Below the pieces are notes generated by a model. That model did not search any database. It was not told where the DNA came from and saw nothing but the letters and a program-made list of their open reading frames with translations. Made by a program: the position numbers and the translations under genes. Shown here one piece after another: positions 1 through 64,000 of a DNA stretch of 64,000 nucleotides; the first letter of the stretch is position 1, and every line of letters starts with the position of its first letter. Source of the stretch: Anaerolineales bacterium (GTDB lineage: Bacteria; Chloroflexota; Anaerolineae; Anaerolineales; Villigracilaceae); assembly GCA_026928255.1 (NCBI GenBank), contig JAIXKJ010000008.1, positions 907,298 to 971,297 on the forward strand, in the 5' to 3' direction.

Positions 1-2
1 AC

Positions 3-1163
3 CTGAAAGCCAACGGCAAGCGCGTCATCTACGACGCGGAACACTTCTTCGACGGCTACAAATTGGACGCCGCCTACGCGCTCGAAACCTTGCGCGCCGC
101 CATTCGCGGCGGAGCGGAGACGGTCGTCCTCTGCGACACCAACGGCGGGACTCTCCCCTGGGAGTTGGAGCGCATCATCCGCGAGTTCAAAGCGCAGATT
201 ACGCATCCGTTCGGGGCGCACACGCACAACGATTCGGAATGCGCCGTCGTCAATTCGTTGATCGCCGTGCGCGAAGGCGCGATCCAAGTGCAGGGGACGA
301 TTAACGGCGTCGGCGAGCGCTGCGGAAACGCCAACCTGATTTCCATCATCGCAGACCTTGAATTGAAGATGAGTCATCCATGTTTGCCCGCTGGCAACTT
401 GACGCAACTCTACGACCTGTCGCATTTCGTCGCCGAAGTCGCCAACCTCACGCCCGACGAGCATTTGCCCTTCGTCGGCAAGTCCGCCTTCGCGCACAAA
501 GGCGGCGTGCACGTCGCCGCGATTCGCCGCTCGCCGCAATCTTATCAACACGTCGAGCCTGAATTGATTGGAAACGAAATGCGCGTCGTCGTCTCCGATT
601 TATCGGGGCGCGGAAATTTGCTTAGCAAAGCGGAAGAACACGGCGTGGAAGTCGAAGGCGCGGAAGTCGTGCCTGTGCTCAACGAAATCAAAGAGTTGGA
701 AGCGCGCGGCTTTTCCTTCGAGGCGGCGGAAGCGTCGGTGGCGATGATGTTAAAGCGCCAAGAACACGGTTACAAGCCGCCCTTCGAGTTGATTGATTTC
801 GCCGTCAACGTCGAGCATCGGCAGGGGCGCGGCGTCTTCGCCGAGGCGACGGTCAAGGTGCGCGTGCAGGGCGAAATCTTGCACACCGCCGCCGAAGGCA
901 ACGGACCCGTCAACGCGCTGGACATCGCCTTGCGAAAAGCGCTGAGCGGCTATTACCCGCAAATCAACCATTTCGCCTTGTCCGATTACAAAGTCCGTAT
1001 TTTGGATTCGGATCACGGCACAGAAGCCATTACCCGCGTGTTGATTGACACGCGCAACACGACCTCGCGTTGGAGCACCGTCGGCGCGGGGACGAACATC
1101 ATCGAAGCCTCATGGCGCGCCCTCGCCGATTCGGTCGAGTACGGGTTGATGGTGGCGCATTAG
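3..1163 (+). CDS. cimA: (R)-citramalate synthase / 2-isopropylmalate synthase family, 3' part only
   Basis: The reading frame is open from the left edge, so the gene starts outside the window; 386 C-terminal residues are present. The first visible residues carry the VIYDAEHFFDGYK segment and then VLCDTNGGTLPWE and GAHTHNDSECAV, the metal-binding His pair of the HMGL-like TIM barrel. The C-terminal half (from about residue 255 of the visible part) is the LeuA-type allosteric dimer domain. CimA condenses pyruvate and acetyl-CoA to citramalate, the start of the threonine-independent isoleucine route. HFFDGYK and the AFAHKGGVHVAAI segment favour CimA over LeuA. leuB and ilvE follow on the same strand, which fits branched-chain amino acid synthesis. 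Confidence 0.88.
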   Translation: MKANGKRVIYDAEHFFDGYKLDAAYALETLRAAIRGGAETVVLCDTNGGTLPWELERIIREFKAQITHPFGAHTHNDSECAVVNSLIAVREGAIQVQGTINGVGERCGNANLISIIADLELKMSHPCLPAGNLTQLYDLSHFVAEVANLTPDEHLPFVGKSAFAHKGGVHVAAIRRSPQSYQHVEPELIGNEMRVVVSDLSGRGNLLSKAEEHGVEVEGAEVVPVLNEIKELEARGFSFEAAEASVAMMLKRQEHGYKPPFELIDFAVNVEHRQGRGVFAEATVKVRVQGEILHTAAEGNGPVNALDIALRKALSGYYPQINHFALSDYKVRILDSDHGTEAITRVLIDTRNTTSRWSTVGAGTNIIEASWRALADSVEYGLMVAH

Positions 1164-1170
1164 TTTTAGA

Positions 1171-1274
1171 CGGAGGACGGAAGACAGAGGACAGAGGACG
1201 GAAGCCTATCGGCTCGCTCCCTTATCCTTCGTCCGTAGTCCCTAGTCCTTCGTCCCTCGTCCTTCATCCTTTAT
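1171..1274. repeat. Degenerate heptanucleotide repeat, inverted arrangement
   Basis: The spacer between cimA and leuB is filled by period-7 units of the GGACRRA type (about 1171-1206), followed by the complementary CCTTCGT/CCCTAGT type (about 1231-1274). A transcript could fold the two halves on each other. Related tracts lie at 3402, 12361 and 26754. Confidence 0.75.
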
Positions 1275-1289
1275 CAAATTGGAGTCCCC

Positions 1290-2348
1290 TTGGAATTCAA
1301 AATCACCTTACTGCCAGGCGACGGCATCGGTCCCGAAGTGATCGGCGAAGCCGTGCGCGTGCTGGAATCAATCGCAAGCAAATATCGCCATTCCTTTCAT
1401 TTTCAAGAACGCCTGATGGGCGGCTGTTCGATTGACAAATTCGGCTCGTCGCTGACCGACGAAACCCTCGCCGATTGCGTCGCCTCGGACGCGGTTCTGC
1501 TCGGCGCGGTTGGCGGACCGAAATGGGACGACCCCCGCGCCAAAGACCGTCCCGAACGCGGCTTGCTCGCGTTGCGTAAAGGGTTAAAAGTTTTCGCCAA
1601 TTTGCGCCCTGTCAAAGTCCACCCCGCGCTGGCGGACGGCTCGCCGCTCAAAGCGGAGAAACTCGCGGGCGTGGACATGCTCGTCCTGCGCGAGTTGACG
1701 GGCGGCTTGTACTTCGGCTTCCCCAAAGGGCGCGACGTCAAAGACGGGCGCGAACGCGCGGTGGACACGCTCGAATATTACGATTACGAAATCCGCCGCA
1801 TCGTGGAGTTGGCGTTCAAACTGGCGCGCGGGCGCAAGAAAAAAGTCTCGTCGGTGGACAAAGCCAACGTGCTGGAATCGTCGCGTTTGTGGCGGCAGAT
1901 TGCGGTCGAAGTCGGCGAAAAAAATCCCGACATAGAATTGGAACACATCCTCGTGGACACCGCCGCCATGCGCCTCATCTCTGCGCCCGCGCAACTGGAC
2001 GTGGTGGTTACCGAAAACATGTTCGGCGACATCCTCACCGACGAAGCCTCTGTGCTGGCGGGTTCGATGGGCATGTTGCCCTCCGCTAGTTTGGGCGAAG
2101 CGGGCGTCGGGCTGTACGAGCCGATTCACGGCTCCGCGCCAGACATCGCAGGCAAGGGAATCGCCAACCCGATTGGCGCGGTTCTCTCGACGGCGATGAT
2201 GTTGCGCCACTCCTTCCATTTAGAAGAAGAAGCCGCCTCGATTGAACGGGCGGCGGAGTCCGCCATCGCCGACGGAGTCCGCACTGCGGATTTGGGCGGC
2301 AAATCTACCACGCGCCAAACGACGGATGAAATCATCAAGAGATTATAA
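1290..2348 (+). CDS. leuB: 3-isopropylmalate dehydrogenase
   Basis: This 352-residue NAD-dependent beta-decarboxylating dehydrogenase oxidises 3-isopropylmalate in leucine synthesis and in the citramalate route to isoleucine. The N-terminus has [21 protein letters not shown] holds the substrate-binding Arg; [13 protein letters not shown] and [11 protein letters not shown] (metal-binding Asp) follow, then the C-terminal [18 protein letters not shown]. Length is normal for LeuB. The start is a TTG at 1290, five bases after a GGAG at 1281-1284; the next in-frame starts would cut the nucleotide-binding strand. It lies downstream of cimA, separated by repeats. Confidence 0.95.
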
Positions 2349-2357
2349 TATTTTAGA

Positions 2358-2456
2358 TGTCATTGCGAGCCGCTGTTGGTTGAGTGCGAAGGTATCGAAA
2401 CCAAACGGCGAAGCAATCTGCTTCAAAGAGACTGCTTCGCTTCGCTCGCAGCGACA
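2358..2456. repeat. Palindromic repeat element (RSEAxS type)
   Basis: A 99-bp element has imperfect terminal inverted repeats (TGTCATTGCGAG at the left, CTCGCAGCGACA at the right) and an inner hairpin GCGAAGCAATCT / AGACTGCTTCGC. On the minus strand it reads CRCERSEAVS, the false-peptide signature of a dispersed palindromic repeat seen in many bacterial genomes. It fills the leuB-ilvE spacer. It has no coding capacity of its own. Confidence 0.8.
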
Positions 2457-2480
2457 ATCCATTAAAAGGAGACTCACATT

Positions 2481-3401
2481 ATGGGAATGGAATCCAAATT
2501 CATCTGGAAGAACGGCGAACTCGTGCCGTTTGAGCAAGCGACCGTGCATTTTCTCACGCCCGCGCTGCATTACGGCGCGGCAGTTTTCGAGGGCGTCCGC
2601 GCCTACAACACGCCAAAGGGTTCGGCGATCTTCCGCCTGCGCGAACACACCGAACGTCTGTTTGATTCGGCGCGGGTGTTGGGCTTCCGCGAATTCCCGT
2701 GGACCGTCGAAGAGGCGATGAAGGCGCACAAGGACGTAGTCCGCGCCAACGGCTTTACCGATTGCTACATCCGCCCGCTGATTTTTCTCGACGGCGGCGG
2801 CTGGAACTTGAACGTGGACAATGGCAAACCCTCGCTGATGATCGCGGCGTGGGAGTGGAACAACTATCTCGGCGAAGAAGCGCTGGCGAAGGGCATCCGC
2901 GCCAACGTCTCGTCGTTCACGCGCCATCACGTCAACGTCAGCATGACCAAAGCCAAGATTGCGGGCAACTACGTCAACAGCATTTTGGCGAAGACCGAAT
3001 CCGAGCGCGGCGGATTTCAGGAAGCGATCATGCTCGACCCGCAAGGTTACGTCGCCGAATGCACGGGCGAAAACCTGTTTGTCGTGCGCGACGGCGTGAT
3101 CTACACCGCGTCCACCGCGCCGATTTTGGAAGGCATCACCCGCGCTTCAATCGTAACCATCGCCAACGATCTCGGCTATCAGGTGCGGGAGACGCCCATC
3201 TCGCGCGACCAACTTTACATCGCGGACGAAGTCTTCGTCTGCGGCACGGCGGCGGAATTAATCGGGCTGAGCGAAATTGACCACCGCGTCATCGGCGACG
3301 GCAAATCGGGCAAAATCACGCGCGAACTGCAAAAAGTCTTCTACGACGCGATTCGCGGCAAGGCGGAGAAGTACGAATCGTGGTGTGATTACGTCGGGTA
3401 G
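2481..3401 (+). CDS. ilvE: Branched-chain amino acid aminotransferase (class IV)
   Basis: A 306-residue fold-type IV PLP aminotransferase, catalysing the last step of Val, Leu and Ile synthesis with glutamate as amino donor. It has LHYGAAVFEGVRAY near residues 29-42, the Schiff-base Lys within MTKAKIAGNY (about 155-164), and the cofactor-binding AECTGENLFVV segment. Length matches bacterial IlvE. The ATG at 2481 follows an AAAGGAGA ribosome-binding site. It is third in a cimA-leuB-ilvE series, although repeat material in both spacers may affect co-expression. Confidence 0.95.
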   Translation: MGMESKFIWKNGELVPFEQATVHFLTPALHYGAAVFEGVRAYNTPKGSAIFRLREHTERLFDSARVLGFREFPWTVEEAMKAHKDVVRANGFTDCYIRPLIFLDGGGWNLNVDNGKPSLMIAAWEWNNYLGEEALAKGIRANVSSFTRHHVNVSMTKAKIAGNYVNSILAKTESERGGFQEAIMLDPQGYVAECTGENLFVVRDGVIYTASTAPILEGITRASIVTIANDLGYQVRETPISRDQLYIADEVFVCGTAAELIGLSEIDHRVIGDGKSGKITRELQKVFYDAIRGKAEKYESWCDYVG

Positions 3402-3446
3402 AGGACAAAGGACAGAGGACGGAAGACGGGGGACAGGGGACGGAGA
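3402..3446. repeat. Degenerate heptanucleotide repeat (GGACRRA type)
   Basis: Tandem GGACAAA/GGACAGA/GGACGGA-like units fill the first part of the ilvE-rpsB spacer, directly after the ilvE stop codon. Confidence 0.7.
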
Positions 3447-3473
3447 CGGCGGATAAAACCGCCGTCAATTATT
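3445..3473 (+). terminator. Hairpin after ilvE, possible terminator
   Basis: An 8-bp perfect stem (GACGGCGG / CCGCCGTC, loop ATAAAA) is followed by an A/T-rich stretch, not a clean T-run. It plausibly ends the ilvE transcript just before the rpsB promoter. Confidence 0.5.
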
Positions 3474-3478
3474 TATGG

Positions 3479-3484
3479 TATAAT
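3479..3484 (+). promoter_or_regulatory. -10 box of the rpsB operon promoter
   Basis: A perfect TATAAT lies about 130 bp upstream of the rpsB start. I cannot see a good -35 box at the expected distance. A start of transcription near 3490 would give a long structured leader. Confidence 0.6.
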
Positions 3485-3490
3485 CCCGCC

Positions 3491-3602
3491 GCCTTAAAAA
3501 GGCGCATCTTGCCTGGGACGGGCAATAAGCGTCCCTGAGCGGGTCATCCACCCCGCTAAACTCGCCCCGTTCCGCGCCGTTGATTTGCGCGTTGGAGAAC
3601 GG
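3491..3602 (+). promoter_or_regulatory. Structured 5' leader of rpsB-tsf, candidate r-protein autoregulatory element
   Basis: Several stems are visible in series: GCCTT/AAGGC (3491-3503), GGGAC/GTCCC (3515-3535), which competes with TTGCC/GGCAA (3509-3525), AGCGGG/CCCGCT (3538-3557), and a compound stem CCGTTC + CGCGC / GCGCG + GAACGG (3567-3602). The last ends five bases before the AGGAG ribosome-binding site. Leaders before rpsB are known S2 autoregulation sites in other bacteria; I do not see a specific match and infer the role only from position and structure. Confidence 0.45.
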
Positions 3603-3616
3603 ACATTAGGAGAAAC

Positions 3617-4474
3617 ATGGCTAGTATTTCTATGAAGGCGTTGCTCGAAAGCGGCGTCCACTTTGGGCATCGCACCAACAAGTGGGACCCGCGCATGAAA
3701 CCGTATATTTTTACGGAGCGCAACAGCATTCACATTCTCGATTTGCAACAAACCGTCAAATTGGCGAACAACGCTTATCAAGTCATCCGCGACGTCGTCG
3801 CCAACGGCGGAACGGTGTTGTTCGTCGGCACGAAGCGCCAAGCGCAAGAAACCGTCATGGAAGAAGCGACTCGTTGCGGAATGCCTTACGTTACCGAACG
3901 CTGGCTGGGCGGCATGTTGACCAACTGGTCAACCATGCACCAACGCATTCAAGAGTTGGAACGCCTTGAAAAATTGCGCGACAGCGGCGACATCAACCGC
4001 TTGACCAAAAAAGAAGGCTTGCTCATCGAACGCGAAATTAACCGCCTGCAAATTCGACTCGGCGGCGTGCGCTCCATGAAGCGCGTTCCTAACCTGATAT
4101 TCATCGTGGACGTCGGACGCGAAGACGGCGCGGTAACCGAAGCGAACTTGCTCGACATCCCCATTGTGGCGTTAGTGGACACAAACTGCAACCCGCAAAA
4201 CATTGATTACGTCATCCCTTCCAACGACGACGCGATTCGCGCCATCAAACTGCTCGTCTCCAAAATGGCGGACGCCGTCCTCGAAGGCAAAGCCTCGCGC
4301 AAAGACGACGAAATCGAAGAAGAAGCCGCCTCTGCCGAAGATAAGCCGAAATCTCGCTCGCGCAAGATTGTCGAAAAAGACGACCAACAAGCGGACGAAG
4401 ATCTTTTGGGCAAATCCACGCTCGCTAAATTGTCCGCTGCCGAAGAAGCCGCCGAAACGCCCGCTGCGGAATAA
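3617..4474 (+). CDS. rpsB: 30S ribosomal protein S2
   Basis: This 285-residue S2 protein has the typical start MASISMKALLESGVHFGH, then PRMKPYIF, VLFVGTKRQAQE, RWLGGMLTN and the nucleotide-fold end segments VALVDTNCNP and IPSNDDAIRAIKL. It binds 16S rRNA near the mRNA exit region of the small subunit. After about residue 230 the protein carries a charged, low-complexity Glu/Ala/Lys tail not needed for the S2 core. AGGAG precedes the ATG. It starts the classical rpsB-tsf-pyrH-frr string. Confidence 0.97.
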   Translation: MASISMKALLESGVHFGHRTNKWDPRMKPYIFTERNSIHILDLQQTVKLANNAYQVIRDVVANGGTVLFVGTKRQAQETVMEEATRCGMPYVTERWLGGMLTNWSTMHQRIQELERLEKLRDSGDINRLTKKEGLLIEREINRLQIRLGGVRSMKRVPNLIFIVDVGREDGAVTEANLLDIPIVALVDTNCNPQNIDYVIPSNDDAIRAIKLLVSKMADAVLEGKASRKDDEIEEEAASAEDKPKSRSRKIVEKDDQQADEDLLGKSTLAKLSAAEEAAETPAAE

Positions 4475-4501
4475 AGATTTAGATTTAAGGATAGAGATAC
4501 A

Positions 4502-5104
4502 ATGCAAATTACGACTGAAATGATTAAGCAGTTGCGCGCCGCCACGAACGCCCCCATGTTGGACTGCCGCAAAGCGTTGCAAGAAGCCGACGGCGACTTT
4601 GACAAAGCGGTGGATTGGCTGCGAGAAAAAGGCATGGCGACCGCCGCCAAACGCTCCGACCGCGAAGCCTCCAACGGCGTGGTCGAGTTGTACGCTCACG
4701 GCGGCGGACGTGTCGGCGTGATGGTCGAAGTCAACTGCGAAACCGACTTCGTCGCCCGCAACGAGCAGTTCCGCAATTTGGCGCATGAAATCGCTTTGCA
4801 AATTGCCGCCGCCGCCCCCAAATACGTCAGCGCGGACGAAATCCCCGCCGCCGAATTGGAGCGCGAAGCCGAAATTGCCCGCACCCGCGCCAAAGAAGAA
4901 GGCAAGCCCGAAAACATCCTGCCGAAAATTGTGGAAGGACGCATCGAAAAATACAAAGACGAAGTCAGCCTCTTGCGCCAAGCGTACATCCGCGACGAAT
5001 CGGTTACCATCGAAAAACTGATTCTGCAAAACGTCGCCGCCATCGGCGAGAGCATCGTCGTCCGACGCTTTCAGCGTTGGGAACTCGGCGAGAGCGTCGG
5101 TTAA
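4502..5104 (+). CDS. tsf: Elongation factor Ts (short form)
   Basis: EF-Ts exchanges GDP on EF-Tu. At 200 residues this is the short form, similar in size to the Thermus protein and about 80 residues shorter than the E. coli one. The N-terminal UBA-like helix pair LRAATNAPMLDCRKALQEA and the core motif VEVNCETDFVARNEQF (EF-Tu contact and nucleotide release) are intact. The shortening affects the C-terminal subdomain. It is 27 bp from rpsB and is followed by an intrinsic terminator. Confidence 0.96.
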   Translation: MQITTEMIKQLRAATNAPMLDCRKALQEADGDFDKAVDWLREKGMATAAKRSDREASNGVVELYAHGGGRVGVMVEVNCETDFVARNEQFRNLAHEIALQIAAAAPKYVSADEIPAAELEREAEIARTRAKEEGKPENILPKIVEGRIEKYKDEVSLLRQAYIRDESVTIEKLILQNVAAIGESIVVRRFQRWELGESVG

Positions 5105-5884
<780 letters not shown>

Positions 5885-5952
5885 GCGCGGTATAGCCTAA
5901 ATTTCCGTTTTAAGGTATCCTTGCATTACGATTATTTTTGTGGAGGAAGAAC

Positions 5953-6519
5953 GTGAGCGACGAAATAAAAGGACTACTCAAAGACGCGGAATCGCGCATG
6001 CAAGGCGCGCTTCAATCGCTGACTGCCGACTTAAGCGGCATCCGCACGGGGCGAGCCAGCCCGGCGCTGGTCGAACGACTTCAGGTGGACTATTACGGCG
6101 TTCCCACTCCGCTGCAAAATTTAGCCACCATCAGCGCGCCCGAACCGCGCACGCTGACCATCAAACCGTTCGACGCGGCTTCCGTCAAAGATATTGAAAA
6201 AGCCATTCAATCGTCCGACTTGGGCATCAACCCCAACTCGGACGGAAAAGTGATTCACCTCAACCTGCCGCCGCTGACGGAAGAACGCCGCCGCGATTTG
6301 GTCAAACACATGCACCGCCGCCTCGAAGAAGCGCGCATCGCTGTCCGCAACGTGCGCCGCGATCAAATGAACGACATCCGCGAATACGAAAAAGAAAAAT
6401 TAATCACCGAAGACGACCTCAAACGCGGCGAAGACGACTTGCAAAAGTTGACCGATAAATTCGTCGAAGAGATCGCTTCGCTTGGGCAAAATAAAGAAAA
6501 AGAAATCATGGAAGTGTGA
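5953..6519 (+). CDS. frr: Ribosome recycling factor
   Basis: RRF, with EF-G, splits the post-termination ribosome. The 188-residue product has the two-domain pattern: the helical segment with LSGIRTGRASPALVERL, the hinge and small domain YGVPTPLQNLATISAPEPR, and the C-terminal helix with LPPLTEERRRDLVKHMHR. I chose the GTG at 5953 (product MSDEIKGLL), five bases after GGAGGA, in preference to an upstream in-frame codon at 5938; the resulting size is close to the E. coli protein. Confidence 0.95.
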   Translation: MSDEIKGLLKDAESRMQGALQSLTADLSGIRTGRASPALVERLQVDYYGVPTPLQNLATISAPEPRTLTIKPFDAASVKDIEKAIQSSDLGINPNSDGKVIHLNLPPLTEERRRDLVKHMHRRLEEARIAVRNVRRDQMNDIREYEKEKLITEDDLKRGEDDLQKLTDKFVEEIASLGQNKEKEIMEV

Positions 6520-6542
6520 TTCGCTAACCAAGAGGCAGCGCA

Positions 6543-7289
6543 ATGACAGACCTTCCCGCGAACATCCCGCCTGAAAAAACTCCGCGCCACGTCGCCATGA
6601 TTATGGACGGCAACGGGCGCTGGGCGCTTCAACGCGGACTGCCGCGCCTCGCCGGCCACAAAGCGGGGACGGAAAACCTGCGCCGCATCATCCGCGCCAC
6701 CGTCGAATTTGGCGTGAAGTACCTCACCATCTACGCCTTCTCCACCGAAAATTGGGGGCGTCCCGCCGAAGAAGTCAACGGCTTAATGCTCATCTTGCAA
6801 AACGTCATTGACCGCGAACTCAAAGAACTGCACGCCGAAGGCGTTCAACTGCGCCACATCGGGCGGCTGGAACGGCTCGACCCCGCCGTGCAGAAAAAAG
6901 TCTTGCGCGCCATTGACCTGACGAAAAACAATCAGCGCCTCATTCTCAACGTCGCCTTCAACTACGGCGGACGCGACGAAATCGTCAACGCCATTCAGCG
7001 CATCGTCAAAGAAGGCATTCCCGCCGACGAAGTGAACGACGAATTAGTCAGCCGTTACCTCTTCACCGTCGGCGTTCCCGACCCCGACCTCATCGTCCGC
7101 ACGTCGGGCGAATTGCGAATCAGCAACTTCCTAATTTGGCAAGCCGCCTACTCTGAATGGTACGTTACGCCGACGCTCTGGCCCGATTTTGACAAAGAAG
7201 AATACCGCCGCGCCTTGCAAACCTACGCCAACCGCGACCGCCGCTACGGGAAGGTCTCTTCGGGGGAATTACAAGGGTCGAATGCGTAA
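6543..7289 (+). CDS. uppS: Undecaprenyl diphosphate synthase (cis-prenyltransferase)
   Basis: A 248-residue cis-prenyltransferase that adds isopentenyl units to farnesyl diphosphate to make the lipid carrier of cell-wall polymers. The HVAMIMDGNGRWAL motif supplies the catalytic Asp and phosphate-binding loop; TIYAFSTENWGRP and LNVAFNYGGRDEI follow, and the C-terminal DLIVRTSGELRISNF and SEWYVTPTLWPDF segments bind the diphosphates. The 3' end overlaps cdsA by 8 bp, implying coupled translation. Confidence 0.95.
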   Translation: MTDLPANIPPEKTPRHVAMIMDGNGRWALQRGLPRLAGHKAGTENLRRIIRATVEFGVKYLTIYAFSTENWGRPAEEVNGLMLILQNVIDRELKELHAEGVQLRHIGRLERLDPAVQKKVLRAIDLTKNNQRLILNVAFNYGGRDEIVNAIQRIVKEGIPADEVNDELVSRYLFTVGVPDPDLIVRTSGELRISNFLIWQAAYSEWYVTPTLWPDFDKEEYRRALQTYANRDRRYGKVSSGELQGSNA

Positions 7290-8094
7290 ACGATTAATCA
7301 CAACTTTTATCTTAATCGCCGTCGGGCTGCCCTCTATCATCCTCGGCGGAGTCCTTTTCTACATCTTCATCGGAACGTTTCTAATTGGCGCGGCGTGGGA
7401 ATATGTGCAACTCTTCCGCGCCGCAAAATTTGAGCCGAACCTCGTCGTAACCGTCGGCGGCGTCGCGGCGTTGACCTTTGCGCGGACGTTCGTCCCCGCC
7501 GTTGCACCGCTCGTCTTAACGATAGCCGTCCTCGCCGCGATGACCGTTCACCTCGTCGCCTACGAACACGGGCGCGACCAAGCCGCGCTCGATTTCAGCG
7601 TCGCCGTCGGCGGCGTGGTTTACATCGGCTGGCTCGGCTCGTATCTCTTCGACTTGCGAAATCTGCCCGAAGGCGGCTGGTGGTTTATGCTCGTCATGCT
7701 TTGCGTTTGGCTCGGCGACAGCGGCGCTTACTCCATCGGGCGCGCTTACGGCAAACACAAAATGACTCCGCGCCTCAGCCCGAAAAAAAGTTGGGAAGGC
7801 TACGCCGCCAGCATTTTGACGGGCGCGATTGCCGGCGGACTGTACGTTTGGGTCTTCCAAACTTTCGCCGAACATTTGCATAACATCGCCATTTGGCAAG
7901 GCGCATTAATGGGGCTGATTATCGGCATCCTTGCCACGCTCGGCGACTTAGGCGAAAGCATGCTCAAACGTCAATCGGGGCTCAAAGATTCAAGCGGCAT
8001 TATGCCCGGACATGGCGGCTTCTTCGACCGCATTGATTCGTGGCTGTGGGGTGCGGCAATCGGCTATTACTTTCTAATCTTCTTCATCATCTAA
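7282..8094 (+). CDS. cdsA: Phosphatidate cytidylyltransferase
   Basis: CDP-diacylglycerol synthase, an integral membrane enzyme making the precursor of phosphatidylglycerol and phosphatidylinositol. The 270-residue product starting at ATG 7282 has about seven hydrophobic segments, a CVWLGDSGAYSIGRAYG loop and the C-terminal CDS signature SMLKRQSGLKDSSGIMPGHG with metal-binding Asp residues. The start lies inside the end of uppS, a frequent arrangement. The inositol-phosphate synthase at 13757 may use its product pathway. Confidence 0.93.
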   Translation: MRKRLITTFILIAVGLPSIILGGVLFYIFIGTFLIGAAWEYVQLFRAAKFEPNLVVTVGGVAALTFARTFVPAVAPLVLTIAVLAAMTVHLVAYEHGRDQAALDFSVAVGGVVYIGWLGSYLFDLRNLPEGGWWFMLVMLCVWLGDSGAYSIGRAYGKHKMTPRLSPKKSWEGYAASILTGAIAGGLYVWVFQTFAEHLHNIAIWQGALMGLIIGILATLGDLGESMLKRQSGLKDSSGIMPGHGGFFDRIDSWLWGAAIGYYFLIFFII

Positions 8095-8109
8095 TCTCGG
8101 AGGATATTT

Positions 8110-9102
8110 ATGGACGTTCTCGGCGCTACGCCAACCCGAAACCTTGCGCTCGAACTGGCGCGCGTAACCGAAGCGGCGGCAATGATGGCAGGTCGCTTCA
8201 TGGGGCGCGGCGATAAAGAAGGCGCAGACCAAGCCGCCGTCAACGCGATGCGGCTCATTCTCAGCACCATTGATTTGAACGGAATCATCGTCATCGGCGA
8301 AGGGGAAAAAGACCAAGCGCCCATGCTTTATAACGGCGAAATCGTCGGCAACGGCTCCGCCCCAGACGTGGACGTGGCGGTTGACCCGATTGACGGGACT
8401 CGTCCGCTGGCGTTTGGTCGTTCCAACTCGCTGGCGACGGTGGCGCTCGCCCCGCGCGGCACAATGTTTGACCCAGGTCCCTTTGTTTACATGAACAAAA
8501 TTGCCGTCGGTCCCGAAGCCAAAGGCAAAATCAACATCGAGAAATCCATCACCGAAAATTTGCAAGCCATCGCCAAAGCCAAAGGCAAAGCGGTGGAAGA
8601 TTTGACGACCGTCATCCTCGACCGTCCGCGCCACGACGGAATGATTGCCGAAATCCGCAAAGCGGGCGCGCGCATTCGCCACATCCCCGACGGCGACGTC
8701 GGCGCGGCGCTGATGACCGCCTGGCACGAATCAGGCGTGGACGTTTTGCTCGGCGTGGGCGGCACGCCCGAAGGCGTTTTGGCGGCTTGCGCGTTGCGGG
8801 CGATGGGCGGCGAAATTCAGGGCAAACTCTACGCGCGCGACGAAGACGAACTGCGACGCGGGCGCGAGCAAGGCTACGACTTTGACAAAGTGTTGACGAT
8901 GGACGACTTCGTTTCCTCCGAAGACGTTTTCTTCGCCGCCACCGGCATCACCGACGGCGAACTGCTCAAAGGCGTGCGCTACTACGGCGACCGCATCACC
9001 ACCGACACCCTCGTCGTGCGCGGATTAACCGGCACCGTGCGTCAAATCGCCGCGACGCATAAAGTGATGAAATTGGACGACCTCAGCGCGATTCGATATT
9101 AG
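8110..9102 (+). CDS. glpX: Fructose-1,6-bisphosphatase, class II (GlpX type)
   Basis: A 330-residue class II fructose-1,6-bisphosphatase, a key gluconeogenic step; the related cyanobacterial enzyme also acts on sedoheptulose bisphosphate. Metal and phosphate motifs are VIGEGEKDQ (residues 61-69) and VDPIDGTRPL (91-100), with LGVGGTPEGVLAA in the second half. CTCGGAGG precedes the ATG, 15 bp after cdsA. It is probably the last gene of the operon; the tRNA promoter begins 10 bp beyond its stop codon. Confidence 0.95.
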   Translation: MDVLGATPTRNLALELARVTEAAAMMAGRFMGRGDKEGADQAAVNAMRLILSTIDLNGIIVIGEGEKDQAPMLYNGEIVGNGSAPDVDVAVDPIDGTRPLAFGRSNSLATVALAPRGTMFDPGPFVYMNKIAVGPEAKGKINIEKSITENLQAIAKAKGKAVEDLTTVILDRPRHDGMIAEIRKAGARIRHIPDGDVGAALMTAWHESGVDVLLGVGGTPEGVLAACALRAMGGEIQGKLYARDEDELRRGREQGYDFDKVLTMDDFVSSEDVFFAATGITDGELLKGVRYYGDRITTDTLVVRGLTGTVRQIAATHKVMKLDDLSAIRY

Positions 9103-9112
9103 AAAAATCCGC

Positions 9113-9140
9113 TTGACATTCTTGCAACTTGCGCTATAAT
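9113..9140 (+). promoter_or_regulatory. Consensus sigma-70-type promoter for tRNA-Asn
   Basis: A perfect TTGACA at 9113-9118 and a perfect TATAAT at 9135-9140 are separated by 16 bp. The tRNA begins 12 bases after the -10 box. This is the strongest housekeeping promoter in the window. Confidence 0.9.
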
Positions 9141-9151
9141 GTCGCTCGCAT

Positions 9152-9227
9152 TCCTCGATAGCTCAATTGGCGGAGCGAGCGGCTGTTAACCGCTAGGTTG
9201 TAGGTTCAAGTCCTACTCGAGGAGCCA
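9152..9227 (+). tRNA. tRNA-Asn (anticodon GTT)
   Basis: The cloverleaf is complete: acceptor TCCTCGA (9152-9158) pairs with TCGAGGA (9217-9223), the anticodon stem is AGCGG/CCGCT around loop CTGTTAA, and the T arm is GTAGG-TTCAAGT-CCTAC. Discriminator is G and the CCA end is encoded. Confidence 0.97.
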
Positions 9228-9234
9228 TTGACCT

Positions 9235-9275
9235 AAAAACCTGCCCAAGTCATTTTGACGACGGCAGGTTTTTTT
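9235..9275 (+). terminator. Intrinsic terminator after tRNA-Asn
   Basis: An AAAAACCTGCC / GGCAGGTTTTT stem with a 17-base loop leads into a run of T residues, eight bases after the encoded CCA. Confidence 0.85.
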
Positions 9276-9281
9276 GTTAAA

Positions 9282-9320
9282 AATAAGCGGCAATCATCCC
9301 CAAGTAGACTGCCGCTTATT
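9282..9320. repeat. 11-bp perfect inverted repeat upstream of the GNAT gene
   Basis: AATAAGCGGCA (9282-9292) and TGCCGCTTATT (9310-9320) form a perfect stem with a 17-base loop, directly after the tRNA terminator and 22 bp before the next start codon. It lacks a T-run, so an operator or mRNA hairpin is as likely as a second terminator. Confidence 0.5.
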
Positions 9321-9342
9321 GTGCGCCAAGCAGAAAATAATC

Positions 9343-9774
9343 ATGAACCTAACGCTCCGCCCGCCGCTTGAAACCGACTTGCCGATTCTCTTTCAACAAC
9401 AACTCGACCCCGAAGCGGTTGCCATGTCTGCTTATCCGTCCAAAGATCGCGGCGAATTTATGCGCCATTGGGAAGGAATTTTGAAGGACAAAAATATCGT
9501 CGCCCGAACGATTCTTTACAAAGAAAAAATCGCCGGACATATTTTAAGTTGGAAGGAGGGAAAGTACGAACAGCGCGTCGGCTATTGGATTGGCAGAGCG
9601 TTCTGGCGGCGCGGGATTGCGTCCGCCGCGCTGGGGGAATTTTTGACGGTTGCGAAAGTCCGCCCTTTATATGCGGAAGTAGTCCGCCATAACCTCGCGT
9701 CTCAGCGGGTGTTGGAGAAGAACGGCTTTGAGCGTTTGGACGACGGCGGACGAATTTGGAAGTATCGCTTATAA
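9343..9774 (+). CDS. GNAT family N-acetyltransferase
   Basis: A 143-residue GCN5-related acetyltransferase resembling the RimJ/RimL group. It begins LTLRPPLETDLPILF, has the beta-4 strand VGYWIGRAFWRRGIASAAL, in which RRGIAS corresponds to the acetyl-CoA pyrophosphate loop, and ends VVRHNLASQRVLEKNGFERL, the usual NxxSxxVLEKxGF pattern. The substrate cannot be told. I start at ATG 9343; an upstream in-frame codon at 9274 would run through the inverted repeat. No Shine-Dalgarno is obvious. Confidence 0.85.
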   Translation: MNLTLRPPLETDLPILFQQQLDPEAVAMSAYPSKDRGEFMRHWEGILKDKNIVARTILYKEKIAGHILSWKEGKYEQRVGYWIGRAFWRRGIASAALGEFLTVAKVRPLYAEVVRHNLASQRVLEKNGFERLDDGGRIWKYRL

Positions 9775-9777
9775 GGA

Positions 9778-10221
9778 TTAAGCGCCAATAGCCTGTTTTA
9801 CGAGCGCTTTGATCTTCGCTTCTTCGGCGGCGGTAAGCCGAAGGACGGCGTAAGAAGTCGCCCACATGTTGCCGTCGTCAAGTTTGGCGTCGTGTTGAAA
9901 GCCCAAGGTCGCGTAGCGCACGCCGAATTTGCTTGCGGCTTGAAAGAAGCAGATCACCTTTCCGTCTGCGTCGGCATAAGCCGGCATTCCGTACCATGTC
10001 TTTGGCATGAGGGTCGGCGCGACGGACATAACCAGTTTATGAATGCGTTTCGCCAAAGACGAATCGTCGCCTTTCATCTTCTCGATTGCAGATAGAATGG
10101 CTTTCTCGCCTTCTTCTCGATTTTTACTTGCGCGCGCTTCCGCTTTCATTTCTTTGGCGCGTTCTCTCATGGCGGCTTTTTCTTCATCCGACCAAGTTTG
10201 AGCGTTTTTTTTCGTAGTCAT
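9778..10221 (-). CDS. DUF1801 / YdhG-like domain protein
   Basis: A 147-residue soluble protein with a charged N-terminal helix rich in Lys, Glu and Ala, followed by a DUF1801-like domain: MPKTWYGMPAYADADGKVICFFQ and GVRYATLGFQHDAKLDDGN. The fold is related to frataxin-like YdhG proteins; function is not established. It converges with the GNAT gene, leaving only 3 bp between the stop codons. A good ribosome-binding site (AAGGAG) precedes the ATG on the minus strand. Confidence 0.75.
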   Translation of the reverse strand: MTTKKNAQTWSDEEKAAMRERAKEMKAEARASKNREEGEKAILSAIEKMKGDDSSLAKRIHKLVMSVAPTLMPKTWYGMPAYADADGKVICFFQAASKFGVRYATLGFQHDAKLDDGNMWATSYAVLRLTAAEEAKIKALVKQAIGA

Positions 10222-10258
10222 TATCGTCTCCTTGTTTGAGCCTTTTTATTCATAACCA

Positions 10259-11080
10259 CTATAGTCCCCTTGTAAAGCGCGGATAAGACCCCAGCACGCG
10301 CAAGGTCAGCGCGTATTCGCCCAAGTGGGCGAGCGCTTGTTTAATTTTTTCATCCTGCGCCGCGCCGATTAAGTCGGCGTAGAAAATATAATCCCAGGGC
10401 GTGCCTTGCAGCGGACGCGACTCGACTTTGCTCAAATCAATGTCGCGCGAAGCGAAAGCGGACAAGGCTTTGTGCAACGAGCCGGGAATATTTTTCAGCG
10501 TAAAAAGAATGGACGTTTTCGCCGCCGCTTGCGGGACAATCGGTTCGCGTTGGATGACGAGGAAGCGCGTGTAATTTTGCGGGTTGTCCTCGATGCCTTC
10601 TTCTAAAATTTTCATTTCGTATAATTCCGCCGCGCGTTTGGAAGCGATGGCAGCCGTGTCTAACGCGCCGGATTCTTTGAGCATTTTCACGCTGCCCGCC
10701 GTGTCGTAAACTTGCTCCATCGCAATGCCTTGCGCGCGCAAATAATCCGCGCATTGACCCAACGCCTGCGGATGACTGATGGCTTTGCGAATGTCCGCTT
10801 TTTGGGCGGCGGGGTTGGCAATCAAGCAATGGCGCACGCGCAAATAATGTTCGCCGACGATGTGCAAATTGTGGCGCAAAAGAAGATCATAATTTTGATG
10901 AATGCTGCCCGCCAGCGAATTTTCAATCGGCGCGAGCGCCGCGTCGCTTGCGCCCGAAGCGACAGAATCGAAGAGCGCGTCAAACCACGCGCAGGGGACC
11001 GTCTCGACGTCCGCGCCGAAATGCTCAAAGACCGCCTGCTCGCTGTACGCGCCGTGTTCGCCCTGAAAAGAAATTTTCAT
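10259..11080 (-). CDS. pheA: Prephenate dehydratase
   Basis: A monofunctional 273-residue prephenate dehydratase, converting prephenate to phenylpyruvate for phenylalanine synthesis. The catalytic domain runs from ISFQGEHGAYSEQA through LAPIENSLAGSIHQNYDLL to the NYTRFLVI motif, whose Thr is catalytic. A C-terminal ACT domain (FTLKNIPGSLHKAL... VESRP) would give feedback regulation by phenylalanine. I place the start at 11080, ten bases after GGAGGA; a TTG at 11107 is the alternative. The adjacent aminotransferase could complete the pathway. Confidence 0.93.
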   Translation of the reverse strand: MKISFQGEHGAYSEQAVFEHFGADVETVPCAWFDALFDSVASGASDAALAPIENSLAGSIHQNYDLLLRHNLHIVGEHYLRVRHCLIANPAAQKADIRKAISHPQALGQCADYLRAQGIAMEQVYDTAGSVKMLKESGALDTAAIASKRAAELYEMKILEEGIEDNPQNYTRFLVIQREPIVPQAAAKTSILFTLKNIPGSLHKALSAFASRDIDLSKVESRPLQGTPWDYIFYADLIGAAQDEKIKQALAHLGEYALTLRVLGSYPRFTRGL

Positions 11081-11102
11081 CTGACCAATTCCTCCATAAT
11101 TT

Positions 11103-11172
11103 ACCAATTACTGATTACTGCCAACTGCCAACTGCCAACTGCTAACTGCCCACTGCTCACTACTCACTGCCC
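11103..11172. repeat. Degenerate heptanucleotide repeat (TGCCAAC type)
   Basis: About nine successive seven-base units of the form TGCCAAC, TGCTAAC, TGCCCAC, TGCTCAC and TACTCAC fill the spacer between the aminotransferase and pheA; the tract touches the end of the aminotransferase gene. Confidence 0.8.
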
Positions 11173-12339
11173 TTCCGCCCACTCTACCGTTTTGCGGAAG
11201 CCCGCTTCAATGTCCGCTTCGGAAGCGGCGATGCACAAGCGGACGAACCCTTCGCCTTGCGCGCCAAAAGCCGAGCCGGGCATCAACGCCACGCCGACTT
11301 CGTTTAAGAGCCGTTCGCAAATTTCGACGGACGACATCTTCAGCGGACGCATATCGAGGAAGAAATAAAACGCGCCCTGCGGCGGAGACGCAATCACGCG
11401 CTCGCTTTGGCATTCGTCGGCGAGGCGCAAAACCAACGCGCGGCGCTGGGCGTACTCTGCGCGCATGAAGGCGGTCGCCGATTGAGTCGCGGAGTCGGTC
11501 AACGCGAACGCCGCCGCTTCTTGAATAAACGGCGCGACGCAGGTAATCGAATTTTGACTGGCTTTGAGCGCGTTGGCGATAACGCGCGGCGGCGCGGCAA
11601 GGTAGCCGACTCGCCAGCCGGTCATCGCGTAAGACTTGGATAAACTGTTGACAATCAACGCGCGGTCTTTGGCGACTTCCGCCGCGCTGGTCGGTCTTTC
11701 GCCGTAATACAAACTTCCGTACACTTCGTCGCTGACGATCCACAAATCATGTTCGGCGGCGAACTCGCTCAGGCTTTGCAAATAGTCGCGGGAAGGATAT
11801 GCGCCCGTCGGGTTGGAAGGATAATTTAAGACGATGGCTCGCGTTCGCGGAGTCAGCGCCTCGCGCCACGAATCGAGGGGAGGGATGAATCCGTTTTCGG
11901 CGGGCGCAGCCACGCGGACGGCGTTCCCGCGCAGCATAATGGTCATGTTGGCGTGAGTCGCCCACGAAGGGTCGGGGATTAACACGTCGTCGCCGGGGTT
12001 CAAGATGGATTGCAGCGCTGAATAATACGCGTGGATTCCGCCGTTGGTAACGAGAATTTCCGAATCAGAATCGTACTCTACGTTTTCGTCGCGTTTCATT
12101 TTGTGCGCGATGGCGCGGCGCAAAGCGGACGTTCCGTTGCTGGGGGCGTAGTGCGTTTGTCCGCGTTGCAGGGCGGCGAGCGCCGCGTCGGCGACGGCGG
12201 GCGGCGTGCCGAAATCGGGGTCGCCGACTTGCAAACTGATAATCGGTTTGCCCTGCGCCTTCAACGCCAGAATGCGGTCGGTCAGCGAAACGGTTGCGGA
12301 TTGGCGAATCAATTCAAATTGACGGTTGAGAGGTTGCAT
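11164..12339 (-). CDS. Pyridoxal-phosphate aminotransferase, class I/II (aspartate/aromatic type)
   Basis: A 391-residue fold-type I aminotransferase. Cofactor-binding features are NGGIHAYYSAL, NYPSNPTGAYPS, the Asp/Tyr segment IVSDEVYGSLYYGE, and SLSKSYAMTGWRVGY containing the Schiff-base Lys. The C-terminal EGFVRLCIAA Arg binds the substrate carboxylate. Family members use aspartate, aromatic residues or alanine; position next to pheA suggests an aromatic role but does not prove it. A TACACT box lies 7 bp upstream of the ATG, suggesting a leaderless message. Confidence 0.88.
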   Translation of the reverse strand: MQPLNRQFELIRQSATVSLTDRILALKAQGKPIISLQVGDPDFGTPPAVADAALAALQRGQTHYAPSNGTSALRRAIAHKMKRDENVEYDSDSEILVTNGGIHAYYSALQSILNPGDDVLIPDPSWATHANMTIMLRGNAVRVAAPAENGFIPPLDSWREALTPRTRAIVLNYPSNPTGAYPSRDYLQSLSEFAAEHDLWIVSDEVYGSLYYGERPTSAAEVAKDRALIVNSLSKSYAMTGWRVGYLAAPPRVIANALKASQNSITCVAPFIQEAAAFALTDSATQSATAFMRAEYAQRRALVLRLADECQSERVIASPPQGAFYFFLDMRPLKMSSVEICERLLNEVGVALMPGSAFGAQGEGFVRLCIAASEADIEAGFRKTVEWAEGQ

Positions 12340-12346
12340 GAAGGCA

Positions 12347-12352
12347 AGTGTA
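12347..12352 (-). promoter_or_regulatory. -10 box of a probable leaderless promoter (aminotransferase)
   Basis: On the minus strand TACACT is followed by seven bases and then the ATG at 12339; no Shine-Dalgarno is present. Confidence 0.5.
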
Positions 12353-12360
12353 TCAAAAAA

Positions 12361-12403
12361 AAGACAAAGGACGAAGGACGGAGGATAAAGGACGAAGGAC
12401 GAG
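12361..12403. repeat. Degenerate heptanucleotide repeat (GGACRAA type)
   Basis: Units such as GACAAAG, GACGAAG, GACGGAG and GATAAAG repeat with period seven between the histidine kinase stop and the aminotransferase promoter. Confidence 0.8.
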
Positions 12404-12414
12404 AAAGGCTTTAT

Positions 12415-13662
12415 TTATTCTGCAAAGGGCGGCGTAGGAAGTTCGTTGCGCGAGGGCAATATGAATGAAAAGACGCTGCCTTTGCCTTCTTCGCTGTCCG
12501 CCCAAATGCGCCCGCCGTGCATTTCCACCATCAACTTGGCGACCGAAAGCCCCAGCCCCATGCCGCCGTGTTTGCGCGTCAGGTGTCCTTCCACTTGATA
12601 GAAGCGGTCGAAGATGCGAGCCAAATCTTTGCGCGGAATTCCGATGCCGTTGTCTTTGACGGCGACCTTAACATAATCTTCTTGCTGTTCGCCGCTGACG
12701 ACAATCTCGCCGCCTTCGTTGGTAAAGGCGACGGCGTTCTTCATCAAATTGCTTAACACAATGGAAATTTTTTCGCCGTCTAAATCCACCCACATGGCTT
12801 GGTCGGCGGGCAGGTCTTTGACGAGTCGGATGTTTCGTTCTTTCGCCGCCGCCTCAAACGAAAGGCAGGTGTCCGAGATAATGCGCGCGACGGACACTTT
12901 TTGCGGACGAACCAGCGAGTCGCCCGCTTCGTGATTGCCGACGTTTGACAGGCTTTCGATAATTTCTTTCAACCGCGCCGCGTTGCGGATGATGACGTCC
13001 ACTTGCTCTTTGTATTCTTCGCCGATCAATTCTTTGAGGAAGGTCGAATGTCCGAGGATTAATCCTAACGGCGTGCGGAGTTCGTGCGAGGTGATGGCGA
13101 CGAAGTCGCTCTTCATGCGGTCTAATTCTCGCGCCTCATGCTCGAAGTTGGCGACGTCTTTTTTCAGCCATTCGGCGTCAATCGCTGTCGCCGCCAAACC
13201 CGCCAGCGTTTCCGCGAGAGTAACGTCCGCTTCGGTGTAGTCGTCGGCTTTGTTGAAAATTTCCAGCACGCCGACCGGTTTTCCGCGCAGGAAAAGCGGC
13301 GCGGCTAAAATCGAGCGCGTCGTGAAGTCGGACATGTGGTCAATGCGTTTGTAATGGCGCGAATCCTTTTCCGCGTCGTTGACGATCAGCGGCTGCGCGT
13401 TGAGAAAAGCCCAACCCGCCACGCTGCCTTCGAGCGGAACGCGCTCCGCGTCAATCGCCTCGCGGTGAAACCAAGGCACATATTTGAAGTACAGGTCTTG
13501 CGCGACTTCGTCGTATTTCAAGAGGGAGGCGATTTCGCTGTCGGTCAGTTCCGCTGCGGCGGAAAGAATTAAACGCAGACAGGACTCCAAATCCGCTTCG
13601 GAGTTGAGGTGTTGCACGATGTTCAAAATATGCGAAAGCGTTTCTTTTTTGTCGCTCGCCAT
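12415..13662 (-). CDS. GAF-domain sensor histidine kinase
   Basis: A 415-residue soluble kinase. An N-terminal GAF domain spans about residues 10-165 (EGSVAGWAFLNAQP, LAAPLFLRGKPVGVLEIFN); a short coiled linker leads to a HisKA dimerisation domain with the phospho-acceptor His193 in SHELRTPLG; the ATPase domain has N (NLMKNAVAFTNEGG), G1 (VKDNGIGIPRKD) and G2 (GGMGLGLSVAK) boxes. No membrane segment is visible, so the signal is cytosolic. No response regulator lies nearby, so it is an orphan kinase here. A Shine-Dalgarno AAAGG and a TATAAT (13679-13684, minus strand) lie upstream. Confidence 0.92.
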   Translation of the reverse strand: MASDKKETLSHILNIVQHLNSEADLESCLRLILSAAAELTDSEIASLLKYDEVAQDLYFKYVPWFHREAIDAERVPLEGSVAGWAFLNAQPLIVNDAEKDSRHYKRIDHMSDFTTRSILAAPLFLRGKPVGVLEIFNKADDYTEADVTLAETLAGLAATAIDAEWLKKDVANFEHEARELDRMKSDFVAITSHELRTPLGLILGHSTFLKELIGEEYKEQVDVIIRNAARLKEIIESLSNVGNHEAGDSLVRPQKVSVARIISDTCLSFEAAAKERNIRLVKDLPADQAMWVDLDGEKISIVLSNLMKNAVAFTNEGGEIVVSGEQQEDYVKVAVKDNGIGIPRKDLARIFDRFYQVEGHLTRKHGGMGLGLSVAKLMVEMHGGRIWADSEEGKGSVFSFILPSRNELPTPPFAE

Positions 13663-13678
13663 AATAACCTTTGGTAAG

Positions 13679-13684
13679 ATTATA
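13679..13684 (-). promoter_or_regulatory. -10 box upstream of the histidine kinase
   Basis: TATAAT on the minus strand, 16 bp before the ATG, leaves room for a short leader with an AAAGG ribosome-binding site. The -35 region is not convincing. Confidence 0.5.
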
Positions 13685-13756
13685 CTTCACGGTTATATCT
13701 GAAAGTAGGTTTTAATAACCCATCAGGAAACTGCAATCCAATGAGGAGATAAAGAA

Positions 13757-14845
13757 ATGGCAAACAAAAAGAAAGTGCGCGTGGCGATTATCGGCGTGGG
13801 AAACTGCGCTTCGTCCCTCGTGCAAGGCGTTCAATTTTATAAGGACGCGAAAAACGACGACGTAATTCCCGGCATTATGCACCCGCAATTGGGAGATTAT
13901 CACATCCGCGACATCGAATTTACGCTGGCGATTGACGTGAACGCGACCAAAGTCGGCAAGGACCTTTCGGAAGCGATTTTCGCCGAACCGAACAACACTT
14001 ATAAATTCTGCGACGTTCCGCATCTTAACGTCCCCGTTGTGCGCGGCATGACTCACGACGGCTTGGGCAAATACCTGAACGAAGTCATCGTCAAAGCGCC
14101 CGGCTCCACAGCGGACATCGCCAGTTTGTTAAAGGAAACCAAAACCGAAGTCGTCGTTTCCTTTTTGCCGGTCGGCTCGGAGATGGCGACCAAATGGTAC
14201 GTCGAACAAATTATCGAAGCGGGCTGCGCCTTCGTTAACGGGATTCCCGTTTTCATCGCTTCGTCTGAATATTGGGGCAAGCGTTTCGCAGACGCAGGCT
14301 TGCCGATTCTCGGCGACGACATTAAGAGTCAAGTCGGCGCGACGATTGTCCACCGCGTGCTGACCAGCCTCTTCGTAGATCGCGGCGTGAAAATTGACCG
14401 AACCTATCAACTTAACTTCGGCGGCAACACCGACTTCCTCAACATGCTCGAACGCGAACGCCTGGAAAGCAAAAAGATTTCCAAGACCAACGCCGTAACC
14501 AGCATGATTCCTTATGACGTAGGCAAAGACAACGTGCATGTCGGTCCCAGCGACCACGTCCCCTGGCTGACCGACCGCAAGTGGTGTTACATCCGCATGG
14601 AAGGCACAACCTTCGGCAACGTGCCGCTCAACCTCGAACTCAAGCTCGAAGTGTGGGACAGCCCCAACTCGGCGGGCGTGATGATTGACGCGATTCGCTG
14701 CGCGAAGATCGCGCTTGACCGCGAACTGGCCGGCCCGATCATCGGACCTTCGTCCTACTTCTTCAAGACTCCGCCTAAGCAATTCAAAGACGAAGTGGCG
14801 CACCAAAAGGTGGAAGATTTTATTTCGGGCAAGAGCGACGAGTAA
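13757..14845 (+). CDS. ino1: Inositol-3-phosphate synthase (short prokaryotic type)
   Basis: A 362-residue NAD-dependent enzyme that converts glucose 6-phosphate to 1L-myo-inositol 1-phosphate, of the size found in actinobacteria and archaea. Features are [16 protein letters not shown] (dinucleotide loop), [25 protein letters not shown] (catalytic Lys region) and [11 protein letters not shown]. Inositol would feed phosphatidylinositol-type lipids or compatible solutes; cdsA at 7282 could supply CDP-diacylglycerol, but this link is inference. The ATG has a GAGGAG ribosome-binding site. It is transcribed divergently from the histidine kinase. Confidence 0.93.
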
Positions 14846-14896
14846 TTGGTTGTAATTGGTTGTAAGTTGTAGGTTACAGGTTACAGATTGAAAGTT
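14846..14896. repeat. Short degenerate tandem repeat
   Basis: TTGGTTGTAA-type units pass into GGTTACA heptads directly after the ino1 stop codon, related in style to the other period-7 tracts. Confidence 0.55.
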
Positions 14897-14935
14897 AAGG
14901 CGAAGCGTTTGCGAAAGCAGGCGTTTCGCCTTTTT
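14897..14935 (+). terminator. Intrinsic terminator after ino1
   Basis: AAGGCGAAGC pairs with GTTTCGCCTT (one G-T pair), followed by TTTTT. It ends only five bases before the -10 box of the next gene. Confidence 0.75.
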
Positions 14936-14939
14936 CGGT

Positions 14940-14945
14940 TAGAAT
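14940..14945 (+). promoter_or_regulatory. -10 box of a probable leaderless promoter (deacetylase-like lipoprotein 1)
   Basis: TAGAAT followed by seven bases and the ATG at 14953; no ribosome-binding site is visible. Confidence 0.55.
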
Positions 14946-14952
14946 CGCGCGG

Positions 14953-16197
14953 ATGAAAAAAATACCTGTCGCTAAAAATAAGAGACTGCGCCTCTTGCTT
15001 AACCTCAGCCTGTTGACTGCGCTTCTCGCCGCTTGCCAACCCGCGCCGACGCCCGTCGCCCTCGACCCGAATCAAATGATGACGGCGATGGTGCAAACGA
15101 TTGCCGCGCAGTTGAGCGCCCCCAGCGAAACGCCCGCGCCGCCGCCATCCACCGACACCCCCGCGCCCACGGCGACTCTTCCGCCGCGCACGCCGCCCGC
15201 TCTGCCGCCATCCACCGACACCCCCGCGCCCACGGCGACTCTTCCGCCGCGCACGCCGCCCGCTCTGCCGCCCGTTTACCAAACCTCGCTGCTCAAAGCG
15301 GACGACTTGCCCCGTCAATATGCGGCGGATTCTTGTCAATATCTTAAGAACAAATGGGACTCGACTAAAGCCGCGCCGGGCACGGTGGTTATGGTCGTCA
15401 TGTATCACGGCATTAACAAAGGCGACGCCAGCGGCAACGCGGTTACGGTTAGCAAGCACGAGCAAAATATGCGCGCCTTGCACGAAGCGGGTTTTGAAGC
15501 GATTACCACGCAACAACTCGCGGACTTTATGTACGACAACGCCTACATCCCGCCGCGCTCGGTGTTGCTCATCGCCGACGACCGCCATTTTGCCGAATAC
15601 TTCAACGACCATTGGCGGCCTTATTACGAGCAGTGGGGCTGGCCTGTCGTCAACGCTTACATCGGCTTGGACGAACGCCCCGACCTGTGGGCGGAAAACG
15701 CCGCGCTTTCCGCCGAAGGCTGGGTGGACTATCAAGCGCACGGGTATGTGCATAACGTCAACATCACCAACGCTTCGGATGACGCTTTCATCGAAAGCGA
15801 AATGGGCGGCGCGATTCGTTCGCTGCAAAAATACATGGACAAAACGCCGATTGCCTACATTTGGCCCGGCGGCGGATTCACGCAACGCGCCGTCGAAATC
15901 GGGACGCAACTCGGCTACAAACTGGGATTCACCGTCAACGAGCGCGGGCCGATTATGTACAACTGGGTTCCGCAAGCGGACGCGGTCAACGCCGCCAACC
16001 CGATCGCCATTCCCGAAGTCCCCGCGGGCAACCCGCTGATGACGCTTCCGCGTTATTGGAGCGCCAACGTGCAACAGCATTTGGACGAAGTGCGAATCAT
16101 CGGCAAGGAAGCCGCCGCCTACGCCGAACAAAACAAAGCGACCGAATTGGACTATTACGACATCGTCTGCGCGCCGACGTATGGGGCGATTCCCTAA
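14953..16197 (+). CDS. Polysaccharide deacetylase-like lipoprotein, metal-site residues present
   Basis: A 414-residue exported lipoprotein: positively charged start, hydrophobic core and lipobox LLAAC around residues 25-29, then a Pro/Thr-rich linker containing a perfect 21-residue duplication, then a NodB-like domain. The domain shows VVMVVMYHGIN, the Asp pair in LLIADDRHF and His residues in AHGYVHN, matching the Asp-Asp and HxxxH metal site of carbohydrate esterase family 4, although the usual LTFDDG loop is altered to LIADDR. Later come IWPGGGFTQRAVE and ERGPIMYNWVP. It may remove acetyl groups from wall or extracellular polysaccharide. A degenerate paralogue follows directly. Confidence 0.78.
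   Translation: MKKIPVAKNKRLRLLLNLSLLTALLAACQPAPTPVALDPNQMMTAMVQTIAAQLSAPSETPAPPPSTDTPAPTATLPPRTPPALPPSTDTPAPTATLPPRTPPALPPVYQTSLLKADDLPRQYAADSCQYLKNKWDSTKAAPGTVVMVVMYHGINKGDASGNAVTVSKHEQNMRALHEAGFEAITTQQLADFMYDNAYIPPRSVLLIADDRHFAEYFNDHWRPYYEQWGWPVVNAYIGLDERPDLWAENAALSAEGWVDYQAHGYVHNVNITNASDDAFIESEMGGAIRSLQKYMDKTPIAYIWPGGGFTQRAVEIGTQLGYKLGFTVNERGPIMYNWVPQADAVNAANPIAIPEVPAGNPLMTLPRYWSANVQQHLDEVRIIGKEAAAYAEQNKATELDYYDIVCAPTYGAIP
15141..15266 (+). repeat. Perfect 63-bp tandem duplication inside the lipoprotein linker
   Basis: Two identical 63-bp units (15141-15203 and 15204-15266) encode 21 residues each of the Pro/Thr-rich linker. The lack of any difference, even at synonymous positions, points to a recent duplication. 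Confidence 0.95.
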
Positions 16198-16204
16198 TTC
16201 CGTT

Positions 16205-16210
16205 TACAAT
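16205..16210 (+). promoter_or_regulatory. -10 box of a probable leaderless promoter (deacetylase-like lipoprotein 2)
   Basis: TACAAT, six bases, then ATG at 16217. No Shine-Dalgarno is seen. Confidence 0.5.
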
Positions 16211-16216
16211 CGTTTT

Positions 16217-17305
16217 ATGCAATCTTCGCAAAGTATTTTTTCGTTCGCCTTTCGCGCCGCGCTGATTGTCGCCGTCGTTTCCATTTTGGCGTCTTGTCAG
16301 TTGTCGCCCGCGCCGACAGAACCCGCGCCGACTCAAGAATCGCAAACGGAACGTCCCGATTTGCCCGCAACCTTCCAAACCGATTTGTTAAATCCGCTTG
16401 ACGCGCCGCATTCTTACGTTGAAAAAACCTGTCGTTACCTCCGCAACAAATGGAAGCCGGAGAACGCGCAGCCCGGTTCGGTCGTGATGGCGATTCTCTT
16501 CAAAGAGATTATTTTGGATTCCGCCGAACGTCCGAACAGCATCCGCGAGCCGGATTTTCTCAAATTGATGGAGCAACTTAAAGCGCAAGAATTTGAAGCG
16601 ATTACGCTTTCGCAATTTCAAGCCTTTCTCGAACGCAACGCCTACATTCCGCCGCGCTCGGTTTTGCTCATTCAAGACGGCAATCACAGTCAAAAATATT
16701 TTGAAGACCGTTTTGGATCGTATTATAAAAAGTGGGGCTGGACGGTTATTAACGGCTACGTCAGCCTGCCCAACCCCGACCCGATTTTGCACATGGAAAA
16801 TTTGACTCTGGAAGCCGAAGGCTTTGTGGATCATCAAGCGCGGGGCGTAACGCCGGATACGATTCTCTTAAACGACACGGCGAAGACCGTCATCGCCCGC
16901 GAATTGCAAGGTTCGCTGAAAGGGCTGTCCGCGCAGTTTGGCAAAAGCCCGGTCGCCGTCGTCTGGCCCAACGGCGGATTCGGCGCGCGCCCCGTCGAGG
17001 CGGCGCGGCAGTTAAATTTCAAAATCGGATTCACCCAAAATCAACGCGGACCGATTATGTACAATTGGATTCCGCTCGCCGACCGCGCCGACCCCGAACG
17101 CCCGACCTTAATCCCCGAAGGAAAAATCAACGACCCGATGATGACTCTGCCGACCTACTCGCCGCAAGAAGCCTTCCTCAACATTGACGTTGTTCGGTCG
17201 GTCGGCAAAGCCGCCGCGCAATATGCCGCCAAAAACGAAGGCGCGGAACGCTACTATTACAATGTCGTCTGCGCCGAAGAGTTTGGCGTTTTGCCCGTTC
17301 CGTAA
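16217..17305 (+). CDS. Deacetylase-like lipoprotein paralogue lacking metal ligands
   Basis: A 362-residue paralogue of the preceding protein, with the same plan: signal sequence, lipobox ILASC, short Pro/Thr linker, NodB-like domain. Shared landmarks are RYLRNKWKPENAQPGSVVM, NAYIPPRSVLLI, VWPNGGFGARPVEAA and NQRGPIMYNWIP. The Asp pair is reduced to Asp-Gly (LLIQDGNHS) and the HxxxH segment is replaced (HQARGVTP), so it should not bind the catalytic metal. It is more likely a carbohydrate-binding or accessory partner than an esterase. The ATG at 16217 starts right before the signal peptide. Confidence 0.75.
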   Translation: MQSSQSIFSFAFRAALIVAVVSILASCQLSPAPTEPAPTQESQTERPDLPATFQTDLLNPLDAPHSYVEKTCRYLRNKWKPENAQPGSVVMAILFKEIILDSAERPNSIREPDFLKLMEQLKAQEFEAITLSQFQAFLERNAYIPPRSVLLIQDGNHSQKYFEDRFGSYYKKWGWTVINGYVSLPNPDPILHMENLTLEAEGFVDHQARGVTPDTILLNDTAKTVIARELQGSLKGLSAQFGKSPVAVVWPNGGFGARPVEAARQLNFKIGFTQNQRGPIMYNWIPLADRADPERPTLIPEGKINDPMMTLPTYSPQEAFLNIDVVRSVGKAAAQYAAKNEGAERYYYNVVCAEEFGVLPVP

Positions 17306-17352
17306 AAAAAGCCTTACATCATGCCGTCGTCAAAAACCATTAGGAGATTCCC

Positions 17353-17694
17353 ATGTCCGATTGTATTTTCTGCAAGATCATTCAAGGAGAAATCCCCAGC
17401 GCCAAAGTTTACGAAGACGATTCGCTCGTCGCCTTCCGCGACATTCAACCCGCCGCGCCGACTCACATTTTGATTGTGCCGAAGAAGCACATTGACTCAG
17501 TCAACGCGCTCGCGCCCGAAGACGAAGCGCTGATTGGCAAAATGTTTAGCGTCGCCAAAGAAATCGCCGCGCAAGAAAGCGTCGCGGAAAAAGGCTACCG
17601 ACTCGTCGTCAACACCGGCGCCGAAGCCGGGCAAACCGTCTTTCACGTTCACCTGCATTTGCTCGGCGGCAGAGACATGCGCGCCTTAATCTAA
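17353..17694 (+). CDS. HIT family nucleotide-binding protein (HinT-like)
   Basis: A 113-residue histidine-triad protein. It starts CIFCKIIQGEIPSAKVYEDD, has the strand HILIVPKKHIDSV and ends with the triad HVHLHLLGGRDM, whose middle His is the nucleophile. HinT proteins hydrolyse AMP-lysine and other purine phosphoramidates. The two Cys residues of CIFC, often zinc-binding with downstream His, are present. GGAG precedes the ATG, and it is 3 bp upstream of the thyX-like gene, so probably co-transcribed. Confidence 0.93.
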   Translation: MSDCIFCKIIQGEIPSAKVYEDDSLVAFRDIQPAAPTHILIVPKKHIDSVNALAPEDEALIGKMFSVAKEIAAQESVAEKGYRLVVNTGAEAGQTVFHVHLHLLGGRDMRALI

Positions 17695-17697
17695 CCC

Positions 17698-19104
17698 ATG
17701 CCCAAACAAGACATCTACCTTCTTTCGCTGCGCGCGTTAAGTCCCGAAACCATCGCCGTCGCCTTTGCCAAAACCTCGCGCGCGCCCGAATCCTTCCGCG
17801 AGATCGCGGCGGAGTTGAGCGACGAAAAGTCCGCGCAGTTTCACGAAAAGTGGGTGGTCGGGTACGGTCATGCTTCCGTCGCCGAACACGCGGTGTTGCA
17901 CGTCGCCTTTGAAAACGTCTCGCGCATCGCCATCGAAAGCATCGAGAGCAGCCGCCTCGCGTCGTACACCGAAAAATCCACGCGCTATCAAAAATGGGGC
18001 ATGGACGATTTCACCGTTCCGCCCGAACTTGACAATCATCCGCTGCGCGACGAATTTATAGAAACTGTGCGCCTGCTTTTCTCGACTTATGCCGAATCGC
18101 TCGACCCGACCAAGAATCTCATCCGCGAGCGGACTCCGCGCCGCGAAAACGAATCGGACGAAGCCTACGATCGCCGCATCCGCTCGCAGTATGTGGACCG
18201 TTGCCGCTTTCTGCTTCCCGCCGCCGCCAACGCCAACGTCGGCATGACCGCCAACGCGCGCGTGATTGAAATAACGCTTCGCAAAATGCTTTCGCATCCG
18301 CTGGCGGAAGTTCGTCAAATTGGCGAGCGTTTGAAAGAAGCCGCAAAAGCCGAAACGCCGACTCTGGTCAAATATGCGGACGCGAACGATTATCTGATAG
18401 AAACGGCGAAAGATTTTTCTCTCGCGTCGACTCAAAAACAAACGGCGGAAGATTGGTGTTCGCTTATTGATTATGACGTTAACGGCGAAGAAAAAATTCT
18501 CGCGGCGGCGCAATACCGCTTTGACGAAATTCCCTACGCGGCGGCGCTGACTCGCGTTCAAGCGCTCGGCGCGGAAGGGCGCGAAGCGCTTGCTGAAAGT
18601 CTGCTTGGCAAATTGGGAAAATACGACGTCCCCTTGCGCGAGTTGGAATATGCGACGTACACGTTTGATTTGGTCATGGATCAAGGCGCGTACGCCGAAT
18701 TCAAACGCCATCGCATGATGACGCAGACTCCGCAACGGCTGACGACGCGGCTGGGGTTTACGACTCCGCTGTTGATAGCAGAAGCGGGCTTCGGGTCCAA
18801 GTATGAGGCGGCGCTGGAAGCGGCGAGTCAAATGTACGAAAAATTATATGCGTTCAATCCCGACGTCGCGCAGTATATCGTCCCCAACGGATTTAAGCGC
18901 CGCGTGTTGGCGCAATTTAATTTGCGCGAAGCCTTCACCTTCTGTCAACTGCGGACGGCGGCAAACGCGCATTTTTCAATTCGGCGCGTCGCGCAAAAAA
19001 TCTACGAAGAAATTTTCCGCGTTCATCCGCTTTTGGCAAACTATATGAAATTGCGCGAAGAGACTTGGCAAAGCGTGGAAGAAAATTATTTTGCGAAGGT
19101 TTAA
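17698..19104 (+). CDS. Tandem-domain ThyX-like flavin-dependent thymidylate synthase
   Basis: At 468 residues this is twice the length of a single ThyX subunit. Half 1 (about residues 1-215) has GHASVAEHAVL, then SSRLASYTEKSTRY (84-97) and FLLPAAANANVGMTANAR. Half 2 (about 265-460) has FKRHRMMTQTPQRL (335-348), YIVPNGFKRRV and FNLREAFTFCQLR. The classic motif RHRxxSxNExSxRY is split: half 1 keeps its second part but has Ser-Ser for Arg-His; half 2 keeps RHR but lacks the SxxExSxRY part. A pseudo-symmetric heteromeric site is likely, methylating dUMP with methylene-folate and FADH2, unless the protein has another role. Confidence 0.8.
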   Translation: MPKQDIYLLSLRALSPETIAVAFAKTSRAPESFREIAAELSDEKSAQFHEKWVVGYGHASVAEHAVLHVAFENVSRIAIESIESSRLASYTEKSTRYQKWGMDDFTVPPELDNHPLRDEFIETVRLLFSTYAESLDPTKNLIRERTPRRENESDEAYDRRIRSQYVDRCRFLLPAAANANVGMTANARVIEITLRKMLSHPLAEVRQIGERLKEAAKAETPTLVKYADANDYLIETAKDFSLASTQKQTAEDWCSLIDYDVNGEEKILAAAQYRFDEIPYAAALTRVQALGAEGREALAESLLGKLGKYDVPLRELEYATYTFDLVMDQGAYAEFKRHRMMTQTPQRLTTRLGFTTPLLIAEAGFGSKYEAALEAASQMYEKLYAFNPDVAQYIVPNGFKRRVLAQFNLREAFTFCQLRTAANAHFSIRRVAQKIYEEIFRVHPLLANYMKLREETWQSVEENYFAKV

Positions 19105-19139
19105 TTTACAAGGGCGAGGCGCGCCTCGCCCTTGTAAAT
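19104..19139. terminator. Perfect 36-bp palindrome, bidirectional terminator
   Basis: ATTTACAAGGGCGAGGCG is followed at once by its exact reverse complement. It lies between the convergent thyX-like and aldo/keto reductase genes and overlaps the last base of the thyX-like stop codon. The stem ends in A/T pairs, with TTTTATTC after it on the plus strand. Confidence 0.7.
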
Positions 19140-19142
19140 GTT

Positions 19143-20126
19143 TTATTCTTCCTCTTCCTTTTCTCTGACTTCAAAAATTTCATCTAAGCGATTCTTGATT
19201 TCTGGCGTAACTTTCGCCGAGACTTCGCTCGCTTTCATATTTTCTTGAACCTGCTCGACGCGGCTCGCGCCAGTGATGACCGTGCTGACGAAGGGATTTT
19301 GCAAACACCAGGCGATGGCGAGCTGCGCCGTCGTGCAGCCTAACCCGTCGGCGATTTCAGTCAACGCGGCGACTTTTGACAAATTATCCGCGTCGGTGAA
19401 ATGCTTGTGCAGCCACTCGTTGCCTTTGATTCCGCCGCGACTGTCGGCGGGGATGCCTTTGCTGTATTTGCCCGAAAGCATGCCCGAAGCCAGCGGACTC
19501 CAAATCGTCGTGCCGTAGTTGTATTCTTTATAAAAGCGGACGTAATCGCCTTGCATTCGTTTTGGCTCGAAGAGGTTGTATTGCGGCTGTTCGACAACCG
19601 GCTTGTGCAAGTGATGTCGTTCCGCGATATTAATCGCTTCCACAATTTCCGCCGCCGCCCATTCCGACGTGCCCCAATACAGCGCTTTGCCCCATTCGAT
19701 GATGTTGTGCATCGCCCAAACGGTTTCTTCAATCGGCGTGGTCTTCGACGGACGATGGCAGTAGATGATGTCCGCATAATCCAGTTCGAGGCGTTTCAGC
19801 GAGCCGTTAATCGCTTCAATTAAATATTTTCGGTTGAGCGTGTTTTTTTCGTTAGGCGTGTCGTGCAGCCCCCAATAAAATTTTGTGGAGACCAAATAAC
19901 TTCCGCGCCGCCAGTTGAGTTGTTTCAGCGCCGCGCCCATCACTTCTTCCGAGCGCCCGTAGGCATAATTTTCGGCGTTGTCAAAAAAGTTGACGCCTTG
20001 ATCGTACGCCGCCGCCATAATCTCGACCGCCGCTTGCACGTCCACTTGCTTCTTAAACGTCAGCCACGAGCCGAGCGAAAGTTCGCTCACTTGCAAGCCG
20101 GTTTTCCCTAAAAAACGATATTGCAT
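19143..20126 (-). CDS. Aldo/keto reductase (potassium-channel beta-subunit-like family)
   Basis: A 327-residue TIM-barrel NADPH oxidoreductase. The catalytic tetrad is visible: Asp and Tyr in [15 protein letters not shown], Lys in [10 protein letters not shown], His in IIYCHRPSK. Cofactor-binding segments include [17 protein letters not shown] and [14 protein letters not shown], typical of the Kv-beta/YghZ-like group. The natural substrate is unknown, probably aldehydes or methylglyoxal-like carbonyls. A ribosome-binding site GGAGGCG lies upstream of the ATG on the minus strand. It is divergent from the next lipoprotein gene. Confidence 0.9.
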
Positions 20127-20157
20127 GTCGCCTCCAAAGTTAATGATTTGCGCCCAT

Positions 20158-20163
20158 TATAAT
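20158..20163 (+). promoter_or_regulatory. -10 box of a probable leaderless promoter (lipoprotein 20170)
   Basis: A perfect TATAAT, then six bases, then the ATG at 20170. Confidence 0.65.
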
Positions 20164-20169
20164 CACGGA

Positions 20170-20886
20170 ATGCGTAAAAGAATAACGCTTGTTGTTTTGA
20201 CGATTTTGTCCGCTTGCGCCGCGCCGCCGCCGACGACGGAAAGCGCTTCGCCGCCGCCCGCGTTGACCGCGACTCAAGCGCTGACTTCTACGCCGAACGT
20301 CCTCGCCGCCGCGACTCCGACGACGTTAGTCTCTGTCTCCCAAGCCGCCTGCCACCTGACGGCGGATTCTGGCGCGTGGTGTTTTGCATTAGTTCAAAAC
20401 AACGCGGGCGATATTTTAGAAAACGTCTCCGCGCAAATTAACTTGTTGGATAAAAATAAAAATCTCGTCGCCAGCCAAAACGCCTTTCCGTTATTGGACG
20501 CGATTCCTGCGAATTCGTCGGCGGCGGTTTACGCTTTCTTTCCAAACGCCCCCGCCGACGCCGAAGCGCAAGTTCAGATTTTGTCCGCGACGACAGGAAA
20601 CGCCGCGAATTACCTTTCCGCCGTTTTGGATTCTACGTTGGCGCAAATAGACGAAAGCGGAAAAATTGCCTACCTCAGCGGACGAGTCTATTTGTCCGCC
20701 GAATCAAACGCCGCAACCCAAATCTGGATTGCGGCGACGGCTTACGATGAAAACGGAACGGTCGTCGGTTTGCGGCGCTGGGAGGGCGGAGCGCTTTCGC
20801 CGGGCAGTTCGCTTAACTTTCAGTTTAACGTATCCAGCGTCGGCGCAGAAATCGCGGCGGTGGATTTTGCGATTCAGGCGCGTTAA
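20170..20886 (+). CDS. Lipoprotein with FxLYD-like domain(s)
   Basis: A 238-residue exported protein: signal sequence with lipobox ILSAC near residues 12-16, a Ser/Thr/Pro-rich linker, then two similar beta-rich segments. The first has ALVQNNAGDILENVSAQINL and IPANSSAAVYAFF; the second IAYLSGRVYLSAESNAATQI and LSPGSSLNFQFNVSS. This xG.V.N....A..V.V...L....G pattern is typical of FxLYD domains of surface lipoproteins. No enzymatic residues are evident. The start at 20170 gives a proper signal peptide; an upstream codon at 20125 would lie in the divergent promoter region. Confidence 0.75.
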   Translation: MRKRITLVVLTILSACAAPPPTTESASPPPALTATQALTSTPNVLAAATPTTLVSVSQAACHLTADSGAWCFALVQNNAGDILENVSAQINLLDKNKNLVASQNAFPLLDAIPANSSAAVYAFFPNAPADAEAQVQILSATTGNAANYLSAVLDSTLAQIDESGKIAYLSGRVYLSAESNAATQIWIAATAYDENGTVVGLRRWEGGALSPGSSLNFQFNVSSVGAEIAAVDFAIQAR

Positions 20887-20922
20887 ACATGACGAGTTTT
20901 CAAGCCTGTCATGTTGGTTTGA

Positions 20923-22527
20923 TTACGGTTTTCCGTCCAGCCACATATAGCGCTCGGAGGAAATTGAAATCGGCGTGTTAACGAAGCCTTTCACATACGG
21001 CTTGACCAATTGAAAGTCGAGCGAGTGGGTGGTGAACAAAACGGGCGCGTCCTCGACGATGATGCGTTCGGCTTCTTGATACATAGCAATGCGCTTGGCG
21101 ACGTTCGGCTCGACTCGCGCCGCTTCGAGCAAAGCGTCTAATTTGGGGTTGGAGTAGCCGCTGACGTTTTGTTGCGCGCCGCTGTGGAATAGCACGTCGG
21201 CGAAGTTTTGCGGGTCGGGGTAATCGGCGCACCAGCCGCTGTCGAACAATTGACCGTGATTGCCCGAAAGAATTTGCTGATAATAAAAGTTGTAATCGAG
21301 ATTTTCAACTTTGATTTTCACGCCGAGATTTTGCTCCCACATTTCCGCCAACGCCGAAACCATGTTGCTGACGTAACTGCCGATGCCCGCGTTTGTGTAA
21401 ACGATTTCGGGCAGCCCTTCTGCGCCGCCGTATTTGGATTCTTTGAGCAGTTGCCGCGCTTGTTCGGGGTCGTAAGGCAGACCCTGCAAAGCGTAATCAA
21501 AGCCCGGCAAACCAGGCGGGTATAAGCCGACGGCGGGCAGCGCCAAGCCGCGATATAACACGTCAATATAACGCTGACGGTCGAACGCCATGCTAAACGC
21601 CTTGCGGACGTTCACGTCGTCAAAGGGCGGTTGCGACGTGTCGAAGACGGCGTAGCCCGTGCAAAGCGAAACGCCCGTTACTAAATTAGCGTGAAGCGGC
21701 TCTTCGGGGTCGAGCATGCGTTCGGCGGAGTACAAGCCGACGGATGCAACGTCCACGTCGCCCGTTTCAAAGAGGCGCACGTCGTCGCCCGCGTAAAGTT
21801 TGGTTACGACGTAAGAGATGGACGGCTTGCCTAAATAAAAATCGGGGTTGGCTTCGTAAATAATATATTGCGCCGATTTCCATTCTTTCATTTTGTAGGG
21901 TCCCGTCCCGTTCGGATGGCGCACCCAAGTTTGCCCTTCGGCGACGTTGTTTTTATCCACGACAAAGGATGTGGGATAAGTCAACTTCATCAGGAAGTAA
22001 GGCTTGGGCGCGTCAATCGTAACTTGAAGCGTTTTCTCGTCTAAGGCTTTGATTCCGCTGATGTGGTCGGCTTTGCCTTCCGCCATGTCGCGCGCGCCGA
22101 CGATGTCGTCCATGTAGGTCAGGAAGGTGTCCGAGGCGAGCGTCGGGCTGGCGGCGCGTTCCCACGAGAAGACCACGTCTTGCGCGGTTACGGCGCGTCC
22201 GTCGTGGAATTTGGCGTTGGCGCGAATCGTAAAGGTGTAGATTGTGCCGTCGCCGCTGACTTGCCAAGTTTCGGCGAGGTCGGGGCGGACGTTCAAGCGC
22301 GGGTCGAGCATGACCAATCCGCTGAAGAGCAGTTTGTCGCCCGAACTGTACGTCGTGGCGGGGTCGTAATCGCGCAGGTTGGCGGATTCGCTGCCGCCGT
22401 AAACCAGCGCTTGATTCATGGGGACGCCCGTTTGCAGGGCGAGCGCGTCGGGCGCGCTGGCGCTTAAGACGAGCGAGAGGAAGAGAGTCAACGCGGCGAG
22501 GCTGAGGAAGATTTTACGCTTATCCAT
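20923..22527 (-). CDS. Oligopeptide-type ABC transporter substrate-binding protein (family 5)
   Basis: A 534-residue secreted binding protein. A Sec signal peptide (hydrophobic residues about 6-25, no lipobox Cys) precedes the family 5 fold: NLRDYDPATTYSSGD, YTFTIRANAKFHDGRAVTAQDVVFSW (split here as FTIRANAKFHDG and TAQDVVFSW), NGTGPYKMKEW, VRKAFSMAFDRQRYID and YPDPQNFADVLFHS. Such proteins deliver peptides or other solutes to Opp/Dpp permeases. No permease or ATPase gene is near. AAAGGAGG precedes the ATG; the start overlaps the end of the peptidase gene, so the two form an operon. Confidence 0.92.
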   Translation of the reverse strand: MDKRKIFLSLAALTLFLSLVLSASAPDALALQTGVPMNQALVYGGSESANLRDYDPATTYSSGDKLLFSGLVMLDPRLNVRPDLAETWQVSGDGTIYTFTIRANAKFHDGRAVTAQDVVFSWERAASPTLASDTFLTYMDDIVGARDMAEGKADHISGIKALDEKTLQVTIDAPKPYFLMKLTYPTSFVVDKNNVAEGQTWVRHPNGTGPYKMKEWKSAQYIIYEANPDFYLGKPSISYVVTKLYAGDDVRLFETGDVDVASVGLYSAERMLDPEEPLHANLVTGVSLCTGYAVFDTSQPPFDDVNVRKAFSMAFDRQRYIDVLYRGLALPAVGLYPPGLPGFDYALQGLPYDPEQARQLLKESKYGGAEGLPEIVYTNAGIGSYVSNMVSALAEMWEQNLGVKIKVENLDYNFYYQQILSGNHGQLFDSGWCADYPDPQNFADVLFHSGAQQNVSGYSNPKLDALLEAARVEPNVAKRIAMYQEAERIIVEDAPVLFTTHSLDFQLVKPYVKGFVNTPISISSERYMWLDGKP

Positions 22528-23920
22528 TGCCGCCTCCTTTGGATTTATTTTTGCGGACGAAGAACCAAATTGCGCCGATGATTGCTAAGAGAACGAGACA
22601 TAAACAGCAAACGGCTACCAACATCCCCATTGTCAAAGCGGACAAAGTAGACTTTGAATTTTCTTGCGGGTTAACCGTTTGCGGGTTGTTCTCGCTGCCG
22701 GGCGGATTTGGATTAGAAGTCGGAACGGCGTTGGGCGTCGCCGTGATGGCTTGCGGAATGCCGTCAATGGGGACGTAGGTCGGCACCCAAGTGGGGGTCG
22801 GCTGAGCGGTGGCTTGGGCGACGGTCAACGCGGGCGCGCCGATGGACGCGCGCCAGGCGGCGTCCACGCCTTCGGTGTCTAAACCGTAGGCTTCGCGCAA
22901 GGCTTCGTCAATGGCTTTGGCGTCGCTTAAGGCTTTCAAGAAAACGCTCATCTTTTCTTGACCGTAACTTTCGATGAGGAATTTCACCACGCTGTACGAT
23001 TGCGCGTAAGAGAGATTGGCTTTGTCGGGGTTTTCCGAGAAGCCGCCGTTGAGCGAACGCAAGGTGATGAGTGAGTTTGAGCGCGCGGCTTGGTCGAGCA
23101 TGGATTGCATGCCCGAATCGAGTTTGCCTTCGCTGTACATCGCCAAGCCTTCTTCCAGCCAGCCTGGGCGCGAGCCGAGACAAGAGAAAGCGCTGCGCCC
23201 GACGAGGATGTGCGTCAACTCGTGAACGACGGTGTTTTTGTCCCACGTTTCGTCGAAGCCCGAAAGCCCCATGATGGCGATGCCGTATTCGGGCTGGGCT
23301 TGTCCGCCGGTCCACGCGGGTTCGTAGAGGATGGCGTCGCGCATGTCGTCGTAGTTGGGATAAACGTAAAAGTCAATGGGGATGTCGGAGACCATGCCCG
23401 CTTGTTCTTTATTGCGCTTTAACCCGTCCGTGCCCGCCGCTAATAATTCTTGCGCGAACGATTTTTCTTTGTCGTAGTAATGAATGCTCAACTGCGAATT
23501 GGAAACCGTCTGCCAAGCGTGGACGTCGTCCAACCAAGTCGCTTCGTTTTTATCGCCGACGTATTCCTTTCCGCTGGAATCTGTATAATGCCAACGCCAC
23601 CAGATTTTTGCGCCGGGCGGCAGCGATCCGCTTTGACGCATGTCCCACGTCCACGAGACGTTAAGCGAGGCGCTGGGCGAAAATTGCGGAAAGGCTTTGG
23701 CGACCACTTCGCCGCAAGTCAACTGCTCGGCGCCGTATTCCAAAACGACGGCGACGATTTCGGAGGAGGCGCTGAGGGAGGCGGAAAATGTCGCGGTGTT
23801 GGGAAAGTCGAAGGAAACCGAATCCGCTTGAACGTCGGCAAGCGGCGCGGCGCGGACTTGAGTCGGCGCGAGCGCGGTCAGCATCAAGGTTATAAATAGA
23901 ATGATTTTCTTAGGCATCAT
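22520..23920 (-). CDS. Membrane-anchored gluzincin peptidase (peptidase MA-like)
   Basis: A 466-residue exported protein. An N-terminal signal peptide ends near VRAAPLA. An N-terminal beta domain follows, then the zinc motif VVHELTHILV (HExxH) and about 20 residues later GWLEEGLAMYSEG, whose Glu is the third ligand, as in gluzincins of the MA-like group. After a Pro/Asn/Thr-rich spacer, a C-terminal hydrophobic helix of some 24 residues and a KNKSKGGG tail anchor it. It would act outside the membrane on peptides or proteins. Co-expression with a peptide-binding protein (8-bp overlap) suggests a peptide-harvesting or signalling pair. Confidence 0.85.
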   Translation of the reverse strand: MMPKKIILFITLMLTALAPTQVRAAPLADVQADSVSFDFPNTATFSASLSASSEIVAVVLEYGAEQLTCGEVVAKAFPQFSPSASLNVSWTWDMRQSGSLPPGAKIWWRWHYTDSSGKEYVGDKNEATWLDDVHAWQTVSNSQLSIHYYDKEKSFAQELLAAGTDGLKRNKEQAGMVSDIPIDFYVYPNYDDMRDAILYEPAWTGGQAQPEYGIAIMGLSGFDETWDKNTVVHELTHILVGRSAFSCLGSRPGWLEEGLAMYSEGKLDSGMQSMLDQAARSNSLITLRSLNGGFSENPDKANLSYAQSYSVVKFLIESYGQEKMSVFLKALSDAKAIDEALREAYGLDTEGVDAAWRASIGAPALTVAQATAQPTPTWVPTYVPIDGIPQAITATPNAVPTSNPNPPGSENNPQTVNPQENSKSTLSALTMGMLVAVCCLCLVLLAIIGAIWFFVRKNKSKGGGNG

Positions 23921-24052
23921 TTCTCCTTTTTTGCAACTATATCATTTTTCAAATTTTTTTCTTTCCCCCTTTGGTCATAGGCGCGGAAAAATTTCACTCA
24001 ATTTTTATGACGTTTATCGAAGCGATACTCACGCCTGTTTAATGTCTCTATG

Positions 24053-24058
24053 TAAAAT
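24053..24058 (+). promoter_or_regulatory. -10 box upstream of ccmE
   Basis: TAAAAT lies in the loop region of a small CTCTAT/ATAGAG hairpin; a second hairpin TGGCGG/CCGCCA (about 24068-24086) lies between it and the GGAGG of ccmE. Confidence 0.5.
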
Positions 24059-24100
24059 AGAGGCGAATGGCGGAATAAGACCGCCAATTTGGAGGAATTT

Positions 24101-24583
24101 ATGCAACGAAAAAAATTTATCATCGGCGGCGTTTTGATTTTGGCGGCTGTTGTTTACTTGATCGCTTCGTCCACAAAAGCAAACGCGGAATATTTTATGA
24201 CGGTGGACGAACTGAACGCGGAAGGCGCGGCGGCGGTTAGCAAAAGCGTGCGGCTTTCGGGCGCGGTGGTTGGCGACACAATCCAATACGATTCGTCCAC
24301 GTTGACGCTGACTTTTGACATCGCCGACGTGCCGGGCGACAACGCGCAAATCGAAGCGCAAGGCGGGCTGGCGAAAGTGTTGCACGAAGCGGTGGTTGAC
24401 CCGACTCGCGCACGCATCAAAGTTCAATATGAAGGCGTGATGCCCGATCTCTTGCGCGACGAGGCGCAGGCGATTATGACCGGCAAACTCGGCGCGGACG
24501 GCGTTTTTTACGCCGACGAACTTTTGCTGAAATGCCCGACCAAGTACGAAGAAGCCGTTCCCGAACAGGCGGCGGCAAAGTAG
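24101..24583 (+). CDS. ccmE: Cytochrome c maturation heme chaperone CcmE, CxxxY variant
   Basis: A 160-residue CcmE: N-terminal signal anchor, then an OB-fold beta-barrel with EYFMTVDELN, VRLSGAVVGDTIQ, TFDIADVPG and IKVQYEGVMPDLLRDEAQAIMTGKL. In classical CcmE the heme is bound covalently by the His of an HxxxY motif; here the equivalent is LLLKCPTKYEE, with Cys135 in place of His and Tyr139 conserved. Such CxxxY forms are known from archaea and Desulfovibrio. It starts the ccm cluster; GGAGG precedes the ATG at 24101. A terminator-like hairpin lies between it and ccmF. Confidence 0.93.
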   Translation: MQRKKFIIGGVLILAAVVYLIASSTKANAEYFMTVDELNAEGAAAVSKSVRLSGAVVGDTIQYDSSTLTLTFDIADVPGDNAQIEAQGGLAKVLHEAVVDPTRARIKVQYEGVMPDLLRDEAQAIMTGKLGADGVFYADELLLKCPTKYEEAVPEQAAAK

Positions 24584-24591
24584 TTTAGCAG

Positions 24592-24621
24592 CCTGACGGG
24601 CGCGAGTCCGTCAGGTTTTTA
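24592..24621 (+). terminator. Terminator-like hairpin between ccmE and ccmF
   Basis: CCTGACGG / CCGTCAGG with an 8-base loop and a TTTTT run. It could reduce read-through from ccmE into the rest of the cluster. Confidence 0.7.
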
Positions 24622-24663
24622 TTGGCTCTCGTTTTTACAAGAGAAGAAAATTAGGACTTTTAT

Positions 24664-26754
24664 ATGGTTGCAGAATTTGGATTTAGCATTTTAGCGGTGA
24701 GTTTCTTCGTCGCCATTTACAGCGGAATCGCCGCAGCCTTCGGCGTGAAAAAGCAATCGTCCGCGTTGATTGAAAGCGCGCGTCGCGCCCAACTGTTGAC
24801 CTTTCCGCTGATTTCGTTGGCGGCGGCTTCGTTAATTTATTTGCTGGTCAAAAATCATTTCGAGGTCTCGTTCGTTTATCAAGTAACCAGCAAAAGCATG
24901 CCGACCTACCTCAAAGTAACCGCCTGGTGGGGCGGACAGGCCGGCTCGTTGGTCTTTTGGTCTTGGCTGTTGGCGGCGTTTACGTCGGCGGTTACCTTGC
25001 GTAAATGGAATCGCGACATCGAATTTTTGCCGTGGATCATCGTCATTTCCGCCATTACGCTGACCTTCTTTCTCGGCTTAGTCGTCTTCTTTGAAAACCC
25101 CTTCACGCGCTTCTGGCAAGACGCCAGCGGGCAGATTTTAATGGGCATGAACGGCGACCCGATAAAGAGCGTCTTCATGCCGAGCGGCGCGCTTGCGCCC
25201 TTCATCCCCGCCGACGGGCGCGGGCTGAATCCGCTCTTGCGCCATCCGGGCATGGTCATCCACCCGCCCATGCTCTATTTGGGATTCGTCTCCTTCGTCA
25301 TCCCCTACGCCTTTGCGATGGCGGCGTTAATCACCGGCCGCGCCGACGACCGCTGGATTCGCCTGACGCGCCGTTGGGCGTTATGGGCTTGGCTTTTCCT
25401 CTCGCTCGGTTTGGTCTTCGGCGGGCGCTGGGCGTACGACGTGTTGGGCTGGGGCGGGTATTGGGGCTGGGATCCAGTCGAGATTGCCGCGTTCATGCCC
25501 TGGCTGACCGGCACCGCGTTTTTGCACTCGGTGATGATTCAAGAAAAACGCGGCTTGCTCAAACACTGGAACATGCTCTTAATCATCCTCACCTACGAGT
25601 TGGTCATCTTCGGCACGTTCCTCACGCGCTCTGGCGTGCTGTCCTCCGTCCACGCTTTCGCCAACAGCCCGATTGGACCGATGTTCATGGGCTTCGTCAG
25701 TTTGTCGCTGATTGCGTCGGTCGCTTTGCTCATCAAACGCTGGCCCGAACTGAAAAGCGAAGTCGAGATGAAATCCATGCTCTCGCGCGAAGCGCTTTTC
25801 TTGCTTAATAACTTGCTCTTTATCGGCATTCTCGTCGTCTGCTTTTGGGGCGTGATTTCGCCGTTGGCTTCGGAATTATTCACGGGGACGAAAATCACAG
25901 TCGGGCCGCCCTACTACGAACGCGCCACCGGACCTCTTTTTGCCGGGTTGCTGTTTCTGATGGCGGTTGCCCCGCTGTCGGCTTGGGGACATTCCACCGT
26001 GCAGACGCTGGGGCGCGCTTTGTGGAAGACCTTCGCCGCCGCCGCCGTCATCACGCTGATTTTATTTTTCGCCTACACCCATAACGGGTACGCGCTGTTG
26101 GGCTTCTTCCTCGTCGCCTTCGTCTTGCTGACGACTTTGCAGGAATTTTGGCGCGGCGCGTCGGCGCGCATGAGCGCCCAAAAGGAAAACTTCTTCGTCG
26201 CCCTGAGTCGGCTGGCGAAGCGCAACCGTCGCCGCTACGGAGGCTACATCGTCCACATTAGCATGGCGTTGATGGCGATTGGCATTCTCGGCATTGAAAT
26301 CTTCCAAATGGAAACTCAAGGCACGGTGGCGGCTGGGCAGTCGCTCGAATTAGGCGAATACCGCGTCGAGTACCGCGAACTGGCTTCGTGGGACGACATC
26401 GGCGCGGGCGTGAATTACACGCGCTCGGTAGTGGACATTTACGAGAACGGAATTTATCTCGGCAAACTTTACCCGCGCATTGATTATTATTACGACTCGC
26501 AACAGAACATGACCATCCCCGGCCAACACGCGACTTTGCGCGACGACTTGTACATCCTGCTCGTGGACTGGCAGCCGGTCTCCGCGCAGGGCGCGACGTT
26601 TAAGATTTACGTCAACCCGCTGGTCAATTGGTTGTGGATTGGCAGCCTGCTTTTCATCTTCGGTTTGGTCTTCGCCGCCTGGCCCGACCGCGACCCCGCG
26701 GAAGCGCCCGTGCGCCGCAAAGTTCGCGCAGAGAATAAACAGGCGATAGGTTAA
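24664..26754 (+). CDS. ccmF: Cytochrome c heme lyase subunit CcmF
   Basis: A 696-residue polytopic membrane protein of the heme-handling family. It has WWGGQAGSLVFWSW near residue 83, the WWD-type periplasmic motif GWGGYWGWDPVEIAAFMPW around residues 262-280, and conserved His residues on neighbouring loops (HPGMVIHPPMLYLG and FLHSVM). The C-terminus has a large extracytoplasmic domain followed by a last membrane helix. CcmF accepts heme from CcmE and attaches it to apocytochrome thiols. The ATG lies 80 bp past ccmE. Confidence 0.96.
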   Translation: MVAEFGFSILAVSFFVAIYSGIAAAFGVKKQSSALIESARRAQLLTFPLISLAAASLIYLLVKNHFEVSFVYQVTSKSMPTYLKVTAWWGGQAGSLVFWSWLLAAFTSAVTLRKWNRDIEFLPWIIVISAITLTFFLGLVVFFENPFTRFWQDASGQILMGMNGDPIKSVFMPSGALAPFIPADGRGLNPLLRHPGMVIHPPMLYLGFVSFVIPYAFAMAALITGRADDRWIRLTRRWALWAWLFLSLGLVFGGRWAYDVLGWGGYWGWDPVEIAAFMPWLTGTAFLHSVMIQEKRGLLKHWNMLLIILTYELVIFGTFLTRSGVLSSVHAFANSPIGPMFMGFVSLSLIASVALLIKRWPELKSEVEMKSMLSREALFLLNNLLFIGILVVCFWGVISPLASELFTGTKITVGPPYYERATGPLFAGLLFLMAVAPLSAWGHSTVQTLGRALWKTFAAAAVITLILFFAYTHNGYALLGFFLVAFVLLTTLQEFWRGASARMSAQKENFFVALSRLAKRNRRRYGGYIVHISMALMAIGILGIEIFQMETQGTVAAGQSLELGEYRVEYRELASWDDIGAGVNYTRSVVDIYENGIYLGKLYPRIDYYYDSQQNMTIPGQHATLRDDLYILLVDWQPVSAQGATFKIYVNPLVNWLWIGSLLFIFGLVFAAWPDRDPAEAPVRRKVRAENKQAIG

Positions 26755-26804
26755 GGACAGAGGACGAAGGATGAAGGATGAAGGACAGAGGACGAAGGAC
26801 GAAG
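26754..26804. repeat. Degenerate heptanucleotide repeat overlapping the start of ccmH
   Basis: Seven-base units of the GGACAGA / GGACGAA / GGATGAA type run from the ccmF stop into the first codons of ccmH. The GGATGAA units supply both an A/G-rich pseudo-Shine-Dalgarno and the ATG. Confidence 0.8.
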
Positions 26805-27323
26805 AAAGCGCCCGCTAGTTGCCGTTTGCCAATCGCTCAATATTTTGCTTTCGCGCTCGTCCTCGCGGCGTTGACGGGCTTCTTCGTCGCGCAATCCGCG
26901 CGCGCGCAAGAGACCACGCCCAGCGACGACGAAGTGAACGCCATCGCCAAACATTTGTATTGCCCGGTCTGCGAGAACACGCCGCTGGATGTCTGCCCGA
27001 CGGAGGCTTGCCGTCAGTGGCGCGAGTTGATTCGTCAAATGCTGGCGGAGGGAAAAAGCGAGCAAGAGATTAAAGATTACTTCGTGGCAAATTACGGTGC
27101 GCGCGTGCTTGCCGAACCGCCGCGCGCGGGAGTCAACTGGCTCTTTTACCTCGTCCCGCCGATTTTGATTCTTGGCGGCGCCTTTGCGCTCTTCAGCGCC
27201 TTTCGAGCGTGGATGAAGCCCAAAGTCGCCGAATCAGATTCGGGTCGAGAAGCGGCGGGCGCGTCGTCGTCCGACGACGAGTACGTTCGGCGCATCGAAG
27301 AAGAATTGAAGAAAAGAAAATAA
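26778..27323 (+). CDS. ccmH: Cytochrome c maturation thiol reductase CcmH
   Basis: A 181-residue protein that reduces apocytochrome thiols before heme ligation. After an unusual basic N-terminus (MKDRGRRTKK) encoded by the repeat tract there is a signal helix, then KHLYCPVCEN with the redox Cys pair (about residues 62 and 65), further Cys at 73 and 78, QWRELIRQMLAEGKSEQEI and YFVANYGARVL, and a C-terminal membrane helix. The start is uncertain: ATG 26778 inside the repeat, or a TTG at 26826 just before the hydrophobic stretch. Confidence 0.9.
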   Translation: MKDRGRRTKKAPASCRLPIAQYFAFALVLAALTGFFVAQSARAQETTPSDDEVNAIAKHLYCPVCENTPLDVCPTEACRQWRELIRQMLAEGKSEQEIKDYFVANYGARVLAEPPRAGVNWLFYLVPPILILGGAFALFSAFRAWMKPKVAESDSGREAAGASSSDDEYVRRIEEELKKRK

Positions 27324-27350
27324 TCCGCTTGCGGACGATACGGTGAGGAA

Positions 27351-27920
27351 ATGACAGAAGAAACAACCTTAAAGAAACGCGGCGTGCCGCTTTGGGCGCA
27401 GATAATCGTCTGGGCGCTGTTGGTCGGGTTTTTAATTATGGTCGGAATCGGTTTGAAACGCGCCAGCAACCCGATGGCGGAAATTGGCGGCGCAGTGCCT
27501 GATTTTAGAATCGTGTATTACGAAGGCTACGAATACAACGGCAAATCCGAAATGAAACTTTCGGACTTGCGCGGCAAAGTGGTGTTGGTGAACATTTGGG
27601 CTTCGTGGTGCAAACCGTGCGAACAAGAGGCGCCCGAATTGGAAGAGGCTTGGCAACTGTACAAAGACGCGGACGACGTGGTTTTCATCGGCGTGGATTA
27701 TGTGGACACGCCCGAAGGCGCGTTCGGCTATTTGAAAAAATTCGGCATCACCTTTCCCAACGCGCCCGACTTGCAATCTACCATTTCCAGCATTTTGAAT
27801 CGGCAGATGGGCGTGCCAGAAACCTATTTGATTGACCGACAAGGCGTGTTGCGCCAAGTCAAAATCGGACCGTTCGCTTCGGTCGCCGAACTGCAAGCCT
27901 TCATCGGGCTTGCGGATTAG
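27351..27920 (+). CDS. Membrane-anchored thioredoxin-like protein, CcmG/ResA role
   Basis: A 189-residue TlpA-family redoxin. One N-terminal membrane helix (about residues 15-37) anchors a thioredoxin domain with KVVLVNIWASWCKPCEQEAP (CKPC active site) and a cis-Pro segment GVPETYLIDRQG. It has a short beta insert before the active site, as in CcmG/ResA. In the ccm cluster its likely job is reduction of apocytochrome c or CcmH thiols outside the membrane. It lies between ccmH and the CcmI-like gene on the same strand. Confidence 0.92.
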   Translation: MTEETTLKKRGVPLWAQIIVWALLVGFLIMVGIGLKRASNPMAEIGGAVPDFRIVYYEGYEYNGKSEMKLSDLRGKVVLVNIWASWCKPCEQEAPELEEAWQLYKDADDVVFIGVDYVDTPEGAFGYLKKFGITFPNAPDLQSTISSILNRQMGVPETYLIDRQGVLRQVKIGPFASVAELQAFIGLAD

Positions 27921-27928
27921 AGTCGCGC

Positions 27929-28435
27929 ATGGAATTAGGAACGCTCTTTTTAGTTTTAGCCGCGTTAATTTTAATCGGTTCGTACCTCTACTTTCCGTTT
28001 ATCAATCAAGCGCAAAAAGCGGACGCCTCCGCGACGCATGAAACTTCGGCGTTGAAAGCCGAACGCGACCGCGTCGTCAGTTCGCTGCAAGAGTTGGACT
28101 TCGATTTCAAACTGGGAAAAATCCCCGCCGAAGATTACCCCGAACAACGCGCCGAACTGCTCAAAAAAGGCGCGGATATTTTGCGAAAGTTGGACGAACT
28201 AGAACCCGCGCTGACGTCCGCTCGCAACGCCGAAGCGCGCATCGAGAAAGCCGCCGCCGCCAAACGCGCCGACTCGTCCGTCAGCGAAGCGCGGCTGAGC
28301 GACGAAGAAATCGAATCCATGATTTCGGCGCGGCGCAAACAACTGACGAGCAAACCGTCTGGCTTTTGCCCTTCCTGCGGCAAACCCGTTTTAGCCGACG
28401 ACAACTTCTGCCCCGCTTGCGGGAAATCTTTATAA
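27929..28435 (+). CDS. CcmI-like membrane protein with C-terminal zinc ribbon
   Basis: A 168-residue protein with one N-terminal membrane helix (residues about 5-25), a long helical region containing LKAERDRVVSSLQELDFDFK and KIPAEDYPEQRAELL, which resembles the CcmI/CycH N-terminal pattern (a repeated R...L..LD.D...GK...DY), and a C-terminal zinc ribbon CPSCGKPVLADDNFCPACGKSL. CcmI normally presents apocytochromes through TPR repeats; here these are absent and a zinc ribbon takes the end. It is 8 bp after the redoxin gene. Confidence 0.75.
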   Translation: MELGTLFLVLAALILIGSYLYFPFINQAQKADASATHETSALKAERDRVVSSLQELDFDFKLGKIPAEDYPEQRAELLKKGADILRKLDELEPALTSARNAEARIEKAAAAKRADSSVSEARLSDEEIESMISARRKQLTSKPSGFCPSCGKPVLADDNFCPACGKSL

Positions 28436-28452
28436 TAACGGCGAGGACTTTT

Positions 28453-30276
28453 ATGAAATCATACCGCTTGCTTCTCTTCGCGCTCGCCGCGCTTCTGCTT
28501 TCCGCCTGCAACATGACTCTCGCCGCCGACGTTACGCCGCCGCCCAATTATGCCTCGCCCACGCCGCCGCCGACTCTCGGCGCGCTTTACCCGTCCAACG
28601 CGCCGAACGTGCAAAACGGCGAAAAGATTTACGCCGAAAAATGCGCCGCCTGCCACGGCGAAACGGGCTTAGGCGACGGCGCGCAAAGCAAAGATTTGCC
28701 AGTTCCCGTCGCGCCCTTCGGCTTGCCCGAGTTCGCCCAAAAAGCCTCGCTCGCCGAGTGGTACGCCGTCGTAACGCAAGGACGCATCGAGCGCTTCATG
28801 CCGCCCTTCGCCAGCCTCGACGCCCAAGAGCGTTGGGATGTGGTCTCTTATGTGTCCACATTGCACACGGACGCCGCCGAAATCGAGTTGGGCAAAAAAC
28901 TCTTCGACGAAAACTGCGCCGACTGCGCTTCCGCGTTCGCCGACTTGCAAACCATGTCCGCGCTTTCGGAAAACGACCTCGTCGCCATCGCGCGTTCGGG
29001 CAAGGGAAATTTGCCGGCCTTCGGCAAAAATTTGAGCGACGAAGAAGCCCGCGCCGCCGCCGCTTACGTCCGCACGTTGATCTTCGCGCCGCCTTCCGCC
29101 CCCGCAGCGGATTCAACGCCCGAACCGTCCGCTTCGCCCAATCAACCGTCAGCGGACGAAACCGTCGCGACGGTGAAAGGGCGCGTCGTCAACAAAACGG
29201 GCGAAGCGCTTCCCGCAAATTTGCGCGTTACCTTGCGCGTCTTCGAGCATGGGGTCAACGCGGCGGGCGACATCAGCGAACTTCCGCAAAGCACAGCAAG
29301 CGTCAACGCGGACGGCGAATACGCTTTCAACGTCGCCTTAGTCGCCGACCGAATCTACCTCGCCGAAGTCGAAGCGGACGGCGTTTCGTATCAGACTAAT
29401 TTTGTCTCCGCCGTTGCGGGCGACGCGGAAATTACCTTATCCGACCTCGTGGTTTATTCCGTAACCTCCGATTTGAGCGGCTTGAAAATAGACAGCGTCG
29501 CCGTGCATTTTGATTACGCCGACGCGGACAACTTGAGCGTCTTCGTCGTTTACCTGCTGAAAAATGCCGGCGAGAAAACGATTCGCGTTAAGTTAGACGG
29601 CGCGAATCAAGAAATCCCGTTTCTTAAAGCGCCGAACGACGCCAAACTGCTCGGCTATCAACAAACGCAAGACGGCGCGGCGTTGGTCGGCACAAAAGAG
29701 CAGGACGGATTTTTCATCCCGCCCAGCGAAGAGACCTACGGCTTAATTGTCTTTTCCAATTTGCCGCGCTCCGACAAAATGGAATTTTCGCAACGCTTTT
29801 TGTTGCCCGTCGGCAACGGACAAATTTTTCTGCCCAAAGGCGTCAGCGCCAAAGGCGAGCAGATTGCCGATAACGGCTTAATCCCCTTGCAAGATTCGAG
29901 CGGAAAGAATCTCGAATACCAAACTTACTCGTTCGGCGCCCTAAGCGCCGACTCGACGCTGACCTTTTCGCTGAAAGGCAAACCGTCCGCTAAATCCGCA
30001 ACGGCGGATTGGACTCAAAATCAAGGCATGATTTTCGGCGCGGGCGCGTTGGGCTTGGCGTTGATTGGCGTCGGCGTTTTTATGTATTTGCGCGATCGCA
30101 AACAAACTGCGGACGAAGACGAGGACGACGAAAGCGCTCGCTTCGCCGACGACGAATCGGTGATGGACGCCATCATCGCCCTCGACGATTTGCATCGTCA
30201 TAAAAAGATCGCCGACGACGTTTACAAAAAGCGCCGCGCCGAATTGACGGATTTATTAAAGAAGAATGGCGCTTAA
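28453..30276 (+). CDS. Membrane-bound lipoprotein cytochrome c with one intact and one degenerate heme site
   Basis: A 607-residue exported protein inside the ccm cluster. Lipobox LLSAC (Cys19); cytochrome c domain with CAACH (64-68) and axial-Met candidate in RFMPPF (Met116); a second cytochrome-like domain whose CxxCH is CADCA (155-159, no His) and whose Met loop reads NLPAFG (no Met). A carboxypeptidase-regulatory-like beta domain (VKGRVVNKTGEALP) and a long beta-rich region follow, then a membrane helix near residues 520-545 and a cytosolic SHOCT-like tail (DDLHRHKKIADDVYKKRRAEL). I start at ATG 28453 with GAGG upstream. Function: probably an electron-transfer protein matured by the flanking genes. 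Confidence 0.82.
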   Translation: MKSYRLLLFALAALLLSACNMTLAADVTPPPNYASPTPPPTLGALYPSNAPNVQNGEKIYAEKCAACHGETGLGDGAQSKDLPVPVAPFGLPEFAQKASLAEWYAVVTQGRIERFMPPFASLDAQERWDVVSYVSTLHTDAAEIELGKKLFDENCADCASAFADLQTMSALSENDLVAIARSGKGNLPAFGKNLSDEEARAAAAYVRTLIFAPPSAPAADSTPEPSASPNQPSADETVATVKGRVVNKTGEALPANLRVTLRVFEHGVNAAGDISELPQSTASVNADGEYAFNVALVADRIYLAEVEADGVSYQTNFVSAVAGDAEITLSDLVVYSVTSDLSGLKIDSVAVHFDYADADNLSVFVVYLLKNAGEKTIRVKLDGANQEIPFLKAPNDAKLLGYQQTQDGAALVGTKEQDGFFIPPSEETYGLIVFSNLPRSDKMEFSQRFLLPVGNGQIFLPKGVSAKGEQIADNGLIPLQDSSGKNLEYQTYSFGALSADSTLTFSLKGKPSAKSATADWTQNQGMIFGAGALGLALIGVGVFMYLRDRKQTADEDEDDESARFADDESVMDAIIALDDLHRHKKIADDVYKKRRAELTDLLKKNGA

Positions 30277-30306
30277 CTTGTTAGCGCGTTAACGAGCGAT
30301 GAAGAG

Positions 30307-31005
30307 ATGATCGAAGTCAAAAAACTCGTCAAACGCTTTGGGCTAAAAACCGTCCTCAAAGGCTTGGACTTCTCCGCGCAGGCGGGCGAGTTCGTCGCTT
30401 TGCTCGGTCCCAACGGCGCGGGCAAAACTACCTTCTTACGCATCCTCTCCTCGCTCTCGCGCCCGACTCTGGGCAGCGTCCGCGTGGCGGGTTATTCGCT
30501 TCCCGACGAATCCGCCAAAGTTCGCGCGCGCTTGGGTGTGGTTTCGCATCAGCCGCTTTTATATCCCGATTTAACCGCCGAAGAAAATTTGCAATTCTAT
30601 GCGCGGATGTACGGCGTCGTCAACCGCGCCGCGCGCGTCGCCGAAATCCTTGACATGGTGGGATTAGAAAAACGTCGGCGCGATTTGGTCGGCGCGTTTT
30701 CGCGCGGAATGCAACAACGCCTCGCCATCGGGCGCGCCGTCTTGCACGACCCCGAAGCGATTCTCTTCGACGAGCCGTACACGGGGTTGGATCAAGACGC
30801 CTCCGAAATGCTGGACGGCGTGTTGCGTTCCGTCGCCGCGCAGGGACGCGCGGTGGTGATGACCTCGCATGACCTCGTCCGCGCCGAGAGCCTCGCCACG
30901 CGCTTTGACGTGTTGACTCGCGGCGCGATTGTCGCTTCCGCCCTGCGCGACGATTTTCAAAATTCCAACCTGATGGATTTTTACAAGAAAGCGCTTGCCG
31001 CCTGA
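30307..31005 (+). CDS. ccmA: Heme exporter ATP-binding protein CcmA
   Basis: A 232-residue ABC ATPase: Walker A GPNGAGKT (34-41), signature FSRGMQQRLAIGRA (131 on), Walker B AILFDEPYTGLD, H-loop MTSHD. With CcmB and CcmC it releases holo-CcmE using ATP. The signature FSRGMQQ and the directly adjacent ccmB favour CcmA over a general drug exporter ATPase. Its last base is shared with the ccmB start codon. Confidence 0.92.
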   Translation: MIEVKKLVKRFGLKTVLKGLDFSAQAGEFVALLGPNGAGKTTFLRILSSLSRPTLGSVRVAGYSLPDESAKVRARLGVVSHQPLLYPDLTAEENLQFYARMYGVVNRAARVAEILDMVGLEKRRRDLVGAFSRGMQQRLAIGRAVLHDPEAILFDEPYTGLDQDASEMLDGVLRSVAAQGRAVVMTSHDLVRAESLATRFDVLTRGAIVASALRDDFQNSNLMDFYKKALAA

Positions 31006-31694
31006 TGAAGACTTCCGCGCCCTCGCTTTTTTCCGCCGCGCTGGCGATCGCCCGCAAAGACCTCGCCGCCGAATTTCGTTCGCGCGAGTTGATTTCTGCC
31101 ATGCTGGTCTTCGCCATGCTGGTCATTTTGATTTTCAACTTCGCCCTCGAATTAGACGTCGGCGTGCGCCAATCCGTAACCGCTGGCGTGTTGTGGACGA
31201 CCTTCGCCTTCGCGGGGACTTTGGGACTCAACCGCTCGATGGCGGTCGAAAAAGATCGCGGCTGCATGGACGGGCTTTTGCTCGCGCCCGTAGATCGCTC
31301 GGCAATTTTCTTCGGCAAAGCGTTGAGCAACTTGGCGTTTATGCTTCTGGTCGAAGCGATTGTGCTGCCGTTATACGCGCTCTTGTACAACGAGACGCGC
31401 GTCTTCAAATTGGAATTTCTCGGCGTGTTGGCGCTCGGCTCGATTGGCTACATCGCCGTCGGGACTTTGCTCTCCGCCATGTCCGCGCAGACGCGCACCC
31501 GCGACGTGTTGCTGCCGATTTTGCTTTTCCCGGTCGCCGTCCCTGTGCTGTTGGCGTCCGTCAAAGCCAGCGGCGGAATTATTGCGGGCTTGCCCTTTGA
31601 AGAAATCCTCGTCCCGTTGAATTTGCTTATCGTTTACGACGTGATTTTTGTCGCGGTTTCATTTATGATTTTTGATTTTATCGTTGAAGAATAA
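31005..31694 (+). CDS. ccmB: Heme exporter protein CcmB
   Basis: A 229-residue membrane protein with six hydrophobic segments, the permease partner of CcmA. Typical features are AIARKDLAAEFRSRELI at the N-terminus, NRSMAVEKDRGCMDGLLLAP after the second helix and LPILLFPVAVPVLLAS near the end. The ATG overlaps the ccmA stop (TGATG arrangement), so translation is coupled. Confidence 0.93.
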   Translation: MKTSAPSLFSAALAIARKDLAAEFRSRELISAMLVFAMLVILIFNFALELDVGVRQSVTAGVLWTTFAFAGTLGLNRSMAVEKDRGCMDGLLLAPVDRSAIFFGKALSNLAFMLLVEAIVLPLYALLYNETRVFKLEFLGVLALGSIGYIAVGTLLSAMSAQTRTRDVLLPILLFPVAVPVLLASVKASGGIIAGLPFEEILVPLNLLIVYDVIFVAVSFMIFDFIVEE

Positions 31695-31717
31695 AAAACC
31701 CAAAGGAGTTTCGTTTT

Positions 31718-32416
31718 ATGCAGTCTAAACCCATCGCCTTAACCGTTCTCGATGTTCTCTCCGTCATCGGCATCGGCGCGGCGACTTATTTCGCGCTGGT
31801 CTTCGCGCCCACCGAAGCCGTCATGGGCAACGTCCAGCGCGTGTTTTATTTTCACGTCGGCACGGCTTGGGTGGGGATGGTCGGCTTCGTCCTCGCGGCG
31901 GTCGCGGGCGTCGTTTTTCTAATCACTAAAGATTTGAAATGGGATCGCCTCGAATTTGCGGCGGTAGAAGTCAGCGCCATGTTCTTCTTCATCACTATCG
32001 CGCTCGGCTCGATTTGGGCGCGTCCCGCTTGGAACACCTGGTGGACTTGGGACCCGCGCCTGACGACCGCCGCCGTAACCGAACTGGTGTACATCGCCTA
32101 CTTCATGCTTCGCGCTGGCATCGAAGACCCCGAAAAGCGCGCGCGCTTCGGCGCGGTTTATGCCTTGCTGGGCGGACTCAGCGCGCCCGTTACTTTTATG
32201 GTCATCCGCCTCTTTCGCACGATTCACCCGGTCGTCATCGGCAATCAAAGCGCGGCGGCGCAGGGCGGCTTTGACATGGAAAGCGGCATGTTAATTGCCA
32301 TGTTCGTCGCAATCGGCGCGTTTACGATTCTCTTCGTTGACTTAATTTGGCATCGCGTCCGCTTGGCAAAGTTGGAAGCGACCGTCGAAGAAATCAAATT
32401 GAAAAACTCGATCTAA
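31718..32416 (+). CDS. ccmC: Heme-handling membrane protein CcmC
   Basis: A 232-residue, six-helix member of the heme-handling family. The N-terminal FYFHVGTAWVGM carries the first external His, the WWD motif is WNTWWTWDPRLTT (about residues 106-118), and a second His is in FRTIHPVV. CcmC loads heme on CcmE together with CcmD. AAAGGAG precedes the ATG, 23 bp after ccmB. Confidence 0.95.
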   Translation: MQSKPIALTVLDVLSVIGIGAATYFALVFAPTEAVMGNVQRVFYFHVGTAWVGMVGFVLAAVAGVVFLITKDLKWDRLEFAAVEVSAMFFFITIALGSIWARPAWNTWWTWDPRLTTAAVTELVYIAYFMLRAGIEDPEKRARFGAVYALLGGLSAPVTFMVIRLFRTIHPVVIGNQSAAAQGGFDMESGMLIAMFVAIGAFTILFVDLIWHRVRLAKLEATVEEIKLKNSI

Positions 32417-32427
32417 AGGAATTGCAA

Positions 32428-32577
32428 ATGGACACCATCAACACCGACGGCTACATGATTGCGGGCTACGTCGTTACCTTCGCTTCAATGGGCTTGTATT
32501 TGCTCAGCCTCTACCTTCGCAAGCGAAATTTGCAGCGCGACCTCGAAACTTATCAAGCGCTGAACGACGAAAAATAA
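32428..32577 (+). CDS. ccmD: Small membrane protein, CcmD-like
   Basis: A 49-residue protein with one central membrane helix (YVVTFASMGLYLLSLYL) and a charged C-terminal tail (RKRNLQRDLETYQAL). Size, topology and position right behind ccmC fit CcmD, which stabilises the CcmC-CcmE-heme complex. Sequence conservation in CcmD is low, so the call rests mainly on context. AAAGGA lies before the ATG at 32428. Confidence 0.8.
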   Translation: MDTINTDGYMIAGYVVTFASMGLYLLSLYLRKRNLQRDLETYQALNDEK

Positions 32578-32597
32578 GAGTTTGCAAAATTCTTGCA

Positions 32598-32647
32598 AAA
32601 AAGTCCGCCGCGCCCATTGAAAGGTATAATGACGCGACGGACTTTTT
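32598..32647 (+). terminator. Terminator of the ccm cluster, enclosing a promoter -10 box
   Basis: AAAAAGTCCG plus CGCG pairs with CGCG plus CGGACTTTTT (one C-A mismatch), giving a long stem ending in T residues. The 20-base loop contains TATAAT (32625-32630). Confidence 0.7.
32625..32630 (+). promoter_or_regulatory. -10 box inside the ccm terminator loop
   Basis: Perfect TATAAT, 24 bp before the ATG at 32654; it is the obvious promoter for the Cys-rich secreted protein. It lies between the two arms of the terminator. Confidence 0.6.
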
Positions 32648-32653
32648 GATTCC

Positions 32654-34288
32654 ATGCCAAAGCGCCGCTGGATAAATCGTTTCCTTTTGATTTTGCTCGC
32701 AATCGGAAATTGGACGATTGTCTCTGCCGCCGCGCCCCGCGCCGACGTCGCGCCGCCGCCCGGACCAGATCGCTACTCCGTCGTCTCCGTTCAATATCAA
32801 TCCTATAAATGGGAACTCCGCCAGTGGAAAGACCGAAAACTGGTTTGTTCGCTTTTTGTCGAACACGACGGAAAACCTTTGCTGAAAGAAGTCGCGCAGA
32901 ATTGCGACGCCGCCGTCTATCGGACTTGGGCGTCTCAACCGCCGTGCAAGCAAGACGACATTTCAACTTGCAAGGGATATTACGCCAAACAAAAAGGCGT
33001 CGAAGATAAAGAAAAAGAAATTGCCGTTCAACTCCCCGCCGCCAGCGCGCGGATTTCTATCGAAGGGTGCGAAGCGGTATTTAGCGTCGCCACCAACATC
33101 TGCGAGCGCAAACCGACTCTTGTGATTTCAGGCGTAGAGCCGCTTCCCAATGAAACGATAGTAAAAATCGAAGGGACTTACGGCGGACAATCCTTCTCCT
33201 GCAAAGACGCGAACGTTTGCAAATTCAAAATTCCCGTAACGGACGACGACGGCGCGGACGTTCGGTTTTGGGCGTACTCGTCCTACGGCGACAGCAGCGT
33301 CGCCTACGACGCGAAAGTGCGCGTCAAAAAAATAGACGCGGGCGACCCCGATCAACTCTATTGGTATGTGGACGTGCTTTCCTCGCAATGGGCGGGCGAA
33401 GTTCGCGCCACTTGTTCGGAGACATGGGGCGTCTTCCCGCCGGTCGGCGGCGCGCCCGAATGGCTGAGTTCCTCCGTTGACAGCGCCGAATTAAGCAGCG
33501 ACATTCCCTACGCTTACCTCGCCGCAAATTTGATTTTGCAAGGCATCGTGGACGCGAGCGCCTGCCCGGACGGCGGCTTGTCGGAGGGGAGCGTCGCCAA
33601 CCAATGCGGTTTGGAAAAATCGCGCGACGCCGTAACCGAATGGCAGAATCAATTTGACGGGTTGATTCTCGAAACTTCGCAAAGCGTCAACGTCCCTTCG
33701 CGCTTGTTGAAGAATCTTTTTGCGCGAGAAAGTCAATTTTGGCCCGGCGTTTTTCGCAGTTCAAACGACATTGGCTTGGGGCAGTTGACCGAAAACGGCG
33801 CGGACACGACTCTCTTTTGGAATCCCTCTTTCTTCAATCAATTTTGCCCGCTGGTGACGGACGCGGAAGCCTGCGCTTTGGGCTACGCCAATTTAGACGC
33901 GAGTCAGCAAACCTATTTGCGTCAGGCGTTGGTCGCCAGCGTCAACGCCAGCTGCGAAGATTGCCCGCTGGGGTTTGACCTTTCGCAAGCAAATTTTTCC
34001 GTCGGCGTTTTCGCCAACACGCTTTTGGCGAACTGCGAGCAAACCGCGCAAGTGATTTATAACTACACGGGCAAAGCGGTTAGCGACGCCGCCTCGTATG
34101 AAGATTTGTGGAAGTTTACGCTGGTCAACTATAACGCTGGCGGCGGGTGTCTCGCCGAAGGAGTCAGCGGCGCAAACGGGACAAACGGCTTGCCGCTGAC
34201 TTGGAAAACCGTCGCGCCGCATTTGATTGGCGCCTGTTCCGGCGCGGTAGATTACGTCAACGACATCAGCGCCGACTCCGCGCCGTAA
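32654..34288 (+). CDS. Cys-rich secreted protein with a lytic-transglycosylase-like domain
   Basis: A 544-residue exported protein with a signal peptide (hydrophobic residues about 8-25) and 18 Cys residues spread along the mature part, which suggests many disulfides. The C-terminal half has VNVPSRLLKNLFARESQFWPG (written here as VPSRLLKNLFARES and QFWPG), then SNDIGLGQLTENGAD, a match to the SLT pattern of a catalytic Glu (Glu359) followed by S..GLGQ; later VIYNYTG and FTLVNYNAGGG fit the AYNAG-like end of the fold. The N-terminal half is beta-rich and unrecognised. It may cut peptidoglycan or another wall glycan. Confidence 0.68.
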   Translation: MPKRRWINRFLLILLAIGNWTIVSAAAPRADVAPPPGPDRYSVVSVQYQSYKWELRQWKDRKLVCSLFVEHDGKPLLKEVAQNCDAAVYRTWASQPPCKQDDISTCKGYYAKQKGVEDKEKEIAVQLPAASARISIEGCEAVFSVATNICERKPTLVISGVEPLPNETIVKIEGTYGGQSFSCKDANVCKFKIPVTDDDGADVRFWAYSSYGDSSVAYDAKVRVKKIDAGDPDQLYWYVDVLSSQWAGEVRATCSETWGVFPPVGGAPEWLSSSVDSAELSSDIPYAYLAANLILQGIVDASACPDGGLSEGSVANQCGLEKSRDAVTEWQNQFDGLILETSQSVNVPSRLLKNLFARESQFWPGVFRSSNDIGLGQLTENGADTTLFWNPSFFNQFCPLVTDAEACALGYANLDASQQTYLRQALVASVNASCEDCPLGFDLSQANFSVGVFANTLLANCEQTAQVIYNYTGKAVSDAASYEDLWKFTLVNYNAGGGCLAEGVSGANGTNGLPLTWKTVAPHLIGACSGAVDYVNDISADSAP

Positions 34289-34366
34289 ATTGTTCAAACG
34301 CGCGTTCGGGGGGCGGAAAGTATGCTACACTTTACCCGCAATTTATCCTAAAACTTGGGAGGTTTC

Positions 34367-36349
34367 ATGCTCACGCTTGCAGAAAAAATCCTCTTTGTGC
34401 TCGCCGCGCTCGTTTCGCTTTACTTTACTTATAAAGGCGTTGCGCGGATTATCCAACAGATTTCCAGCGGAAAAGGCAAAGTAGATTGGTCGCTCGCCCG
34501 CAAACGCGCCGTCGACTTGACCGCGAAGATGGTTTCCTTTCAGCCGGTCTTTCGTCTGCGCTTTGGCGTCAGTTTGTTGCACGGCTTCATCGGCTGGGGA
34601 TTTTTGACCTACCTCTTAATCAACCTTTCGGATTTAATTTACGGTTTTACCAATTTCAAAATCCTCTATCACGCCGGGCTTGTCGGCGACGTCTATCGTC
34701 TGCTGGCGGATTTAATGGGCATGGCAATTATGGTCTCCATGCTTGCTTTGTCCTTCCGCCGTTACATTCTCCAACCGACTCATCTCCACACCCGCGACAC
34801 GACGCTGCTCAACCCGAAAGCCCGCATGGGCATCTGGTACGACTCGGCGATTGTTACCGCCGCGTTCTTTACGCATAACTTTATGCGTATGACCGAAGAG
34901 TCTTTCCACCTCGCGCAAGAAGGGCGCGTGGACGGGTGGCAGCCGTTTATTTCCGCCGCATCCCGCTTATGGTCGGGGTGGGACGCGAATTCCCTCATGG
35001 TCGGCGAACACCTTGCCTGGTGGATTTCGCTGGGCGCAATCGTCGCCTTCCTCCCTTATTTTGCCTATTCAAAACACATACACTTGTTTTTTGCGCCGCT
35101 GAATTTTGCGCTCAAGCCCGAACGAAAATCCATCGGGCAATTGAGTTACATTGACCTCGACGATCAATCCATCGAACAGTTTGGCGCGGCGAAGATGAGC
35201 GATCTCGGCTGGGAACAAATCATGGACAGTTACGCCTGCATCCAATGTTTCCGCTGTCAAGAAGTTTGCCCGGCTTACAACACGGGGAAAATCCTTTCGC
35301 CCGCCGCGCTGGAAGTCAACAAGCGCTACCACCTGAAAAGCGGCACAACCGACGTGGCGATGCTCGACTTGATTTCGGAAGAAGCGGTTTGGGCTTGCAC
35401 CGCTTGCGGCGCCTGCGTGGACATTTGCCCAGTCGGCAACGAGCCGATGCGCGACATCCTCGACATTCGCCGCAACTTGGCGATGATGGAAAGTTCCTTC
35501 CCCAAAGAATTGGAAACGTCCTTCAAAGGCATGGAGCGCAACGCCAACCCGTGGAACGCGCCGCAAAGCGAACGCCTCAAATGGGCGGAAGGGCTGAACG
35601 TGCCGACCATCGAAGAAAACCCCGACCCCGACATTTTATGGTGGGTGGGTTGCGCCCCCGCCACCGACCCGCGCGCGCAGAAGACCGCGCAAGCCTTCGC
35701 CAAAATTTTGAACGCGGCCGGAGTTAACTTTGCCGTGCTGGGACGAAACGAATCCTGCACGGGCGACCCCGCTCGCCGCGCCGGGCGCGAGGACATCTTC
35801 TTCGGCTTGGCTACGCAAAACGTGGAAGTCTTAAACGAAGTCGCGCCGAAGCGCATTGTGGCGACTTGCCCGCATTGCTTGCACACCGTCAAAAACGAGT
35901 ACCCTGCCTTTGGCGGAAATTACGCCGTCATCCATCACACGCAGTTGATTAATGAATTGGTCGGCGCGGGGAAAATCTCGATGAACTTGGACGGCGACAA
36001 TATGAAGATTACCTTCCACGACCCGTGCTATTTAGGGCGGCACAACAAAATCGTGGACGAGCCGCGCGACGTCTTAAAATCAACGGGCGTCGAAACCGTC
36101 GAGATGCCGCGTCACGGCATGAAGTCCTTCTGTTGCGGCGCGGGCGGGGCGCAGATGTGGAAGGAAGAGGAAGAAGGCTCGTCGCGCGTCAACATGGCGC
36201 GCTTTGAAGAAGCCAAAGCCACCGGCGCGGACGTGGTGGCGGTCGGTTGCCCCTTCTGCTTGACGATGATGACCGACGCCTCCAAAAACGACGGCGGATT
36301 GATTCAAGTCAAAGACATCGCCGAAATTGTGGCGGAGCGGTTGAAGTAA
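34367..36349 (+). CDS. Membrane-bound HdrD-like iron-sulfur oxidoreductase
   Basis: A 660-residue fusion. The first ~250 residues hold about five membrane helices with His residues (LLHGFIGWGFLTYL, RYILQPTHLHTR) like heme b or quinone-site subunits (HdrE/NarI). Then come two 4Fe-4S motifs, CIQCFRCQEVCPAYN and CTACGACVDICPVGN, and two CCG domains (VGCAP...NESCTGD...CPHC and DPCYLG...FCCGAGG...GCPFC), the latter of the type binding the non-cubane cluster in HdrB/HdrD. It probably passes electrons between quinone and a cytosolic donor such as ETF or a 2-hydroxyacid dehydrogenase. Start at ATG 34367 after GGGAGG. Confidence 0.85.
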   Translation: MLTLAEKILFVLAALVSLYFTYKGVARIIQQISSGKGKVDWSLARKRAVDLTAKMVSFQPVFRLRFGVSLLHGFIGWGFLTYLLINLSDLIYGFTNFKILYHAGLVGDVYRLLADLMGMAIMVSMLALSFRRYILQPTHLHTRDTTLLNPKARMGIWYDSAIVTAAFFTHNFMRMTEESFHLAQEGRVDGWQPFISAASRLWSGWDANSLMVGEHLAWWISLGAIVAFLPYFAYSKHIHLFFAPLNFALKPERKSIGQLSYIDLDDQSIEQFGAAKMSDLGWEQIMDSYACIQCFRCQEVCPAYNTGKILSPAALEVNKRYHLKSGTTDVAMLDLISEEAVWACTACGACVDICPVGNEPMRDILDIRRNLAMMESSFPKELETSFKGMERNANPWNAPQSERLKWAEGLNVPTIEENPDPDILWWVGCAPATDPRAQKTAQAFAKILNAAGVNFAVLGRNESCTGDPARRAGREDIFFGLATQNVEVLNEVAPKRIVATCPHCLHTVKNEYPAFGGNYAVIHHTQLINELVGAGKISMNLDGDNMKITFHDPCYLGRHNKIVDEPRDVLKSTGVETVEMPRHGMKSFCCGAGGAQMWKEEEEGSSRVNMARFEEAKATGADVVAVGCPFCLTMMTDASKNDGGLIQVKDIAEIVAERLK

Positions 36350-36354
36350 ATCTC

Positions 36355-36385
36355 AAACGGGCGAACGGCAGTTCGTCCGTTTTTG
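36355..36385 (+). terminator. Intrinsic terminator after the HdrD-like gene
   Basis: ACGGGCGAAC / GTTCGTCCGT (one G-T pair, loop GGCA) followed by TTTTTG; it abuts the -10 box of the next promoter. Confidence 0.8.
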
Positions 36386-36386
36386 T

Positions 36387-36392
36387 TATAAT
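36387..36392 (+). promoter_or_regulatory. -10 box for the E1-E2 operon
   Basis: Perfect TATAAT, 35 bp before the ATG, whose leader holds an ATAGGAGAA ribosome-binding site. It begins where the terminator T-run ends. Confidence 0.6.
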
Positions 36393-36426
36393 CTTTGAGC
36401 AAGCCAATCAACCATAGGAGAATTTC

Positions 36427-38832
36427 ATGCCTGCGAAAAAAAAAGGCGCGCTGGAACTTCCTTTTGAGAAAGACGAAATCGTAAAAGATTATCGCCTTGC
36501 CTATCAAAGTCGGCAAGCGTCGCTCATTGGCAGACGCGAGGTCTTGAGCGGGAAAGCAAAATTTGGCATCTTCGGCGACGGGAAAGAAATTCCGCAACTC
36601 GCCATTGCGCGCGCCTTCCAAAAAGGCGATTGGCGCTCGGGCTATTACCGCGACCAAACCTGGATGTTCATGCTCGACGCGATGAGCATCAAAGAATTCT
36701 TCGCTCAACTTTACGCCCACGCCGACGTTGATTACGACCCCGCCAGCGGCGGGCGGCAGATGAACAACCATTTCGGCACGCGCGAGCTTTCGCCCAACGG
36801 CGTTTGGCGCGCGCAGACGCAACTCTATAACACCTCGTCGGACGTGTCGAGCACGTCGGCGCAAATGCCGCGCGCCGTCGGCTTGGCTTACGCTTCGGTC
36901 GTTTATCGCGCTGTCGAAGAATTGCATCCGTTTACGGATTTTTCCATCAACGGCAATGAAGTCGCTTTCATCACCATCGGCAATGCGTCGGCGGCGGAAG
37001 GTTTGTTTTGGGAGGCGGTCAACGCGATCGGCGTGTTAAAAGCGCCGGCGGTGATTTCCATCTACGACGACGGCTACGGCATCTCCGTGCCGAACGAATA
37101 TCAAATGACGAAGGGCAACGTCGGCGAATTGCTCAAAGGCTTTGAGCGCAACGCCGACCTGAACAGCGGATATAACCTTTTCACCGTCCGCGCTTGGGAT
37201 TACCCCGCGCTGGTGGAGACCTATCAAGCCGCCGCCAAAGCCGCGCGCGAGGAGCACATCCCCGCGCTAGTGCATGTGATTGACGTAACGCAACCGCAGG
37301 GACATTCCACGTCGGGCAGCCACGAGCGCTATAAGACTCCCGAACGCCTGCAATGGGAAGAAGACTTTGACGGCTTGACGCGCATGCGCGAGTGGATGAT
37401 AAAAGCGGGCGTCGCTTCTGCCGCCGAACTGGACGAGTTGGAAAAAGCCGATTACGAAGCCGTCGAAGGCTTTCGCAAAGCGGCTTGGGATTCGTACCTC
37501 GCGCCGCTGAACGAAGAGCGCGAACAAGCCGCAGATATATTAGAAGAAGTTGCGACTTCTATCCCGAACCTTTCTGCGGAATTGCGCCGTATGCGCGACC
37601 GCTTGCTTTCGTTGCCGTCCTTTTCACGGCGCGACATTCATTCCGTCACGCACGAGGCGTTGCGTTTGTTAAGGAACGAGGCGCATCCCGCCAAGCAAAT
37701 CCTCGTGGACTGGAAGCGCGAAAATAACGAGACAACCCGCGAAAGATATTCGGCGCACCTCTATTCGGGGTCGGCGCTAAACGTGGACGAGGTCAAGCCG
37801 ATTTACTCCGAGCGCTCGCCGACGATGTTCGGCTTCGAGATTGTCAACGCCGCCTTCGACGCCGCCTTCGCCCGCGAACCGCGTCTGGTGGCTTTCGGCG
37901 AAGACGTCGGCTACTTGGGCGACGTCAATCAAGGCTTCAAGGGCATGCAAGAGAAATACGGAAAATTCCGCGTGAGCGACACTGGCATCCGCGAGGCGAC
38001 GATTTTGGGGCAAGCCATCGGCATGGCCATGCGCGGACTGCGCCCGATCGCCGAAATTCAATATCTCGATTATTTGATGTTCGCGCTGCAAACCATGAGC
38101 GACGATTTGTCCACGCTGCATTGGCGTTCGGCAGGCGGACAAAAAGCGCCGGTCATCGTCCGCACGCGCGGGCATCGTCTCGAAGGCGTTTGGCATTCGG
38201 GTTCGCCGATGTCGGGCATCCTCAATCTCACGCGCGGAATATACGTCCTCGTCCCGCGCGATATGACGCGCGCCGCCGGCTTCTACAACACATTGCTGAA
38301 AGCCGACGAACCCGCGCTGATTGTCGAAGTCTTAAACGGTTATCGCATCAAAGAGAAACTGCCGGATAACATCGGCGAGATGACCGTTCCGCTGGGCGTC
38401 CCCGAAACCTTGCGCGAGGGGAGCGATTTGACCATCGTTACCTACGGCGCGTGTTGCCGCATCGTGCTGGACGCCGCCGACAAGTTAAGCAAAGTCGGCG
38501 TTGACGTGGAAGTGATTGACGCGCAATCGCTCATGCCTTTTGACTTGCATGGCAAAATCCTCGAATCGTTGAAGAAGACTAACCGCATCCTGTTCGTGGA
38601 TGAGGACGTGCCCGGCGGCGCGACGGCTTACATGCTGCAAGAAGTGATCGAGAAACAAGGCGGCTACTTCCATTTGGATTCGCCTGCCCGCACCTTGTCC
38701 GCGTCCGCGCACCGCCCAGCCTACGGCAGCGACGGCGATTACTGGAGCAAACCCAACTCCGAAACCGTCTTCGACGCGGCGTATGAAATGATGAACGAAG
38801 TCGACCCGAATCGTTATCCGTCTTTTAGTTGA
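36427..38832 (+). CDS. Fused alpha-beta E1 of a 2-oxoacid dehydrogenase
   Basis: An 801-residue thiamine-diphosphate enzyme with alpha-like (about 1-370) and beta-like (about 460-800) halves in one chain. The alpha part has YYRDQTWMFMLDAMS, GGRQMNNHFGT and, where GDG...NN should be, IGNASAAEG (184-192) and YDDGYGIS (213-220). The beta part is canonical: FGEDVGYLGDVNQGF, DTGIREATILGQAIGMA, PIAEIQYLDYL and LMPFDLHGKI. It should decarboxylate a branched-chain or related 2-oxoacid and pass the acyl group to the E2 encoded downstream. Fused E1 proteins exist in several phyla; substrate cannot be fixed from sequence. Confidence 0.87.
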   Translation: MPAKKKGALELPFEKDEIVKDYRLAYQSRQASLIGRREVLSGKAKFGIFGDGKEIPQLAIARAFQKGDWRSGYYRDQTWMFMLDAMSIKEFFAQLYAHADVDYDPASGGRQMNNHFGTRELSPNGVWRAQTQLYNTSSDVSSTSAQMPRAVGLAYASVVYRAVEELHPFTDFSINGNEVAFITIGNASAAEGLFWEAVNAIGVLKAPAVISIYDDGYGISVPNEYQMTKGNVGELLKGFERNADLNSGYNLFTVRAWDYPALVETYQAAAKAAREEHIPALVHVIDVTQPQGHSTSGSHERYKTPERLQWEEDFDGLTRMREWMIKAGVASAAELDELEKADYEAVEGFRKAAWDSYLAPLNEEREQAADILEEVATSIPNLSAELRRMRDRLLSLPSFSRRDIHSVTHEALRLLRNEAHPAKQILVDWKRENNETTRERYSAHLYSGSALNVDEVKPIYSERSPTMFGFEIVNAAFDAAFAREPRLVAFGEDVGYLGDVNQGFKGMQEKYGKFRVSDTGIREATILGQAIGMAMRGLRPIAEIQYLDYLMFALQTMSDDLSTLHWRSAGGQKAPVIVRTRGHRLEGVWHSGSPMSGILNLTRGIYVLVPRDMTRAAGFYNTLLKADEPALIVEVLNGYRIKEKLPDNIGEMTVPLGVPETLREGSDLTIVTYGACCRIVLDAADKLSKVGVDVEVIDAQSLMPFDLHGKILESLKKTNRILFVDEDVPGGATAYMLQEVIEKQGGYFHLDSPARTLSASAHRPAYGSDGDYWSKPNSETVFDAAYEMMNEVDPNRYPSFS

Positions 38833-38858
38833 TAGTTTGCAGTTGACAGTTCGCAGCA
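38830..38858. repeat. Short degenerate heptad tract before the four-helix-bundle gene
   Basis: GATAGTTTGCAGTTGACAGT is made of TTGCAGT/TGACAGT-like units, the complement style of the TGCCAAC family, starting at the E1 stop codon. Confidence 0.6.
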
Positions 38859-38866
38859 GAGGATTT

Positions 38867-39253
38867 ATGGAGAAAGAAAAAGTTTCGGCAAAGAATTACC
38901 GCGAGTTAATTGTGTGGCAAGACGCAATTAAAATTGCCAAAGCCGTTTATCAATTGACGGGTAAATTTCCAAAACAAGAAACTTATGCTCTTGCAGACCA
39001 ACTTCGACGCGCCTCTGTTTCCGTTCCTTCAAATATCGCAGAAGGACAAGCGAGAAAGTCGCCGGGCGATTTTAAAAGATTTTTATACATTGCGCTTGGC
39101 TCGTTGGCAGAAGTAGATACGCAACTGGTTTTAGCGCAAGAATTCGGCTATTTGAGCGAAGAAGACATAAACCCAATGGATGAACAGATTCAAAATCTAC
39201 GCAAAAAACTTTACGCGCTTATCAATAGCCTGCCGCCAACCATCAACCGATAA
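38867..39253 (+). CDS. Four-helix-bundle protein (23S rRNA intervening-sequence / S23 family)
   Basis: A 128-residue protein matching the S23/Avd-type four-helix-bundle family: NYRELIVWQDAIKIAKAVYQ, LADQLRRASVSVPSNIAEG, FLYIALGSLAEVDTQL. Members are encoded in 23S rRNA intervening sequences or free in genomes, and the related Avd works with diversity-generating retroelements; none of these partners is seen here. The gene sits between E1 and E2 and is visibly more A/T-rich. Its last codons are formed by the following repeat tract. AGAGGA precedes the ATG at 38867. Confidence 0.88.
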   Translation: MEKEKVSAKNYRELIVWQDAIKIAKAVYQLTGKFPKQETYALADQLRRASVSVPSNIAEGQARKSPGDFKRFLYIALGSLAEVDTQLVLAQEFGYLSEEDINPMDEQIQNLRKKLYALINSLPPTINR

Positions 39254-39294
39254 CCGCCAACTATCAACCACCAACCACCAACTAATAACTGGAG
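39229..39294. repeat. Degenerate heptanucleotide repeat (CCAACCA type)
   Basis: Seven-base units CCAACCA, TCAACCG, ATAACCG, CCAACTA, TCAACCA and CCAACCA run from the end of the four-helix-bundle gene to the E2 ribosome-binding site. Confidence 0.8.
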
Positions 39295-39299
39295 ATCTT

Positions 39300-40556
39300 A
39301 TGACCATAAAAGTACTCGTCCCCCGACTCGGCGAAGGCGTGGAAGAAGTAACCGTTTCAAAATGGCTGAAGCAAGAAGGCGATTCGATTAAGGAATTAGA
39401 GCCGCTGCTTGAAGTCAACACCGATAAGGTGGACACCGAAATCCCCGCGCCCGCCTCTGGCGTGATTTTGAAAATCGTCGCCCAAGAAGGCGCTGTCGCC
39501 AACGTCGGCGATTTGCTGGCGGTCATCGGTCAACCTGGCGAGGCAGTTGATAGTAGCGAGTTGGCAGTTGGCGGCAGTCCATCCGCGCAAAATCCTTCTG
39601 CACATCAGACTCAACCAACCGCCCCTCAACCGTCCGCAGAACCTTCAACCTTCAACCTGAAACCTTCAACCGACTTAGGCTTCATCTCTCCCGTCGTGGC
39701 GCGGATTGCCGCCGAACATGGCGTGGACTTGGGCCAAGTCAACGGCACGGGGCTGAACGGACGCATCACCAAAAACGACGTGCTGGCATTTGTCGAAGGA
39801 CGCAAGACAAAGGGCGCAGGGCGCGCGCCGCAACCTTCTAACCTGAAACCTGACACCCGAATACCTGACACCTCAACACCTGACACCTTAATCAAACACA
39901 CTGCCATGCGGAAATCCATCGCCGCGCACATGGTTGAGTCCAAACGCACTTCGCCGCACGTCTTGAGCGTTATGGAAGCGGACCTGAGCCGCGTGGTTAA
40001 ACATCGCGCCGCCAACAAAGCCGCCTTTGAGCGAGACGGAGTCAACCTAACCTTCACCGCCTACTTCCTGATGGCCATCACGGCGGGGCTGAGAGCCTAC
40101 CCGCAGACCAACTCGTCTTGGTCGGACGAAGGCTTGATTGTTCACAAAAATATCAACTTGGGCATGGCGGTTTCGCTCGGCGAAGACGGCTTAATTGTCC
40201 CCGTCATCAAACGCGCCGAAGATCTATCGCTGCTGGCGATGGTGCGCGCCGTCAACGATTTGGCGAATCGCGCGCGCAACAAAAAACTGCAACCCGACGA
40301 TGTGCGCGGCGGCACGTTCACCTTAACCAATCACGGCACAAGCGGATCGCTGTTCGCCTTCCCGGTCATCAATCAACCGCAGGCGGGCATTCTCGGCGTC
40401 GGCGCATTACAGAAGCGCGTCGTAGTAATTGACGACGCCATCGCCATCCGCCCGATGGTATATCTCTCGTTCGTGTTCGATCATCGGATTTTGGATGGCG
40501 CTTCGGCGGACTGGTTCTTGGCGAAGGTCAAAGAGACGTTGGAGAATTGGACGTAG
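39300..40556 (+). CDS. Dihydrolipoamide acyltransferase (E2) of the 2-oxoacid dehydrogenase
   Basis: A 418-residue E2: an N-terminal lipoyl domain with the modified Lys43 in VNTDKVDTEIPAP, a peripheral subunit-binding domain around 128-165 (FISPVVARIAAEHGVDL, GLNGRITKNDVLAF) and a C-terminal catalytic domain with the active-site His in FDHRILDGASADWF. The linkers (about 80-125 and 168-199) are rich in Pro, Ser, Thr and Asp and come from the same repeat sequences that fill spacers elsewhere. It transfers acyl groups from E1 to CoA. GGAG precedes the ATG at 39300; an in-frame upstream extension would read through the repeat. No E3 gene is in the window. Confidence 0.93.
   Translation: MTIKVLVPRLGEGVEEVTVSKWLKQEGDSIKELEPLLEVNTDKVDTEIPAPASGVILKIVAQEGAVANVGDLLAVIGQPGEAVDSSELAVGGSPSAQNPSAHQTQPTAPQPSAEPSTFNLKPSTDLGFISPVVARIAAEHGVDLGQVNGTGLNGRITKNDVLAFVEGRKTKGAGRAPQPSNLKPDTRIPDTSTPDTLIKHTAMRKSIAAHMVESKRTSPHVLSVMEADLSRVVKHRAANKAAFERDGVNLTFTAYFLMAITAGLRAYPQTNSSWSDEGLIVHKNINLGMAVSLGEDGLIVPVIKRAEDLSLLAMVRAVNDLANRARNKKLQPDDVRGGTFTLTNHGTSGSLFAFPVINQPQAGILGVGALQKRVVVIDDAIAIRPMVYLSFVFDHRILDGASADWFLAKVKETLENWT
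39606..39672 (+). repeat. Heptad repeat coding for E2 linker 1
   Basis: Within the coding sequence the units CCTTCAA and CCTGAAA alternate exactly as in the spacer at 53519-53603; the stretch 39640-39671 is the same series of heptads. It encodes STFNLKPST. Confidence 0.85.
39798..39890 (+). repeat. Heptad repeats coding for E2 linker 2
   Basis: A GGACGCAAGACAAAGG stretch of the GGACRAA family is followed by CCTGAAA, CCTGACA, CCCGAAT and CCTCAAC units, encoding NLKPDTRIPDTSTPDT, as in the spacers at 53519 and 61264. Confidence 0.8.
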
Positions 40557-40618
40557 CTCTTTCGACGGACACGTCAAAGATTGATATACAAATAACGTCC
40601 AAACACTCCCGTTGAGTC

Positions 40619-41398
40619 TTACTTCTCCCACTCGATCTCCGCAGGACCGCCGTAGCCGTGTTTCTCTTGCACATAGACTCGCCCGTGCGAGGGCGAAGAA
40701 CAGCCTGATTCGTCGGCAAAGGTGATGAAAGGCAGACGCGAGCCGAGCGTGTCGAAGATAAATTCGCCGTTCACGCAATGCCAAACTTCCACAATGTACG
40801 GGAACATATTTTCGTCTTCATACTTCCCCGCGCTGACGTTTACCTCCGCCCACGTTACCGTCATTGCGTCGCCCGTCCGCTCGACGGACAAAATCGTCGT
40901 TCCGCCATAATAGGGCGAAACGGGAATCTTATACCCGTCGGGGTACATCGGCGGCAGGGACGCAATTTCGCCCGCTTCTTTGAGCGCGATAAACTGCGAA
41001 TTAACCCAGCACTTCTGCGGCTCGTTTGGGACGAGAACCCAGCCGTTGCCGACAGCCCGCCCGATGAGGCGCAGCGGCGTGTTTTGATTAAAGGCGATGA
41101 GATACAAATAATTTGCGCCCGGCCCGTAACGGCAGATTAATTTTTCGGAAGCGACAACCGCCTTCAAACTCTCGACGGTAGGAACGGGAGTCAGCGTCGG
41201 CGGCGGAGTTTCTGTCGGCGGGATGGGCGTCGCGCTTGGCGCGGTCGTCGGGCTAGGCGGCGGCGTCGCGGATGGGGGAATCGCTGTCGGCGCGGACGTC
41301 TGCTTGGGCGGGGGAGTCGCCGTCGGCGGGGAAAGCGGCGCGGGCGCGCAAGCGCCGATTCCAAAAATCAAGAAAAGCAAAATGAGAGCGCGTTTCAT
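40619..41398 (-). CDS. Lipoprotein with Pro/Thr linker and SH3-like domain
   Basis: A 259-residue exported lipoprotein: lipobox GIGAC, about 60 residues of Pro/Thr/Ala-rich linker, then a domain starting VVASEKLICRYGPGANYLYL that resembles bacterial SH3 (the GPG.xY pattern) and ending near CWVNSQFIAL. The C-terminal 100 residues (VSPYYGGTTILSVERTGDA onwards) are beta-rich, with a Cys pair, and not recognised. Probably a wall-facing binding protein. ATG 41398 has an AAAGG six bases upstream; ATG 41404 is possible. It is divergent from the VanW-family gene. Confidence 0.72.
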   Translation of the reverse strand: MKRALILLFLIFGIGACAPAPLSPPTATPPPKQTSAPTAIPPSATPPPSPTTAPSATPIPPTETPPPTLTPVPTVESLKAVVASEKLICRYGPGANYLYLIAFNQNTPLRLIGRAVGNGWVLVPNEPQKCWVNSQFIALKEAGEIASLPPMYPDGYKIPVSPYYGGTTILSVERTGDAMTVTWAEVNVSAGKYEDENMFPYIVEVWHCVNGEFIFDTLGSRLPFITFADESGCSSPSHGRVYVQEKHGYGGPAEIEWEK

Positions 41399-41426
41399 CT
41401 TCATCCTTTGTTATTTGTAATTCCGT

Positions 41427-41432
41427 TATAAT
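41427..41432 (+). promoter_or_regulatory. -10 box of a probable leaderless promoter (VanW family)
   Basis: Perfect TATAAT, six bases, then ATG at 41439. Confidence 0.65.
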
Positions 41433-41438
41433 TCTTTT

Positions 41439-43316
41439 ATGAACGTTTCCACGACCTTTATACCCCAACGCGACCTGCCGAAGCAAGTCCTCGCCGCGAT
41501 CGGCGGCGGCGTTTTGCTTTTTTTTGGCGTGGTCGTCGCTTGGGCGGCGATTTATCAACTCGCTTTTGCCGGGCGGATTTTTTCCGGCGTAACCGTGGCT
41601 GGCATTGACCTTTCGGGGCTTTCGCCCGACGCGGCGGCGGCGAAGTTGGGACAAACGCTTTCATACCCGAACACGGGAAAAATTCTCTTCCGCGACGGCG
41701 ACCGCATGTGGGTGGCTTCGCCCGCCGAATTGGGCATGGTCTTCGACGCGAGCGCCAGCGCGAACGCCGCTTACCGTTACGGGCGCGGCGGCGGAATTTT
41801 TGCGGCGCTTTCGGCGCAGGTCGGCGCGCGCGGTTCGGGCATGGACGTCGCTCCCGTCGTCATTTTTGATCAGCGCGTGGCGTACGCTTATTTGCAAAGC
41901 ATCGCCCGCGAAATTGACCAGCCGCTGACCGAAGCCGTCTTGCGCGTGGACGGGACGAACGTCGTCGCCGAATCGGGCAAGATGGGGCGCGTCCTTAATC
42001 TCGACGCGAGTTTGATTTACGTCGCCTCGCAATTGCAAAGTTTCCGCGACGGCGAAGTTTCGTTGGTGATTCAAGAATCCGCGCCGCGCTTTTTGGACAT
42101 TTCCGCGCAAGCCGAACAAGCGCGGACGATGCTCAGCCAGCCTTTTTTGATGACGCTGCGAAACCCCGACGACGGCGGACTTTTATCGTGGACTCTCGAC
42201 GTCCCCGTTTTGGCGAATATGTTAAGCGTAACCAAAGTCGAAGCGAACGGCGAGCCGAAGATGCAAGTCGGTTTGGACGAAAGCGCGTTGCGGAAATCGC
42301 TTAACGATTTGAAAGCCTTCATTGACCGCGATTCGCAAGAGCCGCGCTTTTTGTTCAACCGCGCTAACGGACAAATTGAAGCGATTGGCGCGTCGTCCAT
42401 TGGGCGCATTCTCAACGTTGACGCCAGCGCCGCCGCCGTCAACGCCGCCTTGCAACGCGGAGAACACAACGTCGGCTTGGTCGTCGTTGAAAAACAGCCC
42501 GCCGTTACCGATCAAGCCACCGCCGCGCAGTTGGGCATTACCCAACGCACCGCGTCGCAGACGACTTATTTTTACGGGTCGAGCGAATCGCGGATTCAAA
42601 ACATCGTTACCGCCGCCGCGCAATACGACGGCTTGCTCATCGCGCCCGGCGAAGTGTTTTCAATGGGCAGCGTTTTGGGCGACGTAAGTTTGGAAAACGG
42701 CTACGCCGAAGCGCTCATCATCTACGGCGGGCGCACGATTACAGGCGTCGGCGGCGGCGTGTGCCAAGTCAGCACGACGCTTTTTCGCACCGTTTTCATG
42801 GCGGGATTTCCCGTCGTCGAACGCTACTCGCATGCGTATCGCGTTTCGTATTACGAGCTAGACCGCAGCGGCGCGGTTGACCCGAACTTTGCAGGGTTGG
42901 ACGCGACCGTTTATTTTCCGCTGGTGGATTTCAAATTCAAAAACGATTCGCCGTATTGGATTTTGATGGAGACGACGGTCAACGTCGCGGCGCGCTCGAT
43001 CACTTGGGAATTCTTCTCCACGCCCGACGGACGCTCCGTAACTTGGGACACAACCGGTCCGCAATACGTCGTCCCCGCGCCGAAAACGGTCTTTGAAGAA
43101 AACGACGAATTGAAGAAGAACGAATTAAAACAAGTAGATTACGCCGCCGAAGGCGCGGATATTACCGTCTCGCGCACCGTTTGGCGCGACGGCGCGGTTT
43201 ACTTCTCCGACCAATTCCAAACGCATTACGAGCCTTGGGCTGCCGTCTGTCAATACGGACCCGACACAGAAAATCCGCAAAAATTGGCGAAAGAAAAGAA
43301 ACAATGCGGCATGTGA
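41439..43316 (+). CDS. VanW-family envelope protein with peptidoglycan-binding-like domains
   Basis: A 625-residue membrane-anchored protein: one N-terminal helix (about 18-42), GVTVAGIDLSGLSPDAAAAK, which is the start of a YoaR/PG_binding_4-like domain, a second such domain, then a VanW domain with FSMGSVLGDVSLENGYAEA and TGVGGGVCQVSTTLFRTVF. The last 90 residues resemble a G5-like beta extension (EGADITVSRTVWRDG). VanW-type proteins are linked to cell-wall metabolism, but their chemistry is not settled. Start at ATG 41439 directly after a -10 box. Confidence 0.88.
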   Translation: MNVSTTFIPQRDLPKQVLAAIGGGVLLFFGVVVAWAAIYQLAFAGRIFSGVTVAGIDLSGLSPDAAAAKLGQTLSYPNTGKILFRDGDRMWVASPAELGMVFDASASANAAYRYGRGGGIFAALSAQVGARGSGMDVAPVVIFDQRVAYAYLQSIAREIDQPLTEAVLRVDGTNVVAESGKMGRVLNLDASLIYVASQLQSFRDGEVSLVIQESAPRFLDISAQAEQARTMLSQPFLMTLRNPDDGGLLSWTLDVPVLANMLSVTKVEANGEPKMQVGLDESALRKSLNDLKAFIDRDSQEPRFLFNRANGQIEAIGASSIGRILNVDASAAAVNAALQRGEHNVGLVVVEKQPAVTDQATAAQLGITQRTASQTTYFYGSSESRIQNIVTAAAQYDGLLIAPGEVFSMGSVLGDVSLENGYAEALIIYGGRTITGVGGGVCQVSTTLFRTVFMAGFPVVERYSHAYRVSYYELDRSGAVDPNFAGLDATVYFPLVDFKFKNDSPYWILMETTVNVAARSITWEFFSTPDGRSVTWDTTGPQYVVPAPKTVFEENDELKKNELKQVDYAAEGADITVSRTVWRDGAVYFSDQFQTHYEPWAAVCQYGPDTENPQKLAKEKKQCGM

Positions 43317-43394
43317 TGAATGCCTAACTCGCTTGTTCCGCAAACTTGCGAAACGCCCTCTGATGATACAATCCGCCTTCTATAAGGAGAAAAA

Positions 43395-43613
43395 ATGTTA
43401 GATGCCGAACTGCTTGAAATCTTGCGTTGTCCGCATTGCGCGCGCGACGGAAAAGGAGAACTCGTTCTCCACAAAGACTCTTGGCTCGTCTGCCAAGATT
43501 GCGGGCGCAAATATCCCATCGTGGACGAAATCCCCGTCATGCTGATTGACGAAGGCGACCAATGGATTAACACCGCGCAAGACGCGCTTCCCATTCCGCC
43601 GCCCGCCCGCTAA
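43395..43613 (+). CDS. Trm112-like zinc-ribbon protein
   Basis: A 72-residue protein: LLEILRCPHC at the N-terminus, a second Cys pair in LVCQDCGRKYPIVDEIPVML, the Trm112/YcaR pattern. Trm112 is a partner of methyltransferases in eukaryotes and archaea; bacterial forms are short and their partners unclear. ATAAGGAG precedes the ATG, with a TACAAT -10-like box further up. The HEAT-repeat gene starts with the base after its stop codon. Confidence 0.88.
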   Translation: MLDAELLEILRCPHCARDGKGELVLHKDSWLVCQDCGRKYPIVDEIPVMLIDEGDQWINTAQDALPIPPPAR

Positions 43614-44174
43614 ATGGACGACCCGCTCGCCGAACTCGTCTGCGGCGACGATCAACGCGCCGAACGCGCCGTCTCCGCCCTTGCGGCAGACGAAGCGTTT
43701 ATTCCGCGTTTGCTGGAATTATTAAATTCGCAAAACGACGACGAACGCTGGTGGGCGATACGCGCCCTCGCCGCTTCGCCTCATGCGCGGACTGGAAGTT
43801 TTATCTCCGCGTTGAGCGACTCCTCGCCCGAAGTTCGCGCCGCCGCCGCGTTGGCGCTAATCGAGCGCCCAAGCGAGGAAGCGTTATCGGCGTTGATGCA
43901 AAGACTCGACGACGACGATTCGCTGACGGCGGAGTTGGCGGCGAAGGCGCTCGTCAAAATAGGAAAAGCCGCCTTTCCGTCGCTCGTCAAAGCCGCGCAC
44001 AGCGGCAAGCAAAACGTCCGCATTTTAGCGTTGCGCGCGCTGACCGAACTGCGCGACATGCGCGCCGTCCCCGTGCTGATGGCTTGCCTTGAAGAAGACT
44101 CGGCGGCGCTCGCTTATTGGGCGCAAGTCGGTTTAGAACGATTGGGCTTGGATACGGTATATTTGAAGCCCTGA
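43614..44174 (+). CDS. HEAT-repeat protein
   Basis: A 186-residue all-helical repeat protein. Repeating units of about 31 residues are visible: DDERWWAIRALAASPHARTG, SSPEVRAAAALALIERPSEE, DDSLTAELAAKALVKIGKAA, GKQNVRILALRALTELRDMR and DSAALAYWAQVGLERLGLDT, with the Arg/Asp spacing of PBS-lyase type HEAT repeats. There is no lyase evidence; it is likely a protein-binding scaffold. Its ATG directly follows the Trm112-like stop codon, so translation may be coupled. Confidence 0.85.
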   Translation: MDDPLAELVCGDDQRAERAVSALAADEAFIPRLLELLNSQNDDERWWAIRALAASPHARTGSFISALSDSSPEVRAAAALALIERPSEEALSALMQRLDDDDSLTAELAAKALVKIGKAAFPSLVKAAHSGKQNVRILALRALTELRDMRAVPVLMACLEEDSAALAYWAQVGLERLGLDTVYLKP

Positions 44175-44180
44175 GGAACT

Positions 44181-45674
44181 ATGAATAAATTTGAATTTTT
44201 GAAAAATATAAAAATTGGAAAACCGAGCGTCGGACAGATAATCTTTTGGACGGCGACCGTCGCGCTTTCTATCGTCGTTTTTTTTGCGACGAATAATTTC
44301 GTCCAATGTTGGACGTTCACCAAATTGCCGGGCGTCGCGCCCGCGCAATGCGGAAATTCTGGCGGCGGCGACAACTTCTCGCCCAGCGGCGACGGGACGA
44401 TTCAAGACGACGACATTCCGCTGCCGTCCTCGACGGGCGGTTCGTCGTCTGCGCCGGAGGTTGCTTTGCCGCCCGCTTGGGATGGCGCCAGCCGCATCAA
44501 CATTTTGTTCATCGGCTTAGACGAGCGCGATTTGAATAGAACAGAAGGTCCGCCGCGCACCGATTCGATGATCGTCTTTTCGATCGATCCCGTCAGCATG
44601 TCGGCGGGCATGTTGTCCATTCCGCGCGATATGTGGGTGAACATTCCCGGCTTCGGGTACAGCCGCATCAACACCGCTTACCCCAGCGGCGAAGGGTCAA
44701 AACTTCCCGGCGGCGGTCCGGCCTTGGCGATGAAAACCGTCTCGCAGTTTATCGGCATCCCGTTGGAATATTATGTGCAAGTGGATTTTAGCGTCTTCGT
44801 CGCCGTCGCGGACGAGTTGATAAAAATCGGCGGCTGCGTGGACGTTCACCCGACTGAAAAATTGTTGCTCGACCCCATCGGCAGCGGCACGGATAAAGTA
44901 GTGATGACGCCTGGCGACCGTCAAATTTGCGACGGAAAAATATTGCTCGCTTATGCGCGCAACCGCCACAGCGAAAACGGCGACACAGACCGCTCGCGCC
45001 GTCAGCAAGAGGTGATTTTAGGTTTGAAGAAAATCCTCTCCGACCCGACGAATTTTCCGCGTTTTATTCAACATGCGGGCGCGTTGTATAAGCAGTTGGG
45101 CTGGGGCATCCAAACCAATATGGCGTTTGAAGACGCGCTGAAACTCGCCGTGCTGGGCAAAGATATTTCGGCGGAAAATATCAAAACAGGCGTGATTGAC
45201 CCGCAACAGGGAATGGCAATCTTCGATAAAACCACGCTTGGCGGACAGGACGCCAGCGTGCTGAAACCAGTCATGGACAAAATCCGCGTGTTGCGCGACG
45301 AGATTTTTACGACCAGCGGACCAACTAGCCCGCTTGCCGTTCCCATCGGCTACACGGACGCGAATCTCTTTGGCCAAGCCATGCAGCAAGAGCAAGCCCG
45401 CGTCCGCGTGATGGACGGCACATTCAGCGGACTCGACCAACGCGCTGGCGCGTTTTTCCAATCACACGGCATGAACGTAACCGAAATCGCGCCCTCGCCT
45501 GAATCTTACGCTCAAACGCAAGTGATCGTTTATGGTCCTTCGCTTTACACGATCAAATGGCTGCAAGCCGCCTTTGGCATAGCCGACCGACAAATCCGCT
45601 TCAGCCCCGACCCGAACCAAAGCGTGGACGTTGAAATCCGCTTAGGCTCGGACATTGCGCCGAACATCCCGTAA
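44181..45674 (+). CDS. LytR-CpsA-Psr (LCP) family wall-polymer ligase with LytR_C domain
   Basis: A 497-residue protein with one N-terminal membrane helix (about residues 20-37), an extracytoplasmic linker, an LCP domain (about 105-280: INILFIGLDERD, PRTDSMIVFSIDP, MLSIPRDMWV, YSRINTAYPSGE, YARNRHSENGDTDRSRRQQE) and a C-terminal LytR_C domain (VRVMDGTFSGLDQRAGAF). LCP enzymes attach lipid-linked glycopolymers to peptidoglycan or proteins; the Arg and Asp residues that bind the pyrophosphate are present. GAGG lies before the ATG. Confidence 0.92.
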   Translation: MNKFEFLKNIKIGKPSVGQIIFWTATVALSIVVFFATNNFVQCWTFTKLPGVAPAQCGNSGGGDNFSPSGDGTIQDDDIPLPSSTGGSSSAPEVALPPAWDGASRINILFIGLDERDLNRTEGPPRTDSMIVFSIDPVSMSAGMLSIPRDMWVNIPGFGYSRINTAYPSGEGSKLPGGGPALAMKTVSQFIGIPLEYYVQVDFSVFVAVADELIKIGGCVDVHPTEKLLLDPIGSGTDKVVMTPGDRQICDGKILLAYARNRHSENGDTDRSRRQQEVILGLKKILSDPTNFPRFIQHAGALYKQLGWGIQTNMAFEDALKLAVLGKDISAENIKTGVIDPQQGMAIFDKTTLGGQDASVLKPVMDKIRVLRDEIFTTSGPTSPLAVPIGYTDANLFGQAMQQEQARVRVMDGTFSGLDQRAGAFFQSHGMNVTEIAPSPESYAQTQVIVYGPSLYTIKWLQAAFGIADRQIRFSPDPNQSVDVEIRLGSDIAPNIP

Positions 45675-45708
45675 TAAAAAAACATCCCCGAAAGGGGATG
45701 TCTTTTTA
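45675..45708. terminator. Bidirectional intrinsic terminator
   Basis: AAAAAAACATCCCC - GAAA - GGGGATGTCTTTTT lies between the convergent LCP and DUF4870 genes, with a GNRA loop and A/T tracts on both sides. Confidence 0.9.
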
Positions 45709-46155
45709 TTATCCAATCAACGTGGCGCGAAACCAATCGCCGATAAGCCAGTATTTGAAATCCTCGCCTTGATTGCATTGAATGCCCGCGTAAATTCCGT
45801 AGAATAAAGCGACGACGGGCACAAGGCTAAATAAACAGGCAAACGGAATGCACAACAGCCCGATTAAAACAGCGCTTAAAACGCCGGTGATTGTCCACGC
45901 CGCGCCAATGAGCAGACCGCCGCCAATCCACCAAATCATTTGGAAGACCAAGCCTTGCAGCGCTTGATAAGCGACGTAGCGCGAGCGGTCTTTGTAGAGC
46001 ATGTAAATAATCAGCGGCACGAGCGGACCTAAAAAGCCGGACACCAAATTAACCAAAATGCCCAAGTGGGCGAGCATCGCCCATTGACGTTCTTCGGCGG
46101 GGCTGAGCGGCGGCAGAACTCGTTGCGGAATCGGTTGAGGAATTTCGTCAGTCAT
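45709..46155 (-). CDS. DUF4870 / Tic20-like small membrane protein
   Basis: A 148-residue protein: Pro-rich cytosolic start, ERQWAMLAHLGILVNLVSGF, PLVPLIIYMLYKDRSRYVAYQALQGLVFQ, then two or three more hydrophobic helices. This is the DUF4870 pattern (the Y/F..hA.QAL.F motif after helix 2). Function unknown. AAGGAGAACATA precedes the ATG. A similar, shorter gene lies upstream. Confidence 0.85.
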   Translation of the reverse strand: MTDEIPQPIPQRVLPPLSPAEERQWAMLAHLGILVNLVSGFLGPLVPLIIYMLYKDRSRYVAYQALQGLVFQMIWWIGGGLLIGAAWTITGVLSAVLIGLLCIPFACLFSLVPVVALFYGIYAGIQCNQGEDFKYWLIGDWFRATLIG

Positions 46156-46222
46156 TATGTTCTCCTTATTTCGTCAAAACGTGTTGCTTATCATACGCGC
46201 AAAAGACGGAAAGGTAGCGAAT

Positions 46223-46257
46223 AAAAAAGACTCGCGTTTCCGCGAGCCTTTTTATTT
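46223..46257 (-). terminator. Intrinsic terminator after the upstream DUF4870 gene
   Basis: Read on the minus strand, GGCTCGCG - GAAA - CGCGAGTC is followed by TTTTTTATT. It separates the two DUF4870 genes, so they are not one simple operon. Confidence 0.8.
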
Positions 46258-46269
46258 TGAAAACGAAGT

Positions 46270-46575
46270 TTACGCCCAGCCTTGATTCTTGACCAAATCC
46301 GTAATTACGGGGATGGTAATATATTCGCCCTGATAGGCTTTGTAGCCGCAATAGATGGCGTAAAACCAAAACAAAATGCCGACGCAGAAACTGGAAGTAA
46401 TAATCGTGATAATTCCGAGAATCAGCGCCTGCATGTTGTGGGCTTTGATGAACGGACGATTTTTCTTATCCTCCATAAGCATCAAAATAATGGGAACTAA
46501 CGGCGCGAAAATATACGCAAGCGCCGCCCAAAGTTTATCGTCGCTTGTAACGTCCATAATCGGTTCTTGTGACAT
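46270..46575 (-). CDS. DUF4870-like small membrane protein
   Basis: A 101-residue relative of the neighbouring gene: DDKLWAALAYIFAPLVPIIL, then DKKNRPFIKAHNMQALILGI, which is the characteristic post-helix segment, and further hydrophobic helices up to GYKAYQGEYITIPVI. Function unknown. AGGAGAGTT precedes the ATG on the minus strand. It is divergent from fmt. Confidence 0.82.
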   Translation of the reverse strand: MSQEPIMDVTSDDKLWAALAYIFAPLVPIILMLMEDKKNRPFIKAHNMQALILGIITIITSSFCVGILFWFYAIYCGYKAYQGEYITIPVITDLVKNQGWA

Positions 46576-46674
46576 AATTTAACTCTCCTCTTGAAATTTG
46601 AATTTCTATTAACATTGTACATTGAATTAAGTCAAGTTGCAACTAGGCGCTTCTCGCCCAATGGTACTATATGC

Positions 46675-46680
46675 TAAAAT
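46675..46680 (+). promoter_or_regulatory. -10 box of a probable leaderless promoter (fmt operon)
   Basis: TAAAAT, six bases, ATG at 46687; no Shine-Dalgarno. Confidence 0.55.
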
Positions 46681-46686
46681 TTCGTT

Positions 46687-47616
46687 ATGACTATTCGCGT
46701 CGTCTTTATGGGTTCTCCGGAGTTTGCTTTGCCTTCCCTCGACGCGCTGACGAAACAATACGAGGTCGTCGGCGTAGTAACGCAGCCAGACCGCCCCGCA
46801 GGGCGCGGGCGCGAACTCAAAGCGCCGCCCGTCAAAACGCGGGCGCAAGAATTAAATCTCCCCGTCATTCAACCGCTCAAATTGCGCGAACCTGAAGCGC
46901 TGACTCAACTCCAAACTTGGAAACCCGACCTGATCGTCGTCGCCGCCTTTGGTCAAATTTTGCGAAAAGAAATTCTCGAATTGCCCCGCTATGGCTGCAT
47001 CAACGTCCACGCTTCGGCGCTGCCGAGATGGCGCGGCGCCGCGCCCATCAACGCCGCAATTTTGGCTGGCGACGAAGAAACGGGCGCGACGATTATGCAA
47101 ATGGACGCAGGGCTTGACACAGGTCCCATGCTGGCGCTGAAAAAAATTCGCATCCAACCCGACGATACGGCGGATTCGCTCTTTCAATCTTTGTCTGCGC
47201 TGGGGGCGAATCTGTTAATGGAGACTCTGCCGAAATACATCGCGGGAGAAATCGTCCCGCAGGCGCAAGCGGATGAAGACTCAACCTACGCGCCGATGCT
47301 CAAAAAAGCGGACGGACATTTAGACTTCCGTCAGTCGGCGGCGGCGTTGGAGCGCAGAGTCCGCGCGATGACCCCTTGGCCTGGCGCGTGGTTTGAATGG
47401 AACGGCGCGATGCTCAAAGTGCGGCGCGCCAGCGTCGGCGAAGGAAAAGGCTTGGAAGCAGGACGCAGGCTGAACGTCGAAGGAAGAGCCGCCGTTCAAT
47501 GCGCGGACGGAATCCTCTTTTTGGACGAAGTCCAGCCGCCCGGCAAAAAGCCCATGTCGGGCAAATCCTTTTTGTTGGGCGCGCGGAATTGGGAGACAGC
47601 GGAGGACGAGCGATGA
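46687..47616 (+). CDS. fmt: Methionyl-tRNA formyltransferase
   Basis: A 309-residue enzyme that formylates initiator Met-tRNA. It has [37 protein letters not shown], the catalytic segment [18 protein letters not shown] and the Asp of [12 protein letters not shown], plus a C-terminal OB-like domain (LKVRRASVG). Length is normal. It begins a five-gene set with stop/start overlaps (glpK, glpD, glycosyltransferase, phosphatase), an unusual partner set for fmt. Confidence 0.96.
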
Positions 47617-49100
47617 AAAAATACGTCGGCGCGATTGATCAAGGCACGACCAGCACGCGCTTTATGATTTTTGACCGCGACGGCGCGGTTGTCGCTTCCG
47701 CGCAAAAAGAACACAAACAGATTTACCCGAAGCCCGGCTGGGTGGAACACGACGCGCTGGAAATTTGGCGGCGGACGCAAAGCGTGATGCGCGAGGCGCT
47801 GAAAAGCGGCGGAATTTCGGCGAAGGAAATCGTCGCCGTCGGCGCGACCAATCAACGCGAGACGACCGTCGCCTGGAATCCGTCAACCGGCGAGCCGATT
47901 TGTAACGCCCTCGTTTGGCAAGACACGCGCACCGACGCGCTGTGCAACGCGCTGGCAAAAGAAGGCGGGCAGAATCGCTTTCGGCGCAAGACGGGTTTGC
48001 CGCTGGCGACTTATTTTTCGGGACCGAAGATGCGTTGGATTTTAGACAATGCGGCGGGCGCGAAGGCGCAAGCGAAAAAAGGCAAGTTGATTTTCGGCAC
48101 GATCGATTCGTGGCTGATTTGGAATTTGACGGGGAAACACATTACCGACGCGACGAACGCTTCGCGCACGATGTTAATGAATTTGAAAACGCTGCATTGG
48201 GACGAAGAAATTTTGCGGGCGATGGGCGTTCCGCGAGAAACCTTGCCGACGATTAAATCGTCGGCGGAAATATACGGCGAAATTCAAAGCGGCGCGTTGA
48301 AGGGCGTTCCGCTGGCGGGGGCGTTGGGCGATCAACACGCGGCGCTCTTCGGGCAAACTTGCTTTCAAGCGGGCGAGGCGAAGAACACCTACGGCACGGG
48401 CTGTTTTCTGCTGATGAACACGGGCGAAAAAATTGTGCAAAGCAAAGCGGGCTTGCTGACGACGCTGGCATATCAAATCGGCGAGCAAAAAGCGGTTTAC
48501 GCGCTGGAAGGTTCGGTGGCGATTGCGGGGGCGTTGATTCAATGGCTGCGCGACAATCTCGGCTTGATTGAAAAATCTGCCGACGCGGAAGCGTTGGCGC
48601 GGACGGCGAAGGACAACGGCGGCGTTTATTTCGTCCCCGCTTTTTCGGGGTTGTTCGCGCCTTATTGGAAGTCCGACGCGCGCGGCGCGATTGTCGGGTT
48701 GACGCGCTATGCGAACAAAGGTCATCTGGCGCGGGCGGCGCTCGAAGCGACGGCGTACCAAACCCGCGAAGCGCTCGAAGCGATGGAAAAAGATTCGGGC
48801 GTGAAATTGCGCTCGCTCAAAGCCGACGGCGGCATGGTCTTCAACGAACTGCTGATGCAATTCCAAGCCGACATCCTCGACGTTGCGGTGGTGCGCCCCA
48901 AAGTCGCCGAAACGACGGCGCTCGGCGCGGCGTACGCGGCGGGACTCGCCGTCGGCTTTTGGAAGGACGCCGACGAGTTAAAGAAAAATTGGAAGCGCGA
49001 CAAAGAATGGAAGCCGCGCATGGACGAACAACGCCGCGCCGCGCTATACGCCGCGTGGAAAAAAGCCGTTACGCGAACTTTTGATTGGATAGACTCATGA
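47613..49100 (+). CDS. glpK: Glycerol kinase
   Basis: A 495-residue FGGY kinase phosphorylating glycerol. The start ATG 47613 (product [20 protein letters not shown]) follows GGAGGACGAG and overlaps the fmt stop as ATGA. Other marks are [61 protein letters not shown] and the ATP-site [19 protein letters not shown]. Works with glpD downstream to channel glycerol to dihydroxyacetone phosphate. Confidence 0.95.
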
Positions 49101-50806
49101 ACCGTTCTGCCGCGATTTCCGCTCTCAAAAATAACCCGCAAATTCCCGTGTTGATTGTCGGCGCGGGAATTAACGGCATTGCGACCTTCCGCGATTTGGC
49201 GCTAAACGGCGTGAACGCGCTCTTGATCGATCGCGGCGATTTTTGTTCGGGCGCGAGCGCCGCGTCTTCGCACATGGCGCACGGCGGAATTCGCTACCTT
49301 GAAAACGGCGAATTTCGTCTGGTGCGCGAGGCGGTGCAAGAACGCAACCGCATGATTCAAAACGCGCCGCATTTCGTTAAACCGCTGCCGACGACGATTC
49401 CCATCTTCAAGCGCTTTTCGGGAATTTTGAACGCGCCGCTCAAATTCATGGGCTGGCTGAACAAACCCTCCGAACGCGGGGCGCTGATTATCAAATTGGG
49501 CTTGCTGATGTACGACGCATACACGGGCAAACGCCGCGCCGTGCCGCGCCATCGTTTTTATTCCCGCGACGAAGCGCTGACAATCTGGCGCGAACTGAAT
49601 CCAAAAATCGTCAACGCCGCGCTCTACTACGACGGTTTAATTGCCGACCCAGAGCGCCTCGCGCTGGAACTTTTGCTCGACGCGGAAGCGGACAACGCCG
49701 ACGCGCGCGCGCTGAATTACGTCAGCCTCATGGGCGGAGAGCGCAACACGACAACTTTGCGCGACGAACTGACTGGCGAGATTTTTACCGTCCAACCGAA
49801 ATTATTAATCAACGCCAGCGGCGCGTGGATTGATTTCGCCAACCGTCAACTCGGCTTGACGACCAAATTTATCGGCGGCACAAAAGGCTCGCACATCGTC
49901 GTCGATAACGCCGAACTGCGCGAAGCGATTGGCGAAAGCGAATTTTTCTTCGAGAACAAAGACGGGCGCATTGTCTTAATCCTGCCGCTGGCGGATCGTG
50001 TCTTGATTGGCACGTCCGATTTGAAAATTGAAAATCCCGACGAAGCCGATTGCACGGAAGAAGAAATTAATTATTTCCTTGAAATGATCGCGCATGTCTT
50101 TCCGAAAATAAAAGTTAAGCGCGATCAAATTGTCTTTTCGTTTTCGGGCGTTCGCCCGCTGCCCGCGTCTTCGGCGAAGACGACGGGACAAGTCAGCCGC
50201 GACCATCACATCGAAGTCCTCGACGGCGAATGGACAAATTTGACCTTTCCCATCTACGCCTTAATCGGCGGCAAGTGGACGTCTTTCCGCGCTTTCGCGC
50301 AACAGGTCGCGGACAAGTCCATGCGCTATTTGGGAATCAAACGCCAAAAGGACACGCGCGATTTAGCGATTGGCGGCGGGCGCAATTACCCGCGCTCGGC
50401 AGCGGAACGCGAAAAATACGTCAACGGGTTGGCGGCGTGGACGGGCTTGCCCAAAGAACGGCTTGAAATTTTATTCGAGCGTTATGGGACTCGCGCCGAA
50501 GCCGTCGCCGACTTTATCGCCCTCGCCGAAGACGCGCCGCTCGCTTCGCTGCCGACGTATTCGCGGCGCGAAATCCTCTTTTGGATTCAACGCGAAAAAG
50601 CGCAGCGCCTCGACGATTTATTTTTTCGGCGCTCCATGCTCGCCATGCTTGGCAAGTGGAACGACGGCGCCGTCGTCGAATGCGCGGCGCTGATGGCGGA
50701 CGCGCTGCGTTGGGACGCGGAACGCCAAAACGCCGAAACGGAGCGCGTCTTGCGCATGGTAGAATCGGCGCGATGCCTGCGCGAAAAAAATCCAAACTTC
50801 AAATAG
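49097..50806 (+). CDS. glpD: FAD-dependent glycerol-3-phosphate dehydrogenase
   Basis: A 569-residue aerobic-type enzyme oxidising glycerol 3-phosphate and reducing quinone. The FAD fold starts [43 protein letters not shown] follows (here cited in parts), then [18 protein letters not shown] and [10 protein letters not shown]. The C-terminal alpha domain is present. ATG 49097 overlaps the glpK stop (ATGA). Its 3' end overlaps the glycosyltransferase gene by 34 bp. Confidence 0.94.
50760..50765 (+). promoter_or_regulatory. -10 box of a possible internal leaderless promoter
   Basis: TAGAAT inside glpD, seven bases before the ATG of the glycosyltransferase; it would allow expression independent of the glp genes. 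Confidence 0.45.
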
Positions 50807-51732
50807 ACCTCGTCGTTCCCGTTTACAACGAAGCCGAAGCGATTCGGAAAACCTACGCCGATTTGCGCCAAGTCGCGGATTCTTTGCCTTACGACTTCCG
50901 CTTCATTTATGTGGACGACGGCTCGACCGACGGAACGGCGGACGCGCTGCGCGCCGTTTGCGCCGACGACCCGCGCGCGACTCTCTTGCGCCTCAGCCGC
51001 AACTTTGGTCATCAAGCCGCGCTGACAGCCGGCATGGACGCCTCGACCGGCGACGTGATGATCTCGCTCGACGGCGACGGGCAACATCCGCCGACGTTGA
51101 TTCCCAAAATGATTTCGCTCGTCGAACAAGGCTACGACATCGTGCAAGGACAGCGCATTGAAGAAGAACGCGCCGCGTCGTTTAAGAAAGTTACGTCTAA
51201 TTTCTTTTATTGGCTGATTAACCGCATTAGCGGCACGCGCATTTTGCAAGGCGCGGCAGACTTCCGCGCCCTTTCGCGCAACGCGCTCGACGGCTTGCGC
51301 TTGATGCGCGAATATCACCGCTTTTTGCGCGGCATGACGGCTTGGGTCGGGTATAACAGCGTCATCTTGCCTTATCACGAACCGCAGCGCGTGGCCGGCA
51401 AATCAAAATATTCGTTGACGAAGATGATGCGTCTCGCGGCGGACGCGCTCTTTTCTTTTTCGCTCGCGCCGCTTTACATCGGTTTGAGCGCGGGCGTCGC
51501 GTTTTTCATCCTCGCCGCAATCGAAGCGGCGTACGTCCTCTCGTTGTGGACGGTCGGCAGCGCCGCGCAACACCTCGAACCCGGTTGGAGTTCGTTGATG
51601 GGCGTGCTGTTGATTTCCAGCGGGACGATTATGATTTTGCTCGGCTTTATCGGCGTCTATGTCGGCTATATTTTTCAAGAAGTGAAACGCCGTCCAATTT
51701 ACTTATTGAAGGCGGACGAACCCCATGAATGA
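50773..51732 (+). CDS. Family 2 glycosyltransferase (GtrB/dolichol-phosphate-mannose synthase-like)
   Basis: A 319-residue enzyme. The GT-A domain has [48 protein letters not shown] and the metal site ISLDGDGQHPP; two C-terminal membrane helices follow (about 230-255 and 270-300). Such enzymes transfer a sugar from a nucleotide donor to a polyprenyl phosphate. Start at ATG 50773, within the end of glpD. The next gene overlaps by 8 bp. Confidence 0.92.
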   Translation: MPARKKSKLQIDLVVPVYNEAEAIRKTYADLRQVADSLPYDFRFIYVDDGSTDGTADALRAVCADDPRATLLRLSRNFGHQAALTAGMDASTGDVMISLDGDGQHPPTLIPKMISLVEQGYDIVQGQRIEEERAASFKKVTSNFFYWLINRISGTRILQGAADFRALSRNALDGLRLMREYHRFLRGMTAWVGYNSVILPYHEPQRVAGKSKYSLTKMMRLAADALFSFSLAPLYIGLSAGVAFFILAAIEAAYVLSLWTVGSAAQHLEPGWSSLMGVLLISSGTIMILLGFIGVYVGYIFQEVKRRPIYLLKADEPHE

Positions 51733-52384
51733 GAACAGAAGAATTTTTAAGATTACGCTTTTGCGGCACGGCGAGTCGGTGGGCAACGCCGAATCGCGCT
51801 GGCAGGGACAATCAGATTACCCGCTGACGGAGCGCGGGCGCAAGCAGGCGCAAGCCTTAGCCGAACGCTGGCAACGCGAAAACGCCGCCTTTGACGCGGT
51901 CGTCGCCAGTCCGCTTTCGCGGGCGAAAGAGACGGCGGAAATTATCGCCGCCGAACTCGGCTTAACCGTCGAATTTGATTCGCTTTGGCTGGAACGCGAC
52001 AGCGGAAAATTTTCCGGCTTAACCGCTTACGAAGTTCGCAATAATTTTGTTCATCCCGAATTTTACGCGCCTTTCGATCCCGTCGGCGAAAACGGCGAAG
52101 GCGATTGGGAACTCTTCCTGCGCGCCGGGCAGGCGCTCCACAGTTTGTTGCAGCGCGAGCCGGGGCGTTATCTTATCGTCTCGCACGGCGGCTTGCTCAA
52201 TCAACTGATGCACGCCATTGTCGGCGTCGCGCCGCAAGCCAACAACGCGGGAACGCGCTTCCGCTTTCACAACACCGCTTTCGCGCAAATTACCTATTAC
52301 CCCAATCAACACCGCTGGGAAATTAACCGCCTGAACGATTACGCTCACTGGCAAAGCGACGAGCAAGACGGCTCGCGCGATTGA
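51725..52384 (+). CDS. Histidine phosphatase superfamily protein (phosphoglycerate-mutase-like)
   Basis: A 219-residue phosphatase. The catalytic RHGESVGNAE gives the phospho-His; SPLSRAKETAEIIA, a Glu-containing LERDSGKFSGL and the second His in IVSHGGLLNQL are all in place. These proteins are mostly phosphatases on small sugar phosphates or related compounds rather than mutases. The 8-bp overlap with the glycosyltransferase suggests a joint role in glycan or glycerolipid synthesis, which is inference. Confidence 0.9.
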   Translation: MNENRRIFKITLLRHGESVGNAESRWQGQSDYPLTERGRKQAQALAERWQRENAAFDAVVASPLSRAKETAEIIAAELGLTVEFDSLWLERDSGKFSGLTAYEVRNNFVHPEFYAPFDPVGENGEGDWELFLRAGQALHSLLQREPGRYLIVSHGGLLNQLMHAIVGVAPQANNAGTRFRFHNTAFAQITYYPNQHRWEINRLNDYAHWQSDEQDGSRD

Positions 52385-52393
52385 GAATCTCTT

Positions 52394-53446
52394 ATGAAAT
52401 TTCTCATCTTCGGCGCGGGCGCGATTGGGACGTACATCGGCGGTTCGTTGATTTTGGCGAAACACGACGTTACGTTCGTCGAGAAGCCAATCAACGCCGA
52501 ACGTTTGCGCGCCGACGGTCTGCGCCTCGATTTGACGATTGACGAAAGGCGCAAAACAAAAAGCGCGAACGAAATCGCGCCGCGTTTATTTAACGTCGAG
52601 ACGACTCTCGAAGATGCGCTGAAACGCGCGCCCTTTGACGCGGCGCTCTTCGCCCTCAAATCCTTCGACGCCGAACCCGCCTTGCAGACGATGATTCCCT
52701 TCGCCGAAAATCTGCCGCCGTTTTTGTGTCTCTCCAACGGCGTGGACAACGAAGCCGTCATCGCAAAAGCGCTCGGCGCGGACAAAGTCATCTACGGCAC
52801 GGTAACCACCGCCGTCGGCAAGCGCGGCGCGGGGAGCGTCGTCCTCGAAAAATTGCGCGGAGTCGGAATTGCGGAAGGACATCCGCTTTCGCGCGAACTT
52901 GCCGCCGCCTTCGACGCCGCCTTCCTCAACTGCCGTTTATACCCCGACGCGCTGAGCATGAAATGGTCGAAGATGTTGACCAACTTACTGGCGAACCCGT
53001 CCTCTGCAATTTTGAACATGAGCGCCGCCGAAATTTTCGCCGACCCGCGTTTGTACAAAATGGAAATTAAGATGTTGCGCGAATGTCTGGCGGTGATGCG
53101 CGCCATGAACTTGCGCGTTGTGGATTTGCCGGGCGTTCCCGTTCGCGCGTTGGCGCTGGCGACCGAACTTCCGCTGCGGCTGTCGAAGCCGCTGGTAGCC
53201 AAAGCCGTCGGCGGCGGGCGCGGAAATAAAATGCCGTCCTTTCACATTGACTTATACGGCGGGCGTCCGCGCAGCGAAGTAGAATATCTGCACGGCGCGG
53301 TGGCGCGAGAAGGCAAAGCGCGCGGCATTCCGACTCCCGTCAACCAAACCTTGGCCGACCTTTTGCTGGCGTTGACTAACAAAGAAATTCCGCTCGACGA
53401 ATTCGCGCGAAAACCGCAGAAATTGTTGGAAAGGATTTTTGAGTAG
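52394..53446 (+). CDS. 2-dehydropantoate 2-reductase family protein
   Basis: A 350-residue ApbA/PanE-family NADPH reductase: KFLIFGAGAIGTYIGGSL at the dinucleotide site, FALKSFDAEPAL and CLSNGVDNEAVIAKALG in the first domain, catalytic Lys in SMKWSKMLTNLLANPSSAI, and the C-terminal HIDLYGGRPRSEVEYLHGAV. PanE makes pantoate for CoA, but many paralogues act on other keto acids; a longer N-terminal segment and no neighbouring panB/panC keep the exact role open. Confidence 0.85.
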   Translation: MKFLIFGAGAIGTYIGGSLILAKHDVTFVEKPINAERLRADGLRLDLTIDERRKTKSANEIAPRLFNVETTLEDALKRAPFDAALFALKSFDAEPALQTMIPFAENLPPFLCLSNGVDNEAVIAKALGADKVIYGTVTTAVGKRGAGSVVLEKLRGVGIAEGHPLSRELAAAFDAAFLNCRLYPDALSMKWSKMLTNLLANPSSAILNMSAAEIFADPRLYKMEIKMLRECLAVMRAMNLRVVDLPGVPVRALALATELPLRLSKPLVAKAVGGGRGNKMPSFHIDLYGGRPRSEVEYLHGAVAREGKARGIPTPVNQTLADLLLALTNKEIPLDEFARKPQKLLERIFE

Positions 53447-53603
53447 GTTGGTAAATTGGTAGATTGGTAATTGGTAAATTAGTAAACTGGTAGATTGGAA
53501 ATTGGTAAATTGGTAAATTGATCACCTTCAACCTGAAACCTTCAACCTTCAACCTGAAACCTTCAACCTTCAACCTGACACCCGACACCTGAAACCTTCA
53601 ACC
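53444..53603. repeat. Two adjoining degenerate heptad tracts
   Basis: About 53444-53520 consists of TTGGTAAA/TTGGTAGA-like units (period seven to eight); about 53519-53603 of CCTTCAA, CCTGAAA, CCTGACA and CCCGACA units with strict period seven. Together they fill the whole spacer up to two bases before the next start codon. Confidence 0.85.
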
Positions 53604-53605
53604 CC

Positions 53606-55297
53606 ATGATTCATCTCTCCCAACCCAACCCCAACGTCGAACTGCATTTGCCGAACGGAAAAACTCTCGTCGGCACGCGCGGCGCGAGCGCGGAAGAATT
53701 TCTGGCGTTCGTCAAAGAGGACTTCCCCGCGCCGATTGTCGCCGCCATCATCAACAACCAAATCCACGAGTTGACCTACCCGATTAAATCCGAAGCCGAC
53801 TGCATCCCCGTAACGATGGACAGCGCCGACGGTGCGCGCATCTACCGCCGCTCGCTGACCTTCCTGCTCGACGTGGCGTTTACCCAATCCTTTCGGCGCG
53901 GACGGTTGACGATTGACCATTCCGTTTCCTCCGGCGGATTTTATTGCGCCCTGCGCGGCCGCGAGCCGCTGACCGAATCCGAATTGCAGCGCCTTTCGCA
54001 GACCATGCGCGAATTGGTCGAACAAAACATCCCCTTCGAGCGCCGCGAAATCCCCATCCAAGAAGCGTTGGCTTATTTCAAAAAAAACGGCGACGAAGAT
54101 AAACTGCGCCTGCTTAAACATCGCCGCAAAGAATATCTCACAATGTATTCCGCCGCCGGCGCGACGAACTACATGCACGGCTACATGGTTCCATCCACCG
54201 CTTATTTGCAATGGTTCGAGTTGAAAAAAATCGGCGACGGATTCATCCTGCAATATCCGCGCCGCCACGCGCCGACCAAACTTTCCTCCGTCGGCGAATA
54301 CCCCAAACTGATTCGCGCCTTTCGTCAATACGGCGACTGGCTCGAAACCTTACGCATTGACAGCGTCGGCGCGTTGAACGACGCCGTCGAAGCGGGGCGC
54401 GCCGAAGAAATTGTCCTCGTCTCCGAAGCGCTGCACGAACAAGGCGTCGCCGAAATCGCGCAACAAATCGCCGAGCGCGACTCGCGCATCATCCTAATTG
54501 CGGGGCCGTCGTCGTCGGGAAAAACCACCTCGTCGCGCCGCCTCGCCGTTCAACTGCTGGCGCGCGGCGTCTCGCCCTATCCGCTTGAATTGGACAACTA
54601 CTTTTTAGACCGCGACAAAAGTCCGCTCGACGAAAACGGCGAACACGATTTTGAATCCATCGAAGCCTTAAACTTAACGCGCCTCGCGCAAGACATCGAA
54701 AAATTGATTCGCGGCGAAGAGACGCAACTTCCGCGCTATAACTTCAAAACGGGGCTGAGCGAAGAGGGCGACGTCGTGCGCCTTGCCGCGCATCAACCGC
54801 TGATTTTAGAGGGCATTCACGGCATGAACCCGCGCCTCATTCCCGACCATTGGGCGGATTCGGCATTTCGGATTTACGTCTCCGCGTTGACTCAACTCAA
54901 CCTAGACCGCCACAATCGCGTCTCGACCACCGACACGCGCCTCTTGCGGCGCATGGCGCGCGACGCGCGCGAACGCGGCTACTCCGCGCAGGCGACCATC
55001 TCGCGTTGGGAGTCGGTGCGGCGCGGCGAGAAGCGCCACATCTTCCCTTACCAAGAAAACGCGGACGTGATGTTCAACTCGGCGCTGGCGTTTGAACTGT
55101 CCGCGTTGAAGCCGTTGGTCGAGCCGTTGTTGCGTCAGGTGCCGTTTGAGTCGTTGGAATATATCGAAGCCCGCCGCCTGTTGGCTTTTCTCGATTGGTT
55201 CTTGCCGCTGGACGCGAATCTCATCCCCGCCAACTCGATCGCCCGCGAATTTATCGGCGGGTCGAGCCTGCATGATTTCAAAATTTGGCGCGGATGA
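53606..55297 (+). CDS. TGS - tRNA-synthetase-like - uridine kinase fusion (nucleoside kinase)
   Basis: A 563-residue three-part protein. Residues about 1-65 form a TGS domain (VELHLPNGKTLVGT); about 70-240 resemble the second additional domain of threonyl-tRNA synthetase (RLTIDHSVSSGGFYCAL, EIPIQEALAYF); the rest is a P-loop uridine kinase domain with Walker A IAGPSSSGKTTSSRR, ELDNYFLDRD and EGIHGMNP. The family is widespread in bacteria and may phosphorylate uridine/cytidine or another nucleoside, perhaps with RNA-linked control. The start codon abuts a repeat tract and has no Shine-Dalgarno. Confidence 0.88.
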   Translation: MIHLSQPNPNVELHLPNGKTLVGTRGASAEEFLAFVKEDFPAPIVAAIINNQIHELTYPIKSEADCIPVTMDSADGARIYRRSLTFLLDVAFTQSFRRGRLTIDHSVSSGGFYCALRGREPLTESELQRLSQTMRELVEQNIPFERREIPIQEALAYFKKNGDEDKLRLLKHRRKEYLTMYSAAGATNYMHGYMVPSTAYLQWFELKKIGDGFILQYPRRHAPTKLSSVGEYPKLIRAFRQYGDWLETLRIDSVGALNDAVEAGRAEEIVLVSEALHEQGVAEIAQQIAERDSRIILIAGPSSSGKTTSSRRLAVQLLARGVSPYPLELDNYFLDRDKSPLDENGEHDFESIEALNLTRLAQDIEKLIRGEETQLPRYNFKTGLSEEGDVVRLAAHQPLILEGIHGMNPRLIPDHWADSAFRIYVSALTQLNLDRHNRVSTTDTRLLRRMARDARERGYSAQATISRWESVRRGEKRHIFPYQENADVMFNSALAFELSALKPLVEPLLRQVPFESLEYIEARRLLAFLDWFLPLDANLIPANSIAREFIGGSSLHDFKIWRG

Positions 55298-55298
55298 A

Positions 55299-56327
55299 TC
55301 AAGCCAATTTGTGTTGAATTAAACTCTCGGCTGCCGCCAAAATGGTCTCTTTGGCGGGACGCGGATTCCAGCCAAAAACTTGTTTCGCTTTTTCGCAAGA
55401 GAATGTGAAGTCGCGGTCAATTTCGCCGATCAAACGCGCAATTTTTTTGTCGAAGAGACTCAAAATTTTCACCGACCAACTCGGAAATTTAAGCAAGGGA
55501 ATTTTATAGCCGCGACTCGCATAGCCCTCATGGAGGATGGCGGCGATTTCCGCCAGCCACAATTCTTCGCTGGAAAGCAAAAAGCGCTGATTTGCCGCTT
55601 CGGGGACGAAGAGCGCGTCGCGCAACGCGACAGCCACGTCGCGCACGTCCACGATGCCCATTTTGATTTGCCCTACGCCCGGAACTTGATGCAGCAAATA
55701 GGTGCGGATTAAATCCGCCGAAGCGCGAAAGATGGGATTGGGCAACGGTCCCAAAATCAACGAGGGGTTGACGACGACCAATTCCATGCCGCTGGTATTT
55801 TCCGCGCTGCGGATGAAATTCCACGCGGCGCGTTCGGCGAGCGTTTTGCTTTTGGCGTAAGCGCCGATGTGGTTTTCGGTCAGCGCCCAATCCGCTTCGC
55901 TGAAAACGCGCCGACGGTAGCGATGTCCCCACGAAACGGCGGCGACCGAAGAAATCTGCGCGACGCGCTTCACGCCGTTGCGTTGCGCGGCGCGCAACAC
56001 CCGTTGCGTCCCTTGCACGGCGGGCGAGAGCAGCGCGTCTTCGTCTTTCGGCTCGTCAATGGGAAAGGGCGAGGCGGCGTGGACGACGCGCTCGACACCC
56101 TGCGCGGCGGCGTCCCAATTTTCATCTCGTTCCAAATCGGCGAAGACGAAGTCCAAGCGCCCGATTAGGTCGAGGTCGCTTAGCGCTTTGCGCGCGTCGT
56201 CGGCTTTGGCTGGCGAGCGCGCCGTTCCGCGCACGGAATGTCCGCTTTTGAGCAGGCGACGAATGACGTGAATGCCGACGAAACTGTTTGCGCCGGTTAC
56301 GAGAATTGGCAGAGGGGAGGAGGGCAT
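55299..56327 (-). CDS. NAD(P)-dependent extended SDR (dihydroflavonol-reductase-like)
   Basis: A 342-residue epimerase/reductase: ILVTGANSFVGIHVIRRLL at the cofactor site, LDFVFADLERDENW, HAASPFPID, SSVAAVSWGH, catalytic YAKSKTLAE and VVVNPSLILGP. This pattern is closest to the flavonol reductase/cinnamoyl-CoA reductase group, typically reducing a ketone or aldehyde. I start at ATG 56327; a longer frame upstream runs antiparallel through DUF92 coding sequence and is not credible. A minus-strand TATAAT lies 10 bp upstream. Confidence 0.88.
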   Translation of the reverse strand: MPSSPLPILVTGANSFVGIHVIRRLLKSGHSVRGTARSPAKADDARKALSDLDLIGRLDFVFADLERDENWDAAAQGVERVVHAASPFPIDEPKDEDALLSPAVQGTQRVLRAAQRNGVKRVAQISSVAAVSWGHRYRRRVFSEADWALTENHIGAYAKSKTLAERAAWNFIRSAENTSGMELVVVNPSLILGPLPNPIFRASADLIRTYLLHQVPGVGQIKMGIVDVRDVAVALRDALFVPEAANQRFLLSSEELWLAEIAAILHEGYASRGYKIPLLKFPSWSVKILSLFDKKIARLIGEIDRDFTFSCEKAKQVFGWNPRPAKETILAAAESLIQHKLA

Positions 56328-56337
56328 AGGGACGGAG

Positions 56338-56343
56338 ATTATA
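56338..56343 (-). promoter_or_regulatory. -10 box for the SDR gene
   Basis: TATAAT on the minus strand overlapping the stop region of the DUF92 gene, 10 bp before the SDR start, giving at most a few leader bases. Confidence 0.5.
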
Positions 56344-57121
56344 AAAGCAAAAGCGCGGTCAGCGCCCCGAAGGCGCCGCAGAAAAAGTTGACCCAATCGT
56401 TGTTCAGCCACGCCCACCCGCGAACGTGAATCGTTGCCGTTCCGCAGGAATGCAAGGGATGTTTCTCCGTTTCTTTGTCGTCTTTGGGACAATAGTACAT
56501 GGCTTGCACGGTCGCGCCGAGAAAGGAGTCGAAGAGCGAGCCAAGCAATCCGCTGAGGAAAATGATCGGGAAGAGCGACCAACTCGAAGTCAGGGAAGCG
56601 GCGAGCGCGGCAATGAGCGCCGACCCGCCCGACGCGGCGAGGAGCCCGGTCAACGAGATTCCGCCCGACGTTCCTTTTTCTACTTCTTTCAACGGGTTGA
56701 TCATTAGGCGCGGAAGCGCGCGGCTTAACACGCCGAGTTCGGTCGCCCAGGTGTCGGCGTTGACGGCAGCCAGCGCGGCGGCGAAGGCGACCCACGCCCA
56801 ATTTTCGTTGGGGAAGAAAAAATAGAGGGCGGCGAAAAGGGTCGCCGCGCCGCCATTGCCGAAAACTTGTCCCGCGTCGCGGCGATGCCCTTTGGAAAAT
56901 TTCTCTTCAATTTTGAGTTTGCGATTTTTGAAGGCGCGGCTCAGCGCGGATGAGGAGATGAAAAACGTCAGCAGTAAAAGCGCCCAACGCCAACCGCCGA
57001 CGCCGAAGATGATCGCGCCGACGAGAGCCGCCGCGACAGCGCCGTTGCGGTCGAGACTGCGCGCTTGATAGGCGAGTGTGGCGACGAGGACGGCAAAAAA
57101 AATTCCGAGTAAAAATTGCAT
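56339..57121 (-). CDS. DUF92 family membrane protein (possible polyprenyl-phosphate kinase)
   Basis: A 260-residue integral membrane protein with about six or seven helices. Conserved DUF92 features are SLDRNGAVAAALVGAIIFG, KGHRRDAGQVFGNGGAATLF, AAVNADTWATELGVLS and GTSGGISLTGLLAASGG. The plant member VTE6 is a phytyl-phosphate kinase, so a prenyl-phosphate kinase role is reasonable but unproved. It ends with GWAWLNNDWVNFFCG. Start at ATG 57121, 5 bp after the PH-domain gene. Confidence 0.87.
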   Translation of the reverse strand: MQFLLGIFFAVLVATLAYQARSLDRNGAVAAALVGAIIFGVGGWRWALLLLTFFISSSALSRAFKNRKLKIEEKFSKGHRRDAGQVFGNGGAATLFAALYFFFPNENWAWVAFAAALAAVNADTWATELGVLSRALPRLMINPLKEVEKGTSGGISLTGLLAASGGSALIAALAASLTSSWSLFPIIFLSGLLGSLFDSFLGATVQAMYYCPKDDKETEKHPLHSCGTATIHVRGWAWLNNDWVNFFCGAFGALTALLLL

Positions 57122-57126
57122 GCCAA

Positions 57127-58032
57127 TCAAACGGGCGTGGTAACGACGAAGAGCGCCGAGAGCAAAAAGAGCAAGGCGGTTAAGGCGCTCGACCCCCAAA
57201 GGATGAAGGCGAGCGCGCGCCCAATTTCGCGGCGGTAAAGGGATAAGCCGCCAACCCAGCCGACAACAGAAAGCAAAAGACTGGCGAGCGGAAAGACAAT
57301 CAACTGCGAGGACGGCACGCTTTCAAACCCGCTGGCGGTTTGAGCGACGAGCGCAACCTGCGGCGTGGAGGGGATGATCATGCTCACCCACACGAACAAG
57401 CCGACGTTGAGGAAGAGCGCCGTCAGCCAGAGGTAGCGGGCGAGTCCGCTGCGCCAGGCTTGCGAGACGACAAAAGACGGGTACACGGATTGCGCTTGCG
57501 CGGAAATCAGGCTGCCCATTTCGGCGGCGCGGGCGAAGGTTTGAGTCAGCGCCGCGGGGTCTTGCGGAGAGATGACGAAGACGCGCTTGGCGGTGGCGAC
57601 CAGCAACATTTTTTTCGCGTCTGAGGCGACGAACTCGACGAGGTTTAAGTCGGGGTGACGGCGCGTTCCGAGCAAGGCGCCCGGCAGCGAAAGCGGCGGC
57701 AGTTTAAGCGGGACGGTCAAATCGTCGGCGGGGCGAATCCATTCGATGTCTGAAAGCGGAATGTTCTCCGCGCGCAAGCCCCAGCGGATGAGCAAACTGT
57801 CGCGGTCAATTTCGTAGTCGGCGCGTTGCAGGGCGAAGAGGCGATAAGCCAGAAAAGGAATCGGCGCAACGGCGACAATGGCGATTAACAGCCAAATCAA
57901 AAACGCCGAGCCGACGTCTAACGAAGCGAGTTGAAAGAAGGAAACGCCCGCGACGGCGACGAAGAGCAGAAGCGCGATTCCGTGCACGAGCAGCCCGCGC
58001 TGTTTGGGCGGGGGGAAGGAGTTGGCGTTCAT
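57127..58032 (-). CDS. Membrane protein with bacterial PH-like domain
   Basis: A 301-residue protein: two N-terminal helices (about 15-35 and 45-68), a PH-like domain (YEIDRDSLLIRWGLRAENIP, LSDIEWIRP, FVASDAKKMLLVATAKRVFVISP), then three helices in the C-terminal 110 residues. This two-helix plus bPH_1/bPH_2 pattern is common and of unknown role, maybe membrane-stress sensing. Its ATG overlaps the stop of the ProRS-like gene (ATGA). Confidence 0.78.
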   Translation of the reverse strand: MNANSFPPPKQRGLLVHGIALLLFVAVAGVSFFQLASLDVGSAFLIWLLIAIVAVAPIPFLAYRLFALQRADYEIDRDSLLIRWGLRAENIPLSDIEWIRPADDLTVPLKLPPLSLPGALLGTRRHPDLNLVEFVASDAKKMLLVATAKRVFVISPQDPAALTQTFARAAEMGSLISAQAQSVYPSFVVSQAWRSGLARYLWLTALFLNVGLFVWVSMIIPSTPQVALVAQTASGFESVPSSQLIVFPLASLLLSVVGWVGGLSLYRREIGRALAFILWGSSALTALLFLLSALFVVTTPV

Positions 58033-59231
58033 CGGGCGAGCGGCGCTTTCAAGCGGGCGGTCAAATCGTCGAGCGCGACGACGACGTTTTCTTTTTCTTG
58101 GCGCGGCTTCAATTCGACGTGTCCGTTTTGCAGCGCCCGCTCGCCGACGGCAACGCGCAGCGGACAGCCGATTAAGTCCGCGTCGTTGAATTTGACTCCG
58201 GCGCGTTCGTCGCGGTCGTCGAACAAAACTGAAACGCCCGCGCTTTGCAGGGTTTGGTACAGCGCTTCGGCTTGCGCGCGGGTGTCGAGCGTTTTGCCCG
58301 CAATGTGCATGAGGTAGACGTCGAAGGGCGCGGCGGCCGGCGGAAGGGTTAAGCCTTTTTCGTCGCGGTGAATTTCGGCGAGGGCGAAGAGGATTTTATC
58401 GAAGAAAAAATTTCCGTGACTGAACAAAACGTCGGCGGGAGAAATCGTCAGCGCCGCGCCACAGACCGAGCAAGCGTCGCCTTCGCCCGCCAGCGTCAGG
58501 TCGGCGACGAGGTCGGGCGCGTAGTCGCGTCCGCAGTTGACGTGCAACAGGTGAAATCCGCTTTCGTTGGCGCCTGCCGCCAAATTGGGCGATTGCGGAA
58601 TTAAATCGTCCACGACAATTAGCGCGTCTTTCAAGCCGACGGGCGAGGCGTAACCAGCCGCCGCGCCGACGCGGGCGATTTCTTCTTCGGTTGCCAGGCG
58701 CGCGTCGCCGACGAGGTTTTTCAATTTGCTTTCGCTGAGTTGCATGTCGCCGCGAATGACGGAGAAGATCAACTTGCCGTCCGCGAGGCGCGTGTGCATT
58801 AGCGCTTTGGCGGTTTTCTCTTTTGGGATGTTAAGGAAATTTGCCAGCGCTTCAATGCTATTGGCGTTGGGCGTGGCGACTTTTTCCAGCGCGAGCGGCG
58901 CTTCTTGCGAGAAGGGCGTCTTGCGCGTTTGCGCGTCCGCGCGGCGGACGGCGTAACCGCAAGCGGCGCAATGCGCGACCTCGTGCGCCGCAACCGACGA
59001 TGCAAAAAAAACTTCGTCCGCGTTTCGCAAGAGCGGCAGGTCGAGCGTTTCAAAAAAAGAATCTTCGCGCGCGAGCGCTTTGAGTTTGGTCAGCGCCGCC
59101 TCGCCCAACGGAAGAAATTGATTCTCGCGGGTCAGATACCCAGCGCGGACGAGCCAGCCCCAACCTTGCGTACGAGCGTTGTTGGGGAAGTCGCGTTGCG
59201 TTTGAATGGAGAGAGAGGCGTAAGTCGGCAT
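58029..59231 (-). CDS. ProRS-derived protein: editing (INS) and anticodon-binding domains, no aminoacylation core
   Basis: A 400-residue relative of bacterial prolyl-tRNA synthetase (about 570 residues). Residues 20-60 match the ProRS start (LVRAGYLTRENQFLPLGEAA); the motif 1 end, all of motif 2 and most of the catalytic sheet are missing; CAACGYAVRRADA (88-100) resumes before a complete YbaK-like INS domain (about 117-240) with VATPNANSIEAL, the Lys142 equivalent of the editing Lys, RGDMQLSESKLK and NLAAGANESGFHLLHVN. CSVCG (254-258) pairs with CAAC. Motif 3 (GxGxxR) reads FFFDKI. The anticodon-binding domain is complete (FDVYLMHIAGKT, LFDDRDERAGVKFNDADLIG). It could not charge tRNA; trans-editing of mischarged tRNA-Pro is the likely role. 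Confidence 0.82.
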   Translation of the reverse strand: MPTYASLSIQTQRDFPNNARTQGWGWLVRAGYLTRENQFLPLGEAALTKLKALAREDSFFETLDLPLLRNADEVFFASSVAAHEVAHCAACGYAVRRADAQTRKTPFSQEAPLALEKVATPNANSIEALANFLNIPKEKTAKALMHTRLADGKLIFSVIRGDMQLSESKLKNLVGDARLATEEEIARVGAAAGYASPVGLKDALIVVDDLIPQSPNLAAGANESGFHLLHVNCGRDYAPDLVADLTLAGEGDACSVCGAALTISPADVLFSHGNFFFDKILFALAEIHRDEKGLTLPPAAAPFDVYLMHIAGKTLDTRAQAEALYQTLQSAGVSVLFDDRDERAGVKFNDADLIGCPLRVAVGERALQNGHVELKPRQEKENVVVALDDLTARLKAPLAR

Positions 59232-59239
59232 TTGGAAAA

Positions 59240-59245
59240 ATTATG
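59240..59245 (-). promoter_or_regulatory. Possible -10 box of the ProRS-like gene
   Basis: CATAAT on the minus strand, overlapping the bactofilin stop codon and 8 bp before the start; weaker than the other leaderless candidates. Confidence 0.35.
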
Positions 59246-59813
59246 CTTCGTCGCTTTTCTTCTTGCGCGGCGGGCGTTGTGTGTCCGTCGGCGTTGCGGC
59301 AGATTGCGCGGGCGGAATCGGCGCGGGCGGAGTCGGCGCTTCGGGCGCAGGTTGCGCCGTCGGCGCGGCTTGGGCGATGGCTTCGGCTTGCGCCGCTTCA
59401 GAGGGCGTGGTTTCGGGGGAGGCTTCGAGGTCGAGGTCAACCGTCTCTTCCATGCGGATTTGTCCGCGCAGGAAAGAGCCTTCTTCGGTAACGAAGGCGG
59501 TTGTGGTTACGTCGCCCCAAACGCGCCCGGTCGCACGGATTTCCAACTTTTGCGCGGTGATGTTCCCGCGTACGGCGCCGGCTACGATGACCGTGTGCGC
59601 GCGGACGTTTTCGCAGGTTACGCGCCCCGTCTCGCCGACGACCAGCATTCCGCGCAGGGCGATTGCGCCTTCAAACGCGCCTTCGATACGCACGCCGCCC
59701 GAACCGTTCATCGAGCCTTGCCAGACGATGCCCGCGCCCAGCACAGACGTAATGCGTTCCGCCGCCGGCGCGGGTTGCGAATTTTCTTCGGATGATGGGT
59801 TGCGCTTGAACAT
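59241..59813 (-). CDS. Bactofilin
   Basis: A 190-residue bactofilin (DUF583): short Pro/Ser-rich N-terminus, then the right-handed beta-helix core with TSVLGAGIVWQGSMNGSGGVRIEG, GMLVVGETGRVTCENVRAHTVIVAGAVRGNI and IRATGRVWGDVTTTAF (segments named by ends), then a long Ala/Pro/Thr tail ending in basic and acidic residues. Bactofilins polymerise into cytosolic filaments that position wall enzymes or shape the cell. It is followed after 9 bp by the ProRS-like gene. Confidence 0.9.
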   Translation of the reverse strand: MFKRNPSSEENSQPAPAAERITSVLGAGIVWQGSMNGSGGVRIEGAFEGAIALRGMLVVGETGRVTCENVRAHTVIVAGAVRGNITAQKLEIRATGRVWGDVTTTAFVTEEGSFLRGQIRMEETVDLDLEASPETTPSEAAQAEAIAQAAPTAQPAPEAPTPPAPIPPAQSAATPTDTQRPPRKKKSDEA

Positions 59814-59819
59814 GAGACG

Positions 59820-59825
59820 ATTTTA
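59820..59825 (-). promoter_or_regulatory. -10 box of a probable leaderless promoter (bactofilin)
   Basis: TAAAAT on the minus strand, six bases, then ATG at 59813. Confidence 0.6.
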
Positions 59826-59830
59826 CCGTT

Positions 59831-59857
59831 AAAACAAAAAGGCGGCAGACGCCGCCT
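59831..59857 (-). terminator. Intrinsic terminator after fabI
   Basis: On the minus strand AGGCGGC - GTCT - GCCGCCT runs into TTTTGTTTT. It separates fabI from the bactofilin promoter. Confidence 0.85.
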
Positions 59858-59883
59858 CGTTCTCGTTGTTGACTGGCAACTGC

Positions 59884-60672
59884 TTACTGCTCCCCCGCAA
59901 TTTGCACGCCCATAATATTAAAGCCCGAGTCGATGTAAATCACCTCGCCGGTTACCCGCGCCGATAAATCCGAACCGAGAAAGACCGCCATATTGCCCAC
60001 GTCTTCGATGGTTACGTTTTCGCGCAACGGCGCGGCGTCGGCGAAGTGCTTGTACATATCGCGGAAGCCGCCGACGCCAGCCGCCGCCAGCGTGCGAATC
60101 GGCCCCGCCGAAATGGCGTTAACGCGAATCTTCTGCGGTCCCAAATCGTACGCCAAATAGCGCGCGGACGATTCCAACGCGGCTTTGGCGACGCCCATCA
60201 CGTTGTAATGCGGCGCGACCTTCGTCGCCCCCGAGCCGTAAGTTAGGCACATCACCGAAGCGCCAGGGTTCAAAATCGAAGAAAAGGCGTTGGTCAGCGC
60301 CACGAAGGAATAGACAGAAATGTCCATCGCCGTGCGAAATCCCTCGCGGCTGGTCTGCGCGAAGGGCTTGCTCAATTCGTCGCGCCCCGCGAAAGCGATC
60401 GAGTGAACGAGAATGTCCACCTTGCCGAAATGCGCCGCCGCCTTTTGCGCGACCGACTCAATTTGCGCGTCCTGCGACACGTCGCATTCCTCGACCCATT
60501 GGCAATTGATTTTTTCCGCTAGCGGCTTGACGCGCTTCGCCATCACCTCGCCCGCATAACTAATGCCGACGTTCGCGCCTTCGCGCAAAAAGGCTTGAAT
60601 AATTCCCCAAGCGATCGACTTGTCGTTTGCCAGCCCAAAGACCAGCGCGTTTTTTCCTTCTAGCAATCCCAT
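59884..60672 (-). CDS. fabI: Enoyl-[acyl-carrier-protein] reductase (NADH)
   Basis: A 262-residue SDR enzyme, last reductive step of fatty-acid elongation. It starts MGLLEGKNALVFGLANDKSI (ATG 60672), with VDILVHSIAFAGRDELSKPF, catalytic Tyr and Lys in YNVMGVAKAALESS, VNAISAGPIRTLAA and the C-terminal TGEVIYIDSGFNIMG. GAGGCG lies before the start; a longer frame to 60699 adds residues not seen in the family. Downstream of a DNA glycosylase gene by 11 bp. Confidence 0.95.
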   Translation of the reverse strand: MGLLEGKNALVFGLANDKSIAWGIIQAFLREGANVGISYAGEVMAKRVKPLAEKINCQWVEECDVSQDAQIESVAQKAAAHFGKVDILVHSIAFAGRDELSKPFAQTSREGFRTAMDISVYSFVALTNAFSSILNPGASVMCLTYGSGATKVAPHYNVMGVAKAALESSARYLAYDLGPQKIRVNAISAGPIRTLAAAGVGGFRDMYKHFADAAPLRENVTIEDVGNMAVFLGSDLSARVTGEVIYIDSGFNIMGVQIAGEQ

Positions 60673-60683
60673 AATTCGCCTCG

Positions 60684-61256
60684 TTAAATGATTTTCCAAC
60701 GCTTAACCAGGAAGCGCCACGGTTTGGAAAGCCATGGCTCTGGCGTTTGATTTAACCCCACACGCGGGGTAATGGTTACGTTTTCATCGGGGACATGAAG
60801 CCCCGCCTCAATCCATAGACTTGAACCCGACTCTGTTAAATCAACTTGATTCTCGCTTTTAGCGATTCCCAGCGCCTGCGTCAGTTTGCCAGGTCCGAAA
60901 GTGTCGCGCCCGTTGCGGCGTTTGAGCATGGTCTCTACGCCTTCCGCCGGTTGAATGGCGCGGATTAAAACGGCGGCGGGAAACCCCTCGCGTTCGGTAA
61001 CCGCGTTCAATATCCAATGATTGCCGTAAGTGAAGTAGACGTAGGCTCTGCCCGCTTTGCCGAACATCGGCGCGGTGCGTTTCGTCAGCCCCGCTTTGGC
61101 GTGACAGGCTAAATCCTCCTGCCCGATGTAGGCTTCGGTTTCGGCAATCAGCCCGACCAATTTTTCGCCGTCCAACAGCCGCACGAGACGCGCGCCAATT
61201 AATTCGCGGGCGACCGTCAAGGTGGGGCGGTTATAAAAAGACGCCGGAAGAATCAT
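60684..61256 (-). CDS. 3-methyladenine DNA glycosylase (AAG/MPG family)
   Basis: A 190-residue alkyladenine glycosylase: FYNRPTLTVARELIGARLV, the catalytic Glu in IAETEAYIGQEDLACHA, RTAPMFGKAGRAYVYFTYG with the intercalating Tyr region, AAVLIRAIQP and GPGKLTQALGI. It removes 3-methyladenine, hypoxanthine or etheno bases in base excision repair. The start codon is followed upstream by a repeat tract whose AAGG units may substitute for a Shine-Dalgarno. Possibly co-transcribed with fabI. Confidence 0.93.
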   Translation of the reverse strand: MILPASFYNRPTLTVARELIGARLVRLLDGEKLVGLIAETEAYIGQEDLACHAKAGLTKRTAPMFGKAGRAYVYFTYGNHWILNAVTEREGFPAAVLIRAIQPAEGVETMLKRRNGRDTFGPGKLTQALGIAKSENQVDLTESGSSLWIEAGLHVPDENVTITPRVGLNQTPEPWLSKPWRFLVKRWKII

Positions 61257-61263
61257 TTTAAAA

Positions 61264-61319
61264 AACCTTCAACCTTCAACTTGACACCTGAAACCTGAAA
61301 CCTGACACCTGACACCCAC
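61264..61319. repeat. Degenerate heptanucleotide repeat (CCTTCAA/CCTGAAA/CCTGACA type)
   Basis: The same units as at 53519 fill the spacer between the epimerase stop and the glycosylase start. Confidence 0.85.
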
Positions 61320-62249
61320 TCACCTAAACCGCGCGTCGCGTTGCAAAGTTAATTTAAGCCCGTCCTCTAATTTGATTGACGGCGCAAAACGCAATTTTTC
61401 TTTAGCGCGCGTCAAGTCCGCTTTCATGCGCGAGACGCCGCCTTCTGTCTGCGTATTATAGACCACGTTCGCCTTGCTCTCGGTGATTTCTAGCACCAGA
61501 CGAATTAATTCTCGAACGCTGGTCTCCGCGCCCGAACCGACGTTGATGACCAAACCGTTAACGTGCGGCGCGGTGGCGGCGGCGACCATCGCGCTGACGG
61601 CGTCGTCCACATAAACGTAATCGCGGGTTTGACTGCCGTCGCCGTGCGCTACTAGCGTTCCGCCGCGCAGCGCTTGTTTGAGGTAATGCGGCGCAACCGG
61701 CGGATGCGAAGGCGGCAAGCGCTGACCCGGCCCGTAAGCGTTGAAAATCCGCAGGCTGACGGTTTCAATGTTCCACAACGCGCCAATCGTGCGGACGTAA
61801 TGTTCGGCGGCGATTTTTGAAACCGCGTAAGGCGAGCGCGGAAGCGGCGCGTCGGTCTCTTTCAGGCTGTCGTCGCCCGCGTTCATGTCGCCGTACACCG
61901 CGCCCGACGAGGCAAGCACGACGCGCCGCACGCCCACGTCGCGCATGGCTTCCATCAGCGCCACCGTGCCGCCGACGTTGACGTCGTTGTAATCGCGCGG
62001 GTAGAGAATCGACTCTTGCACCGAAACGCGCGCCGCGAGGTGATAGACCACATCCACGCCTTGAAGCAGCGTCCACAGTTTGGGGCGGTCGCCGACGTCG
62101 CCGCGCGTGAAGTGGACGTCGGGCGCGAGCGTTTTGGGGTCGCCTGCGGTCAGGTCGTCCAGCCCGCGCACTTGATGTCCCTCGCGGGCGAGGTGATTGG
62201 CGAGCGCCGAACCGAGAAAGCCGGCCGCGCCCGTAATGAGAAAATTCAT
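61320..62249 (-). CDS. NAD-dependent sugar epimerase/dehydratase (GalE-like)
   Basis: A 309-residue extended SDR: NFLITGAAGFLGSALANHLA at the NAD site, VYHLAARVSVQESI, SSGAVYGDMNAGDDS, catalytic SPYAVSKIAAEHY, RIFNAYGPGQRLPP and RDYVYVDDAVSAM. Typical of UDP-glucose/UDP-glucuronate 4-epimerase-like enzymes acting on nucleotide sugars for surface glycans. A TATAAT 6 bp upstream of the ATG suggests a leaderless message. No sugar-specific clue decides the substrate. Confidence 0.92.
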   Translation of the reverse strand: MNFLITGAAGFLGSALANHLAREGHQVRGLDDLTAGDPKTLAPDVHFTRGDVGDRPKLWTLLQGVDVVYHLAARVSVQESILYPRDYNDVNVGGTVALMEAMRDVGVRRVVLASSGAVYGDMNAGDDSLKETDAPLPRSPYAVSKIAAEHYVRTIGALWNIETVSLRIFNAYGPGQRLPPSHPPVAPHYLKQALRGGTLVAHGDGSQTRDYVYVDDAVSAMVAAATAPHVNGLVINVGSGAETSVRELIRLVLEITESKANVVYNTQTEGGVSRMKADLTRAKEKLRFAPSIKLEDGLKLTLQRDARFR

Positions 62250-62255
62250 GGCGAA

Positions 62256-62261
62256 ATTATA
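62256..62261 (-). promoter_or_regulatory. -10 box of a probable leaderless promoter (GalE-like)
   Basis: Perfect TATAAT on the minus strand, six bases, then the ATG at 62249. Confidence 0.65.
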
Positions 62262-62271
62262 GCATTTCGGC

Positions 62272-63168
62272 TTAAGCCAAAAATAGAACCGCCGTGCCGA
62301 CGATGGCTAACGCCGTCCCGGCCAGCGCTTGCCAGCCGATTTTTTCTTTGAAGTAAAAATAACTGAACGGCAAGACGATGACCGGCGAAAGCGCCATCAG
62401 CGTGCTGGCCACGCCGATCTCGGCGTTTTGCACGGAAAGCAAAGAAGCGGAAACGCCCAACACGGGACCGACCAACGCGCCGAGCATGAGCAGTTGTGTC
62501 GCGCGCGGATTTTCTCGCAGGCTTTGAAAAGTCGGTTTGGTTTGTTTTGAAAACGCCGTCCAGAGCCAGATGAAAAACGCCGCCGCCAACATGCGAATCA
62601 TGTTGGCTTGAAGGGCGGGATAGTTGTCGCTCATGCCCGGCTTCGAGAGAACTAACCCCACTGCTTGACAAAGCCCCGCCAAAACGCCGAAGATGACGCC
62701 TTGCCGCGTGTGTCCGCGCGGCGTGTTCTCCGGCTCCTTGTGCGACATGACCACCCAGCCGATTCCGGAGAGCGCTAAAACGATGCCGAGAATTTGCAGC
62801 GGCGAGAGGACTTCGCCGAAGAAGACCCAAGCGATGATTGAACCGAAGATGGGCGCGAGGCTGAGCAGCAGACTCCCCAAACGCGCTCCCACCGCGACGA
62901 GCGATTGGAAGAGAAAAGCGTCGCCGAGGGAAAGCCCAATGAAGCCGGAAGCGCTCAACCAAGTCCAGCGGGCGGCGCTGGCGGAGAAGGGAATCGGCTC
63001 GCGGTATAAAATCCAATTCAAAACGGCGAGGTAAATTACCGCGAAAAATAAGCGCATTCGATTGGTGGTTTGCGAGCCGACCATCTGTCCCGTTTTGGTA
63101 AAGATGACGGCGGTGGCGGCAAAAAAGAAAGAGGTCGCCAGCCCGGCGATTTCGCCAATGAGTGTCAT
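62272..63168 (-). CDS. EamA/DMT family transporter
   Basis: A 298-residue protein with ten hydrophobic helices in two EamA halves: IAGLATSFFFAATAVIFTK, GFIGLSLGDAFLFQSLVAVGA and VVMSHKEPEN as the central loop, then GVLAGLCQAVGLVLSKPG and LALIVG-like end (GTALAIVGTAVLFLA). DMT proteins move small metabolites such as amino acids or nucleotide sugars; substrate unknown. AAGGAAAC lies before the ATG. The next gene upstream is a second member, 9 bp away. Confidence 0.9.
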   Translation of the reverse strand: MTLIGEIAGLATSFFFAATAVIFTKTGQMVGSQTTNRMRLFFAVIYLAVLNWILYREPIPFSASAARWTWLSASGFIGLSLGDAFLFQSLVAVGARLGSLLLSLAPIFGSIIAWVFFGEVLSPLQILGIVLALSGIGWVVMSHKEPENTPRGHTRQGVIFGVLAGLCQAVGLVLSKPGMSDNYPALQANMIRMLAAAFFIWLWTAFSKQTKPTFQSLRENPRATQLLMLGALVGPVLGVSASLLSVQNAEIGVASTLMALSPVIVLPFSYFYFKEKIGWQALAGTALAIVGTAVLFLA

Positions 63169-63177
63169 GGAGTTTCC

Positions 63178-63999
63178 TTATTCGGCAGATGATGTTTTGA
63201 ATTCGCCGCGCGTCGCCAAGACGACCGCGACGAGAATTAACGCGCCGCCAAAGAGGACGACGGGCGAGAGAATCTCGCCTAAAAGCCAAGCCGCCAAGAG
63301 GACGGTTACGGCGGGTTCTAAGGTGGAAAGCATTGCCGCGTTCGTGGGTCCGATGCGTTCTAAGCCCGCGAGAAATGCGGCGACGGGAATCACGGTTGAA
63401 AGGAAGACGATGCCGAGAATCGCCAGCCAACCGAAATTCGTTTGCGGAAAATGAAACCCGTTGGCGGTCGCCAGCGTCCCGTAGAGCGCGCCTGCCGAAG
63501 CGAAAATCACCGCCGAGGATTGCAACGCGCCGACGTGTTTCATCACGTTCGCGCCGACCATAATATAGATGGAATAAACCAACGCGGAAGCGACGGCTAA
63601 GAGCGCGCCGAGCGCTTGCCCGCTGATGGGGCCGACCGTCAGCGCCGTGCCGATTAAGGCTAAGGTCAGCGCGACGATTTTTACGAGAGTCAACTTTTCT
63701 TTGAGGAAGAGGACGGAAAGCAAAGCGACGAAAAAAGGATAGAGATATAAAAGCAAAGCGACTAAACCCGCCGAAGCGTATTGGATGGCGGTGAGATAAA
63801 GAAAAGATTGCCCGGCGTAGCCGATTGCGCCCATGCCGATTAATTGCAAAAGAACCCGTCCGCGCGGGAAAGGTTCTTTGCGAAAGAGCAGCGCCAAAAT
63901 CATAAAAGCGGCGGAGAATCCGAAACGCAGAAAAAGCAAAGTGAACGTGTCGACGTTGTCGGCGTAGGCGAAGCGCCCGAAGATGGCGAGCGTCCCAAA
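63178..63999 (-). CDS. EamA/DMT family transporter, 5' end outside the window
   Basis: The frame stays open to the right edge of the window, so the start is missing; about 273 residues are seen. The first visible part reads FGTLAIFGRFAYADNVDTFT, typical of EamA N-terminal halves, followed by LLFLRFGFSAAFMIL, IGMGAIGYAGQSFLYLTAI and, in the second half, VIFASAGALYGTL, LSTVIPVAAFLAGLERIG and AWLLGEILSPVVLFGGALIL. It is not a close copy of the neighbour. Probably co-transcribed with it. Confidence 0.88.
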   Translation of the reverse strand, partial: FGTLAIFGRFAYADNVDTFTLLFLRFGFSAAFMILALLFRKEPFPRGRVLLQLIGMGAIGYAGQSFLYLTAIQYASAGLVALLLYLYPFFVALLSVLFLKEKLTLVKIVALTLALIGTALTVGPISGQALGALLAVASALVYSIYIMVGANVMKHVGALQSSAVIFASAGALYGTLATANGFHFPQTNFGWLAILGIVFLSTVIPVAAFLAGLERIGPTNAAMLSTLEPAVTVLLAAWLLGEILSPVVLFGGALILVAVVLATRGEFKTSSAE

Positions 64000-64000
64000 G

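Follow-up and report, generated by a model that had tools for sequence, protein, structure and literature searches.

Can a thymidylate synthase whose catalytic motif is divided between two fused domains still serve the cell, and if so, with how many working sites? The question is raised by a gene in the window that we analysed, a stretch of 64,000 nucleotides from an Anaerolineales bacterium. The original prediction placed a tandem flavin-dependent thymidylate synthase (ThyX) at positions 17698-19104, and both the open reading frame and its two Thy1 domains are confirmed by our analysis. The Pfam model PF02511 (Thy1) matches two stretches of the 468-aa protein (3.6e-52 and 177 bits for the whole protein, against a cut-off of 24.8), and the two halves reach 94 and 85 bits in genome-scale scoring. 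The NCBIfam equivalog model for thyX, TIGR02170, gives 88.6 bits, barely above its cut-off of 87.9. The features of the locus are listed here in order; residue positions, here and below, are in Thermotoga ThyX numbering unless given for the 468-aa protein or for PolB or PBCV-1 ThyX.

17353..17694, + strand: HIT-family gene, upstream, 3 bases before the thyX start
17698..19104, + strand: double-domain ThyX gene, 468 aa plus stop, ATG start, two fused Thy1 domains
17698..18375, + strand: N-terminal Thy1 domain, residues 1-226 (hhalign against canonical ThyX, residue counts)
17947..17988, + strand: N-half motif SSRLASYTEKSTRY, residues 84-97; R78 and H79 lost (S84, S85), E86, S88, R90 and Y91 kept (E92, S94, R96, Y97)
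18205..18207, + strand: R170, equivalent to Thermotoga R147, retained in the N half (residue counts, 154/154)
18286..18288, + strand: M197 at the Thermotoga R174 position of the N half; dUMP-activating Arg probably lost (hhalign and MAFFT placement)
18376..18483, + strand: linker, residues 227-262, fast-evolving (identity comparison with near homologues)
18484..19101, + strand: C-terminal Thy1 domain, residues 263-468 (hhalign against canonical ThyX, residue counts)
18706..18714, + strand: C-half RHR, R337-H338-R339, invariant in 154/154
18730..18747, + strand: C-half region of E86, S88, R90 and Y91 (P345, R347, T349, T350), these residues lost
18871..18873, + strand: C-half Q392 in place of R147, Arg lost (Arg in 2/154)
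18952..18954, + strand: R419, equivalent to Thermotoga R174, which activates dUMP; retained in the C half, 154/154

Division of the dUMP-site residues between two domains

The ThyX motif RHRxxSxxxxSxRY is entire in neither domain of the window protein and is divided over the two. In addition to the residues listed above, the N half retains R80 (here R86) and S83; the C-half counterpart of the motif, FKRHRMMTQTPQ, spans residues 335-346. The original prediction had quoted both motif strings, and both prove exact. It had also held that the first half keeps the SxRY part without Arg-His, and that the second keeps RHR and has lost the other motif residues. This description stands with one correction, which is that only the R and the H are lost from N halves, whose third residue is Arg in 115 of the 154 aligned doubles described below.

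The same division extends past the motif to R147 and R174, the first retained in the N half and the second in the C half. At the R174 position of the N half, a MAFFT alignment with 25 viral single-domain ThyX and hhalign concur on M197, and a helix that is continuous over residues 187-198 in our AF2 model fits this placement. We considered whether R174 might be retained in the N half as R195 or K196, and rejected this because two alignment methods and the continuous helix put M197 there. The conserved K/R196 beside M197 still leaves some doubt on the loss of R174, and a basic group could remain in the N half, in which case this side might keep some function.

The full dUMP residue set occurs once per polypeptide, as R337, S94, R96, Y97, R170 and R419 (R78, S88, R90, Y91, R147 and R174, respectively). 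The residues close to FAD are preserved across the halves of the window protein, with R78, H79 and R80 in the C half, E86 and S88 in the N half, and N163 and R165 in both. Because the whole motif set is present once per polypeptide, the protein is best filed as a variant of ThyX and not as a canonical ThyX.

Solved ThyX-type enzymes provide a potential explanation for this arrangement. The dUMP-type site of PolB is made of R82, H83, R86 and R193 of one monomer together with E94', S96', A97', R98' and R166' of its neighbour (PMC5003785), and in PBCV-1 ThyX, monomer A contributes Q75 and R182 while monomer B contributes S88 and Q89 (PMC3498832). Expressed in Thermotoga numbering, Q75, R78 and R174 belong to one monomer, and E86, S88, R90 and R147 to the next. 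By motif alignment, we assigned PolB R86 as the equivalent of R78, R193 as that of R174, and R166' as that of R147. Because a single dUMP site is built by two chains, the two ends of the 14-residue motif in one chain contribute to separate sites. Once two domains are fused, the residues of one reciprocal site can disappear and the other site stay intact, and the halves show this pattern.

Judged by alignment, the partition of the two half-proteins, including R147 and R174 outside the motif, tracks the chain contributions in PolB and PBCV-1. One complete dUMP site is apparently encoded per polypeptide, which should give two, not four, per pseudo-tetramer. These chain assignments support the original proposal that a fused, complementary pair could make half the number of working sites.

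The single-domain ThyX enzymes, such as TM0449 of Thermotoga maritima and the ThyX of M. tuberculosis (PF02511, TIGR02170), share their fold and family with the double and have the site at a subunit interface, as is predicted for the double, and every dUMP-site residue that we checked occurs somewhere in the double. The double differs from them in carrying two domains per chain, each with half the residues, and in having one complete site per two domains. In the monomeric dUTPases of herpesviruses, subunit duplication and fusion converted an oligomer that formerly shared its sites into a protein with one composite site left. The logic is the same as for double ThyX, although the enzyme and the fold are unrelated.

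The AF2 model, built from a mixed alignment (pLDDT 89.3, pTM 0.86), has the helix and strand order of ThyX in both halves; a model from 32 close homologues (pLDDT 53, pTM 0.39) was discarded. The best PDB matches listed for the model are all ThyX, with TM scores normalised to the target of ~0.7, and no double ThyX structure is among these listed matches. A pTM of 0.86 for a two-domain chain suggests a defined pairing of the domains only, and we infer the geometry of the composite site from homology.

Against near homologues, dN/dS is 0.03-0.11 in both halves, and identity is 31-53% in the linker and 76-91% in the two domains. Both halves are under strong purifying selection, and the linker is free to vary.

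Extent and origin of the split

We examined 161 double ThyX, of which 154 could be aligned (from Anaerolineae, other Chloroflexota, viral contigs and two phage genomes, in 47 clusters below 70% identity) and 7 more are doubles of a second type. Without exception (161/161), the N half carries S-x-R-[YF] and lacks RHR upstream of it, and the C half carries RHR. A single C half (L216) contains S-E-R-F by chance, 28 residues past RHR, where the canonical register is ~10 residues past RHR.

The complete residue partition is obeyed in every aligned double (154/154, 47 clusters). Their N halves have invariant S88, R90 and R147, have Y or F at Y91, keep E at E86 in 152 cases, and never have Arg at the R78 position (0/154). 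In the C halves, RHR and R174 are invariant, S88 occurs together with R90 in none, and R147 is lost in 152 of 154. The residues that replace the lost ones in C halves differ by clade, being P, F, R or W at E86 and R, A, L or P at S88. In single-domain viral ThyX, R78, H79, S88, R90, Y91, R147 and R174 stand together in one chain (25/25).

The second type of double (L244-L250, families f19 and f33) is strongly diverged, yet colinear with the first (hhalign probability 99.4%). The split is identical, with HSHPFYNSEQVSQRY in the N half and RHR in the C half, and there are cysteines in the C-terminal tail. The phage doubles, from Microcystis phage LMM01 and Tunturiibacter phage Tunturi_5, are annotated as thymidylate synthase and match the two-domain layout and the partition at 24-30% identity; they differ from the window protein in being phage-encoded and strongly diverged in sequence. 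A search of viral contigs with the Tunturi_5 double ThyX protein gave no match.

The N and C profiles built with diverse members match each other in hhalign with an E of 3e-8 over 172 columns; profiles built from near relatives only have no similarity (probability 0.7%). The match obtained with diverse members shows that both halves are ThyX domains of common descent. We built a tree of the halves and canonical ThyX, in which long branches leave the type-2 halves and the root unplaced; the 27 N halves group together as a clade (100/100), as do the 27 C halves (100/98). The two clades branch alike internally, and L173 (G321, family f72) is basal in both. This two-clade pattern is the one predicted by a single fusion preceding the radiation. 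The N half of L173, VQHRLAAYTQHSGRY, reads QHR, so that His79 and R80 are present and R78 is absent, and it represents a less-derived state.

Valas and Bourne (2009) noted that the ThyX of Chloroflexi other than Dehalococcoides, and of a few other species, has an uncharacterised domain duplication (PMC3224940). Their account gives the duplication only, without an active-site analysis, the split, its extension to R147 and R174, or its invariance. Our search of the open-access literature turned up no account of the complementary split, which is weak evidence of absence, and the 2009 note is the sole mention of doubles that we found there. The residue split belongs to a large, old family and not to the window gene alone, and it may be new; the domain duplication has been known since 2009.

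Two Thy1 matches elsewhere in the class do not always mark a double; we rejected this rule because many of these cases are inteins or insertions in single ThyX. Two single-domain ThyX of the same class, L194 (G191) and L198 (G093), have apparent HNH-type inteins that interrupt the motif between its RHR and SxRY ends (in L194, RHRLASY is followed by CIDG...HN, and then by SQESQRY). Another single-domain ThyX, L193 (G188, family f38), has an insertion of ~110 aa between the domain start and RHR, in which we noticed no intein signs. In a separate observation, His53, a folate/flavin contact, is Asp (GYGDDSVAEL) in the N halves of 26 of the 154 doubles, for example L150 and L164; a structure of Thermotoga ThyX with the H53D mutation has been solved (4kar).

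Thymidylate synthesis in the host and its relatives

The host bacterium appears to rely on the double ThyX as its sole thymidylate synthase. In the host genome (2.7 Mb, 99.4% complete), we found neither ThyA nor DHFR, nor a canonical ThyX; thymidine kinase is present, and the Thy1 genes are the double and one of phage type. The latter encodes 313 aa without RHR (L243:8819-9760) and lies on contig 13 (C13), a 52-kb contig with phage genes, including a Dda-like helicase and HNH endonucleases beside the ThyX-like gene. Its product is ~43% identical to ORF193 of Vibrio phage ICP1. We rejected this gene as a functional backup because it is phage-type, lacks RHR and adjoins the Dda-like helicase and HNH genes. 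The original prediction had proposed a search of the genome for thyA or a standard thyX, and with no ThyA and a sole other Thy1 gene of phage type, neither stands beside the double.

We sampled 37 genomes of the same order, of which 36 carry Thy1 matches and not one carries ThyA. In 399 genomes from across Chloroflexota, matches to the ThyA family occur in 5 of the 135 with a strong double and in 58 of the 264 without one (Fisher p 4e-7), a comparison in which the 135 double-carrying genomes were picked by hand from the match table and ThyA-family matches of mixed strength were counted, the 5 alongside doubles all being weak at ~50 bits. For many Chloroflexota, doubles seem to be the chief or sole thymidylate synthase, and some phages carry them too.

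Two groups of relatives depart from this distribution. One genome of the same order (G193, family f2), a single 2.9-Mb contig that is 99% complete, is without ThyX, ThyA and DHFR and has thymidine kinase. It is possibly a natural thymidine auxotroph, or possibly has a novel synthase; given this genome, de novo dTMP synthesis may be dispensable in some relatives. In genus g182 (G305, G314, G343, G488 and G516), weak ThyA-family matches lie within ORFs of ~500-650 aa and there is no double ThyX. Other genera of family f63 carry the double, and g182 is a possible case of its replacement by an unusual ThyA.

Function of the fused pair

We consider it highly likely that the fused ThyX pair acts as the flavin-dependent thymidylate synthase of the cell, each domain contributing one side of the site and two sites working per pseudo-tetramer; here we infer that the protein is active, that it forms the tetramer and how many of its sites work. 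Two chains would pack into a pseudo-tetramer in the ordinary ThyX arrangement. The C domain would supply the R78, H79, R80 and R174 side of the dUMP/FAD site, and the N domain the side with E86, S88, R90, Y91 and R147. Pairing of the C-domain RHR with the N-domain SxRY would create two complete working sites per pseudo-tetramer, and the reciprocal pair of sites, where the SS of the N domain meets the TT positions of the C domain, would be dead for dUMP. A single ThyX gene would have been duplicated and fused, with complementary loss, before the family radiated.

If this model is correct, the double is a natural subunit-complementation experiment on ThyX, which shows which residue serves which site and that two sites per tetramer suffice for life. 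It would also provide a scaffold for mutating either side of the site independently, and a clean case of complementary loss after duplication and fusion within an essential enzyme, with L173 keeping part of the lost half.

The reciprocal interfaces that we expect to be dead might form a second type of site, for example for a regulatory nucleotide or folate, or a structural holder of FAD. We regard this as unlikely. A hint of retained function at these interfaces comes from the basic residue at 196 in N halves (K or R in 127/154), the acidic residue at the Q75 position in C halves (153/154), and R314, which is invariant in the C halves of near relatives. If these interfaces do form a second type of site, the double ThyX would be asymmetric, with two of its sites catalytic and the other two not.

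It is very unlikely that the double is a pseudoenzyme, or a ThyX relative with a secondary function, in cells that obtain dTMP by thymidine salvage. Such salvage is possible with the thymidine kinase of the host, G193 seems to live without ThyX or ThyA in the presence of this kinase, and the PDB title of 3ge9 describes a ThyX of Corynebacterium glutamicum as one that thymidylate biosynthesis does not require. However, each of the 154 proteins retains all catalytic residues, divided over its two halves, and both halves are under strong purifying selection. ThyA is also nearly always absent where the double occurs, and the lack of DHFR is expected where a ThyX, which returns tetrahydrofolate, is the synthase.

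Within a working thymidylate synthase, one could also suppose that all four sites of the pseudo-tetramer are active and that the reciprocal site uses substitute residues. R80 in 115 of 154 N halves, together with the basic 196 and acidic Q75-position residues described above, would be the material for such substitution. We give this little credence, as the C half has no consistent substitute for S88, R90 and Y91 and loses R147 in 152 of 154, and in Thermotoga ThyX the S88A, R90A and Y91A mutations strongly slow the reaction (PMC8316439).

Least likely of all is that the double works as a ThyX-type methylase but acts mainly on a different substrate, such as UMP or a nucleoside-antibiotic precursor; as PolB demonstrates, relatives of ThyX can move to UMP with the site little changed (PMC5003785), but the double is distributed as the near-universal synthase of an order without ThyA, and we saw no biosynthetic cluster directly adjoining it, the upstream gene encoding a HIT protein.

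At the window locus, the HIT gene and the double thyX are perhaps cotranscribed. We rejected the HIT gene as a functional partner of the double ThyX because the two are adjacent in only 12 of 80 related loci. Further upstream, 14953-16197 and 16181-17305 (both + strand) are adjacent paralogous lipoprotein-like genes with a common layout (for example, SCQYLKNKW and TCRYLRNKW near the N terminus).
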